From assembly GCF_019977735.1 (NCBI RefSeq), contig NZ_AP025018.1:6700580-6764579 (forward strand): a DNA stretch of 64,000 nt, given 5' to 3'. This document shows, piece after piece, positions 1 to 64,000 of the stretch; within the stretch, counting starts at the first letter, position 1, and each line of letters opens with the position of its first letter. This DNA is from Calothrix sp. PCC 7716 (GTDB taxonomy: Bacteria > Cyanobacteriota > Cyanobacteriia > Cyanobacteriales > Nostocaceae). Made by a program: the position numbers and the translations under genes. Below the pieces are notes generated by a model, which saw only the letters and a list, made by a program, of their open reading frames with translations, did no database searches and was not told the origin of the DNA.

Positions 1-232
1 TGTAACTGTAAATCGTACAACTTAAACTGACTCAAATCTATTTAGTTTAAATTTGTTATTGATTAAGCTTGGTAATTATTATTTAGCTATATTCTGACTT
101 GTTTAAAGCATTCCAACTCATAGATATTTTACCTATGTAGAGGTTTACCCTTATTGTTTGTGATGCGCTTTATTTAGAAATTGCGCTGTGGATAATAATG
201 TATTTTTATTTAATTCAATAAAGGGAGTTGAA

Positions 233-679
233 ATGAATCATCCAATAAATCTATATACTATAGGTTTTACTCAAAAAAATGCTCAAAAATTCTTTGAAAC
301 TTTAATTAATGCTGGAGTTACAAGAGTTATTGACACTAGGTTAAATAACATTTCTCAATTAGCTGGTTTTACAAAACGAAATGATTTAGAGTATTTTTTG
401 CAAAAAATAGGTGGTATTGAATACGTTCACGTATTGGACATGGCGCCGACAAAAAATATTTTAGATGCTTACAAGAAAAATAATGGCGATTGGGAAATCT
501 ATGAAAAAGAATTTTTGCATTTAATTAGTGAACGAAAGATTGAAAGTAAAGTTTCACAAGAGTTATTAGCAAATAGCTGCTTATTATGTAGCGAAACAAA
601 ACCTCATCATTGCCACCGTCGTTTAGTGGCTGAATACTTACGTGACAAATTTGGAAAGATAAACATACATCACCTCTAA
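233..679 (+). CDS. DUF488 family protein
   Basis: This is a small DUF488-type protein of about 148 residues. The N-terminal LYTIGFTQKNAQKFFETL strand-helix and the C-terminal Cys-rich LLCSE...HHCHRRLVAEYL segment are the family hallmarks. A GTG at 188 gives a 15-residue longer frame, but AGGGAG lies just upstream of the ATG at 233, so I prefer 233. The dual-OB gene starts 9 nt downstream on the same strand, which makes a two-gene operon likely. The biochemical role of DUF488 is not established; the family often sits beside restriction or defence genes. No GGCGCC word occurs in this pair, unlike most of the window, which hints at a separate origin. Confidence 0.8.
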   Translation: MNHPINLYTIGFTQKNAQKFFETLINAGVTRVIDTRLNNISQLAGFTKRNDLEYFLQKIGGIEYVHVLDMAPTKNILDAYKKNNGDWEIYEKEFLHLISERKIESKVSQELLANSCLLCSETKPHHCHRRLVAEYLRDKFGKINIHHL

Positions 680-688
680 TTTAAATAT

Positions 689-1477
689 ATGACTAAAATT
701 ATTTGTCTTGCTAATTCTTATAAACTTCGTGAACGCTGCGTTGCTGGTATTGATATTTCTACAGGCAAATGGATTCGCCCTGTTTACGGACAATATGCTG
801 ATGGTCGAATTCCTAAACAATTATCTACAATAAATGGTAGAGAACCTAATGTATTAGATATATTAGAAGTTCCTCTATTGAATACTAGTCATGGGTATGA
901 ATGCGAAAATAGCTTAATATCATCAGGGCAATGGAAGTTTATAAAAAAAGCTTCTATAGATGATTTAGTTCCGTACTGTGAAAATCAAATTCTTTATAGT
1001 CAGTGGCAAAAAAGTGTTCCTTTTTCTTTTATACAGACACTACAACTTCAAAATCGAAGAACATTACAACTTATTAAGCCATCTAGAATCACTTTATACA
1101 AGTATGAAGATACTAAAAAATGGGAAGCTTCCTTTTTTATAACTAACAACCAACAATTTAAGTGTAAAATTACAGATATATCTTTAATTAATAAACTTAA
1201 CTCCGGTGCAAAGTTGAGTGAGGAGTGTTTATTTACTATGAGTTTTTCACAGCCTTATCAAAGACACTTATCTGAAGAGGAAACTTGTTGGAGGTTAATA
1301 GCGTCTGTGATTGAATTATCTGATATAGATTCTATTTTATTTGAAATGAAGCGAATAGGCTGGACTAAAGAGCATGGACGCTCATATTTACAAACTACTT
1401 ACAATAAGCTAACGCGCAGAGAATTAACTAACGTTCAAACTAAAGAATTTTTAAATTATTTAAAATCTTTACGTTAG
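689..1477 (+). CDS. Dual OB-fold domain protein (DuOB-like)
   Basis: This 262-residue protein begins MTKIICLANSYKLRERCVAG, followed by GKWIRPV, which is typical of the dual-OB-containing proteins encoded next to DUF488 genes. The C-terminal part has a conserved-looking CWRLIASVIELSD segment and ends in a helical tail. No catalytic motif is obvious, and a nucleic-acid-binding role is inferred only from the OB-like fold. It follows the DUF488 gene by 9 nt, so the two probably form one transcription unit and act together. The function of the pair is unknown. Confidence 0.65.
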   Translation: MTKIICLANSYKLRERCVAGIDISTGKWIRPVYGQYADGRIPKQLSTINGREPNVLDILEVPLLNTSHGYECENSLISSGQWKFIKKASIDDLVPYCENQILYSQWQKSVPFSFIQTLQLQNRRTLQLIKPSRITLYKYEDTKKWEASFFITNNQQFKCKITDISLINKLNSGAKLSEECLFTMSFSQPYQRHLSEEETCWRLIASVIELSDIDSILFEMKRIGWTKEHGRSYLQTTYNKLTRRELTNVQTKEFLNYLKSLR

Positions 1478-1579
1478 TTGCTTTTACTTTATCTCAAATA
1501 CTTGTAGCAGGCGCCTTTTGGCATGAATGCGAACTCTAGTACTAAATAATTGTAGTATTTGGCGATTTCATGTACTTAA

Positions 1580-1617
1580 GGTGCGCTCATGCGTCTAAAA
1601 ATGCATAGTCGCGCACC
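1580..1617. repeat. Imperfect inverted repeat with GTGCGC arms
   Basis: GGTGCGCTCATGCG near 1580 faces GTCGCGCACC near 1609, forming an imperfect stem of the same style as the element at 1693-1740. It lies 75 bp upstream of that element. Confidence 0.4.
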
Positions 1618-1692
1618 CGTGAGCTAATCATGGTGCCTAAAATCAGTGCAAAAAAAGTACTTAAAAGTCTTGATATTACGTTATTTGAAGTT

Positions 1693-1740
1693 GTTAGGGT
1701 GCGTTTACATCGCTAAAAGTGGTGTTGAACGCACCCTAAC
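1693..1740. repeat. Inverted repeat with TTAGGGTGCG arms
   Basis: The arm at 1693-1705 (GTTAGGGTGCGTT) is the exact reverse complement of 1728-1740, giving a 13-bp stem and a 22-nt loop. A second element with the same TTAGGGTGCG arm core lies at 38924-38968. Short palindromes of this kind are dispersed in filamentous cyanobacterial genomes. Whether these are terminators or non-autonomous mobile repeats cannot be told here. Confidence 0.75.
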
Positions 1741-2104
1741 TAATTGTGGTGCCTAAAATTAGTACGAACATAAAAATTTAGAACTTGTGATATTTAGCTC
1801 CAGTGTACCATAGTTTCAACTCCTTAATATTGAAAAAATAAAACGATACGCATTGTTTCTATGAATATCTTTAAGCGTAGAAGCATTCCAGGTGCCGACT
1901 CGTAACTATTTTCTTGTGCAACTAAAAATCGACCATTTTATTATATATGTTACAGATACAGGGGTTTATATAGGCTGTCCCTTTACTGTAAAATCAAGGT
2001 GCCCAAGCCAATTTAGCCTTTTCACCAGGGAAATCCACTCCTTCTTTATTACGCCATTCAAAATATATTTCGATGGGTAGTCCAAGCTTGTTGTATACAG
2101 CATT

Positions 2105-2830
2105 TTATTCAAAAAAAAGATTATTGGCTTCTGAGTATTCTATAATAAGAGCTTCTGGCGGTAAATCGTAATCAGAAAGTATATCTGAATATTGATTTCC
2201 TTTAAACACTTGACCTTTATTACAAAAACATACTTCTTTGACCATATGATCTATTTGTGTTGATAATTTAGACGATTGAGACGCTACATGGGTAAGCAAA
2301 TCCTCTAACTCTGCGTCTGTCCACGTTTTTGAGTTATCTCTCGATAGAACCTTGGCATAGGCATCTGAATGCCAAACACAAGAAGATGTCTTATCGTTCA
2401 TCCAACTTGGCTGTTTCCCAAGGGCATAATCACAATAAAACATTTCCCATACAGCAAACTGGTTAGATACAGAGCATTGCTTCTGAACCTGCTTTGAGAA
2501 ACGCTTTGACTTGTCCCAATAATCTTTATTACTTCGTCTTGGTAACTTAGCTTCAAATAAGCAAACTTTAAACTTTTTTGTATCTGATAAAATAATACAG
2601 GCATCACATCCTACCTCTATTTCAACTTTATGCTTCAAAACAAGTGATGTTGCTCTAAGACTGGAGCGATTTTTGGAATTGATTTGTCGCCTTATAGCGC
2701 TTGTCAAATTAGAGGTGTAATCATTTTCGTTGGCAATCAAACCAAGAGCTAGGTCTGTTCTAACCATACAATCAGCCCAAAAAACTGACTTAGTAATGTC
2801 ATCAATTGCATTATTAGGAAGTAAACTCAT
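2105..2830 (-). CDS. Putative PD-(D/E)XK-type nuclease, hypothetical
   Basis: This 241-residue protein has no close family I recognise. Its centre contains EIEVGCDACIILSD followed by FKVCLFEAKLPRR. A D, then E-x-K after a short beta strand, is the classic arrangement of PD-(D/E)XK nucleases, and the following Trp/Lys-rich helix also fits. The C-terminal third (IDHMVKEVCFCNKG) could be a specificity or structural part. It is the first gene of the defence island on the minus strand and has no obvious operon partner. It is assigned on motif spacing alone, so it could be a catalytically different protein. Confidence 0.5.
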   Translation of the reverse strand: MSLLPNNAIDDITKSVFWADCMVRTDLALGLIANENDYTSNLTSAIRRQINSKNRSSLRATSLVLKHKVEIEVGCDACIILSDTKKFKVCLFEAKLPRRSNKDYWDKSKRFSKQVQKQCSVSNQFAVWEMFYCDYALGKQPSWMNDKTSSCVWHSDAYAKVLSRDNSKTWTDAELEDLLTHVASQSSKLSTQIDHMVKEVCFCNKGQVFKGNQYSDILSDYDLPPEALIIEYSEANNLFFE

Positions 2831-2910
2831 TAAATTGTTGCCTCGTAAATTAGTGCAATAAAGTTTTTGCGTGAGTCAAAATTTTTTCTATTTTATTATT
2901 CCCAATAAAT

Positions 2911-3090
2911 TCACGCGCGCAACAAAACAGCAGCCAGCGAAACGGTCAAGCTAGTTGCTTTTATTCCATCCCCTGCAAGAAGGTTAAGCTTATTGGTATC
3001 TTCAACCAACTGCTGCAAGAAACTTTCGTCATCAAGTTTAGACTTGGCGCCTTCAGTATACTCAAAGAAGCAATTTTTGAACACTTTAAG
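2911..3090 (-). pseudogene. Remnant of the 3' end of an SNF2-family helicase gene
   Basis: The encoded C-terminus matches the last ~50 residues of the large helicase at 11603-15838: both contain EYTEGAKSKLDDESF or EFTEGAKSKLDDESF, QLVEDT, and end GIKATSLTVSLAAVLLRA. At DNA level 2913-3083 pairs with 11605-11774 in the same orientation, roughly four-fifths identical by eye with a diverged stretch in the middle. A one-base length difference (near 3070) puts the upstream codons in another frame, so this copy is a broken relic. It is either the scar of a second helicase gene or one end of a duplication that brackets the DNA up to 11.6 kb. Confidence 0.85.
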
Positions 3091-3101
3091 TAAACGTTGC
3101 A

Positions 3102-3330
3102 GGCGCCGCATATGAAGAATTCTCCATAAGCAATGTACTACTATTTGTATCATCGCTCATGGATATAAATTGAACGGCGCCGTGAGTAAGTAAGATTTTG
3201 CTGATGAACAGCACTCTCGTACAGATGTTTTAATTACTTAAGCCATTGCATTGGTTTAAGCAGGTGCAAAAACGCGCGTATTCTGGTTGCTAGCTTGTAG
3301 GCGCCGTATATGAAAAATTCTACATATGCG
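3102..3330. repeat. Short direct repeat starting at GGCGCC
   Basis: GGCGCCGCATATGAAGAATTC at 3102 recurs as a close copy, GGCGCCGTATATGAAAAATTC, at 3300. Both copies start exactly at GGCGCC. No gene lies between them. Confidence 0.55.
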
Positions 3331-3362
3331 CGCCTATCTATATAGACATATCTAGTTCACGT

Positions 3363-3761
3363 TTACTTATTTGAACTCATGTCTTGACTCTCAAATACTT
3401 TTGGTTTCCGTGATTGCTCTACTTGAGTGTCGCAACTGCTGCTGTTCAATTGTAGCTCTGGAGGAACTAGCTTTAAAGAGAATGAGGCGCCGCAGCTAGA
3501 CTTCGCGACTATCCATAAACTGATAATCCCCAGTAGGAAAATTAGGGCACCGAAAATTAGCGACTTGTTGCGCGCTATCGCTTCAACTGTCTCTTCTGCA
3601 ATAGATTCTGTTTCTTCATCGCTTACATGCTTGGCGCCGTCTACTTTATCGTTAGCGGAAATGACTATATATTCTGCACCTTTGGCTGAAGTTAATTCGG
3701 CGCCGTTTACTTTGTGACTAGACAAAGTAGTTATTATGTCGGTTTCTGTTTGGTTTTCCAT
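3363..3761 (-). CDS. Hypothetical single-pass membrane protein
   Basis: This 132-residue protein has an acidic soluble N-terminal part (about residues 1-65), one strongly hydrophobic helix (SLIFGALIFLLGIISLWIVA, about 67-86) and a short Cys/Ser-rich tail. No family is recognised. The GGCGCC words inside it fall in frame, which suggests a real coding region rather than spacer. A frame on the opposite strand covers much of the same DNA but lacks sensible composition. No clear ribosome binding site is seen. The call is tentative. Confidence 0.45.
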   Translation of the reverse strand: MENQTETDIITTLSSHKVNGAELTSAKGAEYIVISANDKVDGAKHVSDEETESIAEETVEAIARNKSLIFGALIFLLGIISLWIVAKSSCGASFSLKLVPPELQLNSSSCDTQVEQSRKPKVFESQDMSSNK

Positions 3762-4461
3762 GTTAAGTTTGTAGTAATGATTGATTTGAGATTTTTGAAG
3801 GTCTGCCTTTATCCGACAGTTTAGTAACTCGTCCTTACCAAACGTGTCTATTTAACGACCTTCTTAGAGAATTGCTTTTAGAACCTACCTTGTAGCCGCA
3901 AACTACAGGTAGGCTTCTTCCACACACATCATGTCCAGTTTTGTCCGTCTATAGTTCTTTATAATTGTCATTATCCTCCAGGTGTCGCAAGAAATAAGCC
4001 TTACTTTTCTTCAAGAGATACTCTCATCAAAACAAATATTATGAGATTCACTATATTGTTCGAGCATTTAGAACTTTAGAGTTTTGTAGAAGCAAGTTAT
4101 AAGCTTGTTAAATCCATTGTAGTCCTTTTTTTATTTATATAAAGAAAAAAGCTATGCAAAATTGTGTCACTTTATACTCTTTTTTTGTGACATAGAAATG
4201 AATATTCAGCATTGCGAATGTTTAAAATCTATTGATTTCACTGTTCCTTGAATAAAACAAATATTGCATATTGCTTCAAAATATACCAAATTATTATCTT
4301 AAATATGATTAAATACGTAATTTCCCAGATGTCATCTTAATAAACCATTAATTACAATAAGCAAAGCAAATAATAAATTAACAACTGAGGTAGTTAAATT
4401 TGATAAAACTTGACAAACGGAAAGACGAATAAAAACTGCTAAAGGGTTTATAGAGGAGCGC
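3762..4461. other. AT-rich intergenic region
   Basis: No gene is evident. It contains a TGTCAC...GTGACA inverted motif near 4165-4195 and, at 4311-4340, a 30-bp motif shared with the promoter region of the paralogous gene at 5137. The last ~60 bp contain frameshifted coding remains that belong to the gene starting at 4462. Confidence 0.5.
4311..4340 (+). promoter_or_regulatory. Conserved upstream motif, copy 1
   Basis: AAATACGTAATTTC, then a variable 5 bp, then TGTCAT. The same arrangement recurs at 5095-5124 (24 of 30 positions equal by eye). Each copy lies upstream of one of two paralogous genes, which fits a shared operator or promoter kept after gene duplication. Confidence 0.5.
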
Positions 4462-4812
4462 ATGAGTTTAGAACCAACTTTAAAAAAATTTTTGAAAGGA
4501 GATGCTATCTCTGTAGATCACTTTATAAAATTGTGTCAATTAGTAGGTATTGAGGATTGGTGTAAGTTAGTCGATGGGGATAAAGATATCGCCACAGATA
4601 GTACAAGAGTCTCCAATCACGTAAGATTAAGTGCTAATCAAATATCAGAGATAGCAAAACCCCAATCTAGTTTGACAATAACAGGAATTTTTACAGAAGA
4701 TGAACAATTACAAATAACCGGAATTTTAATAGCTTTGAAAGAATTGTTATCGAGGTCTCAAATAATTATCCAAGGTAAGGACAAAGATAACGAGGATGAA
4801 TCGGGTAATTAA
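4462..4812 (+). CDS. HTH-like regulator paralog, probably damaged at its 5' end
   Basis: The 116-residue product shares the C-terminal signature SLTITGIFTE...LQ..GI...L.ELL...IIIQGKD with its neighbour at 5137-5574. Its N-terminal part (LKKFLKGDAISVDHFIKLC) matches the recognition-helix region of the XRE-like helix-turn-helix there. The ATG at 4462 has GAGGAG upstream and is the only usable start. However, the same frame reads RIKTAKGF directly upstream, and another frame reads KLDKRKDE before that, matching the missing start of the domain. I infer a frameshift near 4420 and an incomplete DNA-binding domain. The short form could be expressed, but I doubt it binds DNA like its paralog. Confidence 0.55.
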   Translation: MSLEPTLKKFLKGDAISVDHFIKLCQLVGIEDWCKLVDGDKDIATDSTRVSNHVRLSANQISEIAKPQSSLTITGIFTEDEQLQITGILIALKELLSRSQIIIQGKDKDNEDESGN

Positions 4813-5136
4813 ACCTTTAAGGCTTATTACAATGACTAGAATATTTTGTATTCATATAAAAATAGCCTTTGTTTTAAGAAAATTATGTACATATACAAAC
4901 AGTTTTCACTTTCAGGTCAGTTACAAGTCAACTTTGCTTTCTAGAAATTCTTCTAGAGAACTTTTTATACCATTAAAGTAAATAGAATAAACGTTCTCTT
5001 ATGTTCAATAATCTTATATTTTAGACGTTTTTTAGAAAAAAATAGTCTCAAACCTTGCTTTAAATGCAACAAAATTATTACAATGCTGAAGAATAAATAC
5101 GTAATTTCTCGGTTGTCATTGTAAGAAGTAACTATA
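4813..5136. other. Intergenic region between the two paralogs
   Basis: AT-rich. A 61-codon open frame here overlaps the upstream gene and looks random. The only structured element I see is the 30-bp motif at 5095-5124. Confidence 0.5.
5095..5124 (+). promoter_or_regulatory. Conserved upstream motif, copy 2
   Basis: This is the second copy of the AAATACGTAATTTC...TGTCAT motif, ending 12 bp before the ATG at 5137. Its position next to a start codon makes an operator or promoter role plausible. Confidence 0.5.
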
Positions 5137-5574
5137 ATGGCTAGAACGTCTCTTAGATTAACAAGTGATGGCTATGAAAGAGTTGATGAAGCTAGACAAT
5201 CAAAAGGGTGGAATAAAACATCTTCAGAATGGATGCAGCAATGTGGCATTTCACAATCAACTTTAAGCAGATTTCTGAATAAAAAACGAATTTCTCTTCA
5301 AAACTTTATTGCTGCATGTAAAGCAGTAGGCATTGATGATTGGCGAAGCATTGCCGATATAGATAGTACTCTAGTTCCTAACACTGATATTTTAAGCAAA
5401 AAGAAACCTTCTGAGACAGCAGAACCTAGATACAGCTTGACGATAACTGGAATATTTACAGAAAATCAACGGTTGCAAGTGGATGGTATTATAGCTCTCC
5501 TCGAAAAATTGCTAATAAATTCTTCTTACATAATTGTTCAAGGAAAGGATAATGATAGTAAATTGGGTGGCTGA
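5137..5574 (+). CDS. XRE-like helix-turn-helix regulator
   Basis: This 145-residue protein has an N-terminal cyanobacterial-type HTH: LRLTSDGYERVDEARQSKGW, then CGISQSTLSRFLNKKRISLQ, which reads as scaffold helix, recognition helix and wing. The C-terminal part (SLTITGIFTEN...IIVQGKD) is shared with the gene at 4462 and is probably a dimerisation or sensing segment. Only 5 nt separate it from the DUF262/HNH fragment downstream, so the two look co-transcribed. The pairing may be secondary, because the downstream gene lacks its normal first half and the regulator occupies its place. Confidence 0.7.
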   Translation: MARTSLRLTSDGYERVDEARQSKGWNKTSSEWMQQCGISQSTLSRFLNKKRISLQNFIAACKAVGIDDWRSIADIDSTLVPNTDILSKKKPSETAEPRYSLTITGIFTENQRLQVDGIIALLEKLLINSSYIIVQGKDNDSKLGG

Positions 5575-5579
5575 GGTTT

Positions 5580-6659
5580 TTGAGTACGTGGTACCAAGTA
5601 CATTGGGACGAAGGCAGAACACAGCTAGAGAAATTTTGCAGGGAATGCCGTGTACCATCCTCAACTTCGGCACCTTCTCCGTTCAACTATTTCATCCATC
5701 CTGACCCTGACCAAATATTACGAGTATGTGTAGGACTGGCATTTAAACGCGCGCGGTTGCAGTATGTTTACTCTATACTTCGCGGTAAAGACTTGGAGAC
5801 AGGGGAGTTTTCTGAAGAAAGGCGCCTTGCTCAGTTTGATGAACTCAAAGCAGCACAAACCAAAACACTAGATTTAACAAATTGGCATGAGTTCCTAAAA
5901 GCATTGATGCAAGATGGTTTTCGCAGTAATGATATGATTACCTCAAATATTGGGTTATTGTACGCATACGTAACGTTTTTAATTGGGAAATATCAGTTTA
6001 ACTTAAAACTTAGCGACCTACGTGATATAACCGCGCGCTGGTTCTTCATGACCGCTATTACAGGACGCTACACAAACTCCCCTGAAAGCGTTATGGAGTC
6101 AGATTTAGCAAAGCTACGTTCTGTTAAAGATGCCAAGGAGTTTATTAGTACCTTAGATAACGTGATAAAAAACACGCTTACTGAGGACTATTGGAACATT
6201 ACGCTTGTCAATGCTTTAGAGACTTCCTCCGCACGCACTCCTGTATTATTTGCTTATTATGCTGCACTTAATTTATTAGGCGCCAATGCTTTGTTTTCTA
6301 AGCTCCAGGTGTCGCAGATGCTTGACCCGGCTATAAAAAGTAAGAAGTCAGCGGTTGAAAAGCATCACTTGTTTCCTAGAGCGCACCTGAAAAGTTTGCA
6401 AATTACTGAGGTAAGGCAAGTTAACCAAATTGCTAACTTTGCTTTGGTTGAATGGTCGGATAATATCGCTATTAAGGATAAGGCGCCTTTCCTCGAGTGC
6501 GCGTTGTATAAGGATAACCCTACGGAGTTGGAGCTTCTAATGCAGTGGCACGCTTTACCTGATGGTTGGGAGAAGATGGAGTACGATGAGTTTTTGGGCA
6601 GGCGCCGGAGTTTGATTGCTGGCGTTATCCGCAGAGGGGTGGAGAAGCTGTTTGGTTAG
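5580..6659 (+). CDS. C-terminal (HNH) half of a DUF262/GmrSD-type protein
   Basis: The 359 residues correspond to the second half of large DUF262-DUF1524 proteins, relatives of the type IV restriction enzyme GmrSD. Recognisable parts are FNYFIHPDPDQILRVCVGL, the helical GKDLETGEF region, RWFFMTAITGRYTNSPES, and the HNH-like nuclease core AVEKHHLFPRAHLK with NQIANFALVEW. The N-terminal DUF262 ParB/Srx-like NTPase part (about 250 residues) is absent. In-frame stops lie immediately upstream, and the frame opens at a TTG 5 nt after the HTH gene. I read it as a 5'-truncated gene that may still make an HNH domain. A split two-gene arrangement is excluded here, since no DUF262 gene is next to it. 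Confidence 0.7.
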   Translation: MSTWYQVHWDEGRTQLEKFCRECRVPSSTSAPSPFNYFIHPDPDQILRVCVGLAFKRARLQYVYSILRGKDLETGEFSEERRLAQFDELKAAQTKTLDLTNWHEFLKALMQDGFRSNDMITSNIGLLYAYVTFLIGKYQFNLKLSDLRDITARWFFMTAITGRYTNSPESVMESDLAKLRSVKDAKEFISTLDNVIKNTLTEDYWNITLVNALETSSARTPVLFAYYAALNLLGANALFSKLQVSQMLDPAIKSKKSAVEKHHLFPRAHLKSLQITEVRQVNQIANFALVEWSDNIAIKDKAPFLECALYKDNPTELELLMQWHALPDGWEKMEYDEFLGRRRSLIAGVIRRGVEKLFG

Positions 6660-6807
6660 GGCGCCTGTGTATGTATGGCGCTGGTATCTATGAGTTGCCT
6701 CAATAAAATATAAGTCCAAAATTTTAAGTGTTTGACGAATCAATTTAAGGATAAGTTAAGTTATTAACTACTCTTATTTATTAGGTATTTAAAAGAAAGG
6801 TATTAAA

Positions 6808-7989
6808 TTATGCTTTACCAATGTTCCCATTAGGCATTGTTGCTCCTTCAAGATATGCATCATCTAGATTGGTACTGCTTAAATCTGTGTTAAGAAGGTC
6901 AGCATATCTAAGGTCAGTAAATTTTAATTTTGCGTGAGTTAGTTTAGCTCCCTTGAGAGTAGCATTTCTTAGATTTGCACTAGTAAGGTCAGCATAGCTC
7001 AAATTAACACCGCTTAAGTTGCAACCACCTAAATTGCAATCCTTTAAGTTAGCATTTACTAAGCTAGACTGATTAAGAATAGTAAGAGTAAGGTTAGTTA
7101 GGCTTAAATTAGCATAACTAAGGTTAGTATCATTAAATTTAGTTCTTATAAGATCAGCATGGCTCAGATTAGCAAAAGTAAGGTCAGTTAAGCTGAAATC
7201 AGCATTATTAAGGTTAGCATTGCGAAGATCGGCGCCTATCAAACAACTTGCTTCTACTTTAGCACCACTCAAATCAGAACTACCAAGCTTAACTTCCCGT
7301 AAATCCGTCCATTTTAAGTCCACGTTTTTTAACTCAGCATTAGTTAAGTCTGCTTTTTCAAAATTACCTCTGACTATTTGTGCGTTATTTAACTTTGCTG
7401 CTGTCAAAATTGTACCATTTAAGTCCGACCAATGAAACTTGCTATTTTGCAGCGAGACTTCACTGAGTTCTGCATCTTTTAGTTCAACATAGGTTAACTG
7501 GGCTGCTTTGAGATTAGCTTTATTAAGCTTTGCAGTATTTAAAGACACTTTTTCAAGAATTGCTCCTTCTAAATCAGCTTCTGTTAAGTCCGCTTTGTCT
7601 AGATTTGCATTTATTAAATTTATATTACGAAATATTACTTTTCTCAGTATTGCTCCCGTAAAATTTAAATCTTGAAAACTTAATCCACTTAGATCAACTT
7701 TGCTTAGGTCTACTTCAGAAAAATCTCTCTCCCCATCTGCGTAGCGTTTACGAAACTCAGAATCTGTTATTCGGTTAGAAAAAGCTGTCTCTAAGGGAAA
7801 AAGTTTACATAAGTCACAGTTGAAGTAATTACACAGCACTTCAGCCGTGTTGCAATCAATGCGGTCAAACTCCTCTTTATAAAGCCTGCCGATGGCATTA
7901 ATGCTAAGACCTGTCTCCTTAGCCAGTTGATATTGAGACAGTTCGCGCTTTTCCATTAAATACCTTAGATTACAACGAATTTTCTTCAT
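6808..7989 (-). CDS. HTH-pentapeptide repeat protein
   Basis: This 393-residue protein has an N-terminal XRE helix-turn-helix (about residues 1-65: LSQYQLAKETGLSINAIGRL) fused to about 55 tandem pentapeptide repeats of A(D/N)Lxx type running to the C-terminus. Pentapeptide proteins form rigid right-handed beta-helices, and some mimic DNA or inhibit gyrase. Here the DNA-binding head suggests a repressor with a long rod. It is transcribed divergently from the Z1 gene, with a 114-bp shared control region holding three similar 7-bp boxes (8039-8084). Autoregulation and control of the Z1/HEPN genes is an inference from this layout. The TTAG-rich repeat makes the opposite strand open too, but that frame is a shadow. 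Confidence 0.85.
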   Translation of the reverse strand: MKKIRCNLRYLMEKRELSQYQLAKETGLSINAIGRLYKEEFDRIDCNTAEVLCNYFNCDLCKLFPLETAFSNRITDSEFRKRYADGERDFSEVDLSKVDLSGLSFQDLNFTGAILRKVIFRNINLINANLDKADLTEADLEGAILEKVSLNTAKLNKANLKAAQLTYVELKDAELSEVSLQNSKFHWSDLNGTILTAAKLNNAQIVRGNFEKADLTNAELKNVDLKWTDLREVKLGSSDLSGAKVEASCLIGADLRNANLNNADFSLTDLTFANLSHADLIRTKFNDTNLSYANLSLTNLTLTILNQSSLVNANLKDCNLGGCNLSGVNLSYADLTSANLRNATLKGAKLTHAKLKFTDLRYADLLNTDLSSTNLDDAYLEGATMPNGNIGKA

Positions 7990-8038
7990 GGTGCTTTATG
8001 TTGTCTTATGTAGTAAAAAAGAGTATAATCCACAGTAA

Positions 8039-8084
8039 CGCTAGTAGAGCTTAATCACGCTAGTGTTTATATTATAGCGTTAGT
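8039..8084. promoter_or_regulatory. Three operator-like boxes between HTH-pentapeptide and Z1 genes
   Basis: CGCTAGT at 8039-8045 and 8059-8065, and CGTTAGT at 8078-8084, lie in the divergent promoter region. Start-to-start spacings are 20 and 19 bp, close to two helical turns, so all three boxes face one side of the DNA. This is the pattern expected for cooperative binding by a regulator such as the adjacent HTH protein. Confidence 0.6.
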
Positions 8085-8103
8085 AGTATATGGAAGCGAA
8101 ACT

Positions 8104-10323
8104 ATGAACAGTTATTCAGAAACCCTGGAAAAAACGGTAAATATGACTGAAACGCACGAGCCAAAGGATTTATGGTCTCCAGTCGTAGGCAAAGAGACGG
8201 AGGATTTATTTGAGCATCTTAATCTTTGTGATATAGAAAGTGAAACAAGAATACTGGATGAGGCGATTGATATAATAAAGCGATGTGTGTCACCAAAACT
8301 AGCCTGTGGTAGTAAGACAGGGCTAGTAACCGGATATGTACAAAGTGGTAAAACGATGTCCTTTACTACAGTTACAGCTTTAGCTTGTGATAATGGTTAT
8401 CGTATGGTGATTATTATAGGAGGAACAAAGACAAATTTGTTCAAACAATCTAACGACAGGCTAAAAAAGGATTTGCGTTGGGATACGCGCGAGGATCGTA
8501 GATGGAAGTATTTTGAAAACCCACGAGAAAATAAACGGCAAAATATTCAAAGCTCTCTAGACACATGGGATGACTCTTCAATCCTGGAGGATGAAAAAGA
8601 AATAGCACTTTTGACAGTAATGAAGCAGAGTGATCACCTACAACACTTAAACAACCTACTTCGTAGCCTTAATTTAGAGGGAGTACCTGTGCTTATAATT
8701 GATGATGAGGCAGATCAAGCAGGACTTAATAACAAAGTAAACGAGGGGTTAATGAGTACGATTTATCGTAATATAATTGAGCTTAAACAATTACTTCCTC
8801 ATCATTCCTTTCTGCAATATACAGCAACACCTCAAGCTCCATTGCTAATAAATATAGCTGATGTATTATCACCTGATTTTGCTGAAGCCCTAAGTCCCGG
8901 TGCAAACTATACTGGAGGAAAGGAGTTTTTCTTAAATAACGACTTACGTCTCATAAAAACTATTCCCTCCAAAGAAATTCCAACTAAAAATAATGAGGTT
9001 ATTGAACCTCCTGAAACCTTCTTATATGCTTCGATGCTCTTTTATCTTGGAGTAGCAGCTGGTTATATACAAGATAAAAGCAGAGGAAACCGCTCAATGA
9101 TGGTTCATCCATCACGAAATACGGCTCCTCATGGAGAATACTTTCATTGGGCTAGACAGATAAATAACCAATGGAAGAAAGCTTTAGGCAAGGATATATA
9201 TGAGCCAGAACGTATAAAATTGCTAGAAGTTTTTGAAATTGCCTACAATGATTTAGTTAAAACAGTGCCTAATCTACCATCTTTTAAAGAGCTTGTTGAA
9301 GCTCTTCCACGTGCTATAAATCAGACAAATATCCAAGAGATAAATGCTACTGGAGGTAGAACACCTCAAATAGATTGGAAAAATGAATATGCCCACATTC
9401 TTGTTGGTGGACAAGCAATGGATAGAGGTTTTACAATCGAAGGCTTGACTATAACTTATATGCCAAGAGGAGCAGGTGTTGGGAATGCTGATACACTTCA
9501 ACAAAGAGCGCGTTTCTTTGGATATAAACGCTCATACTTAGGTTACTGCCGCGTATTCCTGGAAAAGGACGTAAAAGATGCATTTATAACTTACGTAGAA
9601 CATGAAGAAAATATACGCTATCAATTGAAAAAATATAGAGGCAAACCATTGTCAGAATGGAAACGTGCCTTTTTCCTAGATAATTCTCTTAAGCCAACTA
9701 GAGGCAATGTGTTAGATTTACCCTTAACAGCAGGTGGATTTAGTAATGATTGGTACATTCCAAATTATCCTTATGACTCAGACGAAGATACTATTATAAA
9801 AAATCAAGAAGTTGTAGATACATTTTGGTCGCAGTTAAGCTATACTGACGAAAAGATATTTGGAAAAGTACCAGTTAACAAGCATTTTTTTGCAACTGAT
9901 ATCTCTGTTTTAAATACATTTGAACAACTTATTATAAAGTTTCGTACAACACACCCTAACGATTCACAACGATTAACCGGGCTAATGTTACAAGTACAGA
10001 GTTATTTGGAAGAAAATCCAGACGAACTTTGCGATATATATCTTATGGACAAAGGTAGGAAACGCTTAAGAAGTGTTAAGAATATGAGTAGATTAAATTT
10101 ATTTCAAGGGAGAGCAGATTCCGATGTTTGGGATAAATACCCAGGTGATAGACAAATCATGATAAAAGATAGGTTAACAATTCAAATTCATAAACTAAAC
10201 GTAGAATCTGAAGAAAAAATAATTGAAAATATACCTGTAATTTCAATATGGGTTCCTCGAAAAATGGGAAACGATTGGATTAGTCAGAATCAAGGTGGTC
10301 TTAACTTAACAACGCCTTCTTAG
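8104..10323 (+). CDS. Z1 domain-containing ATPase/nuclease
   Basis: This 739-residue protein carries a P-loop NTPase core. LVTGYVQSGKTMSFTTVTA (about residues 75-95) is the Walker A, VPVLIIDDEADQAG (about 198-211) the Walker B, FLQYTATPQAP follows as in helicase-type motif III, and QAMDRGFTIEGLTITYMPR with TLQQRARFFGYKRSYLGYCR resembles helicase motifs V-VI. This is the Z1 family, found in restriction-like defence loci usually with a methyltransferase and a nuclease. The ATG at 8104 has GGAAG just upstream. The DUF3644 gene follows 172 nt later on the same strand. No cytosine methyltransferase or Vsr partner is adjacent, which is unusual for Z1 systems. Confidence 0.88.
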   Translation: MNSYSETLEKTVNMTETHEPKDLWSPVVGKETEDLFEHLNLCDIESETRILDEAIDIIKRCVSPKLACGSKTGLVTGYVQSGKTMSFTTVTALACDNGYRMVIIIGGTKTNLFKQSNDRLKKDLRWDTREDRRWKYFENPRENKRQNIQSSLDTWDDSSILEDEKEIALLTVMKQSDHLQHLNNLLRSLNLEGVPVLIIDDEADQAGLNNKVNEGLMSTIYRNIIELKQLLPHHSFLQYTATPQAPLLINIADVLSPDFAEALSPGANYTGGKEFFLNNDLRLIKTIPSKEIPTKNNEVIEPPETFLYASMLFYLGVAAGYIQDKSRGNRSMMVHPSRNTAPHGEYFHWARQINNQWKKALGKDIYEPERIKLLEVFEIAYNDLVKTVPNLPSFKELVEALPRAINQTNIQEINATGGRTPQIDWKNEYAHILVGGQAMDRGFTIEGLTITYMPRGAGVGNADTLQQRARFFGYKRSYLGYCRVFLEKDVKDAFITYVEHEENIRYQLKKYRGKPLSEWKRAFFLDNSLKPTRGNVLDLPLTAGGFSNDWYIPNYPYDSDEDTIIKNQEVVDTFWSQLSYTDEKIFGKVPVNKHFFATDISVLNTFEQLIIKFRTTHPNDSQRLTGLMLQVQSYLEENPDELCDIYLMDKGRKRLRSVKNMSRLNLFQGRADSDVWDKYPGDRQIMIKDRLTIQIHKLNVESEEKIIENIPVISIWVPRKMGNDWISQNQGGLNLTTPS

Positions 10324-10495
10324 CTTTTTATTAAGTAAATATCATGTACCAATAGTAAGTATTTCATTAGAGTTTATAGGCGAAAGACAATTGTAAATGC
10401 AGTGCTTGTAAAATACACAATTTTTGTAGCTACAAGCACTATCTATGCAATTATAATCTTTAACCATAGATATAATTTGTAATATCCAAAAACTA

Positions 10496-11479
10496 ATGAT
10501 AAGAAAACAAAAAATGCGAAGAAAAAAGTCTGTTACAGATGAGCTTCTTTATAAATCAAGAGAAGCCGCGCTAGCATCTGTCCAGATTTTTAACAATCCA
10601 CAAATTTATTTTAAATCAGAAATATTTATAGTAATTATTATCATTGCCTGGACATATCTTTTACATGCATTTTACCGTAAAAATAAAATCGATTATCGTT
10701 ACTATAAAAAGCAAGGTAATAGAAAAAAATATGAAAGAACAAAAGCAGGAGCTTATAAACACTGGGAATTAGAACGCTGTCTTAATGAAACAAATTGCCC
10801 AGTAGATAAAGATACATCTAATAACTTAAGATTTTTAATATTTCTACGTCATGAAATTGAGCATCAAATGACTAGTAGAATAGATAATTACCTTAGTGCT
10901 AGATTCCAAGCTTGCTGTTTAAACTTTAATTACTATATTAAATTGTTATTTGGAGAGAATCAAGGAATAGATAAGCATTTGGGGTTTAGTCTTCAGTTAT
11001 CCACTATTACCGAATATCAATCAGATGCACTCACTAAAGCTGAAGAGCTACCAAAACACATTCAGAGGTTTATAGAAGGTTTCGATGGTGAATTATCGGA
11101 AAACGAATTTAATAGCTCTAAGTTTGCTTATAGAGTATTTTTTGTAGCTAAAACTGCTAATAAAAAAGGTCACGCTGATCAAGTTATAGAATTTATTAAG
11201 GCAGATTCCCCACTAGCAGAAAATATAAATAAAACTTATACAGTTATTAAGGAAACAGAGCGTCCTAAATATTTGCCTAAAGATGTAGTGAAAATTATGC
11301 AAAAAGAAGGCTTTTTACGATTTAGCATGAATGAACATACTAAATTGTGGAAAGAGATGGATGCTAAAAGCTTAAGTAAAGGTTTTGGAGTACAGGTTGT
11401 TAATACTTGGTATTGGTACGAATCCTGGATTCAAGAAGTAAGAAAATATTGTGAACGATTTAGAGAACAGTATAAATGA
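10496..11479 (+). CDS. DUF3644 protein, HEPN-like putative RNase
   Basis: The 327-residue protein matches DUF3644: an N-terminal SREAALASVQIFNNPQIYFK segment, a hydrophobic helix, KAGAYKHWELERCL, and LIFLRHEIEHQMTSRID. RHEIEH fits the R-x4-H active-site motif of HEPN ribonucleases. DUF3644 is, to my knowledge, placed near that clan. The hydrophobic stretch IFIVIIIIAWTYLLHAF belongs to the helical bundle and is not necessarily a membrane segment. It follows the Z1 gene in the same direction and converges on the helicase gene. I infer a toxin-like or abortive RNase role linked to the Z1 protein. Confidence 0.75.
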   Translation: MIRKQKMRRKKSVTDELLYKSREAALASVQIFNNPQIYFKSEIFIVIIIIAWTYLLHAFYRKNKIDYRYYKKQGNRKKYERTKAGAYKHWELERCLNETNCPVDKDTSNNLRFLIFLRHEIEHQMTSRIDNYLSARFQACCLNFNYYIKLLFGENQGIDKHLGFSLQLSTITEYQSDALTKAEELPKHIQRFIEGFDGELSENEFNSSKFAYRVFFVAKTANKKGHADQVIEFIKADSPLAENINKTYTVIKETERPKYLPKDVVKIMQKEGFLRFSMNEHTKLWKEMDAKSLSKGFGVQVVNTWYWYESWIQEVRKYCERFREQYK

Positions 11480-11602
11480 ATTACGAAAAAGCTTTAAGTA
11501 ATGTCGCTTTTTTTAAGCTTTGTTTTTCTAATTTGAACTTTAATCATTTATTCATAAACTAATTCAATAACACAATCTAATTTTGAATTTTGTTGTTAAG
11601 AC

Positions 11603-14600
11603 CTACGCGCGCAACAAAACAGCAGCAAGCGAAACCGTCAAACTAGTTGCTTTTATTCCATCTCCACCGATAAGACCTAAATCGATGGTATCTTCGACCA
11701 ACTGCCGCAAGAAACTTTCGTCATCAAGCTTAGACTTGGCGCCTTCAGTAAACTCGCGAAGCAACTTTTGAACATTTTTGTGTGTTTCCTTCCATTGAGC
11801 TAATTTCTTAAGTGCGTCTCGGACAGCTTTCCTATCCAAACCGCTGGGTAAAGCAGTCATTTTTTGAATGCGATTTTGTATCCTGGTTATCCGCTCAGAT
11901 GTTGTGTTGATACTTTCATTACTATCTTCTTGCTGTAACCCACTTTGTAACTCTCGTTTATACTCAACTAATAACTGGTATAAATTATTAGCATTATCGA
12001 GTAAATACTTAGCAGAGAAGATATCTCCAGCTTCTGGTGTCTTGGAAGCTGTGGCAATTGCTATACCATACCCATCTTTATCCCCAGTTTGGTCATTCCA
12101 GAAGATAGTTTGAGTTTGGTTATCAATAGCTTCCCCATTGGGACCATAGTATTTAACGGTCAATGCTACTAAACCAGTCGGTTCATCATTACCAGTCCGG
12201 CGCCCTAATGTTATCGGGTTAGCTTGATAATCATCACCCAACTCCTTGACTAACTTACTCAATTCCTCGCTATATAAAATCTCAGTTTGAGTATATACAC
12301 TAGTACTAGTTTCTTGCTTCTTGTAAACTTCCTCCTGTAAATTACCTTGTTCTAACTTGCGCGCGTTGACCAAACTATTGATGAAGTCGATGTAACCGGG
12401 GAGAACCTCAGAGTCAAAAAGTGTATCGCCATAAATAGAGGCGCCTAAATTTTTAACATCAGTAATGGTTGGAATTTCTCCTTCCCCAGTTGCAAGTTCC
12501 CCAACGAGTTTCTTGTTTAAATTAGCTAAACGGGATGCTTGACGCAGTAGCTGACTTTCACTATTCGCATAATAAATGTAAATATTTTCACACTTATGAG
12601 CTTTAGGACGGTCAATTCTACCGATTCGCTGTTCGAGAATCATCGGGTTCCACGGTAAGTCTATGTTAATTATATAATCAGCATCTTGGAGATTTTGACC
12701 AACCGAGAGAGTTTCAGAACCAATTAGTACAGATATTTCTTCGCTCGCAGTTGGACGGTCAGCGGGCTTTTTACAGCTAGCGATTGGTGCAAATAATCGG
12801 AAAACTTGCGCGCGTTTAACTCCAGTACGATGATTACTTCCCTTATAGATATTGTGAGGAGCAAAAATAGTTGTTGAATTGTTGCGGTAATAAGTTTTAG
12901 TGGCGCCGATTGCCATACCAATACCTTTGGCGCCGATAACTCCATCTCGACGCATGTAGTTGTAGTAGTCGATAACTGTATCCGAGAAGGTAGAAATTAA
13001 TAGTACTTTATGACCGAGACCTATAAGTTCCTTTACTTTGTTGGTAACTTGTTCACGCTTGTGGTCGCGGAGAAACTCACCAGATAGTAAATTTTGAACT
13101 TGGTCTAACTGCTGTAAGTCTCCTTCGCAGTGTTCAAGAATACGGTTATATATATGTTGTGCTTGCTCAGGGTTATCTCGAAGTGCGTCGGTGTAATTAT
13201 TAATCAAGGTTCTTAACTGCTGGCGCCTCTGTTGTCCCTCTTCTTGGGTATCATTATCTTCGTCTTCCTCTTCTTCCTCATAATCTTCGTCCCATGCTTC
13301 CCGGTCATCTAGATCAAACAAAGTTGGTTGATTTTTAGGAAGTGATTCAAATTTATAGTGGACAAGGAGAAATTGCTTTAACCCGTCAGCATCAGGAGTT
13401 ACTTGTTCTAAAAGGTTTTGCAATTCACGAATTCTATTACCAAAAGCCTTGATAGTACGTTGTAGCGCGTACATCGATGACTCCGCGCGCTGAAGGAACA
13501 GGCGCCGTTGGTTACGGAGTAATGACCGCTGTTCAACGTTTTCTCTTAAATAACGAATTGGGTCAGCAAACGGAATAAATAAACTGTCTTCAAATTGGGT
13601 AAATATTTGTTCTAACGCTTCTTCTGTACTAACCTCGAACTCTACGGGGAGCCACTCAGCAATACGTTTAGCGTACAAATTCATGTCTGGTGTAGCTTCC
13701 CGTAGCATTTGACGGGTACGCTGAAGGAAAAGCTCTTTATAAACACGTCTAAATATTTCAGTGTTATCTGTAAAGTTTTCTACTCCTATTTCCCTACTTT
13801 GAAACCAAGTTACTAACTCACCAGGTAAATTTAATTTGTTAAAACCTTCGGGACGGTTGAGGAATGGAGACAATATATTATAGATATCCTCACGGCGGTT
13901 ATTCCAGGGAGTAGCAGTTAACAGTAAAAAATAACGTTGCTTACCAGACTTTCTATCTTGTTCTTGAATTTGTAAGCAAGTTCTGTGAATACGGTTCCTA
14001 TAATTACGGATACCCTCGTGTGCCTCATCGAGGATAATAATATCGGCGCCACCATAACGGTTGAACTCTGTAAGAAAATTATTCCCCTTACGACTCATTA
14101 AGTTTTTATTGTATAGTTCATAATTACTGCTATTGAAACCAAGTTCAGCCATTTCCCGTTCCCAGTTATCATGCAGCTTCTTCGCGGCGATGATAGCTAC
14201 TTTGGCGCCGTTGTTTTGTTCTCCATATAATTTAGCCACAGTTGCTGCGAGTCTAGATTTTCCTAAACCTACCGAATCGGCACATACAGCGACACCAAAA
14301 TCTTGCATGACTCGTAAACAATGTTGGGCGCCTGATTTTTGGTGTTCAAACAACACACCATCGTAAACCAACTTGTCTAAAATATCGCTACTTTCAACTT
14401 GGAACTGATGCGGCCGCTGCTGTGCTAACCAGTAAAGAAAATCGTTGGGTTTACCATAGGCGCCACTTAGGATAATTTCCACAGCTTGTTTATAGCCAAC
14501 GATTTCTGGATATTCGGATATCTCTAAAGTTGGAGTAACAGTAGGTGGCGCCGTGGGGGAGGTTATATAAGTACCGTCGCCAGTGGTAATTTGGAATTCA

Positions 14601-15838
14601 GTTAACGTTGTTGGTGGGTGATCAGGGTCAACGTTTACAGTAGCAGTAATACTTTCTGGTTTCTTACTTTCTATTGTTACGGTTACTAAAGTATCGTCAG
14701 GGATAATAATATCCTCGACTTTATCAAGATTTTTACCTGTAATTTCTACTGTTGTAGTTTCACCAGGTGGTAATTCTGGAGGTGAGATAGTTTCGATAAC
14801 TGGTTCGTTGAGTTGCTGGCGCCGTTCTCGTTCGGTAAGTACTTGCTGTAAAAATTCTTGGCTAAGGTCAAATGATAAATCTTCTCGTTCCCACTCTGAG
14901 TCAAATTGACGAATACTATCGTAAATAGCATCGCTATCTAGCTTAGAGTCCCAAGAATATAAAAATGTTACAGCCTCAGCATTTTTAGAATGTGCCGCGC
15001 GGGTAAAGTTATCTGACCCCTCATGAAGAATGTGGTTTTCTAGAACGTCTGTAAGAATACCAGTTTTCTTATGATAAATACCCCATCCCGAAGCCATTTT
15101 GACAAGCTTGATTTGTAGTATCTGTAACCACACAAGCTCTGCCATAATTTGTGTACCCGTAAAGGCGCCGTCTTCTAACCCTTGAAGAAACTCACTTAAA
15201 GTACGGCGAATATACTGCGTGCGGTAGTCTTGGTCATTTAATTTAGCAAGTTCCTTGACATCTGCTTCTTTGGTAAACCCCTGCCAATCCATTAATAGGC
15301 GTATTTTTCCCTCTGATTGGATAATATTCCGTAAGGGTTCTTCGTAGAGTTTGAGAACACCGCTGTCAAAATAAGCAGTCGAACGACGATAAACTTGGAC
15401 TTTTTCCAGCGCAGAACTAATATACCCTTGATATTTATCTAACTCGTCCGGGAGGTTGAACCTGCGACGGCGCCCTTTTAGTTCGAGAAAACTATTGGCA
15501 AGTAATAATTTTTCTTTAGTGCTACGTTCTAGTTTGAGAAACGCTTCAATGGTTTTTACAGATTGAGTTCGTAGTAAAGTGGCGCCGGGTATGTCATTGT
15601 CTTTAAGAGGGACATATTCAAATACTTTGGCAGTTTTAGGGTCGATACGTACTAACCTGTAAGTAGGGTGTTTTTCTCTAAACCCAATAAACGAAATAAT
15701 ATTCTTGAACAAGTTATCAGCATCACAATGCTTAAAAACAAGCCAATACTGATTATCAACACCTTTAATGGGGCTACCTTGAGGCAAGTAGTACGGGCGT
15801 TGTTTACGGATGATATCTTGTATGGCTTGTTCTAGCAT
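11603..15838 (-). CDS. SNF2-family helicase with PLD nuclease and TIG/IPT domains
   Basis: This 1411-residue protein holds three parts. Residues ~140-290 are a phospholipase D-like nuclease (SSALEKVQVYRRSTAYFDSG, HKK at 256-258, GSDN at 274-277, i.e. one HKD-type site). Residues ~345-430 are an Ig-like TIG/IPT domain (PPELPPGETTTVEITGKNLD). From ~490 comes an SF2/SNF2 helicase: DSVGLGKS at 521-528, DEAH at 604-607, TATPWNN at 641-647, and later SVGQNLQDADYIINIDLPWNP and QRIGRIDR. A Glu/Asp-rich stretch lies between the lobes. It lies 47 nt downstream of the methyltransferase gene, in one operon. The pair resembles DISARM- and ISP-type restriction machinery. A TIG domain between nuclease and helicase is uncommon. 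Its 3' end is duplicated at 2911-3090. Confidence 0.9.
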   Translation of the reverse strand: MLEQAIQDIIRKQRPYYLPQGSPIKGVDNQYWLVFKHCDADNLFKNIISFIGFREKHPTYRLVRIDPKTAKVFEYVPLKDNDIPGATLLRTQSVKTIEAFLKLERSTKEKLLLANSFLELKGRRRRFNLPDELDKYQGYISSALEKVQVYRRSTAYFDSGVLKLYEEPLRNIIQSEGKIRLLMDWQGFTKEADVKELAKLNDQDYRTQYIRRTLSEFLQGLEDGAFTGTQIMAELVWLQILQIKLVKMASGWGIYHKKTGILTDVLENHILHEGSDNFTRAAHSKNAEAVTFLYSWDSKLDSDAIYDSIRQFDSEWEREDLSFDLSQEFLQQVLTERERRQQLNEPVIETISPPELPPGETTTVEITGKNLDKVEDIIIPDDTLVTVTIESKKPESITATVNVDPDHPPTTLTEFQITTGDGTYITSPTAPPTVTPTLEISEYPEIVGYKQAVEIILSGAYGKPNDFLYWLAQQRPHQFQVESSDILDKLVYDGVLFEHQKSGAQHCLRVMQDFGVAVCADSVGLGKSRLAATVAKLYGEQNNGAKVAIIAAKKLHDNWEREMAELGFNSSNYELYNKNLMSRKGNNFLTEFNRYGGADIIILDEAHEGIRNYRNRIHRTCLQIQEQDRKSGKQRYFLLLTATPWNNRREDIYNILSPFLNRPEGFNKLNLPGELVTWFQSREIGVENFTDNTEIFRRVYKELFLQRTRQMLREATPDMNLYAKRIAEWLPVEFEVSTEEALEQIFTQFEDSLFIPFADPIRYLRENVEQRSLLRNQRRLFLQRAESSMYALQRTIKAFGNRIRELQNLLEQVTPDADGLKQFLLVHYKFESLPKNQPTLFDLDDREAWDEDYEEEEEDEDNDTQEEGQQRRQQLRTLINNYTDALRDNPEQAQHIYNRILEHCEGDLQQLDQVQNLLSGEFLRDHKREQVTNKVKELIGLGHKVLLISTFSDTVIDYYNYMRRDGVIGAKGIGMAIGATKTYYRNNSTTIFAPHNIYKGSNHRTGVKRAQVFRLFAPIASCKKPADRPTASEEISVLIGSETLSVGQNLQDADYIINIDLPWNPMILEQRIGRIDRPKAHKCENIYIYYANSESQLLRQASRLANLNKKLVGELATGEGEIPTITDVKNLGASIYGDTLFDSEVLPGYIDFINSLVNARKLEQGNLQEEVYKKQETSTSVYTQTEILYSEELSKLVKELGDDYQANPITLGRRTGNDEPTGLVALTVKYYGPNGEAIDNQTQTIFWNDQTGDKDGYGIAIATASKTPEAGDIFSAKYLLDNANNLYQLLVEYKRELQSGLQQEDSNESINTTSERITRIQNRIQKMTALPSGLDRKAVRDALKKLAQWKETHKNVQKLLREFTEGAKSKLDDESFLRQLVEDTIDLGLIGGDGIKATSLTVSLAAVLLRA
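11605..11774. repeat. Direct repeat partner of 2913-3083 (helicase 3' end)
   Basis: The last 170 bp of the helicase gene recur at 2913-3083 in the same orientation. The two copies are 8.69 kb apart and bracket the HTH, DUF262-HNH, pentapeptide, Z1 and DUF3644 genes. Confidence 0.85.
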
Positions 15839-15885
15839 GATACTTATTTTACCTGCTGTAATGTATTTTGTACTTAAATCAAGAT

Positions 15886-18800
15886 TTATTGGATTGGGAA
15901 ACCTGGAATTGCATCATCAATTTTCTTCATAAGCGCAATAGTTTCTTTGAGTGCAACAACAATACGTTGGTAGTGTTGGATATCCTCATCTGATAGGCGC
16001 CTGCCCTTACGGTCTTTGAGCCACTTTTGACAGACTTGATAGCCACCAACATGGAAGTTCCAGACTTCTTCGGGTACTCCTGTAAACTTGTCTTCTAGCT
16101 TGTTGATTGTGACGGCGCCGTTACTGTATTTAGGATGTCCAGGATCAACCGCGCGGTTGCCTTTAGATTCAACAAACTTTGTAATGTGCTTGTCTAAATT
16201 AGGTGATTTCATTAAGTGAAGTGCTACTAGTTCTTCACCATACTCTGCTAGTTGGCAGAATAGTTCGTTGTTGCTGGTGAGTGGAACGCGCGGGAAATCT
16301 GTCTTGAGGGAATCAGCATAACGTGTACGGTAAGATGGAGAATGAAAAATTGCATATATATAGTAAAAAATGGCTTCTGGAGTCGGAGTATAGGAGAGTT
16401 TACAAGTTATAGCCGAAAGAAAATTATCGGATAAATTTGGACGTTTATATTCAGTAAAAATTGATTTTTTAGAACTAGTATCTCTTTGATATAAATAAAG
16501 TGGGAAAGCGTACATAGCGGCATTTGCTGTTTCTAAAAGATGACAATCAACAGGAGCATCTGTGACCCAAGTGTGATATATTGAGTCAATTTTAATCTGT
16601 CGATTAGTTAAAAAACATAAGTTATCTTCAAGCATATGTTGCATTACATCATTTTTTGGGTGTTCTACTACAAAATCATGATAATAATAAGCCCTTTTAT
16701 CAAAAGGACGGTAAAGGCATTTTGTCAAGTACTTTTCCCAATTTTGAATCTTGGCAAGAGATAACCTATTATCATTTAGCTTCCAGTCTCGCGTATCTTT
16801 AAGGAGATATTGTATTTTTATTTCATCATTTGTAAATTTTAAGTTTCTAAATTTTTGGATGCGTTTATATAACTCTAATTCATCAAAATCTATAACGAAA
16901 TGGTCGCGATGAGTTTTTATGCCGATTGAATTTAAAGGCATGATTTCTGTTATTTTCCAATAATTTTCATATTCTAATGTGATATCGTTATTCTGAGGAT
17001 AAAATAAGCAAAATGGTAATCTAGGTGTTAATGAATTCCAGTTAATATTAGAAAAATTATTTTGACTAAGCCATTTAAGCTTTGTGTTAGTGTTACCCCA
17101 TAAATCTAGATGATAAATATTATCTTGCTTGTGTTCATCATTGATAAACTTAACAAATGTTCCAATAGCAACACCTTGCTGAATATCAAAAACATTTTCG
17201 TCCTTTGAACCATCAGGGGATTTTTCTTTTCTTTTAGAATTACCATGTATATCAAGAGTATAAATACTGTCAAATGTTTGCATTAAACTTTTACGCATAC
17301 CACGGAATGTAGGGTTGTCTATATAACCATGATTTGTAATAAAGCTTAATATTCCATAACCAGTTTGTTCAATACGCCATTGAGCAAAGCGGATAAACTT
17401 AACGTAATCATCAAGTAGTAATTTCGGATTATGTTCTTTAATCTCATCTTTTGGATAGTAATTATTCCGGACTAAATTACTAGCCCATTCGCCAGTATTT
17501 GCAGAATTAGCAGAATAAGGAGGATTACCAAGAACAACCATTATTGGTAAATCGCGTTTAATTTCGGTAGCTTGGTCAGCTTCCTGTGCGATAAACTCTT
17601 CAAATAAAGTATCGGTCTTGCGTACAGCATCATCAAGTGTGTTAGTAAGATAAACTGACAAGCGTTTACCACTATTAAATAGATAACCAGTCTCTTCCAA
17701 AAACAAACCTAACTTTAAATGTGCAATAGCGTAAGGTGCCATCAGTAATTCAAACCCAAATATCCGAGGTAGCAAACGCTTTGTAACGTAACCAGACCAT
17801 GATTTATCTTCTAGCCCTTCTGTAAGTGCTTCCGGGCAAGATTGGAAGCGTTGATATATAAGCTGACAAACCCATAGTAGATAAGTACCAGTTCCACAAG
17901 CTGGATCGAGTATCATCACTTCAGGGTCAGCCAATCCCAGAGGCTTGTTGAACTTCTTCTTTAAGAGTATGTCTACTGAACGCACCATGTAAGAAACGAC
18001 TGGCTCCGGTGTGTAGTAAACTCCCCGCCGTTCACGCATTTGCGGTTTGTATGCTGCTAAAAAGTCTTCATAGAACCGGATAACAATATCCTCTCTGTTC
18101 ATCTTCATTTCAAAGTCAGATAAGATAGCATCCATCTTTGCCGCGCGCAGAATACTGAAAATATCAGCAACGGCGCCTACTAATTCCTCACCTAATTTAT
18201 TAGCGCTTTGCTTAGACACATCCTCGAATAACTTGCGTAAGAAAGGATTAGTCTCTGGAAGTTGCTGCCAAGCATATTGACGATTAAAGTCAGTCTCTTT
18301 GGTCTTATTAGCTTTCTTATCCTTAATATAGCTAAATACTCTTGCAGTAAACAAGCCATAGGCTATTGTTTGAGCGTAGATATCCGCAAAGCTGTAGTCT
18401 TTTTCGTTGTCTGATGTTAACTGAAGTGTAGGTAATAGTTCCTTCTGAAATTTTTTTAGCAAATTGTGAAGATACCCGTCTTTCCCTTCAGCTTGGTAAA
18501 CTTTTGGAATAGCATGTTCAATACGGCGTGCAGCTTCAGCTAGTGCGCGTGCAAGTTCACTGGCTGTTTTAACTGGTTCATAAAATATCCAATCGACCTG
18601 GGGAACTGGACAAATTCCTCTTTGAGCGATAGTTAATTTACCTTGTCGAAGCCGCTCAAGGCGCCCAATTAGCTGGCTGTCGTTCCACTCAAAGGTTTGA
18701 ATTTGATTTTTACGTAATCCTCCTTCAGTTGGTAATACCAATGGAATGCGACCACTACTTTCTTGAGTGGGAAGCAAAAGGTACATTACTGGCTTATTAA

Positions 18801-19092
18801 CAATATCTTTTATATTAGAGTAATGCCCGTATACTTCTTGTTTTTTTTCCTGTGTTAGTAACTGTTTAATTTGTGCATCAGTTGCATCATTTAATTCTGG
18901 TAAAAAACCTACAGCAATTGGGCATGTTTCAAGTGCTTCGTCCTCGTCTTCACCAGGACGTAAATACCAGAAGTTACCACTTTGTGGGTCACGTTGTACA
19001 ATCGGGTATCCTAATAATTCTTTTAATGCTGTAATACGATTTTGCTGATTACCCGCTGAAATCGCGCGCAAGTTTTCCTTGGTGAAAGTCAT
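15886..19092 (-). CDS. ISP-type N6-adenine DNA methyltransferase with specificity domain
   Basis: The 1068 residues comprise an N-terminal helical region, the coupler-like YEDFLAAYKPQMRERRGVYY, the SAM-binding motif I DPACGTG (396-402), the catalytic motif IV NPPY (523-526), and a long C-terminal part typical of the target-recognition region of type ISP enzymes such as LlaBIII (VTDAPVDCHLLE, YPLYLYQRDTS-like, ending in a helical bundle). ISP enzymes normally carry their own nuclease and helicase; here these are supplied by the downstream PLD-SNF2 gene. The gene is first in the operon and is preceded by an XRE regulator 192 nt upstream. It should both protect and mark host DNA. Confidence 0.88.
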   Translation of the reverse strand: MTFTKENLRAISAGNQQNRITALKELLGYPIVQRDPQSGNFWYLRPGEDEDEALETCPIAVGFLPELNDATDAQIKQLLTQEKKQEVYGHYSNIKDIVNKPVMYLLLPTQESSGRIPLVLPTEGGLRKNQIQTFEWNDSQLIGRLERLRQGKLTIAQRGICPVPQVDWIFYEPVKTASELARALAEAARRIEHAIPKVYQAEGKDGYLHNLLKKFQKELLPTLQLTSDNEKDYSFADIYAQTIAYGLFTARVFSYIKDKKANKTKETDFNRQYAWQQLPETNPFLRKLFEDVSKQSANKLGEELVGAVADIFSILRAAKMDAILSDFEMKMNREDIVIRFYEDFLAAYKPQMRERRGVYYTPEPVVSYMVRSVDILLKKKFNKPLGLADPEVMILDPACGTGTYLLWVCQLIYQRFQSCPEALTEGLEDKSWSGYVTKRLLPRIFGFELLMAPYAIAHLKLGLFLEETGYLFNSGKRLSVYLTNTLDDAVRKTDTLFEEFIAQEADQATEIKRDLPIMVVLGNPPYSANSANTGEWASNLVRNNYYPKDEIKEHNPKLLLDDYVKFIRFAQWRIEQTGYGILSFITNHGYIDNPTFRGMRKSLMQTFDSIYTLDIHGNSKRKEKSPDGSKDENVFDIQQGVAIGTFVKFINDEHKQDNIYHLDLWGNTNTKLKWLSQNNFSNINWNSLTPRLPFCLFYPQNNDITLEYENYWKITEIMPLNSIGIKTHRDHFVIDFDELELYKRIQKFRNLKFTNDEIKIQYLLKDTRDWKLNDNRLSLAKIQNWEKYLTKCLYRPFDKRAYYYHDFVVEHPKNDVMQHMLEDNLCFLTNRQIKIDSIYHTWVTDAPVDCHLLETANAAMYAFPLYLYQRDTSSKKSIFTEYKRPNLSDNFLSAITCKLSYTPTPEAIFYYIYAIFHSPSYRTRYADSLKTDFPRVPLTSNNELFCQLAEYGEELVALHLMKSPNLDKHITKFVESKGNRAVDPGHPKYSNGAVTINKLEDKFTGVPEEVWNFHVGGYQVCQKWLKDRKGRRLSDEDIQHYQRIVVALKETIALMKKIDDAIPGFPIQ

Positions 19093-19284
19093 AAAACACC
19101 AACCCTATATATATTATGAAATAACTAGCAATGTCAAATATGCAGCGCAAGATATCTGCAAATAAAGCAGAATCTACAAATATACATCTACAAGTAATAA
19201 CACCTGTAAAATGCGTCTAATGCTGAAGGGCATTAGTAACAAAGAATAACTATAAATTTTTACCAAATTTTAATAGGAATTTTT

Positions 19285-19527
19285 TTAGGACACCGAATAT
19301 TTAGTAAGTAATTCTTTTCCTCTGGTACCAAGCTCAAGAAGTTTATGTTCAATGAGTTTAAATGCCATCGGGGATGGTTTGGAGTGTCCATTTTCCCAGC
19401 GGTTGACGGTGGGGTATGTGACTCCAACAAATGCCGCGAACTGTTCTTGCGTAAGTTCGCATAGAAGACGCAATTCACGAATGAATTGTCCAACTTCTGG
19501 TTGTTTGGTTATTAACTTGTGCTTCAT
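19285..19527 (-). CDS. XRE-family transcriptional regulator
   Basis: This small 80-residue protein is almost entirely one helix-turn-helix domain: QFIRELRLLCELTQEQFAAF, VGVTYPTVNRWENGHSKPSP, then a helical tail. It precedes the methyltransferase-helicase operon on the same strand. Its size and position are like those of C-protein controllers of restriction-modification systems, so it probably times expression of the nuclease partner. The helix-turn-helix is clear; the control role is inferred. Confidence 0.85.
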   Translation of the reverse strand: MKHKLITKQPEVGQFIRELRLLCELTQEQFAAFVGVTYPTVNRWENGHSKPSPMAFKLIEHKLLELGTRGKELLTKYSVS

Positions 19528-20611
19528 TTAACTCTCTACGAAAGGGCGTAGTGGGTAGTTAGTGCAAGATATATTATTTGATATATCGAACATTATAATC
19601 ACAGAAAATTTTTAAGCCATCAGAAATAACCGAGGGTATTTAATTGGCGCCTTAATAGTGCTGATGTTTCTGATTCAAACATTTATACCCTGTAAGTTTG
19701 AATCGAAAAGCTTATAGCAGTACAGTTTTGTACACTAAATTAAACTTTATTAGTGGTTACTACTAAGTAATTTCAGTAAAGGTAAAATCACTTAGATAAC
19801 TTGTAATTCTTGCTAAATAATCAGTAATGATTACTTTGATTATTTAGTTTAACTTTGGGCAAATATCTCCTAGTGATGATAAGTGAACTTACACAGAAAT
19901 GTAAAGTATCCTAAGCAAGTTGCACACCAGCAATTGTCAATTGCCGCTCTATTAAACTAGCTAGAAGTCAGCATATTTGCTGAGTTTTCGCAAGCTGGTT
20001 GATTATATAGAGTAATGTGTCATCTGATATGTTCCCAGTCTAGTGGAAAATTCTGATATTAACTAGTTTTATTAAATACCTCTTGTCAAGTGATTTTTAA
20101 AACTAAGTACTTATGCTTGTACTATACAGGCGCCTTATCTATAAAGGCATAGCAAGCGATATGTAGCTGCTCTTGAGGTTACTGAAAATATATTTCGTTA
20201 GAGAAAAAGTTGGTTATTGTTCTCTGAAAATAAAACCAACAAATTCTTCCGGCGCCGTCAAATATTCGATGGCTCGTCTTATCTCATGACAGGCGCCTAT
20301 ATAGGTCTTCCATTCTCTCTCCCCTGTAGATATTTACCTAGTATAGGCGCCACTTTCTGTTATAAACGGCTTACACTTATAGACAGGCGCCTTCAAACAA
20401 TCATGATATATATAGATATACATCGTCTTCACTTAAATTATTGAGTGTTTATCAAAGATACTTTACAGGCCGCGCGCTTGAAATTGGCAACAGTACAATT
20501 TTACTGACTAATTGTCCTCCCAATTTAATACATCAAGCACTTCCTTATACCATCACAGCAATTTAATTGTCTTATCTCGATTCTATCTCCCAGTAGATAC
20601 CCTATAAGCTT
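19528..20611. other. Long intergenic region rich in GGCGCC
   Basis: About 1.1 kb without a convincing gene. GGCGCC occurs near 19645, 20130, 20250, 20292, 20345 and 20386, often as CAGGCGCC followed by AT-rich TATATA or GTACTTA motifs. An open frame at 20217-20444 simply runs across these words. The right end holds the first copy of a 36-bp direct repeat (20451-20486). Confidence 0.6.
20451..20486. repeat. 36-bp direct repeat, left copy
   Basis: ATCAAAGATACTTTAC, three variable bases, CCGCGCGCTTGAAATTG. The right copy is at 22646-22681, 33 of 36 bases identical, same orientation. The two enclose three genes (20612-22580). Confidence 0.8.
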
Positions 20612-21112
20612 TTACACATCCAATCTTTGCCAAATCCACTTGTCGCTCTCGATAACGTTTTTACTTTCGCTGTAACCAAGCCACATACCATTCATATGCT
20701 CATTATCTTGGGAAATAAGCATTTTGAATGCTCCGTGAACATGAGAACGACGATTCGGGTGAAACCAAATGCCTGTGAAATAGCGACTATCTTGTACACT
20801 TCCGCGAAGTCTTAAGGGAAATTTCTGTTCAACTTTCTTAGCTGTGGGGTGGTTGTCTGGGTACGGAACAATACGACCAACAACAACTCCAAACAGCTCT
20901 GATACCTCGATTGCTTCAATATAAGGAGTTTGTTGCTGTCCATAGTAAAACGTTGCTAGCCAAAGACCTTTAACTCCTTCATCCTGTTTAGAACCTAATT
21001 GCGATACAAACGGGGCAAGCCAGTTTTTTAGCGTTTCACTCATGAAGAGTGTAATCACAATCGACACAATTGATCCAGCCACCCAATTCAACAGCAATAA
21101 TACTACTTCCAT
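20612..21112 (-). CDS. Membrane-anchored beta-rich protein, hypothetical
   Basis: The 166 residues start with one or two hydrophobic segments (LLLLNWVAGSIVSIVITLFM, about 4-23). A soluble beta-rich domain follows, with evenly spaced aromatic/Gly patterns: GLWLATFYYG, FTGIWFHPN, HGAFKMLIS, MNGMWLGYSES, WIWQRL. Short proteins with an N-terminal membrane anchor and a small beta-barrel include the CBASS effector Cap15. The resemblance is architectural only, and no cyclase gene is nearby. Transcription is leftward, together with the KTSC gene upstream. Confidence 0.55.
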   Translation of the reverse strand: MEVVLLLLNWVAGSIVSIVITLFMSETLKNWLAPFVSQLGSKQDEGVKGLWLATFYYGQQQTPYIEAIEVSELFGVVVGRIVPYPDNHPTAKKVEQKFPLRLRGSVQDSRYFTGIWFHPNRRSHVHGAFKMLISQDNEHMNGMWLGYSESKNVIESDKWIWQRLDV

Positions 21113-21251
21113 TTATCCTATCACTGATAAAAAATGTTCTCTAAAATTTTAAAAGTTAAGGGTTTTCTTTAATAGTAAGTATTATACTGAAAGATTATTA
21201 TATGCAAAATTAAATACTATATATAGCAAGATAACGGCGCCCTTTTAACTC

Positions 21252-21461
21252 TTAGCTTATTCTTTGGTAAGAGTAATTGTTTTTGATATAAACATGAAAG
21301 AACTTACAATGTGACAAGGCGCCCATCAACCCTTGGTAAACAGATAGTGGAACTCGTGAATATTGATATACACCCCCACTATGAAACTCAATTTCAAGCG
21401 TGCAAGTAGCTTCGTCATAGCCAAAGCTTTGTAAACCGCTTGATATAACTGGTATTGGCAT
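21252..21461 (-). CDS. KTSC domain protein
   Basis: This 69-residue protein is a single KTSC domain: SGLQSFGYDEATCTLEIEF, the SGGVYQYSRVP turn, and the C-terminal FFHVYIKNNYSYQRI. KTSC domains are small single-domain proteins or sit at the end of lysyl-tRNA synthetase-like proteins; their role is unclear. The gene is 69 nt from the divergent gene at 21531, and the two may share a promoter region. Confidence 0.75.
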   Translation of the reverse strand: MPIPVISSGLQSFGYDEATCTLEIEFHSGGVYQYSRVPLSVYQGLMGALSHCKFFHVYIKNNYSYQRIS

Positions 21462-21530
21462 ACCCCAAAATTAATTTGTTAATATTGAGGTTAAAGTTAC
21501 CCATAGCTTTAAGAGAAAAGCAAAAGTTTT

Positions 21531-22580
21531 ATGAGAGAAACAAGCCTTGTAGTAGACCCTGGTTTTGTGCATCATAGAAAAATCGAAGCAATCCTGGGAC
21601 AAACAGGAACAGAAATAATTAGTAAAGAAATTGAAAGGATTCCTTCACAAACTCCTAACTGGAGGAAGGAAGTTATAATAAGCCATATATATTCAAGAAT
21701 TACCTTAGATTTTTGTAGAGTCAATGAAATTAAGACATTACAACAAGTATTGTTTGATGAAAACGGTCAACTCTTCTGCTCTATCGTTAACGTTCTACCT
21801 TGTAAAGAAATTTATGAATCCAAACGTGTAATTATTAAGTGCAAAAGCATTGATGACATTAATTATAAAGTTGAATTTCATATAACATCTGATAAAGTTT
21901 GGTCTGAAACTTTAAAGTCAGGCTTGTATCAAGGTGGTGATTTTGCAATAGTGGCACAGTATAATAGTAGAGATGATAACACGTTAATATTTCATCCTCT
22001 GTTAATTGGTTATCCATATTTAGCTGATGTGAAAACAGGAGATTTATCATGGAATAAATATACAGATTTTTATCAGCTTCATCTTGAGGATTTCACAGAG
22101 TTTGAGATAGTTAAACAACATCCGTTACCAAGTTCAACTGAAGAAATGAAATTTATTCATGAAAATGTATTTAAGCAATGTTTGGGTAGGATATTAACGG
22201 AGTCAACTCCGAAAGATTGGGGTGGGGAATCATCTGATTTCTTCACTTCTCATCTTCATATTCAAGGGCGTAGGCTATCGGCTGCTTTTCTTTTAAAGGG
22301 ACCAGCAAAATACTCACCAATGACACTCAAGCACTTGGGTAAAAATGGTGATCAAATAGTGAGATTATCTAAAGAGCCTGCTAACGTTTTAGTCATTCAA
22401 CACTGTCATGATATATTGCCACCCGTCATAGAAACACTTAGGGTTTTTGCTACCCAACCTTCTAAACCACGACATTACTGTTTTATAGATGGTCGAGAAT
22501 CATTAAGAATGCTAAAAGCATTTAATTTGGTTGATTGGGCTATTGAAGAATCCACTAAACTTGGTCGAGAAAAAAAATAG
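21531..22580 (+). CDS. Hypothetical protein with nuclease-like C-terminal region
   Basis: I do not recognise the family of this 349-residue protein. The first ~190 residues are mixed alpha/beta. The last 150 show GESSDFFTSHLHIQGRRLSA followed by AFLLKGP, then HLGKNGDQIVRLSKEPANVLVIQ and HYCFIDGRESLRMLKAF. The spacing of acidic residues before a hydrophobic strand ending in LK is like that of PD-(D/E)XK nucleases, but the match is loose. It lies with the KTSC and beta-rich membrane genes inside 36-bp direct repeats, which suggests a travelling gene set. A role in defence is a guess from context. Confidence 0.5.
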   Translation: MRETSLVVDPGFVHHRKIEAILGQTGTEIISKEIERIPSQTPNWRKEVIISHIYSRITLDFCRVNEIKTLQQVLFDENGQLFCSIVNVLPCKEIYESKRVIIKCKSIDDINYKVEFHITSDKVWSETLKSGLYQGGDFAIVAQYNSRDDNTLIFHPLLIGYPYLADVKTGDLSWNKYTDFYQLHLEDFTEFEIVKQHPLPSSTEEMKFIHENVFKQCLGRILTESTPKDWGGESSDFFTSHLHIQGRRLSAAFLLKGPAKYSPMTLKHLGKNGDQIVRLSKEPANVLVIQHCHDILPPVIETLRVFATQPSKPRHYCFIDGRESLRMLKAFNLVDWAIEESTKLGREKK

Positions 22581-23061
22581 CTTAAACTCATTATCTAAAC
22601 TCAACTCTTTTCTTGCTACAATATTACTACATAAATATTTTCTTAATCAAAGATACTTTACGACCCGCGCGCTTGAAATTGATACTGGCGCCCCTCGCTT
22701 GTCTTCATGCCAAATGTGCAGTTGTAGACGAGGAACGGTTGTTTGTAATTTCTGCGAATTTTATGCTGATCTGCACATGAGTGTAATATCGAGGCTGGTG
22801 TGCTTCCAATCGTCGTGCTGTTGCAACTAAGGCAATGCACGCGCAGTTTGAGACGTTGGTAGATAGGGGAGTGTTGCGAAGGGCGCCGGGGATATAGTGA
22901 GTTTTGAGCGGCGCCTAATATGTTTTTTAAGTTTAGCAAAAATTTATTTTTTCTACACAGAAAAATTATGGTTATATTTTAATAATCTTTTATTCTTACA
23001 TTAATATGTATAATATGCCTCCTGTAAGTTTACTATTTGAGCAAGCAAGATTAGTGAATGT
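22581..23061. other. Intergenic region
   Basis: Contains the right 36-bp direct repeat and GGCGCC near 22687, 22883 and 22911. Open frames on both strands at 22531-22939 have no sensible composition, and I reject them as genes. Confidence 0.55.
22646..22681. repeat. 36-bp direct repeat, right copy
   Basis: Matches 20451-20486 except for three adjacent bases in the middle. The repeat-to-repeat distance is 2195 bp. Confidence 0.8.
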
Positions 23062-23595
23062 ATGTATAGAGATTACTATCAAGAACCTATTTTTGAAGAT
23101 AGAATTAGAAATTTAGCTACGAATATTCAGATTAAAGATTTGCCATCAGTTTCAATTAAACTCAAAAAACAATTACCTATAATATCAGCTATATACTTTG
23201 TTTTATCAGAGTCAGAAATTTTATATATTGGTAAGTCATTAAACTTAAATAATAGATGGAAAACTCATCACAGAAGGTTTGATTTTCTAAGATATGAAAA
23301 TATTACAATATACTGGTATCAGTATACTGAGATTGAAACTTTAATAGAATTAGAAGCTTATTTAATTTCAAAATATTCTCCTAAAATTAATAACTCTAAA
23401 ATAGATAAAGATTTAGGAGCAGAAATAAGATTAGAATCGTTCCTTGACAATGACTCTATTGAAGTCATGAAAAATATAGCGGCTTCTAGAAAACAAAGTT
23501 TATCAACGTTTATCGAAAATTTATTGTTTCAGGAAATTTGCAAATATCGTAATTTTAATAAAAAAAAAAAACAAAGAGCCATTATTAAATGTTGA
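23062..23595 (+). CDS. GIY-YIG nuclease-domain protein
   Basis: The 177 residues contain a GIY-YIG-like core: AIYFVLSESEILYIGKSLNL, the NNRWKTHHRR helix with its Arg, and LIELEAYLISKYSPKINN carrying the catalytic Glu and the closing P-x-x-N. The C-terminal helical tail (VMKNIAASRKQSLSTFIENLL) resembles a ribbon-helix-helix or ParD-like segment and may bind DNA. The protein is free-standing, with no intron or homing context. It could act in mobile DNA or repair. The nuclease fold is clear, the role unknown. Confidence 0.8.
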   Translation: MYRDYYQEPIFEDRIRNLATNIQIKDLPSVSIKLKKQLPIISAIYFVLSESEILYIGKSLNLNNRWKTHHRRFDFLRYENITIYWYQYTEIETLIELEAYLISKYSPKINNSKIDKDLGAEIRLESFLDNDSIEVMKNIAASRKQSLSTFIENLLFQEICKYRNFNKKKKQRAIIKC

Positions 23596-23668
23596 TTTAC
23601 TTTCATATTTTGACGAAAATTAGAATATAACCGTAATCGGCGCCCACACCAAACAACAGGCGCCCAAA

Positions 23669-24472
23669 CTACTGGTTCTTCATCGCTTCCACTACCCGCT
23701 TCACAGCTTTTTTGGTGAATAAAGAAAAATCTCCTTTAATAATCCAATCCAAATAGCCTGGGTCAGTCGCATAAACTTCTACTAAAGTTTTACCGTTGTA
23801 CTTGCCGAAAGCTAGCGTCTCTACGTGTGAATCGTTATAGACTATTCTTCTTGTAGGGTCGAGTAAATCAAACGGTGTGAAAGCAGCTAAAACATCCGTA
23901 TCATTTTGGATTGGATGGTACGAATTACCATTATTGTCCTCTAGTTCAACATTCTCATACTTTTGAAGCTGTGATTTGAAAACTTCGTAAGTAGCACGAA
24001 TGTCATTTGCAGCATTATGGGCGCCGTCCAATTCCTGACCACAGTAGTACTTATATGCTGCTTTCAGGTTACGAGGTTCCATCTTATGGAAAATGGTTTG
24101 AACATCAATAAACTTCCTACCTTCAAGTTTAAAGTCTATTCCTACACGTAGAAACTCAGCTACCAGTAAGGGGATATCAAACTTATTTGAGTTGTATCCT
24201 GCCAAGTCACAATCATCAATAAAATATACGATACCAGGTGCAATATCAAAAAATGTCTTCTTACCAACCACATCTTTGTCGTAAATACCATGCACTTGCG
24301 AAGCTTCAACAGGTATAGGAATAGTTGGGTTAAGTATTTGCTGCTTTAGTTTCTCTGTACCATCTGGGAACACCTTCAGCACTGCAATTTGTACAATGCG
24401 GTCAGTAGATATATTTGTTCCAGTTGTTTCTAAATCGATAAACGCGAGTGGACGCGCTAAGTTTAATTTCAT
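23669..24472 (-). CDS. DnaQ/exonuclease X-like 3'-5' exonuclease
   Basis: The 267-residue protein is a DEDDh exonuclease: Exo I FIDLETTGTN (D, E), Exo II AGYNSNKFDIPLL, Exo III HNAANDIRATYEV (H, D). A C-terminal extension, AFGKYNGKTLVEVYATDPGYLDWIIKG, is the short ExoX-like C-terminal domain often found with these enzymes. It would remove 3' ends of single-stranded DNA or RNA in repair or recombination. Two GGCGCC words sit just after its stop codon. The gene stands alone on the minus strand. Confidence 0.88.
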   Translation of the reverse strand: MKLNLARPLAFIDLETTGTNISTDRIVQIAVLKVFPDGTEKLKQQILNPTIPIPVEASQVHGIYDKDVVGKKTFFDIAPGIVYFIDDCDLAGYNSNKFDIPLLVAEFLRVGIDFKLEGRKFIDVQTIFHKMEPRNLKAAYKYYCGQELDGAHNAANDIRATYEVFKSQLQKYENVELEDNNGNSYHPIQNDTDVLAAFTPFDLLDPTRRIVYNDSHVETLAFGKYNGKTLVEVYATDPGYLDWIIKGDFSLFTKKAVKRVVEAMKNQ

Positions 24473-24962
24473 TCTGGGTGTACCCTTTAAAAATAAATAG
24501 TTAATTTGAGTTATATTAAACTGGTGCAGACCAAGCTCATTTATAATTATTCAATACTTGAATACAATTGCTAAATTTCACTTCAGTCAAATAATCCAAA
24601 ATTTTCTCATATACATATCACCTTAACAAATCTATTGTTCTGTCTCATGTATAAAACTTCAAATCATATATGTTTATTCGTAAAGTTTATATAAAATGTA
24701 CATCAAGGCTTTTTGAATAAAATCTGTTGAAATAAAAATTTATATAACACTGTTACAGGCGCCTACAAAGCTTACTCAAAATATTAGAGTATTTGTACTG
24801 TAAAAATTACGTTAAGGTTTTAATTGCTGCTTTTGTTTCATAACAGGCGCCTATATATAGATACGCCCTTCATTTTCCAAGACAGGCGCCTCTCTATGTG
24901 AATCACTTGTACTAGCACAGGCGCCGTTTCCATATTGAGAAAACCAAAACCATATGCTCTCC
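24473..24962. repeat. Intergenic cluster of CAGGCGCC words
   Basis: No gene. CAGGCGCC occurs at about 24758, 24845, 24883 and 24918, separated by short AT-rich stretches with TATATAGATAC or TGTACTAGC motifs. It belongs to the window-wide GGCGCC repeat pattern. Confidence 0.6.
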
Positions 24963-25262
24963 TCATGGTTGTTTCAAAATGTCCTTAATAGCCAAGCAAC
25001 CAACGAACAATAACATCAAAAACTGTGCAAATTGGAAACCTACATCCAGGCGCCAGCCTTGAAATATCATTATAAAACCGTTGAGTAATAGTGCAGATGC
25101 TCCAATTACCAATTGCGCTATATCCAAAGTAGAGGCTGTGCCCTGATTAAACTTGTTTAGGCAGAATATTAGATAAGTAAGACCAGCAATTACATAAATA
25201 ATACCTATACCACTGGCACCTGTATTTATTGGAGCAACATTAACTTGAGAGAAAATAATCAT
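24963..25262 (-). CDS. Ycf66-like small membrane protein
   Basis: The 99 residues form about three hydrophobic helices. The conserved IMIFQGWRLDVGFQFAQFLM segment is the Ycf66 family signature, and the preceding ALLLNGF and following LLFVGCLAIKDIL also fit. Ycf66 proteins are restricted to cyanobacteria and plastids, are membrane located, and have no known function. This copy is shorter than the usual chromosomal form and lacks a hydrophilic tail. A paralog on accessory DNA is unusual. GGCGCC interrupts the codons at the QGWRL part without breaking the frame. Confidence 0.7.
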   Translation of the reverse strand: MIIFSQVNVAPINTGASGIGIIYVIAGLTYLIFCLNKFNQGTASTLDIAQLVIGASALLLNGFIMIFQGWRLDVGFQFAQFLMLLFVGCLAIKDILKQP

Positions 25263-25682
25263 CTCGGATGTCTCGAATGTACGCGCGTTATATATATAGT
25301 TCCCTGAATCGCTTCATCATATATAGGCGCCGTTTGACAAACTTGAACTATCAAAGCGAGTTCATTTACAAATAATACTCTTAACTATTGATTATGCATT
25401 AAAGGGTTGAGTGTTGATTTTGTAATACAGGCGCCACTCCAGAAATGAAGGACGAATGGCGCCCTAAACTGCATCAAAAGTAAATTGTTCTCATCCTCTC
25501 TGTATTTTCCCGGATTGAGGAGTAATCTTCCCGTAGCTGATATGTGGCGAGTAATCTATTATTTACCGTGCGCTTCGTGTTTCCTAGTTAACTACTTAAA
25601 GAGAAGTCGAAACTATTACCTCTAACTGACTACCTCAGTTAAAGGCACCATTTATAATTCATAGAATAATATCCTTAAGACA
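25263..25682. other. Intergenic region
   Basis: No gene. GGCGCC at 25328, 25432 and 25460. The last 100 bp before 25683 are AT-rich and may hold the promoter of the RNase III-like gene. Confidence 0.5.
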
Positions 25683-26363
25683 ATGGTACAATTTTATAAC
25701 TCTAGCACTGAACGTGAGCAAGACATTCAAGCGTTTTTAAAAATCATTGGTATTTCAGATTTAGATAAAGAACTAATAGAAATAAGTTTGATGCATCCGT
25801 CATACTTATATGAGTCAAATGTAGATAGAGAGAAAAAAGATTTACAGGAGAAAGAGTACAGGCGCCTAGCTCACTTGGGAGATGCCGTAATTGGCGCAAT
25901 TATTACAGATTATCTATATGAACAATACTCAGATTTAGCAGAGGGTGAACTAACTCAACTTAAACAACAACTGGTGGGTAAAGTGCAATTATCCGAGTTC
26001 GCTCGCCAAATAAGTTTACATCAATTTTGCTTGTTGGGTAAAAGTTTACAAGGAAGAAATTTAAATGAGCAAGGAAAGCTTTTTGCAGAAATGTTTGAAG
26101 CTGTATTTGGTGCAATATATTTAGGGTTAAAGCGTGACTTTTCTTCTTCTAAGTTATGGTTGATTGAGCGCTTGCTTGCGGATACATTAGATGAGATTAT
26201 TGATTTAAATGAAACAGATGATGAGGATAAATATGAAGATTCTGGTTATGTTTTAACTACAAGAGAATACCTGGACATGATTGGATTACACGACTTTCCT
26301 GATTATGGATGGGCGCTGTTCGTGTTGATGACGACTAACGTTAATAGGGTTTGTATGAGGTAA
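25683..26363 (+). CDS. Ribonuclease III-family protein without dsRNA-binding domain
   Basis: The 226 residues match the RNase III catalytic domain: MHPSYLYE, then EYRRLAHLGDAVIGAIITDY in place of the signature ERLEFLGDAVL, LAEGELTQLKQQLV, and LFAEMFEAVFGAIYL. The signature keeps the metal-binding Asp but has Ala where the signature Glu normally sits, and the second acidic pair reads E-x-x-E instead of D-x-x-E. No dsRNA-binding domain follows. Activity may therefore be altered or lost, and it could act as a dsRNA-binding or regulatory relative. The last ~15 residues after DYGWA look atypical and may result from a late frameshift. Confidence 0.8.
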   Translation: MVQFYNSSTEREQDIQAFLKIIGISDLDKELIEISLMHPSYLYESNVDREKKDLQEKEYRRLAHLGDAVIGAIITDYLYEQYSDLAEGELTQLKQQLVGKVQLSEFARQISLHQFCLLGKSLQGRNLNEQGKLFAEMFEAVFGAIYLGLKRDFSSSKLWLIERLLADTLDEIIDLNETDDEDKYEDSGYVLTTREYLDMIGLHDFPDYGWALFVLMTTNVNRVCMR

Positions 26364-26367
26364 AACA

Positions 26368-26427
26368 GGCGCCAATTTGATAAATACGCACGATACCTAA
26401 ATATCTAGGTACTTGGTAGCAGGCGCC
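26368..26427. repeat. GGCGCC-bounded tandem-octamer mini-repeat
   Basis: GGCGCC stands at both ends, and between them are units of the form AAATACGC, ACGATACC, then TATCTAGGTACTTG. The same layout occurs at 63415, 42554, 54328, 62265 and 38713. Confidence 0.7.
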
Positions 26428-26534
26428 ACTGTTAGGACTAATTATCAGTTTTTATAACTACCTCAGCATTTATTTACATACATTACAATTCAACAAGGCG
26501 CCTGTTTTCCTTACAAAATTTGGTAAAGGTATTT

Positions 26535-27071
26535 ATGAACATCATTACTACTCCAATTGCGAATAACCCTTTGACTATTGCATCATTTATAGCAGGTGCC
26601 ACACTTAGTAGCATCTTGATAGGTTGGTTGATAAAAACCGGAAGTTTACCGCTCAAAACGATGATGGCATACAGCGAGAAACAATTGCAGTTTATACGGG
26701 TTTGGGTAAAAATCGCTTTGGCGATTGGGGTAATTGTTCCATTTGTACTGTTAATAACTTTATGGTCGAATTCTATCGCGCGTCAATTTTTAGCCAGCTA
26801 TCTTGCAGTGGTTATAGTTCAATTAACCTGTGAAGCTAGCTTTAGTCGTTGGCTTGTCAAAAGTGTTGTTGTTGTTATTGGTACTATTTATACAATTTTT
26901 CGCCTGTGGCAAGTTTGGGAAGGACTGCACTTAACTTCTTACAGTCAACTTGAGCTAGGTTTATTATGGCTAGTTATGTTGTTCTGGATAGCAAATATAA
27001 TTATGCTAATTTTCATGGCTATCCCCACTATTCTTCCAGAAAAGAACGAAAATCAACCTTCTGAGCCTTGA
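26535..27071 (+). CDS. Hypothetical multi-pass membrane protein
   Basis: From the ATG at 26535 the protein has about 178 residues; a TTG at 26520 would add five. I chose 26535 because AAAGG precedes it at a good distance. About five hydrophobic helices are visible (ASFIAGATLSSILIGWLI, IALAIGVIVPFVLLITLW, FLASYLAVVIVQLT, VVVVIGTIYTIFRLW, LLWLVMLFWIANIIMLIFMA), with a short polar C-terminus. No family or catalytic residues are recognised. It lies between GGCGCC-rich spacers with no operon partner. Confidence 0.6.
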   Translation: MNIITTPIANNPLTIASFIAGATLSSILIGWLIKTGSLPLKTMMAYSEKQLQFIRVWVKIALAIGVIVPFVLLITLWSNSIARQFLASYLAVVIVQLTCEASFSRWLVKSVVVVIGTIYTIFRLWQVWEGLHLTSYSQLELGLLWLVMLFWIANIIMLIFMAIPTILPEKNENQPSEP

Positions 27072-27310
27072 ATATATATAATCACCTCATAACTTCCCAC
27101 AGGCGCCGCAAAGAGACCGACTGAAATACTTTGGACTTGCATAAATGGTGCCTATCTGACGGAGCAAGTTAGTTTTAAAACCACTATCTGCCCCAATAAT
27201 CAAATAATAAATTAAGTAGTGTCTGTAACTATAGCACAGTAAGGATTTGAGAGTCTGAGAATCTTCCTTAACGTACAATGAAACCCGTTTTAGGGCACGA
27301 TGACTTTTAA

Positions 27311-27781
27311 TTAATCGAAGATACCGTGAGCAGGCACATGTTTTGCAGCACAAACAGCCTTCAACAGGTTCATTGATGCGGGTGAGTCGGCAAAAATATA
27401 ACTATTGTCAGTGAACCATCCGGGGTTCTTCATGACATCGATGTTGTTATATATTTTCATAAAGAAAAAGTTTTGGTTATCTACTGCTCTGCCGTCTACT
27501 TCCACTCTACCGTTTCGACACCAATGAGTGTAAGCTCCGAGATTAATAGATTGCGAACCATCTTTACGTAGAACAGCGTAATTAAAAGACCTGTTGTAAT
27601 CTCCTAACATTGGTTCTTTCGGATTCTGCGGAAACTTAATGTTCACACTACTAGGAGTAAACATCAACCGACTACCGTTTTTTGTAGTTCCCGCTACGAT
27701 AACGAAATTGTTTGCTTTTGCTTGGGGAGTAGAAACTATCGATAAAGTGAGAGATAACAGTATTACTGATAAAGTTTTCAT
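27311..27781 (-). CDS. Secreted hypothetical protein
   Basis: The 156 residues start with a clear signal peptide (MKTLSVILLSLTLSIVSTPQ, cleavage likely after AKA). The mature part is about 130 residues with two Cys (HWCRNG and AVCAAK) that could pair, and an Asn/Phe-rich middle (NQNFFFMKIYNN). The ending ...LLKAVCAAKHVPAHGIFD is like small secreted cyanobacterial proteins of unknown role. No operon partner is near. Confidence 0.7.
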   Translation of the reverse strand: MKTLSVILLSLTLSIVSTPQAKANNFVIVAGTTKNGSRLMFTPSSVNIKFPQNPKEPMLGDYNRSFNYAVLRKDGSQSINLGAYTHWCRNGRVEVDGRAVDNQNFFFMKIYNNIDVMKNPGWFTDNSYIFADSPASMNLLKAVCAAKHVPAHGIFD

Positions 27782-27957
27782 TTTAGGTATAAATTATAAC
27801 TAGTTATCAGATTAAGATACGATGAGCTATAATTTTGGTTCCATAGCTTATAGACAAATGGTGTCATTCCTAGGGTAAGCGCAAATTACAGGCTTATGCT
27901 TTATATAAGCAATAGTTGTAGCGAATATAATAACAGGCACTTGTTATAAATATTGTT

Positions 27958-28242
27958 TTACCTTTCATATTTTTCAATCCACCGTTTACGAGCTTTTACA
28001 TCCATCCTAAATTTCATAATAACGGCTGCTATTGTTCCTCGTAAAACTAATTCTATATCTGGATAATTACCTTTTTTAATATAAATACCTGTACTTGCTA
28101 AATAAAGGCTAAGGGCAATACCACATGCAGCCTGCCATAAGTACCATGCACCAAATACTCTTAGTTTTCCAGATAAATCACGAACTTCTACAATTTTACT
28201 CTGATGCGGTATTTCTACCAAGTTTAAATTTTGTTCTTTCAC
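27958..28242 (-). CDS. Hypothetical protein with one membrane segment
   Basis: The 94-residue product has a polar N-terminus, one hydrophobic stretch (AWYLWQAACGIALSLYLAST, about residues 32-51) and a basic C-terminus (KARKRWIEKYER). Codon use and composition look coding. No family is recognised. Confidence 0.45.
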   Translation of the reverse strand: MKEQNLNLVEIPHQSKIVEVRDLSGKLRVFGAWYLWQAACGIALSLYLASTGIYIKKGNYPDIELVLRGTIAAVIMKFRMDVKARKRWIEKYER

Positions 28243-28608
28243 AATCTATCTACATACAAAAATAAAATCGCCTTTAATAAAAGTAACGAAATATAGTAAG
28301 ATTTTGTTTCGATCAAAACCTATCTTTACAAAAAGATTAAGAATGTGAAACAATGATGAAAACTCTTTCTTCAGATAAAAAAATCATTATTTTTTTCATA
28401 GTGGAAACTTTTGATGTAGGCGCCTCAAACTTGACGTTCCAAGTTTCACTGGCTAAACTCTGTGCAAGCTACCAGATGAGCGCTAATTATAACGTTACAA
28501 GTAGTGGTAATTACCATTCGTCTGCGTACCTTAACGTTACTTAGACGGCGCCAACTCAAGAGGCAATTATATAGAAACACAGGCGCCCTTCATACCAGCC
28601 ACGAATCA
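28243..28608. other. Intergenic region
   Basis: No supported gene. A 63-codon frame at 28353-28544 carries a GGCGCC and has no start signal; I reject it. GGCGCC also at 28547 and 28582. Confidence 0.5.
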
Positions 28609-29019
28609 CTAACTAGCTAACTTAAGTTCCTGAGTGCTATGACGTGGTTCTTCTTTACTGGACGAAACCCAGCTAGCAATCATCACCAGAATTTCAGCTT
28701 TTTGGGCAGGTGTTGCCAATGCTACCAATGAGTGTAAATCAATATTTGAGTGACCAGCCATAAATTCAGCGGGATTTTTACCAGCAAGCAATAAGCAAAA
28801 ATAGAATCTTGAACCCGGCGCCAGTTCTTCCATAGCTTCTAACATCTGCTCCAACGTTGTATGAGATACGGCGCCGCCCTTACCATTCCTGAACTGCGAC
28901 ACGTGTGAAGGGCTTATACCGATATGACGCGATAATATGGCGCCTGTAATACCATATTTTTTTAAAGTTTCGTCAAAACATTGATTTATGAGCATTGTTG
29001 ACTTGTTACCTAGATTCAC
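28609..29019 (-). CDS. XRE-family helix-turn-helix regulator
   Basis: The 136-residue protein has an N-terminal HTH (YGITGAILSRHIGISPSHVS, QFRNGKGGAVSHTTLEQML) and a helical C-terminal part. An internal Met (MLINQCFDETLKK) is a possible alternative start eight codons in. It is transcribed divergently from the Dam-type methyltransferase at 29139, with 119 bp between them, so it may control that gene. Confidence 0.8.
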   Translation of the reverse strand: MNLGNKSTMLINQCFDETLKKYGITGAILSRHIGISPSHVSQFRNGKGGAVSHTTLEQMLEAMEELAPGSRFYFCLLLAGKNPAEFMAGHSNIDLHSLVALATPAQKAEILVMIASWVSSSKEEPRHSTQELKLAS

Positions 29020-29138
29020 TGATAATTAACTATATTCACTATATGTGAACAAAATATATATAAAGCTTACTTTCTAGTATCGCATTCAAAAACTTACTTC
29101 TGGGAATCATAGTGATTAAGTCAGGGTGAAACAATGCT

Positions 29139-30458
29139 ATGAAACAGTCTCAAATTTACAACCAACATAAAACCAAACAGGCGCCTTCTGTTGTCATAGA
29201 GGGTAATTTTGCATCAACTTACAGAGTTAGGGAGTCGGGTAGTAAATACTCGACTTCAAATAAACAAGGTCAGGATGGCGCCAATACCCCGTATCACATT
29301 GCCGAGTTGGTAATTCAAGTATTAGGCGCCATTGATCTTGACCCCTGTGCAGACGATGCTAAACACATACCCGCGCGTCAACATTATACTGCTGCTGATA
29401 ATGGGTTGCAGAAAGAATGGAACGGGCGCCTGTTTGTTAATCCACCACAGGAATGTTCCGGTCTGTGGATAGAAAAGTTAATTGAAGAAATCCAGTCAAA
29501 CAGAGTCACAGAAGCAATTGCATTGGTCGCAGCTGCCACTGATACGGATTGGCTATCAGAATTGTTGGTAACTCAAGCTGTTTGTTTTTGGAGAGGTAAA
29601 ATCCAGTTTTTAGATGATGATTATTTGCTAACGGCGCCTGTACAACAACCCTATGTACTAGTTTATTGGGGAAATAATCAAGGTAGGTTCAGAGAAGTAT
29701 TTAAGGATTATGGAACTGTTCACCTGCCAGTGTTTAAAAAAGTTCTAGTGGATGAATCAACAACTTCTAGAGAAAAGCCTTTAGTAGATGAAGTCCCATT
29801 TTCTCTAGAAGAAAATTTAGAACCAGCGGAGGCGCCTGAAACAACACTTATAGAAGTCGTATCAAGTCCGAGTGGTAGTTTATACAGGTATCTGAAGAAC
29901 AACAAATTAAAATCTGGTATTGTCGCATCCTATCCGCGTGTTGAAGGCGCTCGTGACCCAGACAATCTAAGTCACTGGTATTGGGGTTACAACTACAAAG
30001 TTCTAGTTGGTGGAAGTTGGAAATCTAAGTCTATGAGTGTTTCTAGACCAAAGGTTCATGCAGTGCGACAAATGATAGAAAATAGTACATCCGTTGCAGT
30101 AATAAAAGATTTTATAAAAGTTCTAAGGAATGATTTAGAAATTTCTAGAGAAAGGGTTCTAGAGGAAAAGGCACCATTTTCTCTAGAAAAAAAATCCGCC
30201 AGCGGGCGCCTGTACCCATATACCAAAGATAAAACCTTGAAGTCAGGTGTAGTTGCTTCCTACCCGCGCGTTACAGGTGAGCGTGACCCAAATAATTTAG
30301 AACATTGGTATTGGGGTTATTCATACGAAGTGCTGGAAAACGGTAAGTGGAAAGGACGTTCACTTTCAGTACCTAGAAGTAAAGTGGCGCCGATACAGGC
30401 AATGATTGATAGCCACAAAACTGTAAGCGAAATTAAATCTTTTATAGAAAAGTCTTAG
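29139..30458 (+). CDS. Phage Dam-type N6-adenine methyltransferase with two C-terminal repeat domains
   Basis: The 439 residues begin with a phage-Dam-like methyltransferase core (about 45-200): TPYHIAELVIQVLGAIDLDP (DPCAD), the motif IV region RLFVNPPQECSGLWIEKL, then AIALVAAATDTDWLSEL and PYVLVYWGNNQGRFREVF. The catalytic tetrapeptide reads NPPQ where Tyr, Phe or Trp is usual, which may lower activity. Two ~80-residue copies of another domain follow (about 247-325 and 350-435), each with LKSG.VASYPRV, a conserved HWYWGY, and a K..S.SV.R.KV block. The linkers between them also repeat at DNA level (TTCTCTAGAA). This suggests an internal duplication, perhaps of a DNA-reading module. Confidence 0.82.
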   Translation: MKQSQIYNQHKTKQAPSVVIEGNFASTYRVRESGSKYSTSNKQGQDGANTPYHIAELVIQVLGAIDLDPCADDAKHIPARQHYTAADNGLQKEWNGRLFVNPPQECSGLWIEKLIEEIQSNRVTEAIALVAAATDTDWLSELLVTQAVCFWRGKIQFLDDDYLLTAPVQQPYVLVYWGNNQGRFREVFKDYGTVHLPVFKKVLVDESTTSREKPLVDEVPFSLEENLEPAEAPETTLIEVVSSPSGSLYRYLKNNKLKSGIVASYPRVEGARDPDNLSHWYWGYNYKVLVGGSWKSKSMSVSRPKVHAVRQMIENSTSVAVIKDFIKVLRNDLEISRERVLEEKAPFSLEKKSASGRLYPYTKDKTLKSGVVASYPRVTGERDPNNLEHWYWGYSYEVLENGKWKGRSLSVPRSKVAPIQAMIDSHKTVSEIKSFIEKS

Positions 30459-31039
30459 AAATAATAGAGATGCTAGTTGCGGTGCCTTTTTAATCACAAA
30501 AAGTATAAATTCTTCATCCTAAGCATTTAAGTATATGTTGATGTAGTAAAAATTTTATGAAAATAAATAGTAATCATATACTATTGGAATAGTAATTATA
30601 ACGGCGCCTTAATTTCTTCGTGCGTATTTAAATTATATTGAGTACATCCTTATAATTTTTATACCATAATATGAAAAGTCATTGGTTCACTGTGTAGTAG
30701 TGGTAAGAAACTGAAGACATCCATTTTGACAACTTTAGTAGGAGGTCATAATTAAGTCTATACAGAAGTACTTAAGTATAAAATTAATAAGCACCGCATC
30801 GAGTATCGATTCAATTTCAATTTATTCTATCAGGCGTATCTAACTCTCAACTGCAATATTTCAACTATTAAGCTGCGGAATGCTATAAACGTGGCGCCAA
30901 TACTTACACTAAGTACTTAAATATTCAAATTTTGAACAATCATTTGCTGCATCATCGGCGCCTGCGCTCGTTCTTAGATTAGTCTGGAAAATTTATGAGT
31001 GTCTAGTATTTTACACGCTTAGGAGAATTAACGCGCAAA
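30459..31039. other. Intergenic region
   Basis: AT-rich, without a convincing gene. GGCGCC at 30603, 30893 and 30957. The stretch 30893-30962 is a GGCGCC-bounded piece with AAGTACTTAAATATTC-like motifs, related to the mini-repeat family. Confidence 0.5.
30893..30962. repeat. GGCGCC-bounded mini-repeat, degenerate
   Basis: GGCGCC at each end, AATACTTACACTAAGTACTT inside. It is a looser relative of the elements at 26368 and 63415. Confidence 0.45.
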
Positions 31040-31336
31040 TTGTACTACGAACAAATTAAAGATTGGGGAATAGCTCAATGGTCGCAACCACTGTTGGATA
31101 TCGTTTTTGATGGTGTCGCTGATACTATAGATTACCAATTGAAACAATTACTACCTTCAAAATTTTGTCAGAAATATTACTATCGTTTTCAAACTGATAA
31201 ATTAGAACCTAGTGATATTATAGATGATACAAGTTATCGCAATATCCAATCCTTAAAAAGTTTAGCTCAAACAATTATTGAAACACAAGATAAGGATTTG
31301 GAAGAACTATGTCAACAGTTATCTGATAATACGTAG
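31040..31336 (+). CDS. Small hypothetical protein
   Basis: The frame opens at a TTG with AGGAGAAT about 12 nt upstream and gives 98 residues. The composition is protein-like (KDWGIAQWSQPLLDIVFDG, acidic helical C-terminus), but no family is recognised and the start is weak. It could be the tail of a decayed larger gene. Confidence 0.35.
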   Translation: MYYEQIKDWGIAQWSQPLLDIVFDGVADTIDYQLKQLLPSKFCQKYYYRFQTDKLEPSDIIDDTSYRNIQSLKSLAQTIIETQDKDLEELCQQLSDNT

Positions 31337-31708
31337 CGTATTCTCCTTGCTAAAGAAGCTATTAAACCTTTACAAGAAGTCTGAAAAGCCTAATGGTGTA
31401 TAAACGTTCGTTTATTAAATATAATTGCTTTCAAGATATTTTAAGTAAATACTTTAAGCATTATATTAGTTTTATCGGTAATTATAGGAACACTAATATT
31501 TTGGTGTGTATGTAAAATTAAATACTTGAATGACAGCATAACAGGCGCCGTTTGTAGTGGAGAAGCTTCTATATAAACAGGCGCCAATAAACATGTTGGT
31601 TAAATATATAGGCGCCACCCTTACCAGTTATGAGCGTGCAGGCACCGAAAACTTGTAGAACGAGTTTCTCTCATATTTTACGAAATTCAACTAATCAACC
31701 TGTAGGTA
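31337..31708. repeat. Intergenic GGCGCC cluster
   Basis: No gene. CAGGCGCC at 31543, 31580 and TAGGCGCC at 31610, then GGCACC at 31641, each 30-37 bp apart with short AT-rich pieces between. Confidence 0.5.
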
Positions 31709-32095
31709 ATGATAGTCACCTGTAAAAAAAAATTTATGAAACTTGAAAGTATTGCATTAGTTACAATTATAGGATTTGCTACACCTACGGTCGCTGCTAC
31801 ACAAAATTTTGATTATCCTAGTGGTTATTATAGTGATAATACATGGGCAGTTCAACTTAGATTTAATGAAGGGGAATATAATTTTCAGCGCATTCATCTT
31901 CAAACTAACCAGTCGATTTTTAGTACAGATGTAACAAAGTCTGGCGATAAAAACCGTCAAGTCTACACCTGGAAAAAGGATGGATATAGTTATAAAGTTT
32001 CTTACCGACCAAAACAGCCAAATATTATTCGTTTAGAAATATATCATCCTAACAGACAGCCTATATTGAATCGTTTGCTATATAGTAATCGTTAA
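31709..32095 (+). CDS. Small secreted hypothetical protein
   Basis: The product is 128 residues from 31709, or 119 from the ATG at 31736, which gives a more standard signal peptide (MKLESIALVTIIGFATPTVA, cleavage after AAT or VAA). The mature part is rich in aromatic and charged beta-strand-like segments (WAVQLRFNEGEYNFQRIHL, RQVYTWKKDGYSYKVSYR) and ends LLYSNR. It resembles short periplasmic cyanobacterial proteins of unknown function. Confidence 0.6.
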   Translation: MIVTCKKKFMKLESIALVTIIGFATPTVAATQNFDYPSGYYSDNTWAVQLRFNEGEYNFQRIHLQTNQSIFSTDVTKSGDKNRQVYTWKKDGYSYKVSYRPKQPNIIRLEIYHPNRQPILNRLLYSNR

Positions 32096-32544
32096 TCAAG
32101 TCTCGAAACAAAGAGCCAGAAAAAGAAACTCGCTCTGGGCGCCACTTTTAGCTATTTGATACATCATCTGGTAAACCCAAGCATTTTCGAGATTCAGCGT
32201 CATACTTGGCTTTATCCCAATTTTTAGCAGTTTTGAATTTTCCGTTTGTAGCATTACTGCTGCAAATGGTGGAGTGGCTAGGATGTTGTTCAAACCACGT
32301 TAAAAGTTTAACAATTAATTTTTCTATATAATTAATCGTTTTTGGCGCCAATTTAAAACGTATGTACTTTTTATTTACTGAAGCAACAATTCCTTTTTAT
32401 AAGGATGATTTGAGACCTCTTTAAATAATTAACGCGCGTAAAAATCAAATTATGCAGGCGCCACTGGACGTTAGTTTCGTTCTAGACCTGGGTATCCTAA
32501 CTGTATAGAATAATCATTCTCCGTTAAAAAACATACAGGGATAT
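32096..32544. other. Intergenic region with a weak small frame
   Basis: A 67-codon minus-strand frame (32148-32351) opens at a TTG that lies on a GGCGCC word and reads protein-like (YIEKLIVKLLTWFEQHPSHS). Without a start signal or family I leave it as possible only. GGCGCC also at 32137 and 32458. Confidence 0.35.
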
Positions 32545-33064
32545 ATGACAACATACTGCCGCGACCAAGCTAGAGAAGAATTGACATTGATGATGGGAGG
32601 AGGCGCCGCTCACTTCGTTCAAATGCAAAATTCAAAATGCAAAATTCAAAATGATAGAGGGTATTCAAATGTACCTAAACTACATGTTGATTAGAGAGTA
32701 TTGGATTACTTCTTTAATTTTTAATTTTTAATTTTTAATTTTGAACTTGAGCGCAGCGAGTGGCGCCGGAGTTTTCAATGCCAGCCTAACTGCTGTGCAA
32801 GCTGCTGTTGTTGCTCGTATTGCTCAAGTTTATGACGTGGATATCATTGCCGCAGGTGGAGCAGGCGCCCAAGAGGAAGCAATCATTGCAGCGGGTGGAG
32901 GACAATTATTAGCCAGGGTTGGAGGAACATTGGCTGGCATGATTCCTGGTGTAGGAGGACTTGTTCAACCAGCGATTGGGGCAGGTGCAGTTAAAGCGTT
33001 TGGTGAAGCCACAATTGCCTACTTTGAGAATCTTTACCCCAACAAGGTTTATGTCAAGAAGTAG
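32545..33064 (+). pseudogene. DUF697-like small membrane protein gene split by a GGCGCC-bounded element
   Basis: An ATG at 32545 with AGGG upstream starts MTTYCRDQAREELTLMMGGG. The frame then enters a 160-bp insertion (32602-32767) and stops. From the second GGCGCC the frame resumes as GVFNASLTAVQAAVVARIAQ and runs to VYVKK at 33064, with the hydrophobic glycine-rich core VGGTLAGMIPGVGGLVQPAI typical of DUF697-type C-termini. Deleting one GGCGCC plus the insertion joins GGA GGC GCC GGA in frame and gives about 120 residues. A start inside the insertion (32741) could express the distal part. Confidence 0.7.
32602..32767. mobile_element. 160-bp GGCGCC-flanked miniature inverted-repeat element
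   Basis: GGCGCC at 32602-32607 and 32762-32767 flank the insert. Its ends are imperfect inverted repeats (GGCGCCGCTCACTTCGTTCAA against the complement of TTGAGCGCAGCGAGTGGCGCC, 17 of 21). Inside are AAAATTCAAAATGC tandem units on the left and TTTTTAA tandem units on the right. There is no coding capacity. The flanking words act as a 6-bp duplication, as after insertion into a GGCGCC target. Confidence 0.7.
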
Positions 33065-33143
33065 GGTATGCGCCACTACTTACAGGCATTCAAATATCCA
33101 AATACTCATAGATTTAGGCATAGTTGTCTAAATTACAGACCGT

Positions 33144-34262
33144 TCAACGAGGAATAAGCTCCTCAAAAGTTTGTCTTACAATTTGCTTTTGACCAGATTT
33201 TCTCTGTAGTTTTGCTCTTAAAAATAACACCCAATCTTTCAAATTAAACAACGTCCAGCCTGTATGTTTAAAAGTTATAGTAGAATAAATATCTTTTACC
33301 CATTCTTTCGTTGAATAATGATGAGCAAAACTATAATCTTTAAATGATGAATAGGGTGCCAATTCTTTATTAAACAATCCCAGGATTGTATCTTTAAATC
33401 CCCTAATCATCATATCAAATACTGGATAAGTAGTAATCGGAGAAAAATATGGTGGAGGCATAAAAATATCTATATTATTATCTTTTTCTGCTTCAGAAAG
33501 CGATGCCAGCGTCAGTCCATAAAACGTCCGCTTGATAGTAGTATAAAATTCATCGTCTTCATATTCTAGGTTGTCCCAATTTTGCACCAATAGTGATGCT
33601 AGTCTTTTGATAATCGGATGTTGGGGCTTGGCTCCAATCATACAATTTTGTAAAAAAACCGCTGTCTCCATTGTGGCAAACATAGGAGGAAACATACCAG
33701 CAAAGAAGTCATAGCAATAAACAAAAACATCCAACGGCTTTAAACAAATACAATCGCAGTCAGCATATATTCCCCCATATTGGTATAAAATATCGTATCG
33801 TAGTACATCGACTCGTTCACCTAGAGTTAAAGCTTGGTCAAATAAAAACTTAAGCTCTTCATTAACAAAGGTATAGTTTTTTACCTCTTTATTCGTCCAC
33901 ATTTTATACTCCCAATTTGGATGTTGTTCTCTCCAAGTTTTTTGGTATTCCTGTAATTTTGAAGGAATCGGACGGTTGCCAATCCATATCTGATGAATAA
34001 TTTGGGGAATTTTTGGATTATCTTGAAGTTCAACGTTTAAAAAGTGGTTTTTTTCATATAAGGTTTTAAAAAATTGGAAAGATTTGAGGTTCTGACCCTT
34101 ATACTTTTCAATTTGCCTAAAATACCCCGTTCCTTTTCCCATAGCATTGTCAAAATCAACATAGTCTTTTTGTAATTGTTCTTGTAACAAAGCTTGGTGG
34201 GATAACATATTTTTATACTGAGTCAGTTTCATGACAAAATCAACAAGGCTATTATCAAGCAT
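33144..34262 (-). CDS. DXD-containing glycosyltransferase (capsular/mannosyl type)
   Basis: The 372 residues show the glycosyltransferase sugar-binding region with DXD motif: IPQIIHQIWIGNRPIPSKL, the catalytic-domain helix FDQALTLGERVDVLRYDILY, then QYGGIYADCDCICLKPLD with the metal-binding D-C-D. Enzymes of this kind move a sugar from a nucleotide donor to a surface glycan. The C-terminal third (FKHTGWTLFNLKDWVLFLRA) fits the fold. No other glycan gene is adjacent, so the acceptor is unknown. The gene contains no GGCGCC, unlike its surroundings. Confidence 0.85.
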   Translation of the reverse strand: MLDNSLVDFVMKLTQYKNMLSHQALLQEQLQKDYVDFDNAMGKGTGYFRQIEKYKGQNLKSFQFFKTLYEKNHFLNVELQDNPKIPQIIHQIWIGNRPIPSKLQEYQKTWREQHPNWEYKMWTNKEVKNYTFVNEELKFLFDQALTLGERVDVLRYDILYQYGGIYADCDCICLKPLDVFVYCYDFFAGMFPPMFATMETAVFLQNCMIGAKPQHPIIKRLASLLVQNWDNLEYEDDEFYTTIKRTFYGLTLASLSEAEKDNNIDIFMPPPYFSPITTYPVFDMMIRGFKDTILGLFNKELAPYSSFKDYSFAHHYSTKEWVKDIYSTITFKHTGWTLFNLKDWVLFLRAKLQRKSGQKQIVRQTFEELIPR

Positions 34263-34668
34263 ATACTAGGCTGCGAATTTTGCGGTAAACTGAATCGTAA
34301 GGATTCAAGTCTATATTTAGTTTGACTAGTCTTAAACAATAGTTGCGGCTGTGCCGCAACTGCAACTGCATTGCTCCCGCAAACAGTGAGTTAACTAAAG
34401 GCAAACAATTACTTGTGAACTGTGGATGAGCGCCATGTAATGATGACTAATGTTGATAGGCTTCCACTTGCAGATGCCATACTAACCAGAAGGCACGCCC
34501 AAGCATGGAACTGTCGAATGTTGCATATGGCGCCTGATTATTGCGCTATAAATGTTCGCTCTACGAAGGCGCCTCAATTAGTAGTACTATAGTCCTATTA
34601 TGGCATCGGTGCCTAACGTATATTAAGTAATTAGCTAGATGTAAAGTAAATTAGTTATATGCACATCT
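34263..34668. other. Intergenic region with a hairpin
   Basis: A perfect stem AGTTGCGGC/GCCGCAACT lies at 34341-34361, about 80 bp upstream of the divergent glycosyltransferase start. GGCGCC at 34530 and 34570. No gene. Confidence 0.55.
34341..34361. repeat. Perfect 9-bp hairpin
   Basis: AGTTGCGGC, TGT loop, GCCGCAACT. There is no T-run on either side, so I see no sign of a terminator. Confidence 0.6.
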
Positions 34669-35958
34669 ATGGATAAATATTTAACTCCTGAGCAAGAAGC
34701 TACATCATTAACAACTCGCCCAGAAAGATTAGAAGAATTAGCAAATGATTATAGTACTACTCGACGAGTTCTCCGAATAATTGCATCGAATCCGAATACT
34801 CCGAAAGAAATATTATTCAAACTAGGAGAAGATTTTACTCAAGAAATTTTTAATAATCCAGTTTTAGGACTTTTGTTATTGGAAAATCCACATTTAATAA
34901 CTGAAATGCCTTACAATACAGTTATTAGCTTACTCAAACTAGACTCAAAGTTTGAATTTTGGGCGGTTGAAACAGTTGTTAGACGTTCCGATTGGTTAGA
35001 CATATTTGAAAAAATAGAAATCCCTACCAGATTATTAAAAGTACTTGCTCATAGTTATGATTATAAAGTTCGTAGTTGGGTAGGCGAAAATTCTAATACA
35101 CCCGTCAATATTTTGATAATGCTTACTAATGATAAAGAATCTATTGTTCGTAAGTCAGTAGCATCTAATCCTAACACACCTATTGATTTTATAAAAATTT
35201 TCTCGAATGACGATGAATGTGTTCGTCTAGGTGTAGCATCAAATCCAAATACACCTCAATATCTTCTCAAACTTTACTCAACTCATGATGAGCATGTTCG
35301 TGCTTGTATTGGATCAAATCCAAGTACACCTTTAGATGTTTTGAAAATTCTCTCTCAAGATACTATTTTTAATGTTCGCGCTTCACTTGTAAATAACAAA
35401 AACACTCCTGCTAGTATTCTTACAGATATTTTTCCAAACTTTGAAGATATTTTTAAATGTTTTTCTGAAGAAAACAGCTATCTTAATACGATGAATAAGT
35501 TACAAAACTTGAATTTTCAAACCAAGGGTTACAATATACGCGATTGGTGGGAAAACTATTTTGGTTTTCGTCTAGCCTTTGCAAGTCATCCTAATACACC
35601 AGGTGACATCTTAGATATTCTTGCTACTGATGACTGTTATTATGATGCCGTAGCAGTTCAAGTTGTAGTTGCAGAGAACTTAAATACTACAGCTAACACA
35701 TTAAGAAAACTTTCTCAAGATATATGTACTCTTACCCGTTGTAATGTAGCGTCTAATCCTAATACACCTATCGATATATTAGAAACTCTTTGCCATGATG
35801 ACGAGCCTTTTGTTCGCATGAGTATGGCACTTAACCCTAACATACCTCCTAACATTCTAGAAATTCTTTCTCGTGACACAATATATGTTCGTATGTTTGT
35901 TGCAAAAAATCCTAATACACCTGCTCACGTTCTAAAAATTCTTTCCCCAAATTCTTAA
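34669..35958 (+). CDS. Leucine-rich variant (LRV)-type repeat protein
   Basis: The 429 residues consist mainly of tandem ~25-residue repeats with the core VASNPNTPxxILxxLxxD....VR, seen at about residues 40, 140, 165, 190, 215, 240, 300, 355, 380 and 405. This matches the variant leucine-rich or HEAT-like repeats of Azotobacter-type LRV proteins, which stack helices into a solenoid and bind partners. No catalytic domain is attached and no Cys cluster is seen. The repeat units also match at DNA level (CTAATCCTAATACACC), so copies may expand or shrink. The partner protein is unknown. Confidence 0.8.
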   Translation: MDKYLTPEQEATSLTTRPERLEELANDYSTTRRVLRIIASNPNTPKEILFKLGEDFTQEIFNNPVLGLLLLENPHLITEMPYNTVISLLKLDSKFEFWAVETVVRRSDWLDIFEKIEIPTRLLKVLAHSYDYKVRSWVGENSNTPVNILIMLTNDKESIVRKSVASNPNTPIDFIKIFSNDDECVRLGVASNPNTPQYLLKLYSTHDEHVRACIGSNPSTPLDVLKILSQDTIFNVRASLVNNKNTPASILTDIFPNFEDIFKCFSEENSYLNTMNKLQNLNFQTKGYNIRDWWENYFGFRLAFASHPNTPGDILDILATDDCYYDAVAVQVVVAENLNTTANTLRKLSQDICTLTRCNVASNPNTPIDILETLCHDDEPFVRMSMALNPNIPPNILEILSRDTIYVRMFVAKNPNTPAHVLKILSPNS

Positions 35959-36071
35959 TTGATTATGCTGGAGGCGCCGTTTGTGATAAATATAGCAGCA
36001 AGCACCGTTCTCCAAATACCCAACTACACCAACCAGACGAGACAATCCTCACACTCAGGAGCGCTGGTAAT

Positions 36072-36120
36072 GTTGTGCAAGTGGCACCTGTAATAAACGA
36101 GTAGGCACCACTTGCACAAC
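36072..36120. repeat. 13-bp perfect inverted repeat upstream of 36211
   Basis: GTTGTGCAAGTGG at 36072-36084 pairs exactly with CCACTTGCACAAC at 36108-36120. Just inside each arm sits GGCACC, a one-base variant of GGCGCC. It lies ~90 bp upstream of the next start codon. Confidence 0.75.
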
Positions 36121-36210
36121 AAACAAGTACGTAATTTGCGTAGATATATTCAAACAGGATATTTATATGTTTTCTCGGAGAGTGCATTATGGAGGCGATG
36201 ATTTCAGATT

Positions 36211-36468
36211 ATGCAATTGGAACCTCTTGAATTTTGCCACAAATGGTTGAAGGCGCCTGCTCCTGGTGAGCGTGGATACTATAAGACATGTGTAAAGCTT
36301 CTAGCGAAGGCTACAGGGCTTTCTGCTCGTACTGTTGAAGGTTGGGGATCAGATTTTTCTAACCGTCCTGAGTACGTTTTAACTACCCTAAAGAAGGAAG
36401 ATACAATTCTTCAAATTCGAGAATTAGTGAAAAAAAGTGAATTATCTGATTTTATTGATGAAACTTAA
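36211..36468 (+). CDS. Small HTH-like hypothetical protein
   Basis: The 85-residue protein carries a probable helix-turn-helix (LLAKATGLSARTVEGWGSDF, about residues 30-49) between helical flanks, and an acidic C-terminus. Small cyanobacterial proteins of this type occur on plasmids; no specific family is recognised. A 13-bp inverted repeat upstream (36072-36120) is a candidate binding site. Confidence 0.6.
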   Translation: MQLEPLEFCHKWLKAPAPGERGYYKTCVKLLAKATGLSARTVEGWGSDFSNRPEYVLTTLKKEDTILQIRELVKKSELSDFIDET

Positions 36469-36504
36469 TTACGCAAATCACGTATAATGGTAGAAAAGTT
36501 AAAA

Positions 36505-36603
36505 GGCGCCATGTTCAATTACCAATTCGCAGTTCGCAGTTCGCAATTGAAATAATTTAATTGCGACTTGCGACTTGCGACTTGCGAATTGTTGTATGGC
36601 GCC
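36505..36603. mobile_element. 93-bp GGCGCC-bounded hairpin element
   Basis: GGCGCC at 36505-36510 and 36598-36603. Between them, heptamer repeats CGCAGTT on the left face GCGACTT repeats on the right, so the insert folds into a long imperfect hairpin (CAATTCGCA...TGCGAATTG). It has the same architecture as the 32602-32767 element but a different sequence. An ATG at its right edge (36596) is in frame with the next gene. Confidence 0.65.
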
Positions 36604-36628
36604 AATTGATAAAAATACTACCAGTATC

Positions 36629-38083
36629 ATGACACAAAACCAGGTTTTCCGCACTACTATTTCAAATCCACCATCTGTACCAGTTGTTTTGAACTACAAC
36701 TTTGATTACGATTGCTTCAAGAATTCCGACCTGAAAAATAGAGCCAAAAGCGCGCTCGGCAGTTTTTTTGGGTTTATAGGCGCCACCCTAGACGGGTTGT
36801 TACAGGTTGGTCGAATGCTCCGAAGACTATACAACGATTGTGTTGCATCCTTACCCAATGGAAAGAAGGTATTTGAGCAGTGGATTTCAAGCTCTGATTT
36901 CGGCGCCAGTCAGTATTTAGCAAAAAGTTCGATGGAAATTGCTGGCTGGTTCGACGGTTTACAACCAATTCGTCAAGAAAGCATTCGCTCAAAAGTACAA
37001 AAATGGAGTGTCAGTGCATTAGTTCAGTTAAGCAAAGTTGCTGATAAGTTTTTAGAAGAAGTAATAAACGGTGGTAAGAAAACTGCTGCACAAGTAAAGC
37101 AAGCGGTTCAAGCACTGGCGCCATCTATCAAAAAAGCTCCTCAATCGATGAAGGCGCCTGCAATTTCTATTGAACCTGTAGAATTGGCGCCAGGAGTAAG
37201 AATAGTAGTCAAGACCAACGATGCATACAATGGTTCTCTTGGGATAATAACAGGAAAAGATGGCGGTAATTTTTGGGTACTTTTAGACCACACTGCTGCA
37301 ACTGGTTCGGTAGCCAAGATGTTATTCAAACCTGAACAATTGGCGCCTGAACTACAAATAATCACACAAAAGTCAACATCTAAACGTTTGTTCACTGAGG
37401 AGGAAGTAGAGCAGGAAGTTAAAAAAAGGCTTGCTGCTTTTGAGCAGGAGAAAAAAGAAGAATTAATTGGAAAAACTGTTGAAGCGGAAGAAGCTGGAAA
37501 AAAAGCAGTTGGTGCCACAATTAAATCCTATCAACAGCGCTTACAGGTTTTAGAAGAAAACAAACAAGAATTACTTCAAAAACTTGATGCTCAAGATACT
37601 GAGTTAGCTTTTGTTAGTTCTCTTCAAGCTCGTAATCAGCAATTAGAGCAGCGTGTAGCAGACCTAGAGAAAGTTATAGATTCATCGAATAAGGGTAGTA
37701 AATTGGCGCCATTACCCAAAACAGATGAGGAAGTTAATCCTAATTTTGTTCTACTTTTACCAGTCTTAATGTCTGAGGTTAAAGATTTAAAGGGTGTAAT
37801 AGAAACTCAAAACCAAGAGTTAGTACAACTTAGAGCTATTAATACTGAGTTACAGAAAGAAATTCAATTCAGGCGCCAGTATGATGAAGTAAATACCGAT
37901 GTGGAAGAAATCATCAAAGAATTTGCGCGCGTTGGAGAGTCATTAGGTTGGAATGGTTGGAACCGTTATGGGTATCGTTCGGTTGATGGTACTTTGCATA
38001 AAGATGTTGATGCAATAAAGAGTTTTGTTGCTGACTTGAAGGAGGAGTATCAGGGGGCTAAGGAAATGGTGTTTCAAAACTGA
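36629..38083 (+). CDS. Coiled-coil protein with KOW-like domain, hypothetical
   Basis: From the ATG at 36629 the protein has about 484 residues; an in-frame ATG at 36596 at the edge of the hairpin element would add 11. I prefer 36629 because it lies outside the repeat. The N-terminal third is helical (SFFGFIGATLDGLLQVGRML). A KOW/SH3-like strand set follows (GVRIVVKTNDAYNGSLGIIT, then WVLLDH). After that comes a long coiled coil (RLQVLEENKQELLQKLDAQD onward) and a compact C-terminal part. Nine GGCGCC words lie in frame, often encoding Leu-Ala-Pro or Gly-Ala. Cyanobacterial relatives are uncharacterised. Confidence 0.7.
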   Translation: MTQNQVFRTTISNPPSVPVVLNYNFDYDCFKNSDLKNRAKSALGSFFGFIGATLDGLLQVGRMLRRLYNDCVASLPNGKKVFEQWISSSDFGASQYLAKSSMEIAGWFDGLQPIRQESIRSKVQKWSVSALVQLSKVADKFLEEVINGGKKTAAQVKQAVQALAPSIKKAPQSMKAPAISIEPVELAPGVRIVVKTNDAYNGSLGIITGKDGGNFWVLLDHTAATGSVAKMLFKPEQLAPELQIITQKSTSKRLFTEEEVEQEVKKRLAAFEQEKKEELIGKTVEAEEAGKKAVGATIKSYQQRLQVLEENKQELLQKLDAQDTELAFVSSLQARNQQLEQRVADLEKVIDSSNKGSKLAPLPKTDEEVNPNFVLLLPVLMSEVKDLKGVIETQNQELVQLRAINTELQKEIQFRRQYDEVNTDVEEIIKEFARVGESLGWNGWNRYGYRSVDGTLHKDVDAIKSFVADLKEEYQGAKEMVFQN

Positions 38084-38126
38084 CACGCGCAAAGTTTAAT
38101 ACGGCGCCTTGTAGAAAAACTAAAAC

Positions 38127-38459
38127 TTATCTTCCACCAGGACGTTGGTCAGCCGCGCGCCCACCGCACTTTCTACCTGCGGAATCGAGTTGATACGAAT
38201 GTTGACAATTTCCCTCACCATTTGATGAGGCGCCATTTCCTACAGTAGAAACAGAGGCGCCTGTTGATTGGGTGACAGATGTCACTTGTCCGCATAACCG
38301 CATCAAATCAAGTTTCATACTGTTTCGGGTAATCATGTAGCAATTGGGAGTTTCAGGACTTTTGATTACTGGATACCCGTATTTATCCTGTGCAAATGCG
38401 GGGCTAGAACAAGCAGTTAGAACAAGAAAACTGGCAAATGCTTTTCTAAAACAATGCAT
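38127..38459 (-). CDS. Small secreted or lipoprotein-like protein
   Basis: The most likely start is the internal ATG at 38459, which gives MHCFRKAFASFLVLTACSSP as a signal sequence. LTAC fits a lipobox, while AFAQ would fit ordinary cleavage, so anchoring is uncertain. The mature part has paired Cys and ends CQHSYQLDSAGRKCGGRAAD with a basic Gly-rich tail. Small cyanobacterial proteins with this ending are known to me only as hypothetical. Confidence 0.6.
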   Translation of the reverse strand: MHCFRKAFASFLVLTACSSPAFAQDKYGYPVIKSPETPNCYMITRNSMKLDLMRLCGQVTSVTQSTGASVSTVGNGASSNGEGNCQHSYQLDSAGRKCGGRAADQRPGGR

Positions 38460-38712
38460 ATTTAAATTGGTTATATTTTCTTCTGTTCTAGCTTTGATAA
38501 TCTTTCCTACACAAGACAACGAACCATATCTTTATCGAACTATGCTCATAAATTAATCATATTTTTACACTGGCACCAAAAATTAATATATATATCAATT
38601 AACTAGCTAGCTGCTACATGACTGTTAATCAACGATTCCAGGGCACCTAAAAGCCCGTGTATTCCAGGACGCTTAAATTTTTATAGTTACTTTGTATTAA
38701 TCATGTGTTAAA

Positions 38713-38762
38713 GGCGCCAACAGCCATAAATGCTTGAGTATCTAGATATTGTTTTCGGCACC
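38713..38762. repeat. GGCGCC/GGCACC-bounded mini-repeat
   Basis: ATAAATGCTTGAGTATCTAG sits between GGCGCC and GGCACC. It is a member of the family described at 26368. Confidence 0.55.
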
Positions 38763-38923
38763 TTTATTCCAAGATATGTATTACTACAAAAGTACTACTA
38801 TATTTTGGATACGGGATTTCTCGCATTTCTTCGAGTGTTCGTCAGATGAAAAAAAGCAAATCAACCTAATTCTTTCACAGAAAGGAACTCATTATTTTTC
38901 ATGCGTTACGTTGTTCATATTTA

Positions 38924-38968
38924 TTAGGGTGCGTTCCGCAACAAAAAATGCCTATAAGCGCACCCTAA
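38924..38968. repeat. Inverted repeat with TTAGGGTGCG arms, second copy
   Basis: TTAGGGTGCG at 38924-38933 pairs with CGCACCCTAA at 38959-38968 around a 25-nt loop. It shares the arms of the element at 1693-1740. Confidence 0.7.
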
Positions 38969-39055
38969 GTAATTTATACTTATGAAACAGAAGTATTATT
39001 CGCTTGGACGAAGCGGCACCTGTAGTGTTTCAGAATATTAACTAGCTTTATTATT

Positions 39056-40435
39056 CTAAAAATTTATGATTTCTTCAAGCGTTTCTATATAGCAATTGTA
39101 AGTATCTTTACTGAAACAAACAAAAATAACTTTTTCTGGAAATCTATGTTTTTCAAGAAATGTTTTAACTTCACGTACCGCGATTCTAGTTGCCAACTGA
39201 ATTGAAAAACCAAAGGTTCCAGTACTAATCGATGGAAAAGCAATTGTTTTTATGGAATACTCTTGCGCCAGTGATAAACAGTTAATATAACACTGGCTTA
39301 AGATTTGACCCTCTTTATTATTGCCTCCTTGCCAGAAAGGACCAACAGTATGAATTATCCAGCGCGAATCAAGGTTGTAAGCGCTGGTAATTTGAGCCTG
39401 TCCTCTGTCCCAAAAACTTAAACGTTTACACTCCTCTTTAAGTCGAGGACCTGCGGCTTTATGAATCGCATAATCGACACCACCGCCACCTGAAAATTGT
39501 ATATCAGTTGGATTAACTATTGCTTGTACTTTTTGTTTTGTAATGTCACCTTCAATAACTTCAATTCTATTTTTTAAATAACTTGTCTGACTTATTTGAA
39601 TTTTTGTTAAATATATATTATTCAGAGATGAAATAACTTCAGTACATGATTGATAGCGTTGGCGAAAATCATAGCGTATCATTTTATCTAAAATGTCGTA
39701 CAATTGAGAGTCTGCTTCTGTACAGAAACCTCTCCAAGCGATTTCACTGCTATTTGAATCTACTGGTAACTTAGTAGGATGTAAACCTGTCAGAACTTGT
39801 AAACCTATTATTCCTACAGCATAAATATCACTGCAAAAGCGAGGGTTTCCTACTAACTGCTCAGGTGGCATGTATCCATGTGAACCAATTGCAACTGTTA
39901 CACCTGATTGACTTTGAAGAGAAAGAAATTGAGTATTAACTTGTTTAACTGCCCCAAAATCAATCATCACAAGCTTTCTATCTTGTTGACGACGTATTAA
40001 ATTAGCTGGTTTAATATCACGATGTATAACATTTTGCTGATGAACAAATACTAATATTTCTAAAATCTCTTTCAAAAGACAAATAACTTCTTGAACGCTT
40101 AATTTACAACCTGGTTGTATTTCTTTACTAAGTTCAACTCCTTGTATAAACTCTTGCACTAAATAAAAGTCTTCATTTTCTTCGATGTGAGCAAAAAGTC
40201 TAGGTATTTGTTCATGATTGCCAAGTTTATACAAAACTTCTGCTTCTGTATTGAACAAACGTCTAGCTATTTGCAAATTAGTTTCACTAATTATTTTGTT
40301 AGTATTTAACTGCTTTACTACACATTCAGGATTATTTGGTAAATGTGTATCAATAGCAATATAGGTTTTCCCAAACCCACCTTCACCTAAAAGTTTGACA
40401 ATCTGGTAACGTCCAGCTAAAATTTTTCCTTCCAT
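39056..40435 (-). CDS. Serine/threonine protein kinase fused to a macro domain
   Basis: Residues ~10-270 form a Hanks-type kinase: the Gly loop LLGEGGFGKTY (16-25), Lys41 in CVVKQLN, HRDIKPAN near 138-145, MIDFGAVK near 157, and PEQL in the activation segment. Residues ~290-459 form a macro domain: IEVIEGDITKQKVQAIVNPT, FSGGGGVDYAIHKAAGP, WIIHTVGPFW and FPSISTGTFGF. Macro domains bind or cleave ADP-ribose and O-acetyl-ADP-ribose. There is no transmembrane segment, so the kinase is cytosolic. The fusion joins phosphorylation with ADP-ribose signalling. It stands alone in a GGCGCC-free stretch. Confidence 0.88.
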   Translation of the reverse strand: MEGKILAGRYQIVKLLGEGGFGKTYIAIDTHLPNNPECVVKQLNTNKIISETNLQIARRLFNTEAEVLYKLGNHEQIPRLFAHIEENEDFYLVQEFIQGVELSKEIQPGCKLSVQEVICLLKEILEILVFVHQQNVIHRDIKPANLIRRQQDRKLVMIDFGAVKQVNTQFLSLQSQSGVTVAIGSHGYMPPEQLVGNPRFCSDIYAVGIIGLQVLTGLHPTKLPVDSNSSEIAWRGFCTEADSQLYDILDKMIRYDFRQRYQSCTEVISSLNNIYLTKIQISQTSYLKNRIEVIEGDITKQKVQAIVNPTDIQFSGGGGVDYAIHKAAGPRLKEECKRLSFWDRGQAQITSAYNLDSRWIIHTVGPFWQGGNNKEGQILSQCYINCLSLAQEYSIKTIAFPSISTGTFGFSIQLATRIAVREVKTFLEKHRFPEKVIFVCFSKDTYNCYIETLEEIINF

Positions 40436-40644
40436 TCGCTTCTTCCATTATTGTTTACTTTTATCTACTGTTTTGTAAAGATTGGTAATAGCGGTTGTTT
40501 TCAGTTTAACGTGAATTGATGGGTCAATATTATCTTTTAAAAAAGCGCCGATATTAATTAATACATCAGTACTTAAATATCTACACTCAACATACGTCAT
40601 CTTCAATTCGCGAATTGTTAAAGACGCCTACAATTAATACTCAA

Positions 40645-41263
40645 TTACTTAGATAAAAGTTTACATTTTGATAGATAAAAAGCACTACAAGCAGTAATTA
40701 CCAATGTCGCGAATGTAAACGAATGTTCAGGTACAGGCGCCGACGCGCGTCAATGGTGTTAGGAGGTACGCACGTTGTTGACCATTGATTGTGCCAGAAC
40801 CCACAATCTGCCCGCGATTGTTGATAGCTGTTGCATTTGTAAGTTCCCAACCTGAATCTTTAAGTATTAAATTTGATGGTCACGCTTGTACACCATTTTC
40901 CTAAAAATAAGCACGGAACCCTTTTACTGTACATGCTCCGCCTACTATTTGACCATTATTGTTGATGTCACTGGCGCCGCCACTGCCACCAAATGTACCA
41001 AGGTCAATTGTTACACCGTTATCCCAAAGAACTTCTGCACTAGCTACACCAGGTACAGGCGAACTAACTATTTGACCTTTATCGCTGATAGCATTGGCGC
41101 CTGTAGGAAAGTTTGTTATGTTGCCGTTGTTCCATAAAAAGCTACCGTCATTCCCACTTATATAACCTACTACTTGCCCTAAGTTATTAATATCACTGGC
41201 GCCGCTAAAACCACCATTACTATAGTAGATATCTTGCTTTTGGGTAATTGGGATGATGTCCAA
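40645..41263 (-). pseudogene. HAF-repeat, PEP-CTERM-type protein remnant
   Basis: The reading frame from 41263 encodes HAF-type repeats (GASDINNLGQVVGYISGNDG, then ASDINNNGQIVGGACTVKG). It hits an in-frame TAG after FRAYF, continues as ENGVQA, meets a TGA, and then resumes as INNRGQIVGSGTINGQQRAY. One frame further on, the DNA reads PVPEHSFTFATLVITACS and a basic end, like a PEP-CTERM sorting tail. Two stops and a frameshift mark it as decayed. No signal peptide remains at the 5' side, where the frame is closed by a stop just upstream. It was probably an exported repeat protein. Confidence 0.75.
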
Positions 41264-41881
41264 GTAGAGTTGGGATTGAAAAAGCGCGAAAAAGTTTACC
41301 GTTTTGATAAAGAACTCGATTCGATAACAGCAATGTTAAATTACTCTATCCCACAGCTATTATTTCAAAAACCTCAAGGCTTTTTTAAGTCCAATAATCA
41401 GAAAAAAATCAAGAGAAAGAAAAAATAGGCGCCACTTACTTTGTTCTCGCTCAATTAAAAGCTTATATGTACTACGGGGTATAATAAATATGAAGTGCGC
41501 TTAGGCAACGCTCGTAGCGCTCCAATATCACGCGCTCAAGTTATCGAAGTTAAATGGCGCCATTTTTTATGGACACTCATTTGAGGGTGCCAACACACAA
41601 CGCTCCTAACGGTTCTTACTTGCTTACGGGAGCGCCAATACTTACAAATCTTTAAGTGCAGTAAAGGAAAATTAAACTACTGTTCGGGATAAAGCTATTT
41701 GTTATAGTTAATTTTTACTATATATGATTGTGGCGCCTCGAATTACTATAATATTCCTGATTACATTGACAAAAAACAGGCGCCACCTAAAGTAAAAAAT
41801 TATTGCCATAACGTAAATATCCTCTATACAATAAAGAAATTCCGTGACTATTCTAAATAATTTCGTAACCGAACTGTCAAA
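41264..41881. other. Intergenic region
   Basis: A plus-strand open frame (41234-41428) reads ELGLKKREKVYRFDKELDSI and ends in a Lys-rich tail. It overlaps the pseudogene's 5' end and could be a gene fragment, but I cannot assign it. GGCGCC at 41429, 41557, 41733 and 41781. Confidence 0.4.
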
Positions 41882-42414
41882 ATGGCGAAAAAGAAAATAA
41901 CGAAGTCCTCTGAACCCAAGGCATCAGCTAAAAAAGTTAAACAAAGCGAACCCTCCCCAAGTGAGGCGCCATCTCAGGAAGTAAAAGCAGCTAAACCCGA
42001 AGTTGAAGAGGCGCCTGCTAAAAAAGCTAAACAAATTGAGGTGTTAGAAGGTAAGGCATTAGTTGATAAAGTCAAAGAAATGCCCAACAGCAGTAAAGAA
42101 GAAAAAGCTAAAGCCTGTGGATATTACAGCGTCACCAAAGACGGCGTAGAGCGAGTTAGCATAATGAAATTTCTCAACGCTCTACTTGATGCACAAGAGA
42201 TATCATTTGATACCCCCTCGGATAACAAAGTCGCGGACGTAGTGCTAGCTACCGAATTGCAGTGCAGTCTAACGGCAATTTGCTAATAGGTTCTGCTTAT
42301 ACAAAACAATTAGGATTAAAGGCAGGGGATGAATTTTCCCTTAATATAGGTAGAAAGCACATCAAGTTGATAGCAATTTCATCAGAAGAAAATCAAGACG
42401 AAATCGCTGCTTAA
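41882..42414 (+). pseudogene. CyAbrB-type regulator with a frameshift
   Basis: The first frame (41882-42286) has a long Lys/Ala/Glu-rich tail-like N-terminus, then ALVDKVKEMPNSSKEEKAKA and MKFLNALLDAQEISF, the start of cyanobacterial AbrB proteins. After about 42230 the homology moves to another frame: RGRSASYRIAVQSNGNLLIG, then SAYTKQLGLKAGDEFSLNIG and RKHIKLIAI, ending at 42414. That is the DNA-binding AbrB-like end. A single missing base near 42229-42233 explains both. CyAbrB proteins regulate carbon and nitrogen genes. Without the second half it cannot bind DNA normally; a sequencing error is the alternative. Confidence 0.8.
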
Positions 42415-42553
42415 CAACAAATGTAAATCAATGATTCCGGTGCCTGTTGCAATCTTCGTATAGTGGCGCCAATCATTAATATATAGTTACATGTTGATGT
42501 ATGTGATTACAGACGCTGAAAAATTTTAACTTTTGTAAAGATTCAAAAGTTCA

Positions 42554-42608
42554 GGCGCCCATGCTCATAAATATCCAAGTATCTAGGTACTTAGAGATTA
42601 TAGGCACC
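42554..42608. repeat. GGCGCC/GGCACC-bounded mini-repeat
   Basis: CATAAATATCCAAGTATCTA then GGTACTTAG between GGCGCC and GGCACC. It has the family layout of 26368 and 63415. Confidence 0.65.
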
Positions 42609-42624
42609 TCTCCTAAATCCGCTT

Positions 42625-43255
42625 TTAACTATTGCTTAAATACACTGCCCCTTCACGAGCAGCCTCCGCATAAAACAGCGCACGGTCTCGACTAATTATT
42701 TCAACACCTGGATGTTCTCTCAACCAATCTGCTAAAGTTGATGATTTACGGTCAGGTAATAAATCAATTGGTCGGCGCCGTTCTAAATCTACTAGCAACG
42801 TGCCGTAGCGATGCCCTTTTTGAAATGCCCAATCATTAACTCCCAGAACGCTCCTGAGTAGGATTGTTTGGTAATGAAGTCCGTCTAATTCGACGTAGTA
42901 ATGTCTCTGGACTAATTGACATTCCGCGCGCGAGTAGAAAGGAAACTTCCTGCTTGCCCACCTAACATAAACGCAATTAAACAGAACGTATCATTTAGCC
43001 TAACTGTTTGTCGAGCATAAGTATCAACTACGCTCCTGAATACGCTCGCAGAAAATTCTTTGTTTACAGTCCTCTTGTAAACAAAAAAGCTTGCGAGTTG
43101 ATAACTGTATTCGCACAGTCTTCCCTTGCGCTCGGTAAGTCTGCCACCGCAGCGCTGATAACGGCTATGTACACGCTTTGAAGCTTTATGACAACGAGGG
43201 CATAGAGGTTGGGTTTGAGTTGTTTTAACAATCAGTGTAATGAAACCATATAAGC
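42625..43255 (-). pseudogene. ISL3-family transposase remnant
   Basis: Reading leftward from 43255, an ISL3 transposase start is visible in pieces. A zinc-ribbon PLCPRCHKASKRVHSRYQRC comes first, then [18 protein letters not shown], then in another frame [20 protein letters not shown]. After a further shift come [20 protein letters not shown] and [17 protein letters not shown], ending [20 protein letters not shown]. The rest, with the last catalytic acid, is gone. At least two frameshifts and a 3' truncation make it inactive. I see no intact terminal inverted repeats. Confidence 0.8.
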
Positions 43256-43480
43256 GAAGTAATTTTTTCTAGTACTAATACACTATACTTATTTAGTACA
43301 CTTGTTCTTCCCATACTATCTTTATAGCCAATAATAAAGAAGCTCCCCCTCGATTATTAGTTAGGGATAACCTCACATAACATTGCTAATTCCAGCCTAT
43401 TACTTGGCATTTAAGTTTAAAGTTACACGAATCTTGTCCCACAAAATGGACGCATCACCAACTTCTATATCCCTTTTTCT

Positions 43481-43501
43481 TCTGCCCTCTGCCCTCTGCC
43501 C
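43481..43501. repeat. Heptamer tandem repeat (STRR-like)
   Basis: TCTGCCC repeated three times exactly, followed by a partial fourth unit (TCAGC). Short tandemly repeated heptamers are typical of heterocystous cyanobacteria. Confidence 0.7.
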
Positions 43502-43714
43502 TCAGCATAGATGCCAAAAACCAATGCCAGAGCTATCACCAAAAGTGAGCGAGAACCTGAAATTTTTCGCTCTTCTGATTTGTTACGAGTAAAAATCAAC
43601 AATTTAATTCCTTGCTTAATTGATAGACACGATAGCGGCCGCGCGCTAACAGTAAATTTGTACTGCAAAATAAGTACTCATCTAGCTTGTCCTTCAACGG
43701 ATAAAACATAGATA

Positions 43715-43748
43715 GCAGTAGGTAACTTGGTAACTTATTGCCTACTGC
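43715..43748. repeat. Hairpin GCAGTAGG/CCTACTGC
   Basis: The eight-base stem extends over two or three further pairs with one mismatch; the loop is about 14 nt. No T-run follows. Confidence 0.5.
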
Positions 43749-44124
43749 GCTGTTCATCTTTGAAAATTGCCTCAATTGCTACTTTAGCTTGATCAATTTG
43801 ATTTTGGGCGAAGGGTGAAATGCAAAATAGTAAAAAATTAGAACAGTAAGTATACTTTGCACTAAAATCAATATTTAATATCATGTTTGGCAAATCAACA
43901 GCAGGTTGAGACTTAAATTTATAAATCAAAAGTAATTTAATGTTTCAATCATGGTACTTAAGGCTTTGGCTGTAATTCGTTTCCCAAACATCATAACCAA
44001 TAACTTGCTTCCAGCTTCAAGGTATAGTAACTACTCCAGAGTGCTTTTGTACTAGTCAGGCAGCATAATATTAAATTTTATCTAAATAAATTTAATTACC
44101 CACGTATTACTTTGTGTAACATTA

Positions 44125-47100
44125 ATGAAACTGGTGCTTGGTAAAAAAATTATCACATATATAAAAATTATGCATAACTTGAGGGATACAAACGCTTTTA
44201 CCAAACTGGCGAGTGCAGTTGTAATATGCATAGGCTGCATCGCTTTGTTTGGTTGGGCAACTAATATTGATATTTTTAAAAGTATAATCCCCGGCGCCGT
44301 TACAATGAAAGCAAACACAGCCATTTGCTTTTTATTGTCAGGGGTAACGCTGTGGTTAGAAGCAGCGATAAGGCAAAGTAATAGTAATAGGCTTCGTAAT
44401 TTAGTTTTGCGCTCTTGCATATTGATAACTATTATCATTGCGCTATTAACGCTCAGTCAATACCTCTTTGGGTGGAATTTAGGTATGGATGAGTTATTGT
44501 TTCGTGACTTTCCATTATCAAGTGCAACATCACACCCAGGTAGAATGGCTGTTAATACTGCGATTAATTTTTTATTAATCAGCGCCGCACAATGGTTGAA
44601 AATAGGGGACAATACAAATTGCAACAGGCGACATGTCTCGTTTTTACAACAAATTCTTACACTCATTGCTCTTTTTATCTCGTTTCAAGCATTAATAGGG
44701 TATATCTATGGTGTAAGGGTTTTCTACCAGTTCAGCGTTTATACTACTTCTATGGCAGTATCTACAGCGCTTGCTTTCAACGTCTTATGTTGCGGACTTT
44801 TATTTAATAATCGCTATCACGGGTTGATGGCAACCGTTAGCACTGAACTTAATGGTGGTGTCGCTGCGCGTCGATTAATACCAACTGCTGTATTGCTACC
44901 TTTAGTATTAGGTTGGGTAGTTATTCAAGGCGAAAAAGCAAATCATTATAATTCCGCTTTTGGTACGTCGTTGATGGTGATTTCGTTAATCGTGATATAT
45001 TTATTTACGATTTGGCGAAATGCTACTTACCTAAATAAATTAGATAAAAAACGCAAAGCGATAGAAAGCGAGTTGCGCCAGAATTTAGCTGTTCTCAACG
45101 CGATTAATCAAAATACCCCGAATTTAATTTACGTCAAAGACCGTGATAGCAACTTCTTAATGGCTAACGCTGCGACACTTTCTGTAATAGGCAAGTCGGA
45201 AGCAGATATTTTAGGTAGAAGCGAAACTAGTTTTCTGCCATTTGATCAAGCTGTATTGGTGCTAGCAAATGACCGTTTAGTTATCGAAAGTGGCGATGTT
45301 CATGTATTTGAAAATACAGTACAAGTTACCGAAGTAACTCGCACTTTTCTAACTACAAAGTCACCTTATTACGATTTAGACAATAATATTATTGGGTTAA
45401 TAGGAATTTCTGTTGATATAACGAACCGTAAGGAAATGGAAAACCAATTGCGGCAGAGTTTAGCTATTCTTAATGCAATTAACCAAACAACACCGACTTT
45501 TCTTTACGCAAAAGACCGTGATGGCAAATTCTTGATGGCAAACCCCGCGACACTAGAAGCGATAGGTTTAGGAGAAACAGAAGTTATCGGAAAATCAGAC
45601 TTAGAGTTTCTCAGAGCGCGCTCGGAAGCTTTGATGATAATGGAAAATGACCGTTTAGTGATGGAAAGTGGTAGTGTTCAGATACTCGAAGAAACAGTAT
45701 TGTTTCCAAAAGGAACTCGTACTTATATTTCCTCAAAATCACCTTACTATGATGATAACGGTAACATTATTGGGCTAATAGGTGTTTCAACTGACATTAC
45801 TGAGCGTAAACAAATCGAAACTGAACGCGACAAGTTTTTCAATGTATCCCTAGATTTACTTTGTATAGCTGATTTTGATGGTTACTTTAAACGTATAAAC
45901 CCTGCTTTTGTAAATACGCTTGGTTACAGCGAAGAAGAGTTACTTTCTACACCGTTTATTAATTTAGTTCATAGAGACGATGTTGCAGCAACTGAGCGCG
46001 AATTTTATAAGTTAAAATCAGGCGCCAAAACACTTCAATTTGAGAACCGCTATCGCTGCAAGAATAGTGAGTACAGGTGGTTAATGTGGAACGTAGCTTC
46101 TGATGTGGAAAGTGGTTTAATGTATGCTGTCGCCCACGATATCACCGAAAGAAAGCAAACAGAAGAAGCCCTGCGGCAAAGCGAAGAAAGATTGCGCTTA
46201 TTCGCGGAATCTGATGTAATTGGGATGTTGTACGGTGATGTTAACGGTGGTATCTTGCAAGCCAACGATGCCTTTTTAGAGATTATTGGTTATACTCGCT
46301 CTGATTTAGAAGCAGGGCGTATAAGTTGGGTTGAGATTACCCCACCTGAATATTTACCCTTAGACCAAGCGGGGATTGCCGAAGCTCGCGCGCGTGGTAG
46401 CTGTACACCTTACGAAAAACAATACATTCGCAAAGACGCAACTCGCGTTGATGTATTAATAGGCTATATTCTTCACGGTGAAAACCGCAGTCAATCCGTA
46501 GTCTTTATATTAGATATTACTAATAGAAAGCGAGCGGAGGCGGAAATTCGGCGCCTGAACGAAACTCTGGAAGAACGGGTTCGACAGCGCACTGCTCAAC
46601 TCGAAGCGGCCAATAAAGAATTAGAATCGTTTTCTTACACAGTCTCTCACGACTTGCGGGCACCTTTGCGCCACATCGCTGGGTTTGTGGACTTATTAAA
46701 AAGACGCATAGAAAAACAAGAAAGCGATGATACGATCAAGCGCTACTTTAACACCATTAACGAGGCTATTGGGCAGGCGGGTACACTGATTGATGAGTTG
46801 CTGGCCTTTTCCCGTATGGGACGGGCTGAAATGCGCTACATGACCCTGGATATGAACTTACTGGTGGAAGAAGTTAAACAGGATTGTCAGGATATCATCA
46901 ACAATCGCTCCTGTATATGGCAGATAGAATATCTTCCCCAAGTGCAAGGCGACCCGTCAATGCTGCGTCTGGTGGTGCGGAATTTAGTTGAAAACGCTCT
47001 TAAATACAGCAAAACCCGTGAAGTAGCAGAAATTACAATTGGCACTATTGAGAGAATTGAAGACAAGCAAGAGGCTCAAGCAAATCAGGAATGCCAAACA

Positions 47101-47448
47101 GAGAGGGCTACAGTAGGCTCTAAATCCTCATCCTTAACTCTAAACACTTTACTCTCAACCTCTAACTCCCGTCCAGACGCGCTTAGTCAGGTTTCTACTA
47201 ACTTTGCAAGTAGTCCTACGGAAATAGTATTTTACATTAAAGACAACGGCATCGGTTTTGACATGCGTTTTGCCCATAAATTGTTTGGGGTCTTCCAACG
47301 CTTGCAGACAGACCCTCAGTTTGAAGGTACGGGAGTTGGGCTGGCCAACGTGCAACGCATTATTCACCGTCACGGGGGGCGGGTGTGGGCGGTTGGCGAA
47401 GTTAATGTTGGGGCAACATTTTATTTTTCCCTGCCCAAAAACAGTTGA
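44125..47448 (+). CDS. Multi-PAS membrane sensor histidine kinase
   Basis: The 1107 residues start with seven or eight hydrophobic helices (about 15-310), a membrane sensor module. Four to five PAS/PAC units follow. Two near-identical ones begin LRQNLAVLNAINQNTPNLIY and LRQSLAILNAINQTTPTFLY, so one arose by duplication; each ends ISVDITNRK or VSTDITERK. Then come the HisKA helix with His842 (SYTVSHDLRAPLRHIAGF) and a HATPase_c domain (NLVENALKYSKT, IKDNGIGFD, GTGVGLANVQRIIHRHGG). There is no receiver domain. Three single-domain response regulators follow on the same strand and are likely partners. An ATG at 44170 is an alternative start. Confidence 0.9.
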   Translation: MKLVLGKKIITYIKIMHNLRDTNAFTKLASAVVICIGCIALFGWATNIDIFKSIIPGAVTMKANTAICFLLSGVTLWLEAAIRQSNSNRLRNLVLRSCILITIIIALLTLSQYLFGWNLGMDELLFRDFPLSSATSHPGRMAVNTAINFLLISAAQWLKIGDNTNCNRRHVSFLQQILTLIALFISFQALIGYIYGVRVFYQFSVYTTSMAVSTALAFNVLCCGLLFNNRYHGLMATVSTELNGGVAARRLIPTAVLLPLVLGWVVIQGEKANHYNSAFGTSLMVISLIVIYLFTIWRNATYLNKLDKKRKAIESELRQNLAVLNAINQNTPNLIYVKDRDSNFLMANAATLSVIGKSEADILGRSETSFLPFDQAVLVLANDRLVIESGDVHVFENTVQVTEVTRTFLTTKSPYYDLDNNIIGLIGISVDITNRKEMENQLRQSLAILNAINQTTPTFLYAKDRDGKFLMANPATLEAIGLGETEVIGKSDLEFLRARSEALMIMENDRLVMESGSVQILEETVLFPKGTRTYISSKSPYYDDNGNIIGLIGVSTDITERKQIETERDKFFNVSLDLLCIADFDGYFKRINPAFVNTLGYSEEELLSTPFINLVHRDDVAATEREFYKLKSGAKTLQFENRYRCKNSEYRWLMWNVASDVESGLMYAVAHDITERKQTEEALRQSEERLRLFAESDVIGMLYGDVNGGILQANDAFLEIIGYTRSDLEAGRISWVEITPPEYLPLDQAGIAEARARGSCTPYEKQYIRKDATRVDVLIGYILHGENRSQSVVFILDITNRKRAEAEIRRLNETLEERVRQRTAQLEAANKELESFSYTVSHDLRAPLRHIAGFVDLLKRRIEKQESDDTIKRYFNTINEAIGQAGTLIDELLAFSRMGRAEMRYMTLDMNLLVEEVKQDCQDIINNRSCIWQIEYLPQVQGDPSMLRLVVRNLVENALKYSKTREVAEITIGTIERIEDKQEAQANQECQTERATVGSKSSSLTLNTLLSTSNSRPDALSQVSTNFASSPTEIVFYIKDNGIGFDMRFAHKLFGVFQRLQTDPQFEGTGVGLANVQRIIHRHGGRVWAVGEVNVGATFYFSLPKNS

Positions 47449-47773
47449 GCTAAGTAGCAACGAATACAAACAGTTCTTGCATTAAGTCAACTGCTAGCTC
47501 AAGGAACAAAAGCCAATAAAATTGTCAAACTAATCTCTCTTGGGTTAGATGCCAAGCTTGAAACCGTTGGCAGGAGGGCAGTTTGAAAATAGATTAGAAC
47601 CAGTACAATCTATACCCAAAGAAAGACCCCTTTAGTATCTTATGGTATATAAGGTTAGTAAAACATTAGCTTTCAAACCAATTCAGGAGTCAATTTAAGG
47701 CAATAAATGTCTGTTTGACTACTGAATTCTGGTGCAGCTTATTTTAAAACGTGCAATCAAAACTAAAATTTAC

Positions 47774-48178
47774 ATGAACTGGTCTGCTTTATTCCCGCAA
47801 ACTTCAAAACAACGTATTTTGGTAGTTGACGATAACCCAGACAATACTATTTTGCTTCAGTACCTGCTGGAAGAGTTTGGATTTAGTACGCTCGTTGCCG
47901 ACTGTGGCAAGGCAGCCCTGGCAATGGTGGAGTTTGAGCCGCCGGACTTAATCTTTCTGGATTTGATGATGCCGGATATGAATGGCATTGAAGTCGCCCG
48001 CCACATCCGTGCCAATCCTTTAATTCAAGATATTCCGATTGTGCTAGTCACAGCCTATACGGAAGAAATTGGGGATGCGGATTACAGTCTTTTAAACGGA
48101 ATGCTGGCTAAACCTATTGATGAAAATAAATTATTATCATTATTAAATTCTATGATTAACACTATAAATACTTTTTAG
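47774..48178 (+). CDS. Single-domain response regulator
   Basis: From the ATG at 47774 the protein has about 134 residues; an upstream GTG at 47732 is less likely. All receiver residues are present: ILVVDDNPDN (acidic pair), DLIFLDLMMPDMNG (phospho-Asp), IVLVTAYTEE (Thr) and LAKPID (Lys). No output domain follows. It lies 325 bp downstream of the histidine kinase stop in the same orientation, so it probably receives phosphate from it. Confidence 0.85.
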   Translation: MNWSALFPQTSKQRILVVDDNPDNTILLQYLLEEFGFSTLVADCGKAALAMVEFEPPDLIFLDLMMPDMNGIEVARHIRANPLIQDIPIVLVTAYTEEIGDADYSLLNGMLAKPIDENKLLSLLNSMINTINTF

Positions 48179-48833
48179 CTAATAAGAACTGCTTATTTGT
48201 GTGCAGGAAGAGCAAACTATCCAAGTCGTATGCGTCTCAAACGTTAAATCATAACCTGAACTAAGATGGCAAATACTAATTGCTATAAAGATAAAGGATT
48301 TAATTCAGCTAATGATTGTCAATTTTAGTAACATTTAGAGCAAAATGATTTTTACCTGATTGACAGTTTGACTTGTTCGGGCTAGTTTTGATTAGTGTAA
48401 ATGAGCTAGCTAGAGATACGGGTGCCGACAAGACTGACCGCAATCGCCCCTAGCTATACTTGGCAGGCACAATCCATAAGTTAGTCAGAAAAAATACCCA
48501 ATAAAAGGTTGCCGATTTTCTCCCTAGCATTACTCTTGCTGAGAAAAACCAATAATCGAGAGAGTGCAGTTGAGGGCAGATTGGGACAACAAACGAGTGC
48601 AAGGCTATCGACGTTTAGGCAAGAATTTTGCAGTGTAAACCAAGGCTAGAGGCAGACTGCACATGAATGGCTGAAAGTAGCAACAGCAACGGTGGGGTGT
48701 GTAAGCCACTGGTGCTATGCGCTATTAACAGAATAATAGAGTAATAACAACGGACTTGTACGTGCGGGCTAAATTATTGCGATTAATGTGTTCCACCAAT
48801 GTTTTAAAACTACTTAACAAAGCAAAGGTAGAA
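48179..48833. other. Intergenic region
   Basis: About 650 bp with no supported gene. A plus-strand stretch around 48660-48730 reads HEWLKVATATVGC but is broken by stops and may be an old coding remnant. No GGCGCC here. Confidence 0.4.
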
Positions 48834-49208
48834 ATGACTGGTTTAAAAAACAGAATTTTGTGCATTGACGACTCACAGGATAGCTGTGAGTTGGTTGATT
48901 TTGTTCTGAATGAAGCTGGCTATGAAGTGCAATTGGCAAATTCTCTCCAAGATGGGTTGGGGCTAATGCAAACCAGCAGCTTCAGTGTATGCCTCCTGGA
49001 CATGTCCCTACCAGACGGTTCAGGCATTGACTTAATCCCCAAACTGCTTTCAGTTGATCCGTTGCTGCAAATTATTGTTTGCTCCGGAGATGCCCGCCCA
49101 GAGATATACGAAGAAGTTACAGAGGCTGGGGCGGTGGCTTTTTTTACCAAACCCATTGATTTTGATTTACTGGTGGCCAGAGTAACTAGCTGCTTAACTC
49201 CAAACTGA
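48834..49208 (+). CDS. Single-domain response regulator
   Basis: The ATG at 48834, after AAAGG, begins MTGLKNRILCIDDSQDS. A longer frame from a TTG at 48756 has no domain support. Receiver residues: CIDDS (acidic pair), VCLLDMSLPDGSG (phospho-Asp), IVCSGDARPE (Ser) and FFTKPID (Lys). About 124 residues, no output domain. It is second in the regulator series after the kinase. Confidence 0.82.
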   Translation: MTGLKNRILCIDDSQDSCELVDFVLNEAGYEVQLANSLQDGLGLMQTSSFSVCLLDMSLPDGSGIDLIPKLLSVDPLLQIIVCSGDARPEIYEEVTEAGAVAFFTKPIDFDLLVARVTSCLTPN

Positions 49209-49722
49209 TAAATGCCTTCATGTGGGCAAAACTCTGGGAATTAAGTAACCATTTTCAAGAAATTTTCCCTTTGAGACTTTTATTCTGCCCACAACTTGCT
49301 CCCCTAACCATTAGCTACAAGGACAGGTGCTAATTTTAACCCGAAAGGATACCAATTGCCTCCCGACCTTGTATCTAGTCTATTAAACTGTGCGTGTTTG
49401 AGACTATATGTAAAGATAAAGTTACATAATTTTTATAAGTTGTTACTAAACCAGAAGATTTCTTGTCATAGCTTCGTAATGTATACATCTTGAGTTATAT
49501 TTCTTAAATTTATAAAAGATTTAATTGCTAGTTAATGAATATATTTCTTTAGTCAACGACACAACCTAACTTAGGGTAGAAGGGTCTTACCTGCGGGATT
49601 ATGGCAAAATAAGAAAAATTATAGAAATTAACATACTTCTCTTGAAAACCCTTCATTTGCTTTCAAGGATACATCTTAATTAGGAGTCGGTGTTTCCAGT
49701 TAATTTAACTAGGGTTTAGATT
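49209..49722. other. Intergenic region
   Basis: AT-rich, with no gene, no GGCGCC and no clear repeat. It probably contains the promoter of the third response regulator. Confidence 0.5.
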
Positions 49723-50151
49723 ATGCCTAATATCTTTAGCACCCAATACTTCAATAAAAAGCGAATTTTGGTAGTGGATAATGTTACAGACCATTCTGAG
49801 CTTTTAGTATACATTCTCAAGACGGAAGGCTATAGTGTGAAGACAGCTAATTGCGGATATAGCGCGATTGCCAAAATTGAAGCCAGTCCACCCGATCTGG
49901 TGCTGCTGGATTTAATGATGCCGGGAATAAATGGGCTGGACGTGGCAAAATGGGTTCGCCAAAACCGTCCTAGTGTGGCAGTTGTGCTAGTGACTTCTGA
50001 TTATGAATTGTTAGAGGAATTGTCTGCTCAGGCACCGATTGATGGCTTTCTGCCTAAACCCGTTAACTGGGAGAAAACCATTAGTACGGTGCAGGCAGTT
50101 TTAGCTTCCAAAAAACAGTTAGAAAAGTTAAGTTACAAGAAAGAGGCATGA
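49723..50151 (+). CDS. Single-domain response regulator with an altered acidic pocket
   Basis: The 142 residues carry a receiver domain: ILVVDNVTDHSELL, LVLLDLMMPGINGLD, VVLVTSDYEL and FLPKPVN. The usual VDD pair reads VDN here, so metal binding may be weaker; the phospho-Asp, Thr and Lys are kept. It is third in the series after the kinase and has no output domain. A short gene (50226) follows 74 nt later. Confidence 0.82.
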   Translation: MPNIFSTQYFNKKRILVVDNVTDHSELLVYILKTEGYSVKTANCGYSAIAKIEASPPDLVLLDLMMPGINGLDVAKWVRQNRPSVAVVLVTSDYELLEELSAQAPIDGFLPKPVNWEKTISTVQAVLASKKQLEKLSYKKEA

Positions 50152-50225
50152 TTTATTTAGATAGGTAAAAATGGAAGCAGAAAGCCGTAGGCAGAGAATA
50201 GTAAACTGATGAGGAAGGTGATACA

Positions 50226-50480
50226 ATGGAAACGCCGGAAGAAGCTAAAAAGAAATTTCTCTACCCTCGCAGTCGCTACTACGGGGAATTTGACCCAAAA
50301 AACTTGATTTTCAACGCCAATTTACAAGAATTTGCCCAAAAAGTGGGCTACATTACCGCCCTAGAAACCTCCGGTAAGCTGTCTTCCATTGAAGCCTACC
50401 AGAGAATCAAAGCCCTTTGGAAACAGTTGAAAAATAGTAAAAAAGAGTTGGGCATTGGTAAAACAGTACCGGACATCTAA
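50226..50480 (+). CDS. Small conserved cyanobacterial protein (DUF7219-like)
   Basis: An 84-residue, mostly helical protein: FLYPRSRYYGEFDPKNLIFN, then LQEFAQKVGYITALETSGKL and AYQRIKALWKQLKNSKKELG. I recall this as a cyanobacterial protein of unknown function (DUF7219-type) sometimes near signalling genes; the family name is not certain. AGGAAGG precedes the ATG. It may be co-transcribed with the response regulator upstream. Confidence 0.65.
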   Translation: METPEEAKKKFLYPRSRYYGEFDPKNLIFNANLQEFAQKVGYITALETSGKLSSIEAYQRIKALWKQLKNSKKELGIGKTVPDI

Positions 50481-50545
50481 AAGACTAAAATTGTAGATTA
50501 ACCATTGAAAAGCTGAATCAGCGAGTGAAATCAGCTTGCAGGAAG

Positions 50546-50821
50546 CTAGTTAACAGACTGCATTAAAAAGTCTGTAACCACCTTCTGTCTCAATTCTTGG
50601 TGTGCTGCTTCAGCTTTCTTATATGAATTGACAGCCTTAATGTGGGCTTGCCAAGCTTCTTTAGACAGTTCCAGCAAACAGGTATCGGTTGCCACATTTT
50701 GCTTATGAATTAATACGGTTATTTCCCGGCAACGATTAAAGTGGTGAAGAAAATCTTGGTAGTGCTTGAGAAAGAGAGCATATTCGGGCGATACTTCATT
50801 CGTGTCTATACCTTTGGTCAT
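50546..50821 (-). CDS. Small helical hypothetical protein
   Basis: The 91 residues look wholly helical, with regular spacing (FLKHYQDFLHHFNRCREITV, then AWQAHIKAVNSYKKAEAAHQ). There is no family, signal peptide or membrane segment. It converges on the gene at 50226 and has a plausible start. Confidence 0.45.
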   Translation of the reverse strand: MTKGIDTNEVSPEYALFLKHYQDFLHHFNRCREITVLIHKQNVATDTCLLELSKEAWQAHIKAVNSYKKAEAAHQELRQKVVTDFLMQSVN

Positions 50822-51368
50822 ATTTCGGTGGGAGTATTTTTACCATTATTTGGACTCCTTCAGAGATTTATCCATCTATCTAAAGAGTGAGTTTATATTA
50901 AAAATTGCTGTATTAATTTATACACTTTTGAACAGACTGGAATCGCACATCATTATTCATAACTTCTGCTCTTTACTAATTTATTCGTCTTCATTGATGA
51001 TGTGGAGAATGGAAAGGTTTGGGCTTTTCTACAACTTGTAGTTCAACAACCAACCAAAAAGTATAAACTAATACACTAAGTCTTCAGCAGAAAAATTGGT
51101 ATCTTATATCTGTGGGCAGAGAAAGAAGTTCAGTATTAATACCAGAATAAATATAATTTGCACTCACCCTGCACCGTTTTACACTTCTTATTCCCAAAGC
51201 ACCTGTCAACTTTCTAAATTTTGAAAATAGTAATGGGGTCTGAGGCTCAAGTTGTGCCTAAGAACGGTAATGTATACGCTCTTTCTTCCATGTGAAGATG
51301 AGAAGGTATTTTGTATTACTGGCTTTCTCTAAATATCATTTGCTGCTTCTGTAAAATCAATCTGGTGC
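50822..51368. other. Intergenic region
   Basis: No supported gene. A 91-codon plus-strand frame at 50766-51041 starts inside the opposite-strand gene and reads like random AT-rich DNA. No GGCGCC. Confidence 0.45.
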
Positions 51369-51566
51369 ATGAAAGAGTTTGCTGGTCAAAAGGGCGAATT
51401 TAAAGCTTGGGTAACAGGTACGATTGCTAATCTAAATCATAAAGCTGGACACTACGTCCATCTCTCCACTGCGAAGCTCAATGCGCTGGATTGGAAAATA
51501 ATTAGGGAAATATACGATACTTACAAACTAGAATTACGGAAAGGACGAACTAAAATTTACATTTAG
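51369..51566 (+). CDS. Small hypothetical protein, possibly a C-terminal fragment
   Basis: The 65 residues (KEFAGQKGEFKAWVTGTIAN, then HLSTAKLNALDWKIIREIYD and a KLELRKGRTKIYI end) look coding and compact. The ATG at 51369 has no strong ribosome binding site, and the frame could be the end of a larger decayed gene. Family unknown. Confidence 0.4.
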   Translation: MKEFAGQKGEFKAWVTGTIANLNHKAGHYVHLSTAKLNALDWKIIREIYDTYKLELRKGRTKIYI

Positions 51567-51570
51567 ATAA

Positions 51571-51711
51571 TTGATACTTGGAACGGAACAACCGCGCGCA
51601 CTTAAAGACGAAGTTGTTCGCTACTTCAGAAGCACAAACCCGCTTAACTCTGTATACATGATGGCGTTCACTATTAAGCGCGCGGTAAGATTTCACAAGT
51701 ACGTCAGTTAA
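51571..51711 (+). CDS. Possible very small ORF or gene remnant
   Basis: The frame from a TTG at 51571 to the stop at 51709-51711 gives 46 residues with coding-like composition (RALKDEVVRYFRSTNPLNSV, then AFTIKRAVRFHKYVS). There is no ribosome binding site and no family. It could be the tail of a lost gene. Confidence 0.25.
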   Translation: MILGTEQPRALKDEVVRYFRSTNPLNSVYMMAFTIKRAVRFHKYVS

Positions 51712-51842
51712 TTGGGATATGGAGACTAATGGCGAATCCGCTTTCTTGAAATTATTGACTTACCTTCTTATAACCAACTTCCATGAAGGTTTAACAGTGG
51801 GGCGCCGATTATTAAAACTGTATTGTACGGCGTTTAACAGAT

Positions 51843-52511
51843 TTATTTAACAACTTGTAACAGTATTTGTTTACGTTGACGCTTTAGAAATAAACTGGCG
51901 CCAAAAAGTAAAAATGCAATACCAATTCCTGTATTTGGCTCCGAAACTTTTTGCGAGATTTGAATGGAACCACTTATAGAAGAACGGACAGAAGAGGGAA
52001 GGGTTGGGTCTAAATTCAGTGTGTATGTATTCAAAATCTGAAGCGTACCTATTGCGTTGGTGAATTGACCAGTACCTCCAGTAATAGTAAAAGTTCCTTC
52101 CCCAGATGCTGTTAGCTTTTGTAGGTTAGCTACCGCAGTTAATTGGCTTGTTCCAAACAATTTATTATCACCACTTCCAAAAAAGCTATCAGTGAGAATA
52201 GGGAACTCATTTAAACCAAATTGTGCTGCATCGGCGCCTTCTGTTCTTATACCAGTCGTAGGGTTAACTCGGCTATAACTTGAGCGCGCGAGAAAAGTTA
52301 AACCGTATGGAGCATCTACCAGAGTACCTGTGGCAGTGACTTTAAAAACTTCAGGTGTAATAGGTGTAGCTAATAGCGATACATCGTAAACTGCATTGAA
52401 TGGATAGATTGTTTGGGCATATGAAGAATCTATAGCTGTCCCTAAGCTTAAAGATACAAGACTGCACCAAAGAAAAAATTTGCCACCAGAACGCAAACAA
52501 GACTTTTTCAT
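51843..52511 (-). CDS. Exported PEP-CTERM-like protein
   Basis: The 222 residues start with a signal peptide (FFLWCSLVSLSLGTAIDSSY, cleavage likely after YAQ). The mature part is a beta-rich, Gly/Thr-rich domain (TASGEGTFTITGGTGQFTNA). The C-terminus has the sorting pattern SEPNTGIGIAFLLFGASLFL followed by KRQRK; EPN replaces the usual PEP. PEP-CTERM proteins are processed by exosortase and placed at the cell surface. The middle resembles small cyanobacterial allene-oxide-cyclase-like or PEP-CTERM proteins of unknown role. Confidence 0.8.
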   Translation of the reverse strand: MKKSCLRSGGKFFLWCSLVSLSLGTAIDSSYAQTIYPFNAVYDVSLLATPITPEVFKVTATGTLVDAPYGLTFLARSSYSRVNPTTGIRTEGADAAQFGLNEFPILTDSFFGSGDNKLFGTSQLTAVANLQKLTASGEGTFTITGGTGQFTNAIGTLQILNTYTLNLDPTLPSSVRSSISGSIQISQKVSEPNTGIGIAFLLFGASLFLKRQRKQILLQVVK

Positions 52512-53341
52512 ATATGTATAAAAAATGAGTTTATATTATTAGATTTACGTTATATTACTGAATTGTAAAGAGTTTGTCAATTTACCTACTCTTCGAGATA
52601 GTTATAAACGAATTAAACTAACTATTAGCCTTTTTACTTTCATAGTTCTAATATACTAAAAAGACTGTAAGTTAGATATTATCAGTAACTCGTACACCAA
52701 TATAACAGGCGCCCATATCCATATATATAGATAACTCTTATTTATGCTCGTATGGCGCCCACTACAACCACGAAGCAGAGCGCCAAATGCATAATGAATA
52801 TCTTGACGCTTGGCGCCCTTCTCACAACCAAGCTGTTCTATATGATAGGCGCCAGTACTTAAACGACAGGCGCCTTTATAAATACGCACGATACTTGAGC
52901 ATCCAGATATTTACTGCGTGACATTCATATGAAGGCAAAAACCTATACCTAGAACCAGCGGCGCTTGCAAAGAGCAAGAATTTTCCTCCTTGCCTGATTC
53001 GACAATTCTTGAGAATTTTTTTAATTGCTCGGCGCCTGTTCTATATTTATATTTTTTTAATTACGAAGCGCTGAATCGATAAAGTGCATAGTATTCGCAT
53101 ACTTACATTATTTATCTTGATTTTAATAGCGCAAACATTTACAAATTGAATGAAAGCAGGCACCGCTTAAATCGTCTCTATTTGAACATGCATCCGTAAC
53201 TAGCTAATCAGAATTTGCTATAAATTGAAAAAGTAACTACTATTAAATTAAAGAGTATTGACTTCAGACACAAAATACTTACTGCAATACTCAAACTAAA
53301 CAAATTATTGTTAATAATGTTAATATAAATAAAAATCTGTT
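52512..53341. repeat. Intergenic GGCGCC cluster
   Basis: About 830 bp, no gene. GGCGCC at 52708, 52754, 52813, 52849, 52869 and 53033. After 52869 the motif TATAAATACGCACGATACTT recurs from the 26368 element, so part of this cluster belongs to the same mini-repeat family. A 77-codon minus-strand frame here only crosses repeats. Confidence 0.55.
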
Positions 53342-54295
53342 ATGAAAGCAATAACCTACAACCAATATGGTGATTCTGAAGTTTTAAAACTTAGCGATAT
53401 TCCTAAGCCAGAACCCTCCTATAATCAAATTTTGATTAAAATGATGGCAACTACGGTTAATTCCGCTGATGTTCGTTTGCGTAAGGCAGACCCATTTTTA
53501 ATCAGATTAGCTTTTGGACTTTTTCGCCCAAATAAAAAAGTTCTTGGAACAGTTATTTCGGGTATAGTCGAACAAATTGGTAACGAAGTCACCAAATTTA
53601 AAGTTGGTGATCAAGTTTTTGGATTAAACGATTTAACAATGGGAACTTATGCTGAATTTGTACTAGTGCAAGAAACTATTCCACTCTTCTTCAAACCCAG
53701 TAATATAAATTTTGAAGAAGCTGCTGCCATAGTTTTTGGTGGTCATACTGCCTTACATTTTCTCAAAAAAGCCAATATTACAAAAGGTCAAAAAGTATTA
53801 ATTTACGGAGCGTCTGGTTCTGTGGGAACGTCTGCGGTTCAACTAGCCAAATATTACGGCGCCGAAGTAACAGCAATATGCAGTCAAAGTAATATTCAAA
53901 TGCTAAAAAATCTAGGCGCCGACCACGTTATTGATTATAATACAACTGACTTGTCAACACTGAATAAGGATTTTGATGTAGTTTTTGAAACAGTAAACAA
54001 AACCAAAGTAGAAACTATAGCTCAATTAACGCGCACCAATGGGATATTAATTCTGGGAGCAGTAATTATTAAAGGATTAATTCAAGGAATGTGGATAGCT
54101 AAAAAACGTAAGCTTAAACTTATTGCTGGAGTTGCTGAAGTAAATTCCGATGACCTCAAATTTCTTGGCTGGTTAATTGAAAATAAACATTTAAAACCAG
54201 TAATCGACAAAACTTACTCGCTTGGACAAATCCAATTAGCTCATCAGTATGTTGATTTAGGACATAAAAAAGGAAATATTGTTATTACATTGTAA
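53342..54295 (+). CDS. Quinone oxidoreductase-like MDR-family dehydrogenase
   Basis: The 317 residues are a zinc-independent medium-chain dehydrogenase: the N-terminal GroES-like fold (MKAITYNQYGDSEVLKLSDI, then GTVISGIVEQIGNEVTKFKV with GDQVFG), and the NADPH-binding Rossmann segment KVLIYGASGSVGTSAVQLAK (about 147-166), then LGADHVIDY. The catalytic zinc ligands of alcohol dehydrogenases are absent. It probably reduces quinones or enones with NADPH. It stands alone, transcribed to the right. Two GGCGCC words encode Gly-Ala in the Rossmann part. Confidence 0.88.
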   Translation: MKAITYNQYGDSEVLKLSDIPKPEPSYNQILIKMMATTVNSADVRLRKADPFLIRLAFGLFRPNKKVLGTVISGIVEQIGNEVTKFKVGDQVFGLNDLTMGTYAEFVLVQETIPLFFKPSNINFEEAAAIVFGGHTALHFLKKANITKGQKVLIYGASGSVGTSAVQLAKYYGAEVTAICSQSNIQMLKNLGADHVIDYNTTDLSTLNKDFDVVFETVNKTKVETIAQLTRTNGILILGAVIIKGLIQGMWIAKKRKLKLIAGVAEVNSDDLKFLGWLIENKHLKPVIDKTYSLGQIQLAHQYVDLGHKKGNIVITL

Positions 54296-54327
54296 TTATT
54301 AAATTCTGAGAACCATACAGGATTTGA

Positions 54328-54371
54328 GGCGCCTGTCTATATAAATACATAAGTACTTGATTATAGGCGCC
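54328..54371. repeat. GGCGCC-bounded mini-repeat
   Basis: GGCGCC at 54328 and 54366, with ATAAATACATAAGTACTTGA between. It is a short member of the family at 26368. Confidence 0.65.
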
Positions 54372-54466
54372 TCTTTGTTGTCATAGAACGCGACAACCTC
54401 AATATAACCCTTTGCCCTTCGAGAATTAGCAGTTACCAAATGTCCTACGGCGCCTGAAATCATGGA

Positions 54467-55258
54467 CTATATCGGACGATGCCAAGCTAATAACTTTTCA
54501 ACGTGTCCAGCACATACCTTAGAATTTTCTCTAGCAAAAAAGTTTATAAATCTAATCGTGGGGATTCCCTTTGTAGCTAAATCTTGCATTCTTTGATTAT
54601 CTCTATTAACCTGACTAGGGTCTTCCCAATGCTGTTTACCATCAATTTCTACAACACAAAGCTTCCCAGATTTAGGATTAAAACATACAATGTCGGCTGT
54701 ATAATTATCTTGCACTCGTACATGGCGACAGGCTTTAATATTTTCTACACATATAGCATCAAAGACCTCTTGTTCTCCCATTCCTATATATTTTTCATCA
54801 ACATCTAATTCTTCATACCAACCTTGTTGTATGATTAAATAATAAAGTATATTATCATTAAAATCCGCAAGCTTCTCTTGTAATATAAAAGGTTTATTCT
54901 TTTGCCAATTAGGTAATTCAACTTCGTTGTAATACTTTATTGCTTCATTATATTTTTCCTTTAATGCTGTAATTTTATTTGGGTCAGTAGAAAGTCTAGT
55001 AAAAATTGCCCATACCCAAAGCCCTATCAATCCAAACAATGCAAATGCAGGAATAAATGGAATTAAGAATAGTAATATGATTGTCCCTTGTATCGGCATC
55101 CAGTTATCATCAGTTAATGCGGGGCTTAATGGAGGATTGGGCTTTCCAAGTTCTTCATCGCTAAATTGCGGTTGTGTTACATGGTTGGCATTAGAATATT
55201 GAGATTGATGAATACGGGCAGGGTTATACTTTGCTTTTAAATTTGAATCTACTTGCAT
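54467..55258 (-). CDS. Membrane-anchored PD-(D/E)XK (DUF559-like) protein
   Basis: Of the 263 residues, about 55-85 form one or two hydrophobic helices (GTIILLFLIPFIPAFALFGL, then IGLWVWAIF). The C-terminal third is an endonuclease-like fold: ACRHVRVQDNYTADIVCFNP (D), KLCVVEIDGKQHWEDP (E-x-D-G-K-x-H), then NRDNQRMQDLATKGIPTIRF. This is the DUF559/Vsr-like signature. A nuclease held at the membrane could act on incoming DNA. It has no operon partner. Confidence 0.65.
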   Translation of the reverse strand: MQVDSNLKAKYNPARIHQSQYSNANHVTQPQFSDEELGKPNPPLSPALTDDNWMPIQGTIILLFLIPFIPAFALFGLIGLWVWAIFTRLSTDPNKITALKEKYNEAIKYYNEVELPNWQKNKPFILQEKLADFNDNILYYLIIQQGWYEELDVDEKYIGMGEQEVFDAICVENIKACRHVRVQDNYTADIVCFNPKSGKLCVVEIDGKQHWEDPSQVNRDNQRMQDLATKGIPTIRFINFFARENSKVCAGHVEKLLAWHRPI

Positions 55259-55517
55259 TTTAATCTCACTCAGTATTAAAGGGGTTTTTTATATATTTCC
55301 CTTACCGGAGAAAAAAATAACATTACTGGCAGCAACCGACTTTGATGGTAAGCACATCTATAACTTGCGTGCTTGCGTTTATAAGCTACAGGCGCCCACA
55401 ATTAAAGTTGACGTTTAACTCATCATCGACTAAGGTATACAAACTACACTCGACGGGTGCTAATTTTTTTGCTCCAGGTAATCCAATTACCACCCCCGTT
55501 GTACTAATCACCTGGAA

Positions 55518-56366
55518 TTAAACTACTAATAAAGGATTATATTTTTTTTCCATTGCGGATAAAAATACCTCTTCAAGTTCAGTTAAATAAGGGCGCCTGA
55601 TTTCCCCTAACTGTTTTAACGCAGACCAAGCAGCTTGTTCCAAATCTGGATATTTTAAAATTTGTCTAATACGGTTGTACAAAGATTCTATTTGCTCACA
55701 CTGGTAATCTAGGTAATTGAGAGATTTCAGATGGTCAATCTTTAATGTATATGTACCATCCCAGGTAGTAACGGTACAACTAAAATCATGAACTTCCTGC
55801 ACAATACACCAACATCCAGCTTTACCTCTGAGGTCGGGATTATCCTTGGCGATTAATTGGCAAACTTCTTTTTCACGATACGGGTTTGGTATCTTTGTTC
55901 TTTGCATAACTCGTTCCACTATATCTTTTACCTGGCGCCCAGATGGTACTTTACCACCAGATTCTTCAACTGCTTGTTCCCAAACTTCGATTTGTTGGGC
56001 TGGTTCTAACTTAAAGAGCGCGCGTATTTGACCCTCACTCGTTGGTAAGGGAGGCGCCTTACTTGTTGTCAAATCTTCATCTACAGATTTTTGACAACAA
56101 TTTGTTGTCAAATTTTCATACACTAGAGCGGCTGCAATCAGGTAGTTAGATTTTTGGCGGGTATGTCCAAACCTAGCTACGCAATATTCCTCGAAAGTCT
56201 TATACATAGAGCGATACAGCCTTTTATCCCTCAGTTCCATCAAAGCTTTACCTGCCTCATAAAACGCGCGCTCAACCTTACGTTCAAGCCATATACGTTG
56301 TTGTTCTTCAGTTTCTGTAAGTTCATCTGGATAGACTAATACACTTGACTCAACCAAAACACTCAT
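55518..56366 (-). CDS. ParB-like plasmid protein
   Basis: I chose the ATG at 56366 because GCGAGGG lies just upstream; the ATG at 56387 would add seven residues. The ~282 residues include helical TEEQQRIWLERKVERAFYEA, an HTH-like TFEEYCVARFGHTRQKSNYL, LPTSEGQIRALFKLEPAQQI, VWEQAVEESGGKVPSGRQVK and a C-terminal helical part. The arrangement resembles ParB/KorB-like proteins on cyanobacterial plasmids. A perfect 9+1+9 palindrome (56092-56110) lies inside the gene and recurs upstream of VapE, so it may be this protein's own binding site. The gene probably helps partition or regulate the replicon. Confidence 0.65.
   Translation of the reverse strand: MSVLVESSVLVYPDELTETEEQQRIWLERKVERAFYEAGKALMELRDKRLYRSMYKTFEEYCVARFGHTRQKSNYLIAAALVYENLTTNCCQKSVDEDLTTSKAPPLPTSEGQIRALFKLEPAQQIEVWEQAVEESGGKVPSGRQVKDIVERVMQRTKIPNPYREKEVCQLIAKDNPDLRGKAGCWCIVQEVHDFSCTVTTWDGTYTLKIDHLKSLNYLDYQCEQIESLYNRIRQILKYPDLEQAAWSALKQLGEIRRPYLTELEEVFLSAMEKKYNPLLVV
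56092..56110. promoter_or_regulatory. 19-bp palindrome, copy in ParB-like gene
   Basis: TGACAACAA, T, TTGTTGTCA: a perfect 9-bp inverted repeat. A single arm (TTGTTGTCA) also lies at 56063-56071. The same 19-mer is found at 58918-58936. Confidence 0.7.
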
Positions 56367-56509
56367 AACGCCCTCGCTGCAATACAAACTGTTGACAAGA
56401 ATTTTTAGTACATATGCTTGTTAAAATTCGTAGGCGCCTCTTCCACAGTTCACGGTCTACAAAACTGAGGGATGGTTCATTGTTTTCTGGCGCCTAAGAA
56501 TGTAATCAG

Positions 56510-58756
56510 TTATTGCGAGTTAGTTGAGAGTTCTTCTATTGCATCAATTTCTTCGTCTGTTAGTTGTCCCCACACTGCCAATTTAAACTCATCACTCCAA
56601 TAAAGAGTGAGTGAGGCTATCATCTCCCAAGAGTCGTCACCAAGAGCAATTCGGATATTTTCAGCATTAGCTTGGATGATTTCAATACTGTTGTTCTCGT
56701 ATTGAATCGGCGCCTCTTCTTCTGTTACCGTCGCGTTACCCTCTACAACGTCGTTATTATCAGGGTTTGAAGTATTTTCACCATCTGCGGTAACGCGGGT
56801 AACATCATTTTTATTAAAGTCAGAAGAATTAGATGGTGGTTCAGTTTCTTCTTTTTCTTGAAAATCTTGATTATTTGGTGTTACTGGCGTTACCTTTGTC
56901 TGAATGTCTTCTGTAGACTCAGTTTCAGCGGTAACGTCAGGGGTAACATTAAGGTAACTTGGAGTAACACTAGTGTCGGTTATAACCTCATCAATAGGAC
57001 AGTACACCCACGCGCGTAATTTGGCGCCTGCACGAGAGATAGTCTTGGATTCATAACCTAGACGTTGAAGAATGTTAACTACGCGACGTTGTTTTTGATT
57101 GTCACACTGTCCAGCTTCTATATGTAACGCCTCGGTCATAACTTCTAAAGTTGTGGCCTTCTGACGAATTGACATGTAGTTAGAAATTAAATCCGTCCAA
57201 ACGTCTTGGGTATCATACTCTTTGTTACTACTTGTGGATAATAGTTTCTCTTGTTCGGTCAAATCCCACTGGGCGCCTTCATGATAAAGTTTGACAGCGG
57301 CTGCCCATAATAAATCTCGTTCTTGTTCGAGTTTTAGATAGTCGATACGATTGGTACGAACATCAAGCACCCAATATCTTCTATTCCCTGTGGGGTCTTG
57401 GAGAATATCTTTTTTATTCGTCGTACCAACAAAAAAGCAAGTTCTTGGTACGGTTACATTCTCACGCGCGTAAGGGGGACGATAAGTATCTTCTTGTGCT
57501 GATAAAAATCTTTTGAATGACTCCACTGCTTTTTGACCGAACAGATAGTCAATCTCAGCTAGCTCTAATCCCCAGAAACGTCGTAGTTTCGCTAATTCAT
57601 CCTTGTTAACTAAATCTACTAACGAATCTGTAAAAACTTCATTGCCAATTAATGTTCTCCAAAAGGTACTCTTATAGGCGCCTTGCATCCCATACAGAAT
57701 AGTGATTGTGTCAAATTTACAACCAGGTTCCATAATTCGGGCAACGGCGCCGATAAGTGTCTTTTTCATATAAATATTGGCTATCTCATCGTGATTGTTG
57801 AAGTAACGAGACGCAATATCATCCAAAATACTTGTATCAACGTTGGCATGAACGAGGCTAATTTGGTTGAGATAATTACGGACAGGATGGTATCCACGCT
57901 TGGCGCCGAGGTAGAACAAAATATCAATAGCGTCCTCTTTGCCGATATCTATATTAAATTCAACCGAGATTCTAGTTTTAATAGTGTCCAGTTGGAGATG
58001 TTCACCGTCGAGTTCTAAACGTTGTAGTGCTTCGTTGAACTTTAAACTGGCGCCCCACTTTTCTTCTATAAGCCTTAATTTCTGTAGGTGTTTTGATTCT
58101 TTCGTCGCAGCTTCTTTGCTGTAAGACCGCTGTACATGTTCCTTCTCGGACTGTTGCGCTTTTTTGTGTTCCGCTTCCAGGGCTGTGATTAGTTGGTTCC
58201 AATTGTACGGCGCCTCGTTACAACGCTGTCTCAATGTTGCAAGTTCAATACTTCTAGCTGGTTCAGGTAGATTGGTTATTACCGCGCGCGCGATTGAAGC
58301 AGCTTCTCTAATTCCTAACTGTTGACTCTCAACGCGATTACTCCACTCTTCAAAAGGTTGAGCAAAGTCTAATATCTGGATTACAGCTTCCTGTATTGTT
58401 GTAGATTCGTGATTAAGTAAAACTTCCAGCGTTGTTTTTACAGAATATACAAGACATTCAACGCCCTCAGATTGCAGGCGCCAACCGCATTGTTTGATTA
58501 GTACTTCGGGTATGTCTCGTTCGGCAATGATGATGTGGCGCCCTGGTAGTATTTCTGGCGCCTCTCCTAATCGACAAATGTTAAATATTGTTAAGGATAG
58601 TGGTACTTCAGATGTACTAGGAATCCATAAAGTCTGCTTGGGTTGAGGCTCCGCAGCGTATTTATCCTCTAACATCCAAGCATCGTCAAAATAAATTTTC
58701 GATGCAGTACTGTTTTCAGCAGATGCAGAAGCTGCTAAATTAGGGTTAATATTCAT
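56510..58756 (-). CDS. VapE-family primase/helicase-like protein
   Basis: I chose the ATG at 58756 (AAGGAAAG upstream); a TTG at 58828 would extend the frame by 24. The protein has about 748 residues. The N-terminal part resembles regulator or DUF3987-like regions of plasmid primases (LPEPARSIELATLRQRCNEA). The ATPase core has GMQGAYKST (Walker A), FWGLELAEIDYL (Walker B region), FVGTTNKKDILQDPTGNRRY and WVLDV, typical of virulence-associated E proteins. The C-terminus is a long, acidic, low-complexity stretch. VapE proteins act in phage or plasmid DNA replication. With the ParB-like gene 143 nt downstream it suggests a replication/partition operon. Confidence 0.85.
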   Translation of the reverse strand: MNINPNLAASASAENSTASKIYFDDAWMLEDKYAAEPQPKQTLWIPSTSEVPLSLTIFNICRLGEAPEILPGRHIIIAERDIPEVLIKQCGWRLQSEGVECLVYSVKTTLEVLLNHESTTIQEAVIQILDFAQPFEEWSNRVESQQLGIREAASIARAVITNLPEPARSIELATLRQRCNEAPYNWNQLITALEAEHKKAQQSEKEHVQRSYSKEAATKESKHLQKLRLIEEKWGASLKFNEALQRLELDGEHLQLDTIKTRISVEFNIDIGKEDAIDILFYLGAKRGYHPVRNYLNQISLVHANVDTSILDDIASRYFNNHDEIANIYMKKTLIGAVARIMEPGCKFDTITILYGMQGAYKSTFWRTLIGNEVFTDSLVDLVNKDELAKLRRFWGLELAEIDYLFGQKAVESFKRFLSAQEDTYRPPYARENVTVPRTCFFVGTTNKKDILQDPTGNRRYWVLDVRTNRIDYLKLEQERDLLWAAAVKLYHEGAQWDLTEQEKLLSTSSNKEYDTQDVWTDLISNYMSIRQKATTLEVMTEALHIEAGQCDNQKQRRVVNILQRLGYESKTISRAGAKLRAWVYCPIDEVITDTSVTPSYLNVTPDVTAETESTEDIQTKVTPVTPNNQDFQEKEETEPPSNSSDFNKNDVTRVTADGENTSNPDNNDVVEGNATVTEEEAPIQYENNSIEIIQANAENIRIALGDDSWEMIASLTLYWSDEFKLAVWGQLTDEEIDAIEELSTNSQ

Positions 58757-59212
58757 TTTGTGTGTCTTTCCTTGTAATTTGTGGGACATACTGCCCTTGG
58801 ATGTTGACGCATCACGAAGGGCTTTCAAATTTGTAACTAATTCCTCATCATACTACTGTCCGTGCATACAAGCGTATCTTGTCCGGGAACTTTACAAATC
58901 GTATTATTTGATGTTTTTGACAACAATTTGTTGTCATTTTTGGTGGGTGGGCGCCTATTCATATGTAATCGTAAGTTTCCAAAGCACAGGTCTACAAAAG
59001 TATTAATACATATGAATTTCAAAGCCGAAGTAATGGATTGAAGGTATTTACACTTTACATAAAATATAAAATTTTTAGTTAGCATAGAGTGTATTATTTT
59101 TGTACTAGTAGTTAGCAGGTATCATTGTCATGCTGGCTGTATGTAATAATGTATTATGCTCTTAGTTAACCTAATCGAATATATAAACACATTTAAAGCG
59201 ACTAAATAAACA
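58757..59212. other. Divergent intergenic region upstream of VapE
   Basis: Holds the second 19-bp palindrome (58918-58936), then GGCGCC at 58950. The AT-rich part to 59212 should contain the promoter of the McrB-like gene. Frames on both strands are shadows. Confidence 0.5.
58918..58936. promoter_or_regulatory. 19-bp palindrome, copy upstream of VapE
   Basis: The same TGACAACAA/TTGTTGTCA palindrome as at 56092-56110, about 160 bp upstream of the chosen VapE start. A binding site for a ParB-like or regulatory protein is the simplest reading. Confidence 0.7.
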
Positions 59213-60334
59213 ATGGCAATTCAAAAAATTCTCTTTGGTAGTCCTGGTACGGGTAAAAGCTATAAGGTACGTCAGATTGCTAAACAAGAGTTAAAGATAA
59301 CATTTGACACTTATAATAATACTTCCCAAAATTTAGTTAAAACTGTATTTCATCCTGAATATACTTACTCAGATTTTATGGGTAAATTACTACCCCTTAC
59401 TGCTGGTAATAATATAGTATATAAATATTATCCAGGTCATTTTCTACAAGCATTGGGTAAAGCATACCGAGCTTTAATTGACGGCAAAGACAACAATTAC
59501 TTATTAGTTATAGATGAATTAAACCGTGGTAATGCGGCTGCCATCTTCGGACCTATATTTCAATTGTTAGATAGAGAAAGTTCTGGTTGGTCTAGTTATG
59601 AAGTAAATATTTCTGAGATGGAATTTATTGGATTATTGAAAGCTATGGACTATAAAGTTGAAGTTTTGTCCAGTAATGATATCAAAGATATAAAGGTTGA
59701 AGGAACTTTTTTCAATGAATATTTAAAAAATAAACGTGATTACCTTGACGATATAAACACATTAGAAGTATTGGAATGTATAGAAACATTTAAATTAAAA
59801 ATTCCACCCAACTTATCAATTATAGGTACTATTAATACTTCTGATGAATCTATATATTGTTTAGATAGTGCATTTAAAAGGCGTTGGGATTGGGAATATA
59901 TAGAGGCTCCAAATGCGTTAGATATATTACGCAATAATGTGCCTCAAGAAATCGCACAAATTAACATAGAAACAATTTGGGATACAGAATTAAAATGGTA
60001 TAGGTGTGTTGTCGGTATTAATGAATTTATTAAATCTAACTATCAATATATCAGAAGGATTGAAGATAAGCAGCTTGGCTGGTGGTTTGTTAAGCCTAAA
60101 AATCAAAATATAAGATTGGAAGAAGTACGAGATAAAGTAATGTTTTATTTATGGGATACTGTATTTGCTAGAGATAAAAAACCCTTAATAAAGCTTTTTG
60201 AAGAGAAACTGGAGTGTAATACTAATCTTGCTACTTATTCTGATTTTGCAAATCGTATTAATATATTTTTAAATTATATGCATAACAGTGCGCCTATTTT
60301 ACCAGAACTAAATGATGATGACATAATGTTTTAA
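59213..60334 (+). CDS. McrB-like AAA ATPase of a LlaJI/McrBC-type restriction system
   Basis: The 373 residues start at once with Walker A (LFGSPGTGKSYK, 8-18), followed by VFHPEYTYSDFMGKL, a region conserved in McrB-type proteins, Walker B VIDELNRGN (99-107), and GTINTSDES (205-213) with RRWDW (223-227). NTSDES matches the GTP-selecting region of McrB (NTAD). There is no N-terminal DNA-binding domain, as in LlaJI R1-type subunits; recognition may lie in the partner or be lost. The next gene starts 3 nt after the stop. No methyltransferase is adjacent. AT-rich codon use and absence of GGCGCC differ from neighbours. Confidence 0.88.
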   Translation: MAIQKILFGSPGTGKSYKVRQIAKQELKITFDTYNNTSQNLVKTVFHPEYTYSDFMGKLLPLTAGNNIVYKYYPGHFLQALGKAYRALIDGKDNNYLLVIDELNRGNAAAIFGPIFQLLDRESSGWSSYEVNISEMEFIGLLKAMDYKVEVLSSNDIKDIKVEGTFFNEYLKNKRDYLDDINTLEVLECIETFKLKIPPNLSIIGTINTSDESIYCLDSAFKRRWDWEYIEAPNALDILRNNVPQEIAQINIETIWDTELKWYRCVVGINEFIKSNYQYIRRIEDKQLGWWFVKPKNQNIRLEEVRDKVMFYLWDTVFARDKKPLIKLFEEKLECNTNLATYSDFANRINIFLNYMHNSAPILPELNDDDIMF

Positions 60335-60337
60335 ACT

Positions 60338-62203
60338 ATGATAGACTTTACCGGATTAGAGCTTGTTGTAGATAAAAATTATTCTTTTGTTGGAATAAAA
60401 AATAAAGATTCTAAATTAATATTTTATTTGCCAAAAGGATTTAATACAGATTTTTATACTACATATAATGATAAACGTGACTTATTCTTCTTGCTTTATC
60501 GGGTTTTAGTTGAATTTAAAAACATTTGTTTTCAAAAATCAAATGTTGTCGGCACACAAACTTATGATAGAGATGGCGTTATTAGAGCTAGTGGTAGCAT
60601 TCAAAAGATTGGTTTACCCGATAATGAAAATCAGGAAATTATTTTTTACTCAAAACTAGATTTTATAGACTCCATTCTTAATGCATATGATGAGCCAAAA
60701 ATACTATCTTTAGCTTATAAATTAGGAAGAAGCGAAAAAATTGATTATAGTAAACTACATTTGTTTATGCATCATGCAGTTTATTTAAATAACGGTGCCG
60801 TGTATATCGATATAATGAATTTACCTAGAAATGAAGCGCATTATCAAGCTACTGATATTGTTGGTATGTATTGCTATATTTTTAGAGAAATTCAAGAGCA
60901 ATTAAAACAAGAAGTTGGTAGTGAAATAACAGTTTTAGCTGAACAGTTTAAACATAAATATTTAGAGGCAGAATCAAAAATATTTGACGAAGAAAGTGGA
61001 AAACAGGTCATTAATATTCTTAAAGATACTTTAGATATTATTGAAAATAGCACTGCTTTAAAAGATTCAGATTTTTGGTATTACTACGAGGCTATTGAGA
61101 TTTTTCTATACGGTGAGCTTTTAAATTTAGGGGATGGGGAGATTTGGGGAATCAATAATTTTTGTAATGTTTGGGAGTCAATATGTTTAACATATATAGC
61201 TAAAACAATATCACCAGAACAGATTTTACATTTAGATACTCAAAATGTAGCAAATAGTATTGTTGAGCAGATTAATAAATATCGCAAAGTATTTGATATA
61301 GCTGGTGCTTTTAAAATTAAAGAGCAAAAATTAATGCCTGATGCTGTTATATATTCCCACCCTTTTAAAAATTTACCTGAAATTGAAAGTTTTATTATTA
61401 CTCCAGATGATTGGGATGATTATTCATATAGAACAGCTTTTAAATCTAATTTGGAGTATTTCAAGAATTATTTTTGTAATAAAGAGAATAAGTTTAAAAT
61501 AGTATACGATGGTCAGGGTAGAAACAAACAACATACTATTGTAGAATTAAAAAAATATTATATAACAAGTGGATCCAAAGTATTAATTGATTCACAGTTA
61601 CCTTCTATTTTTTATTCATACTGGAATGTAGAAATAATAAATCCGCTTAATAAAGAAGTATTTGCTTTAATGAAAAAGCTAAACCACATATTCTATATAG
61701 CTCTAAAAAATGGTGCTTATTGCCCTAATACATTTCATGATTTTTTAGCAAAAAAAGTTTTTGAAAAGCACGCTAACTACTCTTTAGAGTATAATTTATT
61801 TTGTGATTCTTTACTGCGAGGGCATTCTTTTCGTTCTCTAGAATTTATAGAAAATAGTGAAGACACTAATGAGATAGTTGTGAAATTTAAAAAGTTTATT
61901 CAATCTCTTCAGTCTACTTTTAAAATAATTGATATAAAATATTTTTATCTTGAATATTTTGAGGAGGAAGAAAATAAAAGAAAATTAAAAGAAATAAGCG
62001 TTCGTAAACAATTTGTTTATGAGTATTTGTTACAGCAGCACATCAATCAAGACAGCAATTTTAAAGAGTTAGAAATAAAAAGCGAGTTTTGGATTCCTAA
62101 AATGCCTCACACAACTAGAGATGATATCGATAGCTATTTAGATGGTTATATACGTTTGAAGCAATTTAAACTGAATAAAATGATTAATATCTATTTAAGT
62201 TAG
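60338..62203 (+). CDS. LlaJI/McrC-type nuclease subunit
   Basis: The 621 residues are the partner of the McrB-like protein. The first half is a helical/beta domain (LVVDKNYSFVGIKNKDSKLI). The second half holds the nuclease: NVWESICLTYIAKTISPEQI, KEQKLMPDAVIYS with Asp335, and TIVELKKYY with Glu403-x-Lys405, a PD-(D/E)XK site as in LlaJI R2 and McrC. The 3-nt spacing shows a two-gene operon. Without a methyltransferase the pair most likely cuts modified or foreign DNA. The AT-rich coding sequence has no GGCGCC in 1.87 kb, so recent acquisition is likely. Confidence 0.85.
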   Translation: MIDFTGLELVVDKNYSFVGIKNKDSKLIFYLPKGFNTDFYTTYNDKRDLFFLLYRVLVEFKNICFQKSNVVGTQTYDRDGVIRASGSIQKIGLPDNENQEIIFYSKLDFIDSILNAYDEPKILSLAYKLGRSEKIDYSKLHLFMHHAVYLNNGAVYIDIMNLPRNEAHYQATDIVGMYCYIFREIQEQLKQEVGSEITVLAEQFKHKYLEAESKIFDEESGKQVINILKDTLDIIENSTALKDSDFWYYYEAIEIFLYGELLNLGDGEIWGINNFCNVWESICLTYIAKTISPEQILHLDTQNVANSIVEQINKYRKVFDIAGAFKIKEQKLMPDAVIYSHPFKNLPEIESFIITPDDWDDYSYRTAFKSNLEYFKNYFCNKENKFKIVYDGQGRNKQHTIVELKKYYITSGSKVLIDSQLPSIFYSYWNVEIINPLNKEVFALMKKLNHIFYIALKNGAYCPNTFHDFLAKKVFEKHANYSLEYNLFCDSLLRGHSFRSLEFIENSEDTNEIVVKFKKFIQSLQSTFKIIDIKYFYLEYFEEEENKRKLKEISVRKQFVYEYLLQQHINQDSNFKELEIKSEFWIPKMPHTTRDDIDSYLDGYIRLKQFKLNKMINIYLS

Positions 62204-62264
62204 TTTAATAAAAAACTAACAAAATAGGTGCCCTTCCCACAATCAACCTGTCCCCAGGAAGATA

Positions 62265-62309
62265 GGCACCAGTCATTAAATATCTAGATAGTTATAAAGG
62301 ACAGGCGCC
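62265..62309. repeat. GGCACC/GGCGCC-bounded mini-repeat
   Basis: CATTAAATATCTAGATAGTT between GGCACC and GGCGCC, of the same family as 26368. Confidence 0.55.
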
Positions 62310-62314
62310 CAACG

Positions 62315-62551
62315 TTACAGATGCTTTTTATACTCATCCTCGGCTTCCTCCAACACCTGATAAGCTTCATAACAAGCATTGTGCTTTTGCATAAACTCTC
62401 TTAAAGTTTCTACTGTCTCTCCCTCCCAAGTTTCCTCATAGTCTGTGCTAAACCTAGCTCTACGAAGGTCTGTAGCGTCCTTGTATAAATCACCTATCGG
62501 TGTGTCTTGTCCCTTGTGGTAAGTCCTTAAATACTCCCTGAAACTTGCCAT
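62315..62551 (-). CDS. Small SAM-like (YozE-type) protein
   Basis: The 78 residues (SFREYLRTYHKGQDTPIGDL, then ARFSTDYEETWEGETVETLR and a helical end) resemble YozE-type sterile-alpha-motif-like small proteins, which have no known function. The protein is acidic with no hydrophobic segment. The call is moderate. Confidence 0.5.
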   Translation of the reverse strand: MASFREYLRTYHKGQDTPIGDLYKDATDLRRARFSTDYEETWEGETVETLREFMQKHNACYEAYQVLEEAEDEYKKHL

Positions 62552-62647
62552 AATTAACCCCCTTGAATATTCATAAGTGTAGCAGGGTTTATAGACACTT
62601 AAGCATCTAGGTACTTGGATATAGGCACTAGGAATATAAAGGTGCAG

Positions 62648-63217
62648 CTATGGAGAAATTTTTAACACAGGTTGAATATCAGAGGGCTGAGTATGGGCAG
62701 GCTTAATTACAGGCTCTAAGTATATCTGAACGGCAGCTCCTAAAAACGCCCCAAGAATTAGTGTAGTAGACCAACCAACTAAGTTCAAAACTCTTCTCGT
62801 TACCTTTCCTTCTTCCGATTTTGCTGTTAAAGTTTTCTGAATAGCCTGTTCTATTTCAGCCTTATATGCATCAACAGTGCTTTTATCTGTTTGAGCAATA
62901 GCTGCGTATCTTTCTGCTATTTGCTTTTTTTCTTCAATTTCTTTTGCTAATAAGTCTAATTTTTGAGCTTGCTGTTCTAAGTCATCTTGTAAACCAACAA
63001 TAATTTTTGTAGCTTCTGAAATATGTAGTTTAGCAGTAGATATACGTTCTTCAGCTTCTAATTCTTTTTGTGACGTTGGAAGAAAATCTGTAAAATACCT
63101 GCCTACTATATTTTTGGAAATAGCATTTATTTGGTCTTCTGTAAGAAGTTTTCCTGTAATTGTTTTGCTGGCTTCAGTTAAAACTACAGCGCTAATAGAG
63201 GTAAGAATATCAGCCAT
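62648..63217 (-). CDS. Coiled-coil membrane-anchored protein
   Basis: The 189 residues form a long coiled coil from about 50 to 130 (LQDDLEQQAQKLDLLAKEIE), then a basic patch (GKVTRRVLNL) and a single C-terminal membrane helix (STTLILGAFLGAAVQIYLEP, about 150-169) with a short Pro-rich tail. This tail-anchored layout puts the coiled coil in the cytosol. No family is recognised. Confidence 0.6.
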   Translation of the reverse strand: MADILTSISAVVLTEASKTITGKLLTEDQINAISKNIVGRYFTDFLPTSQKELEAEERISTAKLHISEATKIIVGLQDDLEQQAQKLDLLAKEIEEKKQIAERYAAIAQTDKSTVDAYKAEIEQAIQKTLTAKSEEGKVTRRVLNLVGWSTTLILGAFLGAAVQIYLEPVIKPAHTQPSDIQPVLKISP

Positions 63218-63547
63218 AACCTAAAAGTATAATTTTACTAAGATTATTCCCTATTGCTTGAAATATTCATTTGACTTACATCATATTTATTTGTGTTATA
63301 TATCACATACTAATTCAATAATAGTACTGTGAAATAATTTATAAAGAAGGTTTAAGCGCGCGCTTTAAATATCGGTGCCTGTCTCTTAGCGGTCGTAAGT
63401 TCCACACTTATACAGGCGCCCGTCATAAATACTCAGATACTTAAACATCTAGGTACTTGATTACAGGCGCCCTAATTGTATATCAACTGACTAGCTATTA
63501 ACTGCACGGTTTTGTATAACTAACAAAATTATAATGAGGCGCCAACC
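63218..63547. other. Intergenic region
   Basis: No gene. It holds the best copy of the GGCGCC-bounded mini-repeat (63415-63471) and a GCGCGCGC tract near 63357. Confidence 0.5.
63415..63471. repeat. GGCGCC-bounded tandem-octamer mini-repeat
   Basis: Between the two GGCGCC words are AAATACTC, AGATACTT, AAACATCT and AGGTACTT, four 8-bp units in a row. This is the clearest member of the dispersed family. Confidence 0.75.
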
Positions 63548-63942
63548 ATGTCCAAAGCCGGAGAAAACATCAGAGAACTAGCAACCCAGAGACGAACCGA
63601 TGCATATAAAAAGATTGGTATCGCAGCAATTACAGGACTGGCGCCTGTTATTCTACTACCCCTAAGACTGCCAGCGGGTATTGTAGTATTAGCCTGGGTT
63701 GGTTGCTGGGTTGTAGCATATACATATTTCAATAAAGGGCAACATTTATTACTTCGAGCTAAACAAGCTTTTTGCATGGCGCCGTTGCAGAGGAAAACGT
63801 AGCTCAGTTATTAAAACCATTGGAACAACAAAGTTGGAAAATTAAATATAATGTAGTACTTCAGTACGGTGATGCTGATGCTTTTATTTTTTGCTCGTGT
63901 GATCATATCCAGACCAATTACGGGTTTGGTTACAAATGTTAA
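63548..63942 (+). pseudogene. NERD-domain protein gene, frameshifted and truncated
   Basis: The first frame (63548-63802) encodes MSKAGENIRELATQRRTDAY, two hydrophobic helices, and FNKGQHLLLRAKQAF, the normal start of cyanobacterial NERD-domain proteins. At a T5 run before a GGCGCC (about 63770-63784) the homology moves to another frame: HGAVAEENVAQLLKPLEQQS, then WKIKYNVVLQYGDADAF, the NERD beginning. After DADAF the sequence decays and stops at 63942, before the usual V-x-DVKS nuclease-like motif. One lost base and a missing 3' end explain it. The intact protein would be a membrane-bound nuclease-related protein. Confidence 0.75.
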
Positions 63943-64000
63943 CAAATTATAGGTATGCAACTTAACTTTAGTTAAGTGTTTCTATTTAATTATTTAATTA

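Follow-up and report, generated by a model that had tools for sequence, protein, structure and literature searches.

A small glycine-rich gene of Calothrix sp. PCC 7716 is interrupted between two copies of the palindromic word GGCGCC, which raises the question of what the insert is and what part the word plays in it. To address this, we analyzed the 64-kb stretch of DNA that holds the gene (the window; G000:C1:6700580-6764579, G000 being the source genome of 12.37 Mb) together with related loci, including those of Calothrix sp. NIES-4105 (G002) and Calothrix sp. PCC 7103 (G004). The window contains 160 copies of GGCGCC where 3.65 would be expected, and the genome 20,380, compared with 7 of the reversed word. 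The HIP1 word GCGATCGC has a count of 0 in the window, to which this count is confined. Such a profile, with GGCGCC far over-represented and HIP1 absent from the window, is that of an alternative HIP (highly iterated palindrome). In Calothrix PCC 7103, according to Elhai 2015 (PMC4390886), GGCGCC takes the role of alternative HIP; the paper attributes two GRCGYC methyltransferases to that strain and accounts for the word by a methylation-linked repair bias. The abundance of the word is therefore already known, for the same word in the same genus, and the window likewise lacks HIP1; in contrast to that account, the element described here uses GGCGCC and does not explain it. Our preferred answer, to which we assign a probability of about 0.62, is that the insert represents a palindromic Calothrix element resembling MITEs or SDRs, non-autonomous, for which GGCGCC serves as the site of entry into DNA, often with exchange of host DNA.

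The interrupted gene and its intact homologs

An earlier note on this DNA had proposed that removing one word and the insert restores the gene exactly. Skipping both does yield a continuous open frame of 119 residues (Table 1), and the 153 bp to the left of the insert are 97% identical to L031, an intact paralog that the genome carries on contig C2. However, the rebuilt frame is not the ancestral gene. Uninterrupted homologs were sought and found, namely L031 and L009 (G004), and both read MGGGA-LCGVAGGIPVVGA-GVFNASL; in place of the element they have 33 bp between two Gly-Ala codon pairs, and the joined window frame lacks 13 of their residues. Extra residues at the gap are present in all five aligned homologs (L031, L009, L010, L012 and L013), fewer of them in L013. 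What was replaced thus amounts to 39 bp (33 bp plus one word), a multiple of three, which is why the window frame is maintained. Given the homologous codons at the right word (Table 1), the ancestor of the window copy may have carried a full word there as well.

The element appears to have inactivated one of two copies of this gene. Neither the 3′ piece nor the intact paralog matched a Pfam family above cut-off (best E 0.91 and 0.32, respectively), and the plasmid records contained no relative of the gene at E 1e-5. Beside an in-gene GGCGCC (window 32864-32885), L031 and L009 have ALAGA and the window copy has AQEEA; these clustered changes may stem from decay following inactivation. Upstream, the homology of the chromosomal and contig C2 copies starts at the GGCGCC-containing CAGGCGCCAC at window 32455, ~90 bp before the start codon.

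Table 1 Features of the interrupted locus, in window coordinates
Feature	Position	Strand	Basis or remark
5′ part of the broken gene, MTTYCRDQAREELTLMMGGGA, up to and including the left word	32545..32607	+	translation
Left GGCGCC word	32602..32607	.	also in homologs L031 and L009
Element, non-coding imperfect palindrome, 154 bp	32608..32761	.	family in G000, G002, G003, G004
Left end module GCTC-AC-TTC-GT-TC, complementary 2-bp stem, TTC loop	32608..32620	+	sequence and family covariation
Left heptamer array, AAAATGC/AAAATTC units	32621..32652	+	
Core of ~60 bp, conserved between copies	32653..32711	.	alignment of copies
Right heptamer array, TTTTTAA units	32712..32743	+	
Right end module ACTC-GC-TGC-GC-TC (minus-strand reading)	32749..32761	-	
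Right GGCGCC word	32762..32767	.	corresponding codons GGTGCC in L009 (G004), GGGGCT in L031 (paralog)
3′ piece of the broken gene, same frame	32768..33064	+	33 bp present in homologs absent before this piece

Anatomy, ends and family of the element

The description of the insert itself as a miniature palindromic element held up. The two words stand at 32602 and 32762 with 154 bp between them, the inverted-repeat ends match at 17 of 21 positions counting the words and at 15 of 21 without them, and the A/T tandem units form period-7 arrays on both sides (lag-7 matches 18/22 and 25/27). As in MITEs (under ~500 bp, non-coding), the element has stops in all three plus-strand frames, the frame of the gene included, and contains no frame of at least 50 residues on either strand; its terminal inverted repeats, again as in MITEs, are conserved across the family. 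In strand folding it folds better than 200 of 200 shuffles (z −4.5). Among 195 GGCGCC pairs lying 60-400 bp apart in the window, its own pair has the best arm match (11/15; runner-up 9). A search of tracts of the source genome for GGCGCC-bounded palindromes returned only the window pair in 1935 pairs; shifted controls gave a mean of 0.9 and a maximum of 4, and this single pair is therefore not significant alone. Tracts of relatives yielded 4 in 419 pairs against a control mean of 0.12, three of the four being in loci picked for the element. With a stricter cut-off none was found, the window pair being missed too.

The element belongs to a family with defined ends, the word at its junctions and a covarying 2-bp stem in each end. 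The family was collected by DNA search, and by sequence models and patterns that leave out GGCGCC. In same-genus loci, 38 distinct end matches were obtained with at most 1 mismatch. Half of these (19/38) abut GGCGCC exactly, 4 abut a one-change form and 2 have the word or a near-word one base out, the near-words at some ends being GGCACC and GGTGCC; the other 13 have neither, and several of them look like chance matches in coding genes. As the chance of the word per end is ~1/607, the observed count corresponds to P about 5e-43, a value to be read with the ends partly non-independent, since L109 and L110 are near-identical plasmid copies. The word stands on both sides in the window, L108, L111, L117 and L196. 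Ends without it occur in L047, L189, L119 and L120, and at one end each of L114, L116, L110, L039 and L042.

With ACTC-NN-TNC-NN-TC as the end consensus, we scored the complementarity of the two NN dinucleotides. Complementarity holds for 27 of the 29 distinct word-linked ends, compared with a mean of 10 and a maximum of 20 in 20,000 shuffles, a count that is inflated by the relatedness of the copies and that does not include the left end of the window element, which starts with GCTC. Three stem combinations occur (GC..GC, AC..GT and GT..AC). On the opposite strand the loop reads GNA, and GNA triloop DNA hairpins are unusually stable; for the 2-bp end stems, a folding program with standard DNA energies predicts no folding. 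Ends so conserved, with stems that covary, speak for specific recognition.

Four full-length copies were found in G000 by the model search, all within 6.556-6.734 Mb. Among the matches listed from 41 genomes, scores above 50 bits occurred only in G000, G002, G003 and G004, with part of the G002 copies on contigs C3, C4 and C5, which by their length are plasmid records; the weaker matches listed from other genera have mostly the heptamer arrays and an end in common. Related elements range from about 30 to 210 bp, the shortest unit being ~30 bp, and include shorter ones with like ends and another interior (45 bp, L044:4520-4564; 92 bp, L196). Truncated copies (L113, L118, L037 and L047) show that the family undergoes ordinary decay as well. 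A named-genome scan for full-length elements gave 54 stretches, 3 from Calothrix, 50 from other organisms and 1 from an uncultured cyanobacterium, the last with no word at its ends. Rfam gave nothing above the gathering score in 7 loci. For other genera, 30 loci were counted, of which 5 were from the source genome and 1 was not matched. Of the 24 non-own loci, 16 have GTC before the end module, and none has GGCGCC or HIP1 there. In several HIP1-type relatives (L102, L084, L103 and others) the end module, often GTC-preceded, accompanies another core, of GTGGGGGCTTG-type hairpins.

The suggestion that the element is the reason for the dispersal of the word failed on numbers. Word-linked end-like sites in G000 number 23 (at most 2 mismatches), some of which may be chance and 15 of which lie in 6.517-6.837 Mb (~0.32 Mb). 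Set beside 20,380 words, these sites and the 4 full-length copies led us to reject the idea that the element spreads GGCGCC, and point to use of the word by the element instead.

Family sites compared with uninterrupted homologs

We compared 17 family copies and one other element with homologous loci. The word is already present in most uninterrupted homologs, and host DNA was lost beside the element at most of the sites that could be resolved. Nine of the 17 copies were resolved on both sides, and seven of these nine show replacement, of 12 to about 409 bp (the window, L116, L115, L114, L110, L112 and L196). Besides the window, where the left word is shared with both homologs, L116 (G004; flanks 96% and 93% identical to G000, second homolog in G006) has 185 bp replaced relative to L141 and L132, both with the left word. 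At L115, 41 bp are replaced relative to three homologs, which have at the junction the left word (L144), AGACGC (L139) or GGCGCT (L247). L114 was compared with seven places; 50-59 bp are replaced at six and 104 at a weak seventh (L172), and the right word is present in six of the seven, being absent in L154. L110 has 46 and 12 bp replaced relative to L155 and L251, respectively, both with the right word. In L112, the element together with extra sequence has taken the place of ~409 bp that L122 has between GGCACC and GGCGCC; the match on the left is weak (66 bp at 76%). Finally, L196 (G004) differs from L253 (G002) by a clean swap between pre-existing words, GGCGCC-17 bp-GGCGCC to GGCGCC-element-GGCGCC, as judged from one homologous place with no outgroup. 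At most replacement sites the loss starts at the element end or its word, and the distal junctions, read by eye, are GTG, TGG, CCA or the word.

These replacements bear directly on ordinary MITE transposition, in which a 6-bp GGCGCC target duplication would have been followed by a later, unrelated loss of the 39 bp, for example by slippage between neighboring words. A clean target-site duplication was seen only in an unrelated GA-rich element and, with a composite insert, in L042, the window itself being a replacement. The former, a 138-bp GA/CT-heptamer palindrome of G004 (L169:17467-17604), is a second, unrelated element at GGCGCC and duplicates the word cleanly relative to uninterrupted G000 and G003, as MITE transposition would have it. 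L042, which also fits, has its composite insert between GGCGCC and GGTGCC where G003 (L243) has one GGCACC, and the existence of truncated family copies points the same way. L108 is compatible with plain insertion at one word when compared with L239 (G000); four other places are not clear, and the gap sizes are inconsistent (+18 at four places, −21 with L239). Against it stands replacement at 7 of 9 two-sided sites, mostly starting at the element end or word, and when G000 and G004 were compared over 38 kb, 0 of 16 small indels fell at the word. We consider this explanation unlikely. The earlier proposal of GGCGCC as an insertion target or duplicated site stands as far as a preferred junction is concerned, the clean duplication of the word being seen in a different small element.

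GGCGCC as a general rearrangement hot spot, without the element, is likewise unsupported by the same 0/16 count. In a wider set of 559 gap events, from loci chosen partly for holding the element and with places repeated, the word is on one side in 105 and on both sides in both sequences in 6, these 6 coming from two separate places, of which one is the GA-rich element. Loci selected in the same way gave 90 length differences, with the word at both ends of the longer sequence in 7, at one end in 26 and at neither in 57. The word is in both copies at 16 of 286 repeated-block ends versus 98 of 5133 interiors, an excess that we do not rely on because a shared word is often where a block ends, and the element itself is among the blocks.

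Further copies, with the exception of L043 and L037, gave readings of single junctions. Homology starts at the word in 4/4 homologs of L039 and in the single homologs of L111 and of the 45-bp L044 element. For L113, one homolog has the word, one has GGTGCC and one has neither, L236 being a homolog without the word, and an own-genome stretch has the word; L118 is truncated on the compared side and its homology starts without the word. The left flank of L117 shows 100% identity to one G004 place across 82 bp that include the word, three of four left homologs being without the word. Its right flank aligns with a different place, in G003, starting from the word, so that the element joins at words two places that are separate in the homologs.

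A junction of this kind would also result if double-strand breaks at GGCGCC, made for example by a GRCGYC-type nuclease, were repaired with a hairpin-rich fragment captured through the 6-bp word or shorter microhomology, with no dedicated transposase. Capture as filler DNA would account for the joined places of L117, for junctions at the word or 3-bp microhomology with loss of host DNA, and for two unrelated palindrome types at one word, and two GRCGYC methyltransferases are given for PCC 7103 by Elhai 2015 (PMC4390886). The conserved ends and covarying stems favor specific recognition instead, and it is the copies of one family that recur, not random fragments; we regard filler capture as a serious rival, though an unlikely one. 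About as unlikely is the more speculative reading that HIP words are recombination junctions, such that the interval between neighboring GGCGCC words is exchanged for a hairpin cassette with those words, recognized through its covarying GNA-type mini-hairpins by some activity; cyanobacterial HIP words would then be docking sites for cassettes, among other roles. That GGCGCC arises after insertion through a HIP-making mutational bias and is not used as a target is very improbable, for although near-words (GGCACC, GGTGCC) at some ends and GTC before the ends in 16/24 non-own loci of other genera would suit it, the word is already in the uninterrupted homologs at most junctions.

Proposed mechanism and relation to known repeats

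Taken together, the ends, the junction words and the homolog comparisons support GGCGCC as the insertion junction, as the earlier note had suspected. For an element entering at this word, we infer an enzyme that would read the small end hairpins as single-stranded DNA and join the element at GGCGCC. Joining would leave a word on each side, either as a 6-bp duplication or by placing a GCCACTC..GAGTGGC unit inside the word, with GGC before it and GCC after it, two routes that are inseparable because both yield identical sequence. Host DNA between the word and a neighboring word or short microhomology would be exchanged or lost, simultaneously or soon after; in the window, the element would have taken the place of 33 bp and a word between two in-frame Gly-Ala codon pairs.

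The search for a mobilizing enzyme covered one transposase family, Y1_Tnp, and 0 of 30 scanned loci (of 53 matches, within ~1.5 kb) had the end module. The end-pattern matches in 7 genomes, inspected by eye, included no inverted pair 1-3 kb apart that could be an autonomous element; two matches of one orientation lie 2.6 kb apart in G004. Separately, a wordless end module at G000:C1:6891608-6891625 (L120, L063) lies 7 bp from a 5′-truncated Y1_Tnp remnant (6891362-6891601), beside a frame that resembles tnpB by eye. This is possibly the remnant of a mobilizing element and possibly chance.

Cyanobacteria reportedly carry small dispersed repeats, SDR1-8, said to have been described by Elhai and colleagues in 2008 as units of 21-27 nt nested in heptamer repeats and minitransposons, with stems backed by compensatory changes. 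The complementary stems in 27/29 ends match this reported feature, and the 154-bp window element is longer than the reported units, as is the shortest related unit (~30 bp). SDR5, according to Elhai 2015 (PMC4390886), is located within HIP1, after the third base of the word and before the fourth. Our elements are likewise small palindromic modules, as SDR5 is one placed precisely in a HIP word, but they span ~30-210 bp, have GGCGCC on each side and replace host DNA, and the window element sits at GGCGCC in a window devoid of HIP1. Among bacterial MITEs, Nezha is a cyanobacterial example (cited in PMC10969869). The present elements are similarly short, non-coding, interspersed and gene-breaking with inverted ends, and differ in the HIP-word junction, in the usual loss of flanking DNA and in that no parent insertion sequence was found. 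REPINs, or RAYT-linked REP pairs, have a variable interior bounded by two small hairpin modules in inverted orientation. Our elements resemble them in this, but have a different end sequence, and no Y1 transposase gene lay beside the modules in the 30 loci scanned.

Literature searches for GGCGCC with HIP1 or Calothrix found only Elhai 2015, and those for cyanobacterial dispersed repeats, MITEs, STRR and heptamers did not find the element among the papers listed; Elhai 2008 or others may describe it. We file it as a variant within the SDR/MITE kind, the abundance of GGCGCC itself being known. The role of HIP words is unsettled, and these natural before/after pairs, in which a palindrome with covarying end stems swaps out host DNA at an alternative HIP word, open a possible connection of HIP words with site-specific recombination to testing in laboratory strains of Calothrix.

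Two observations concern GGCGCC apart from the element. Between shared words, window 25431-25463 has ~20 bp where L049 4024-4694 (contig C2) has ~660 bp, the outer homology being 84% and 81%; this word-to-word difference does not contain the present element. In the right flank of L196, the 31-bp GGCGCCGTCGTTATCAGGGTGCATCTACCAT recurs in G002, G003, G004 and G006 at 97-100% identity, and each match listed starts at the word, so that this stretch is perhaps another word-anchored repeat.
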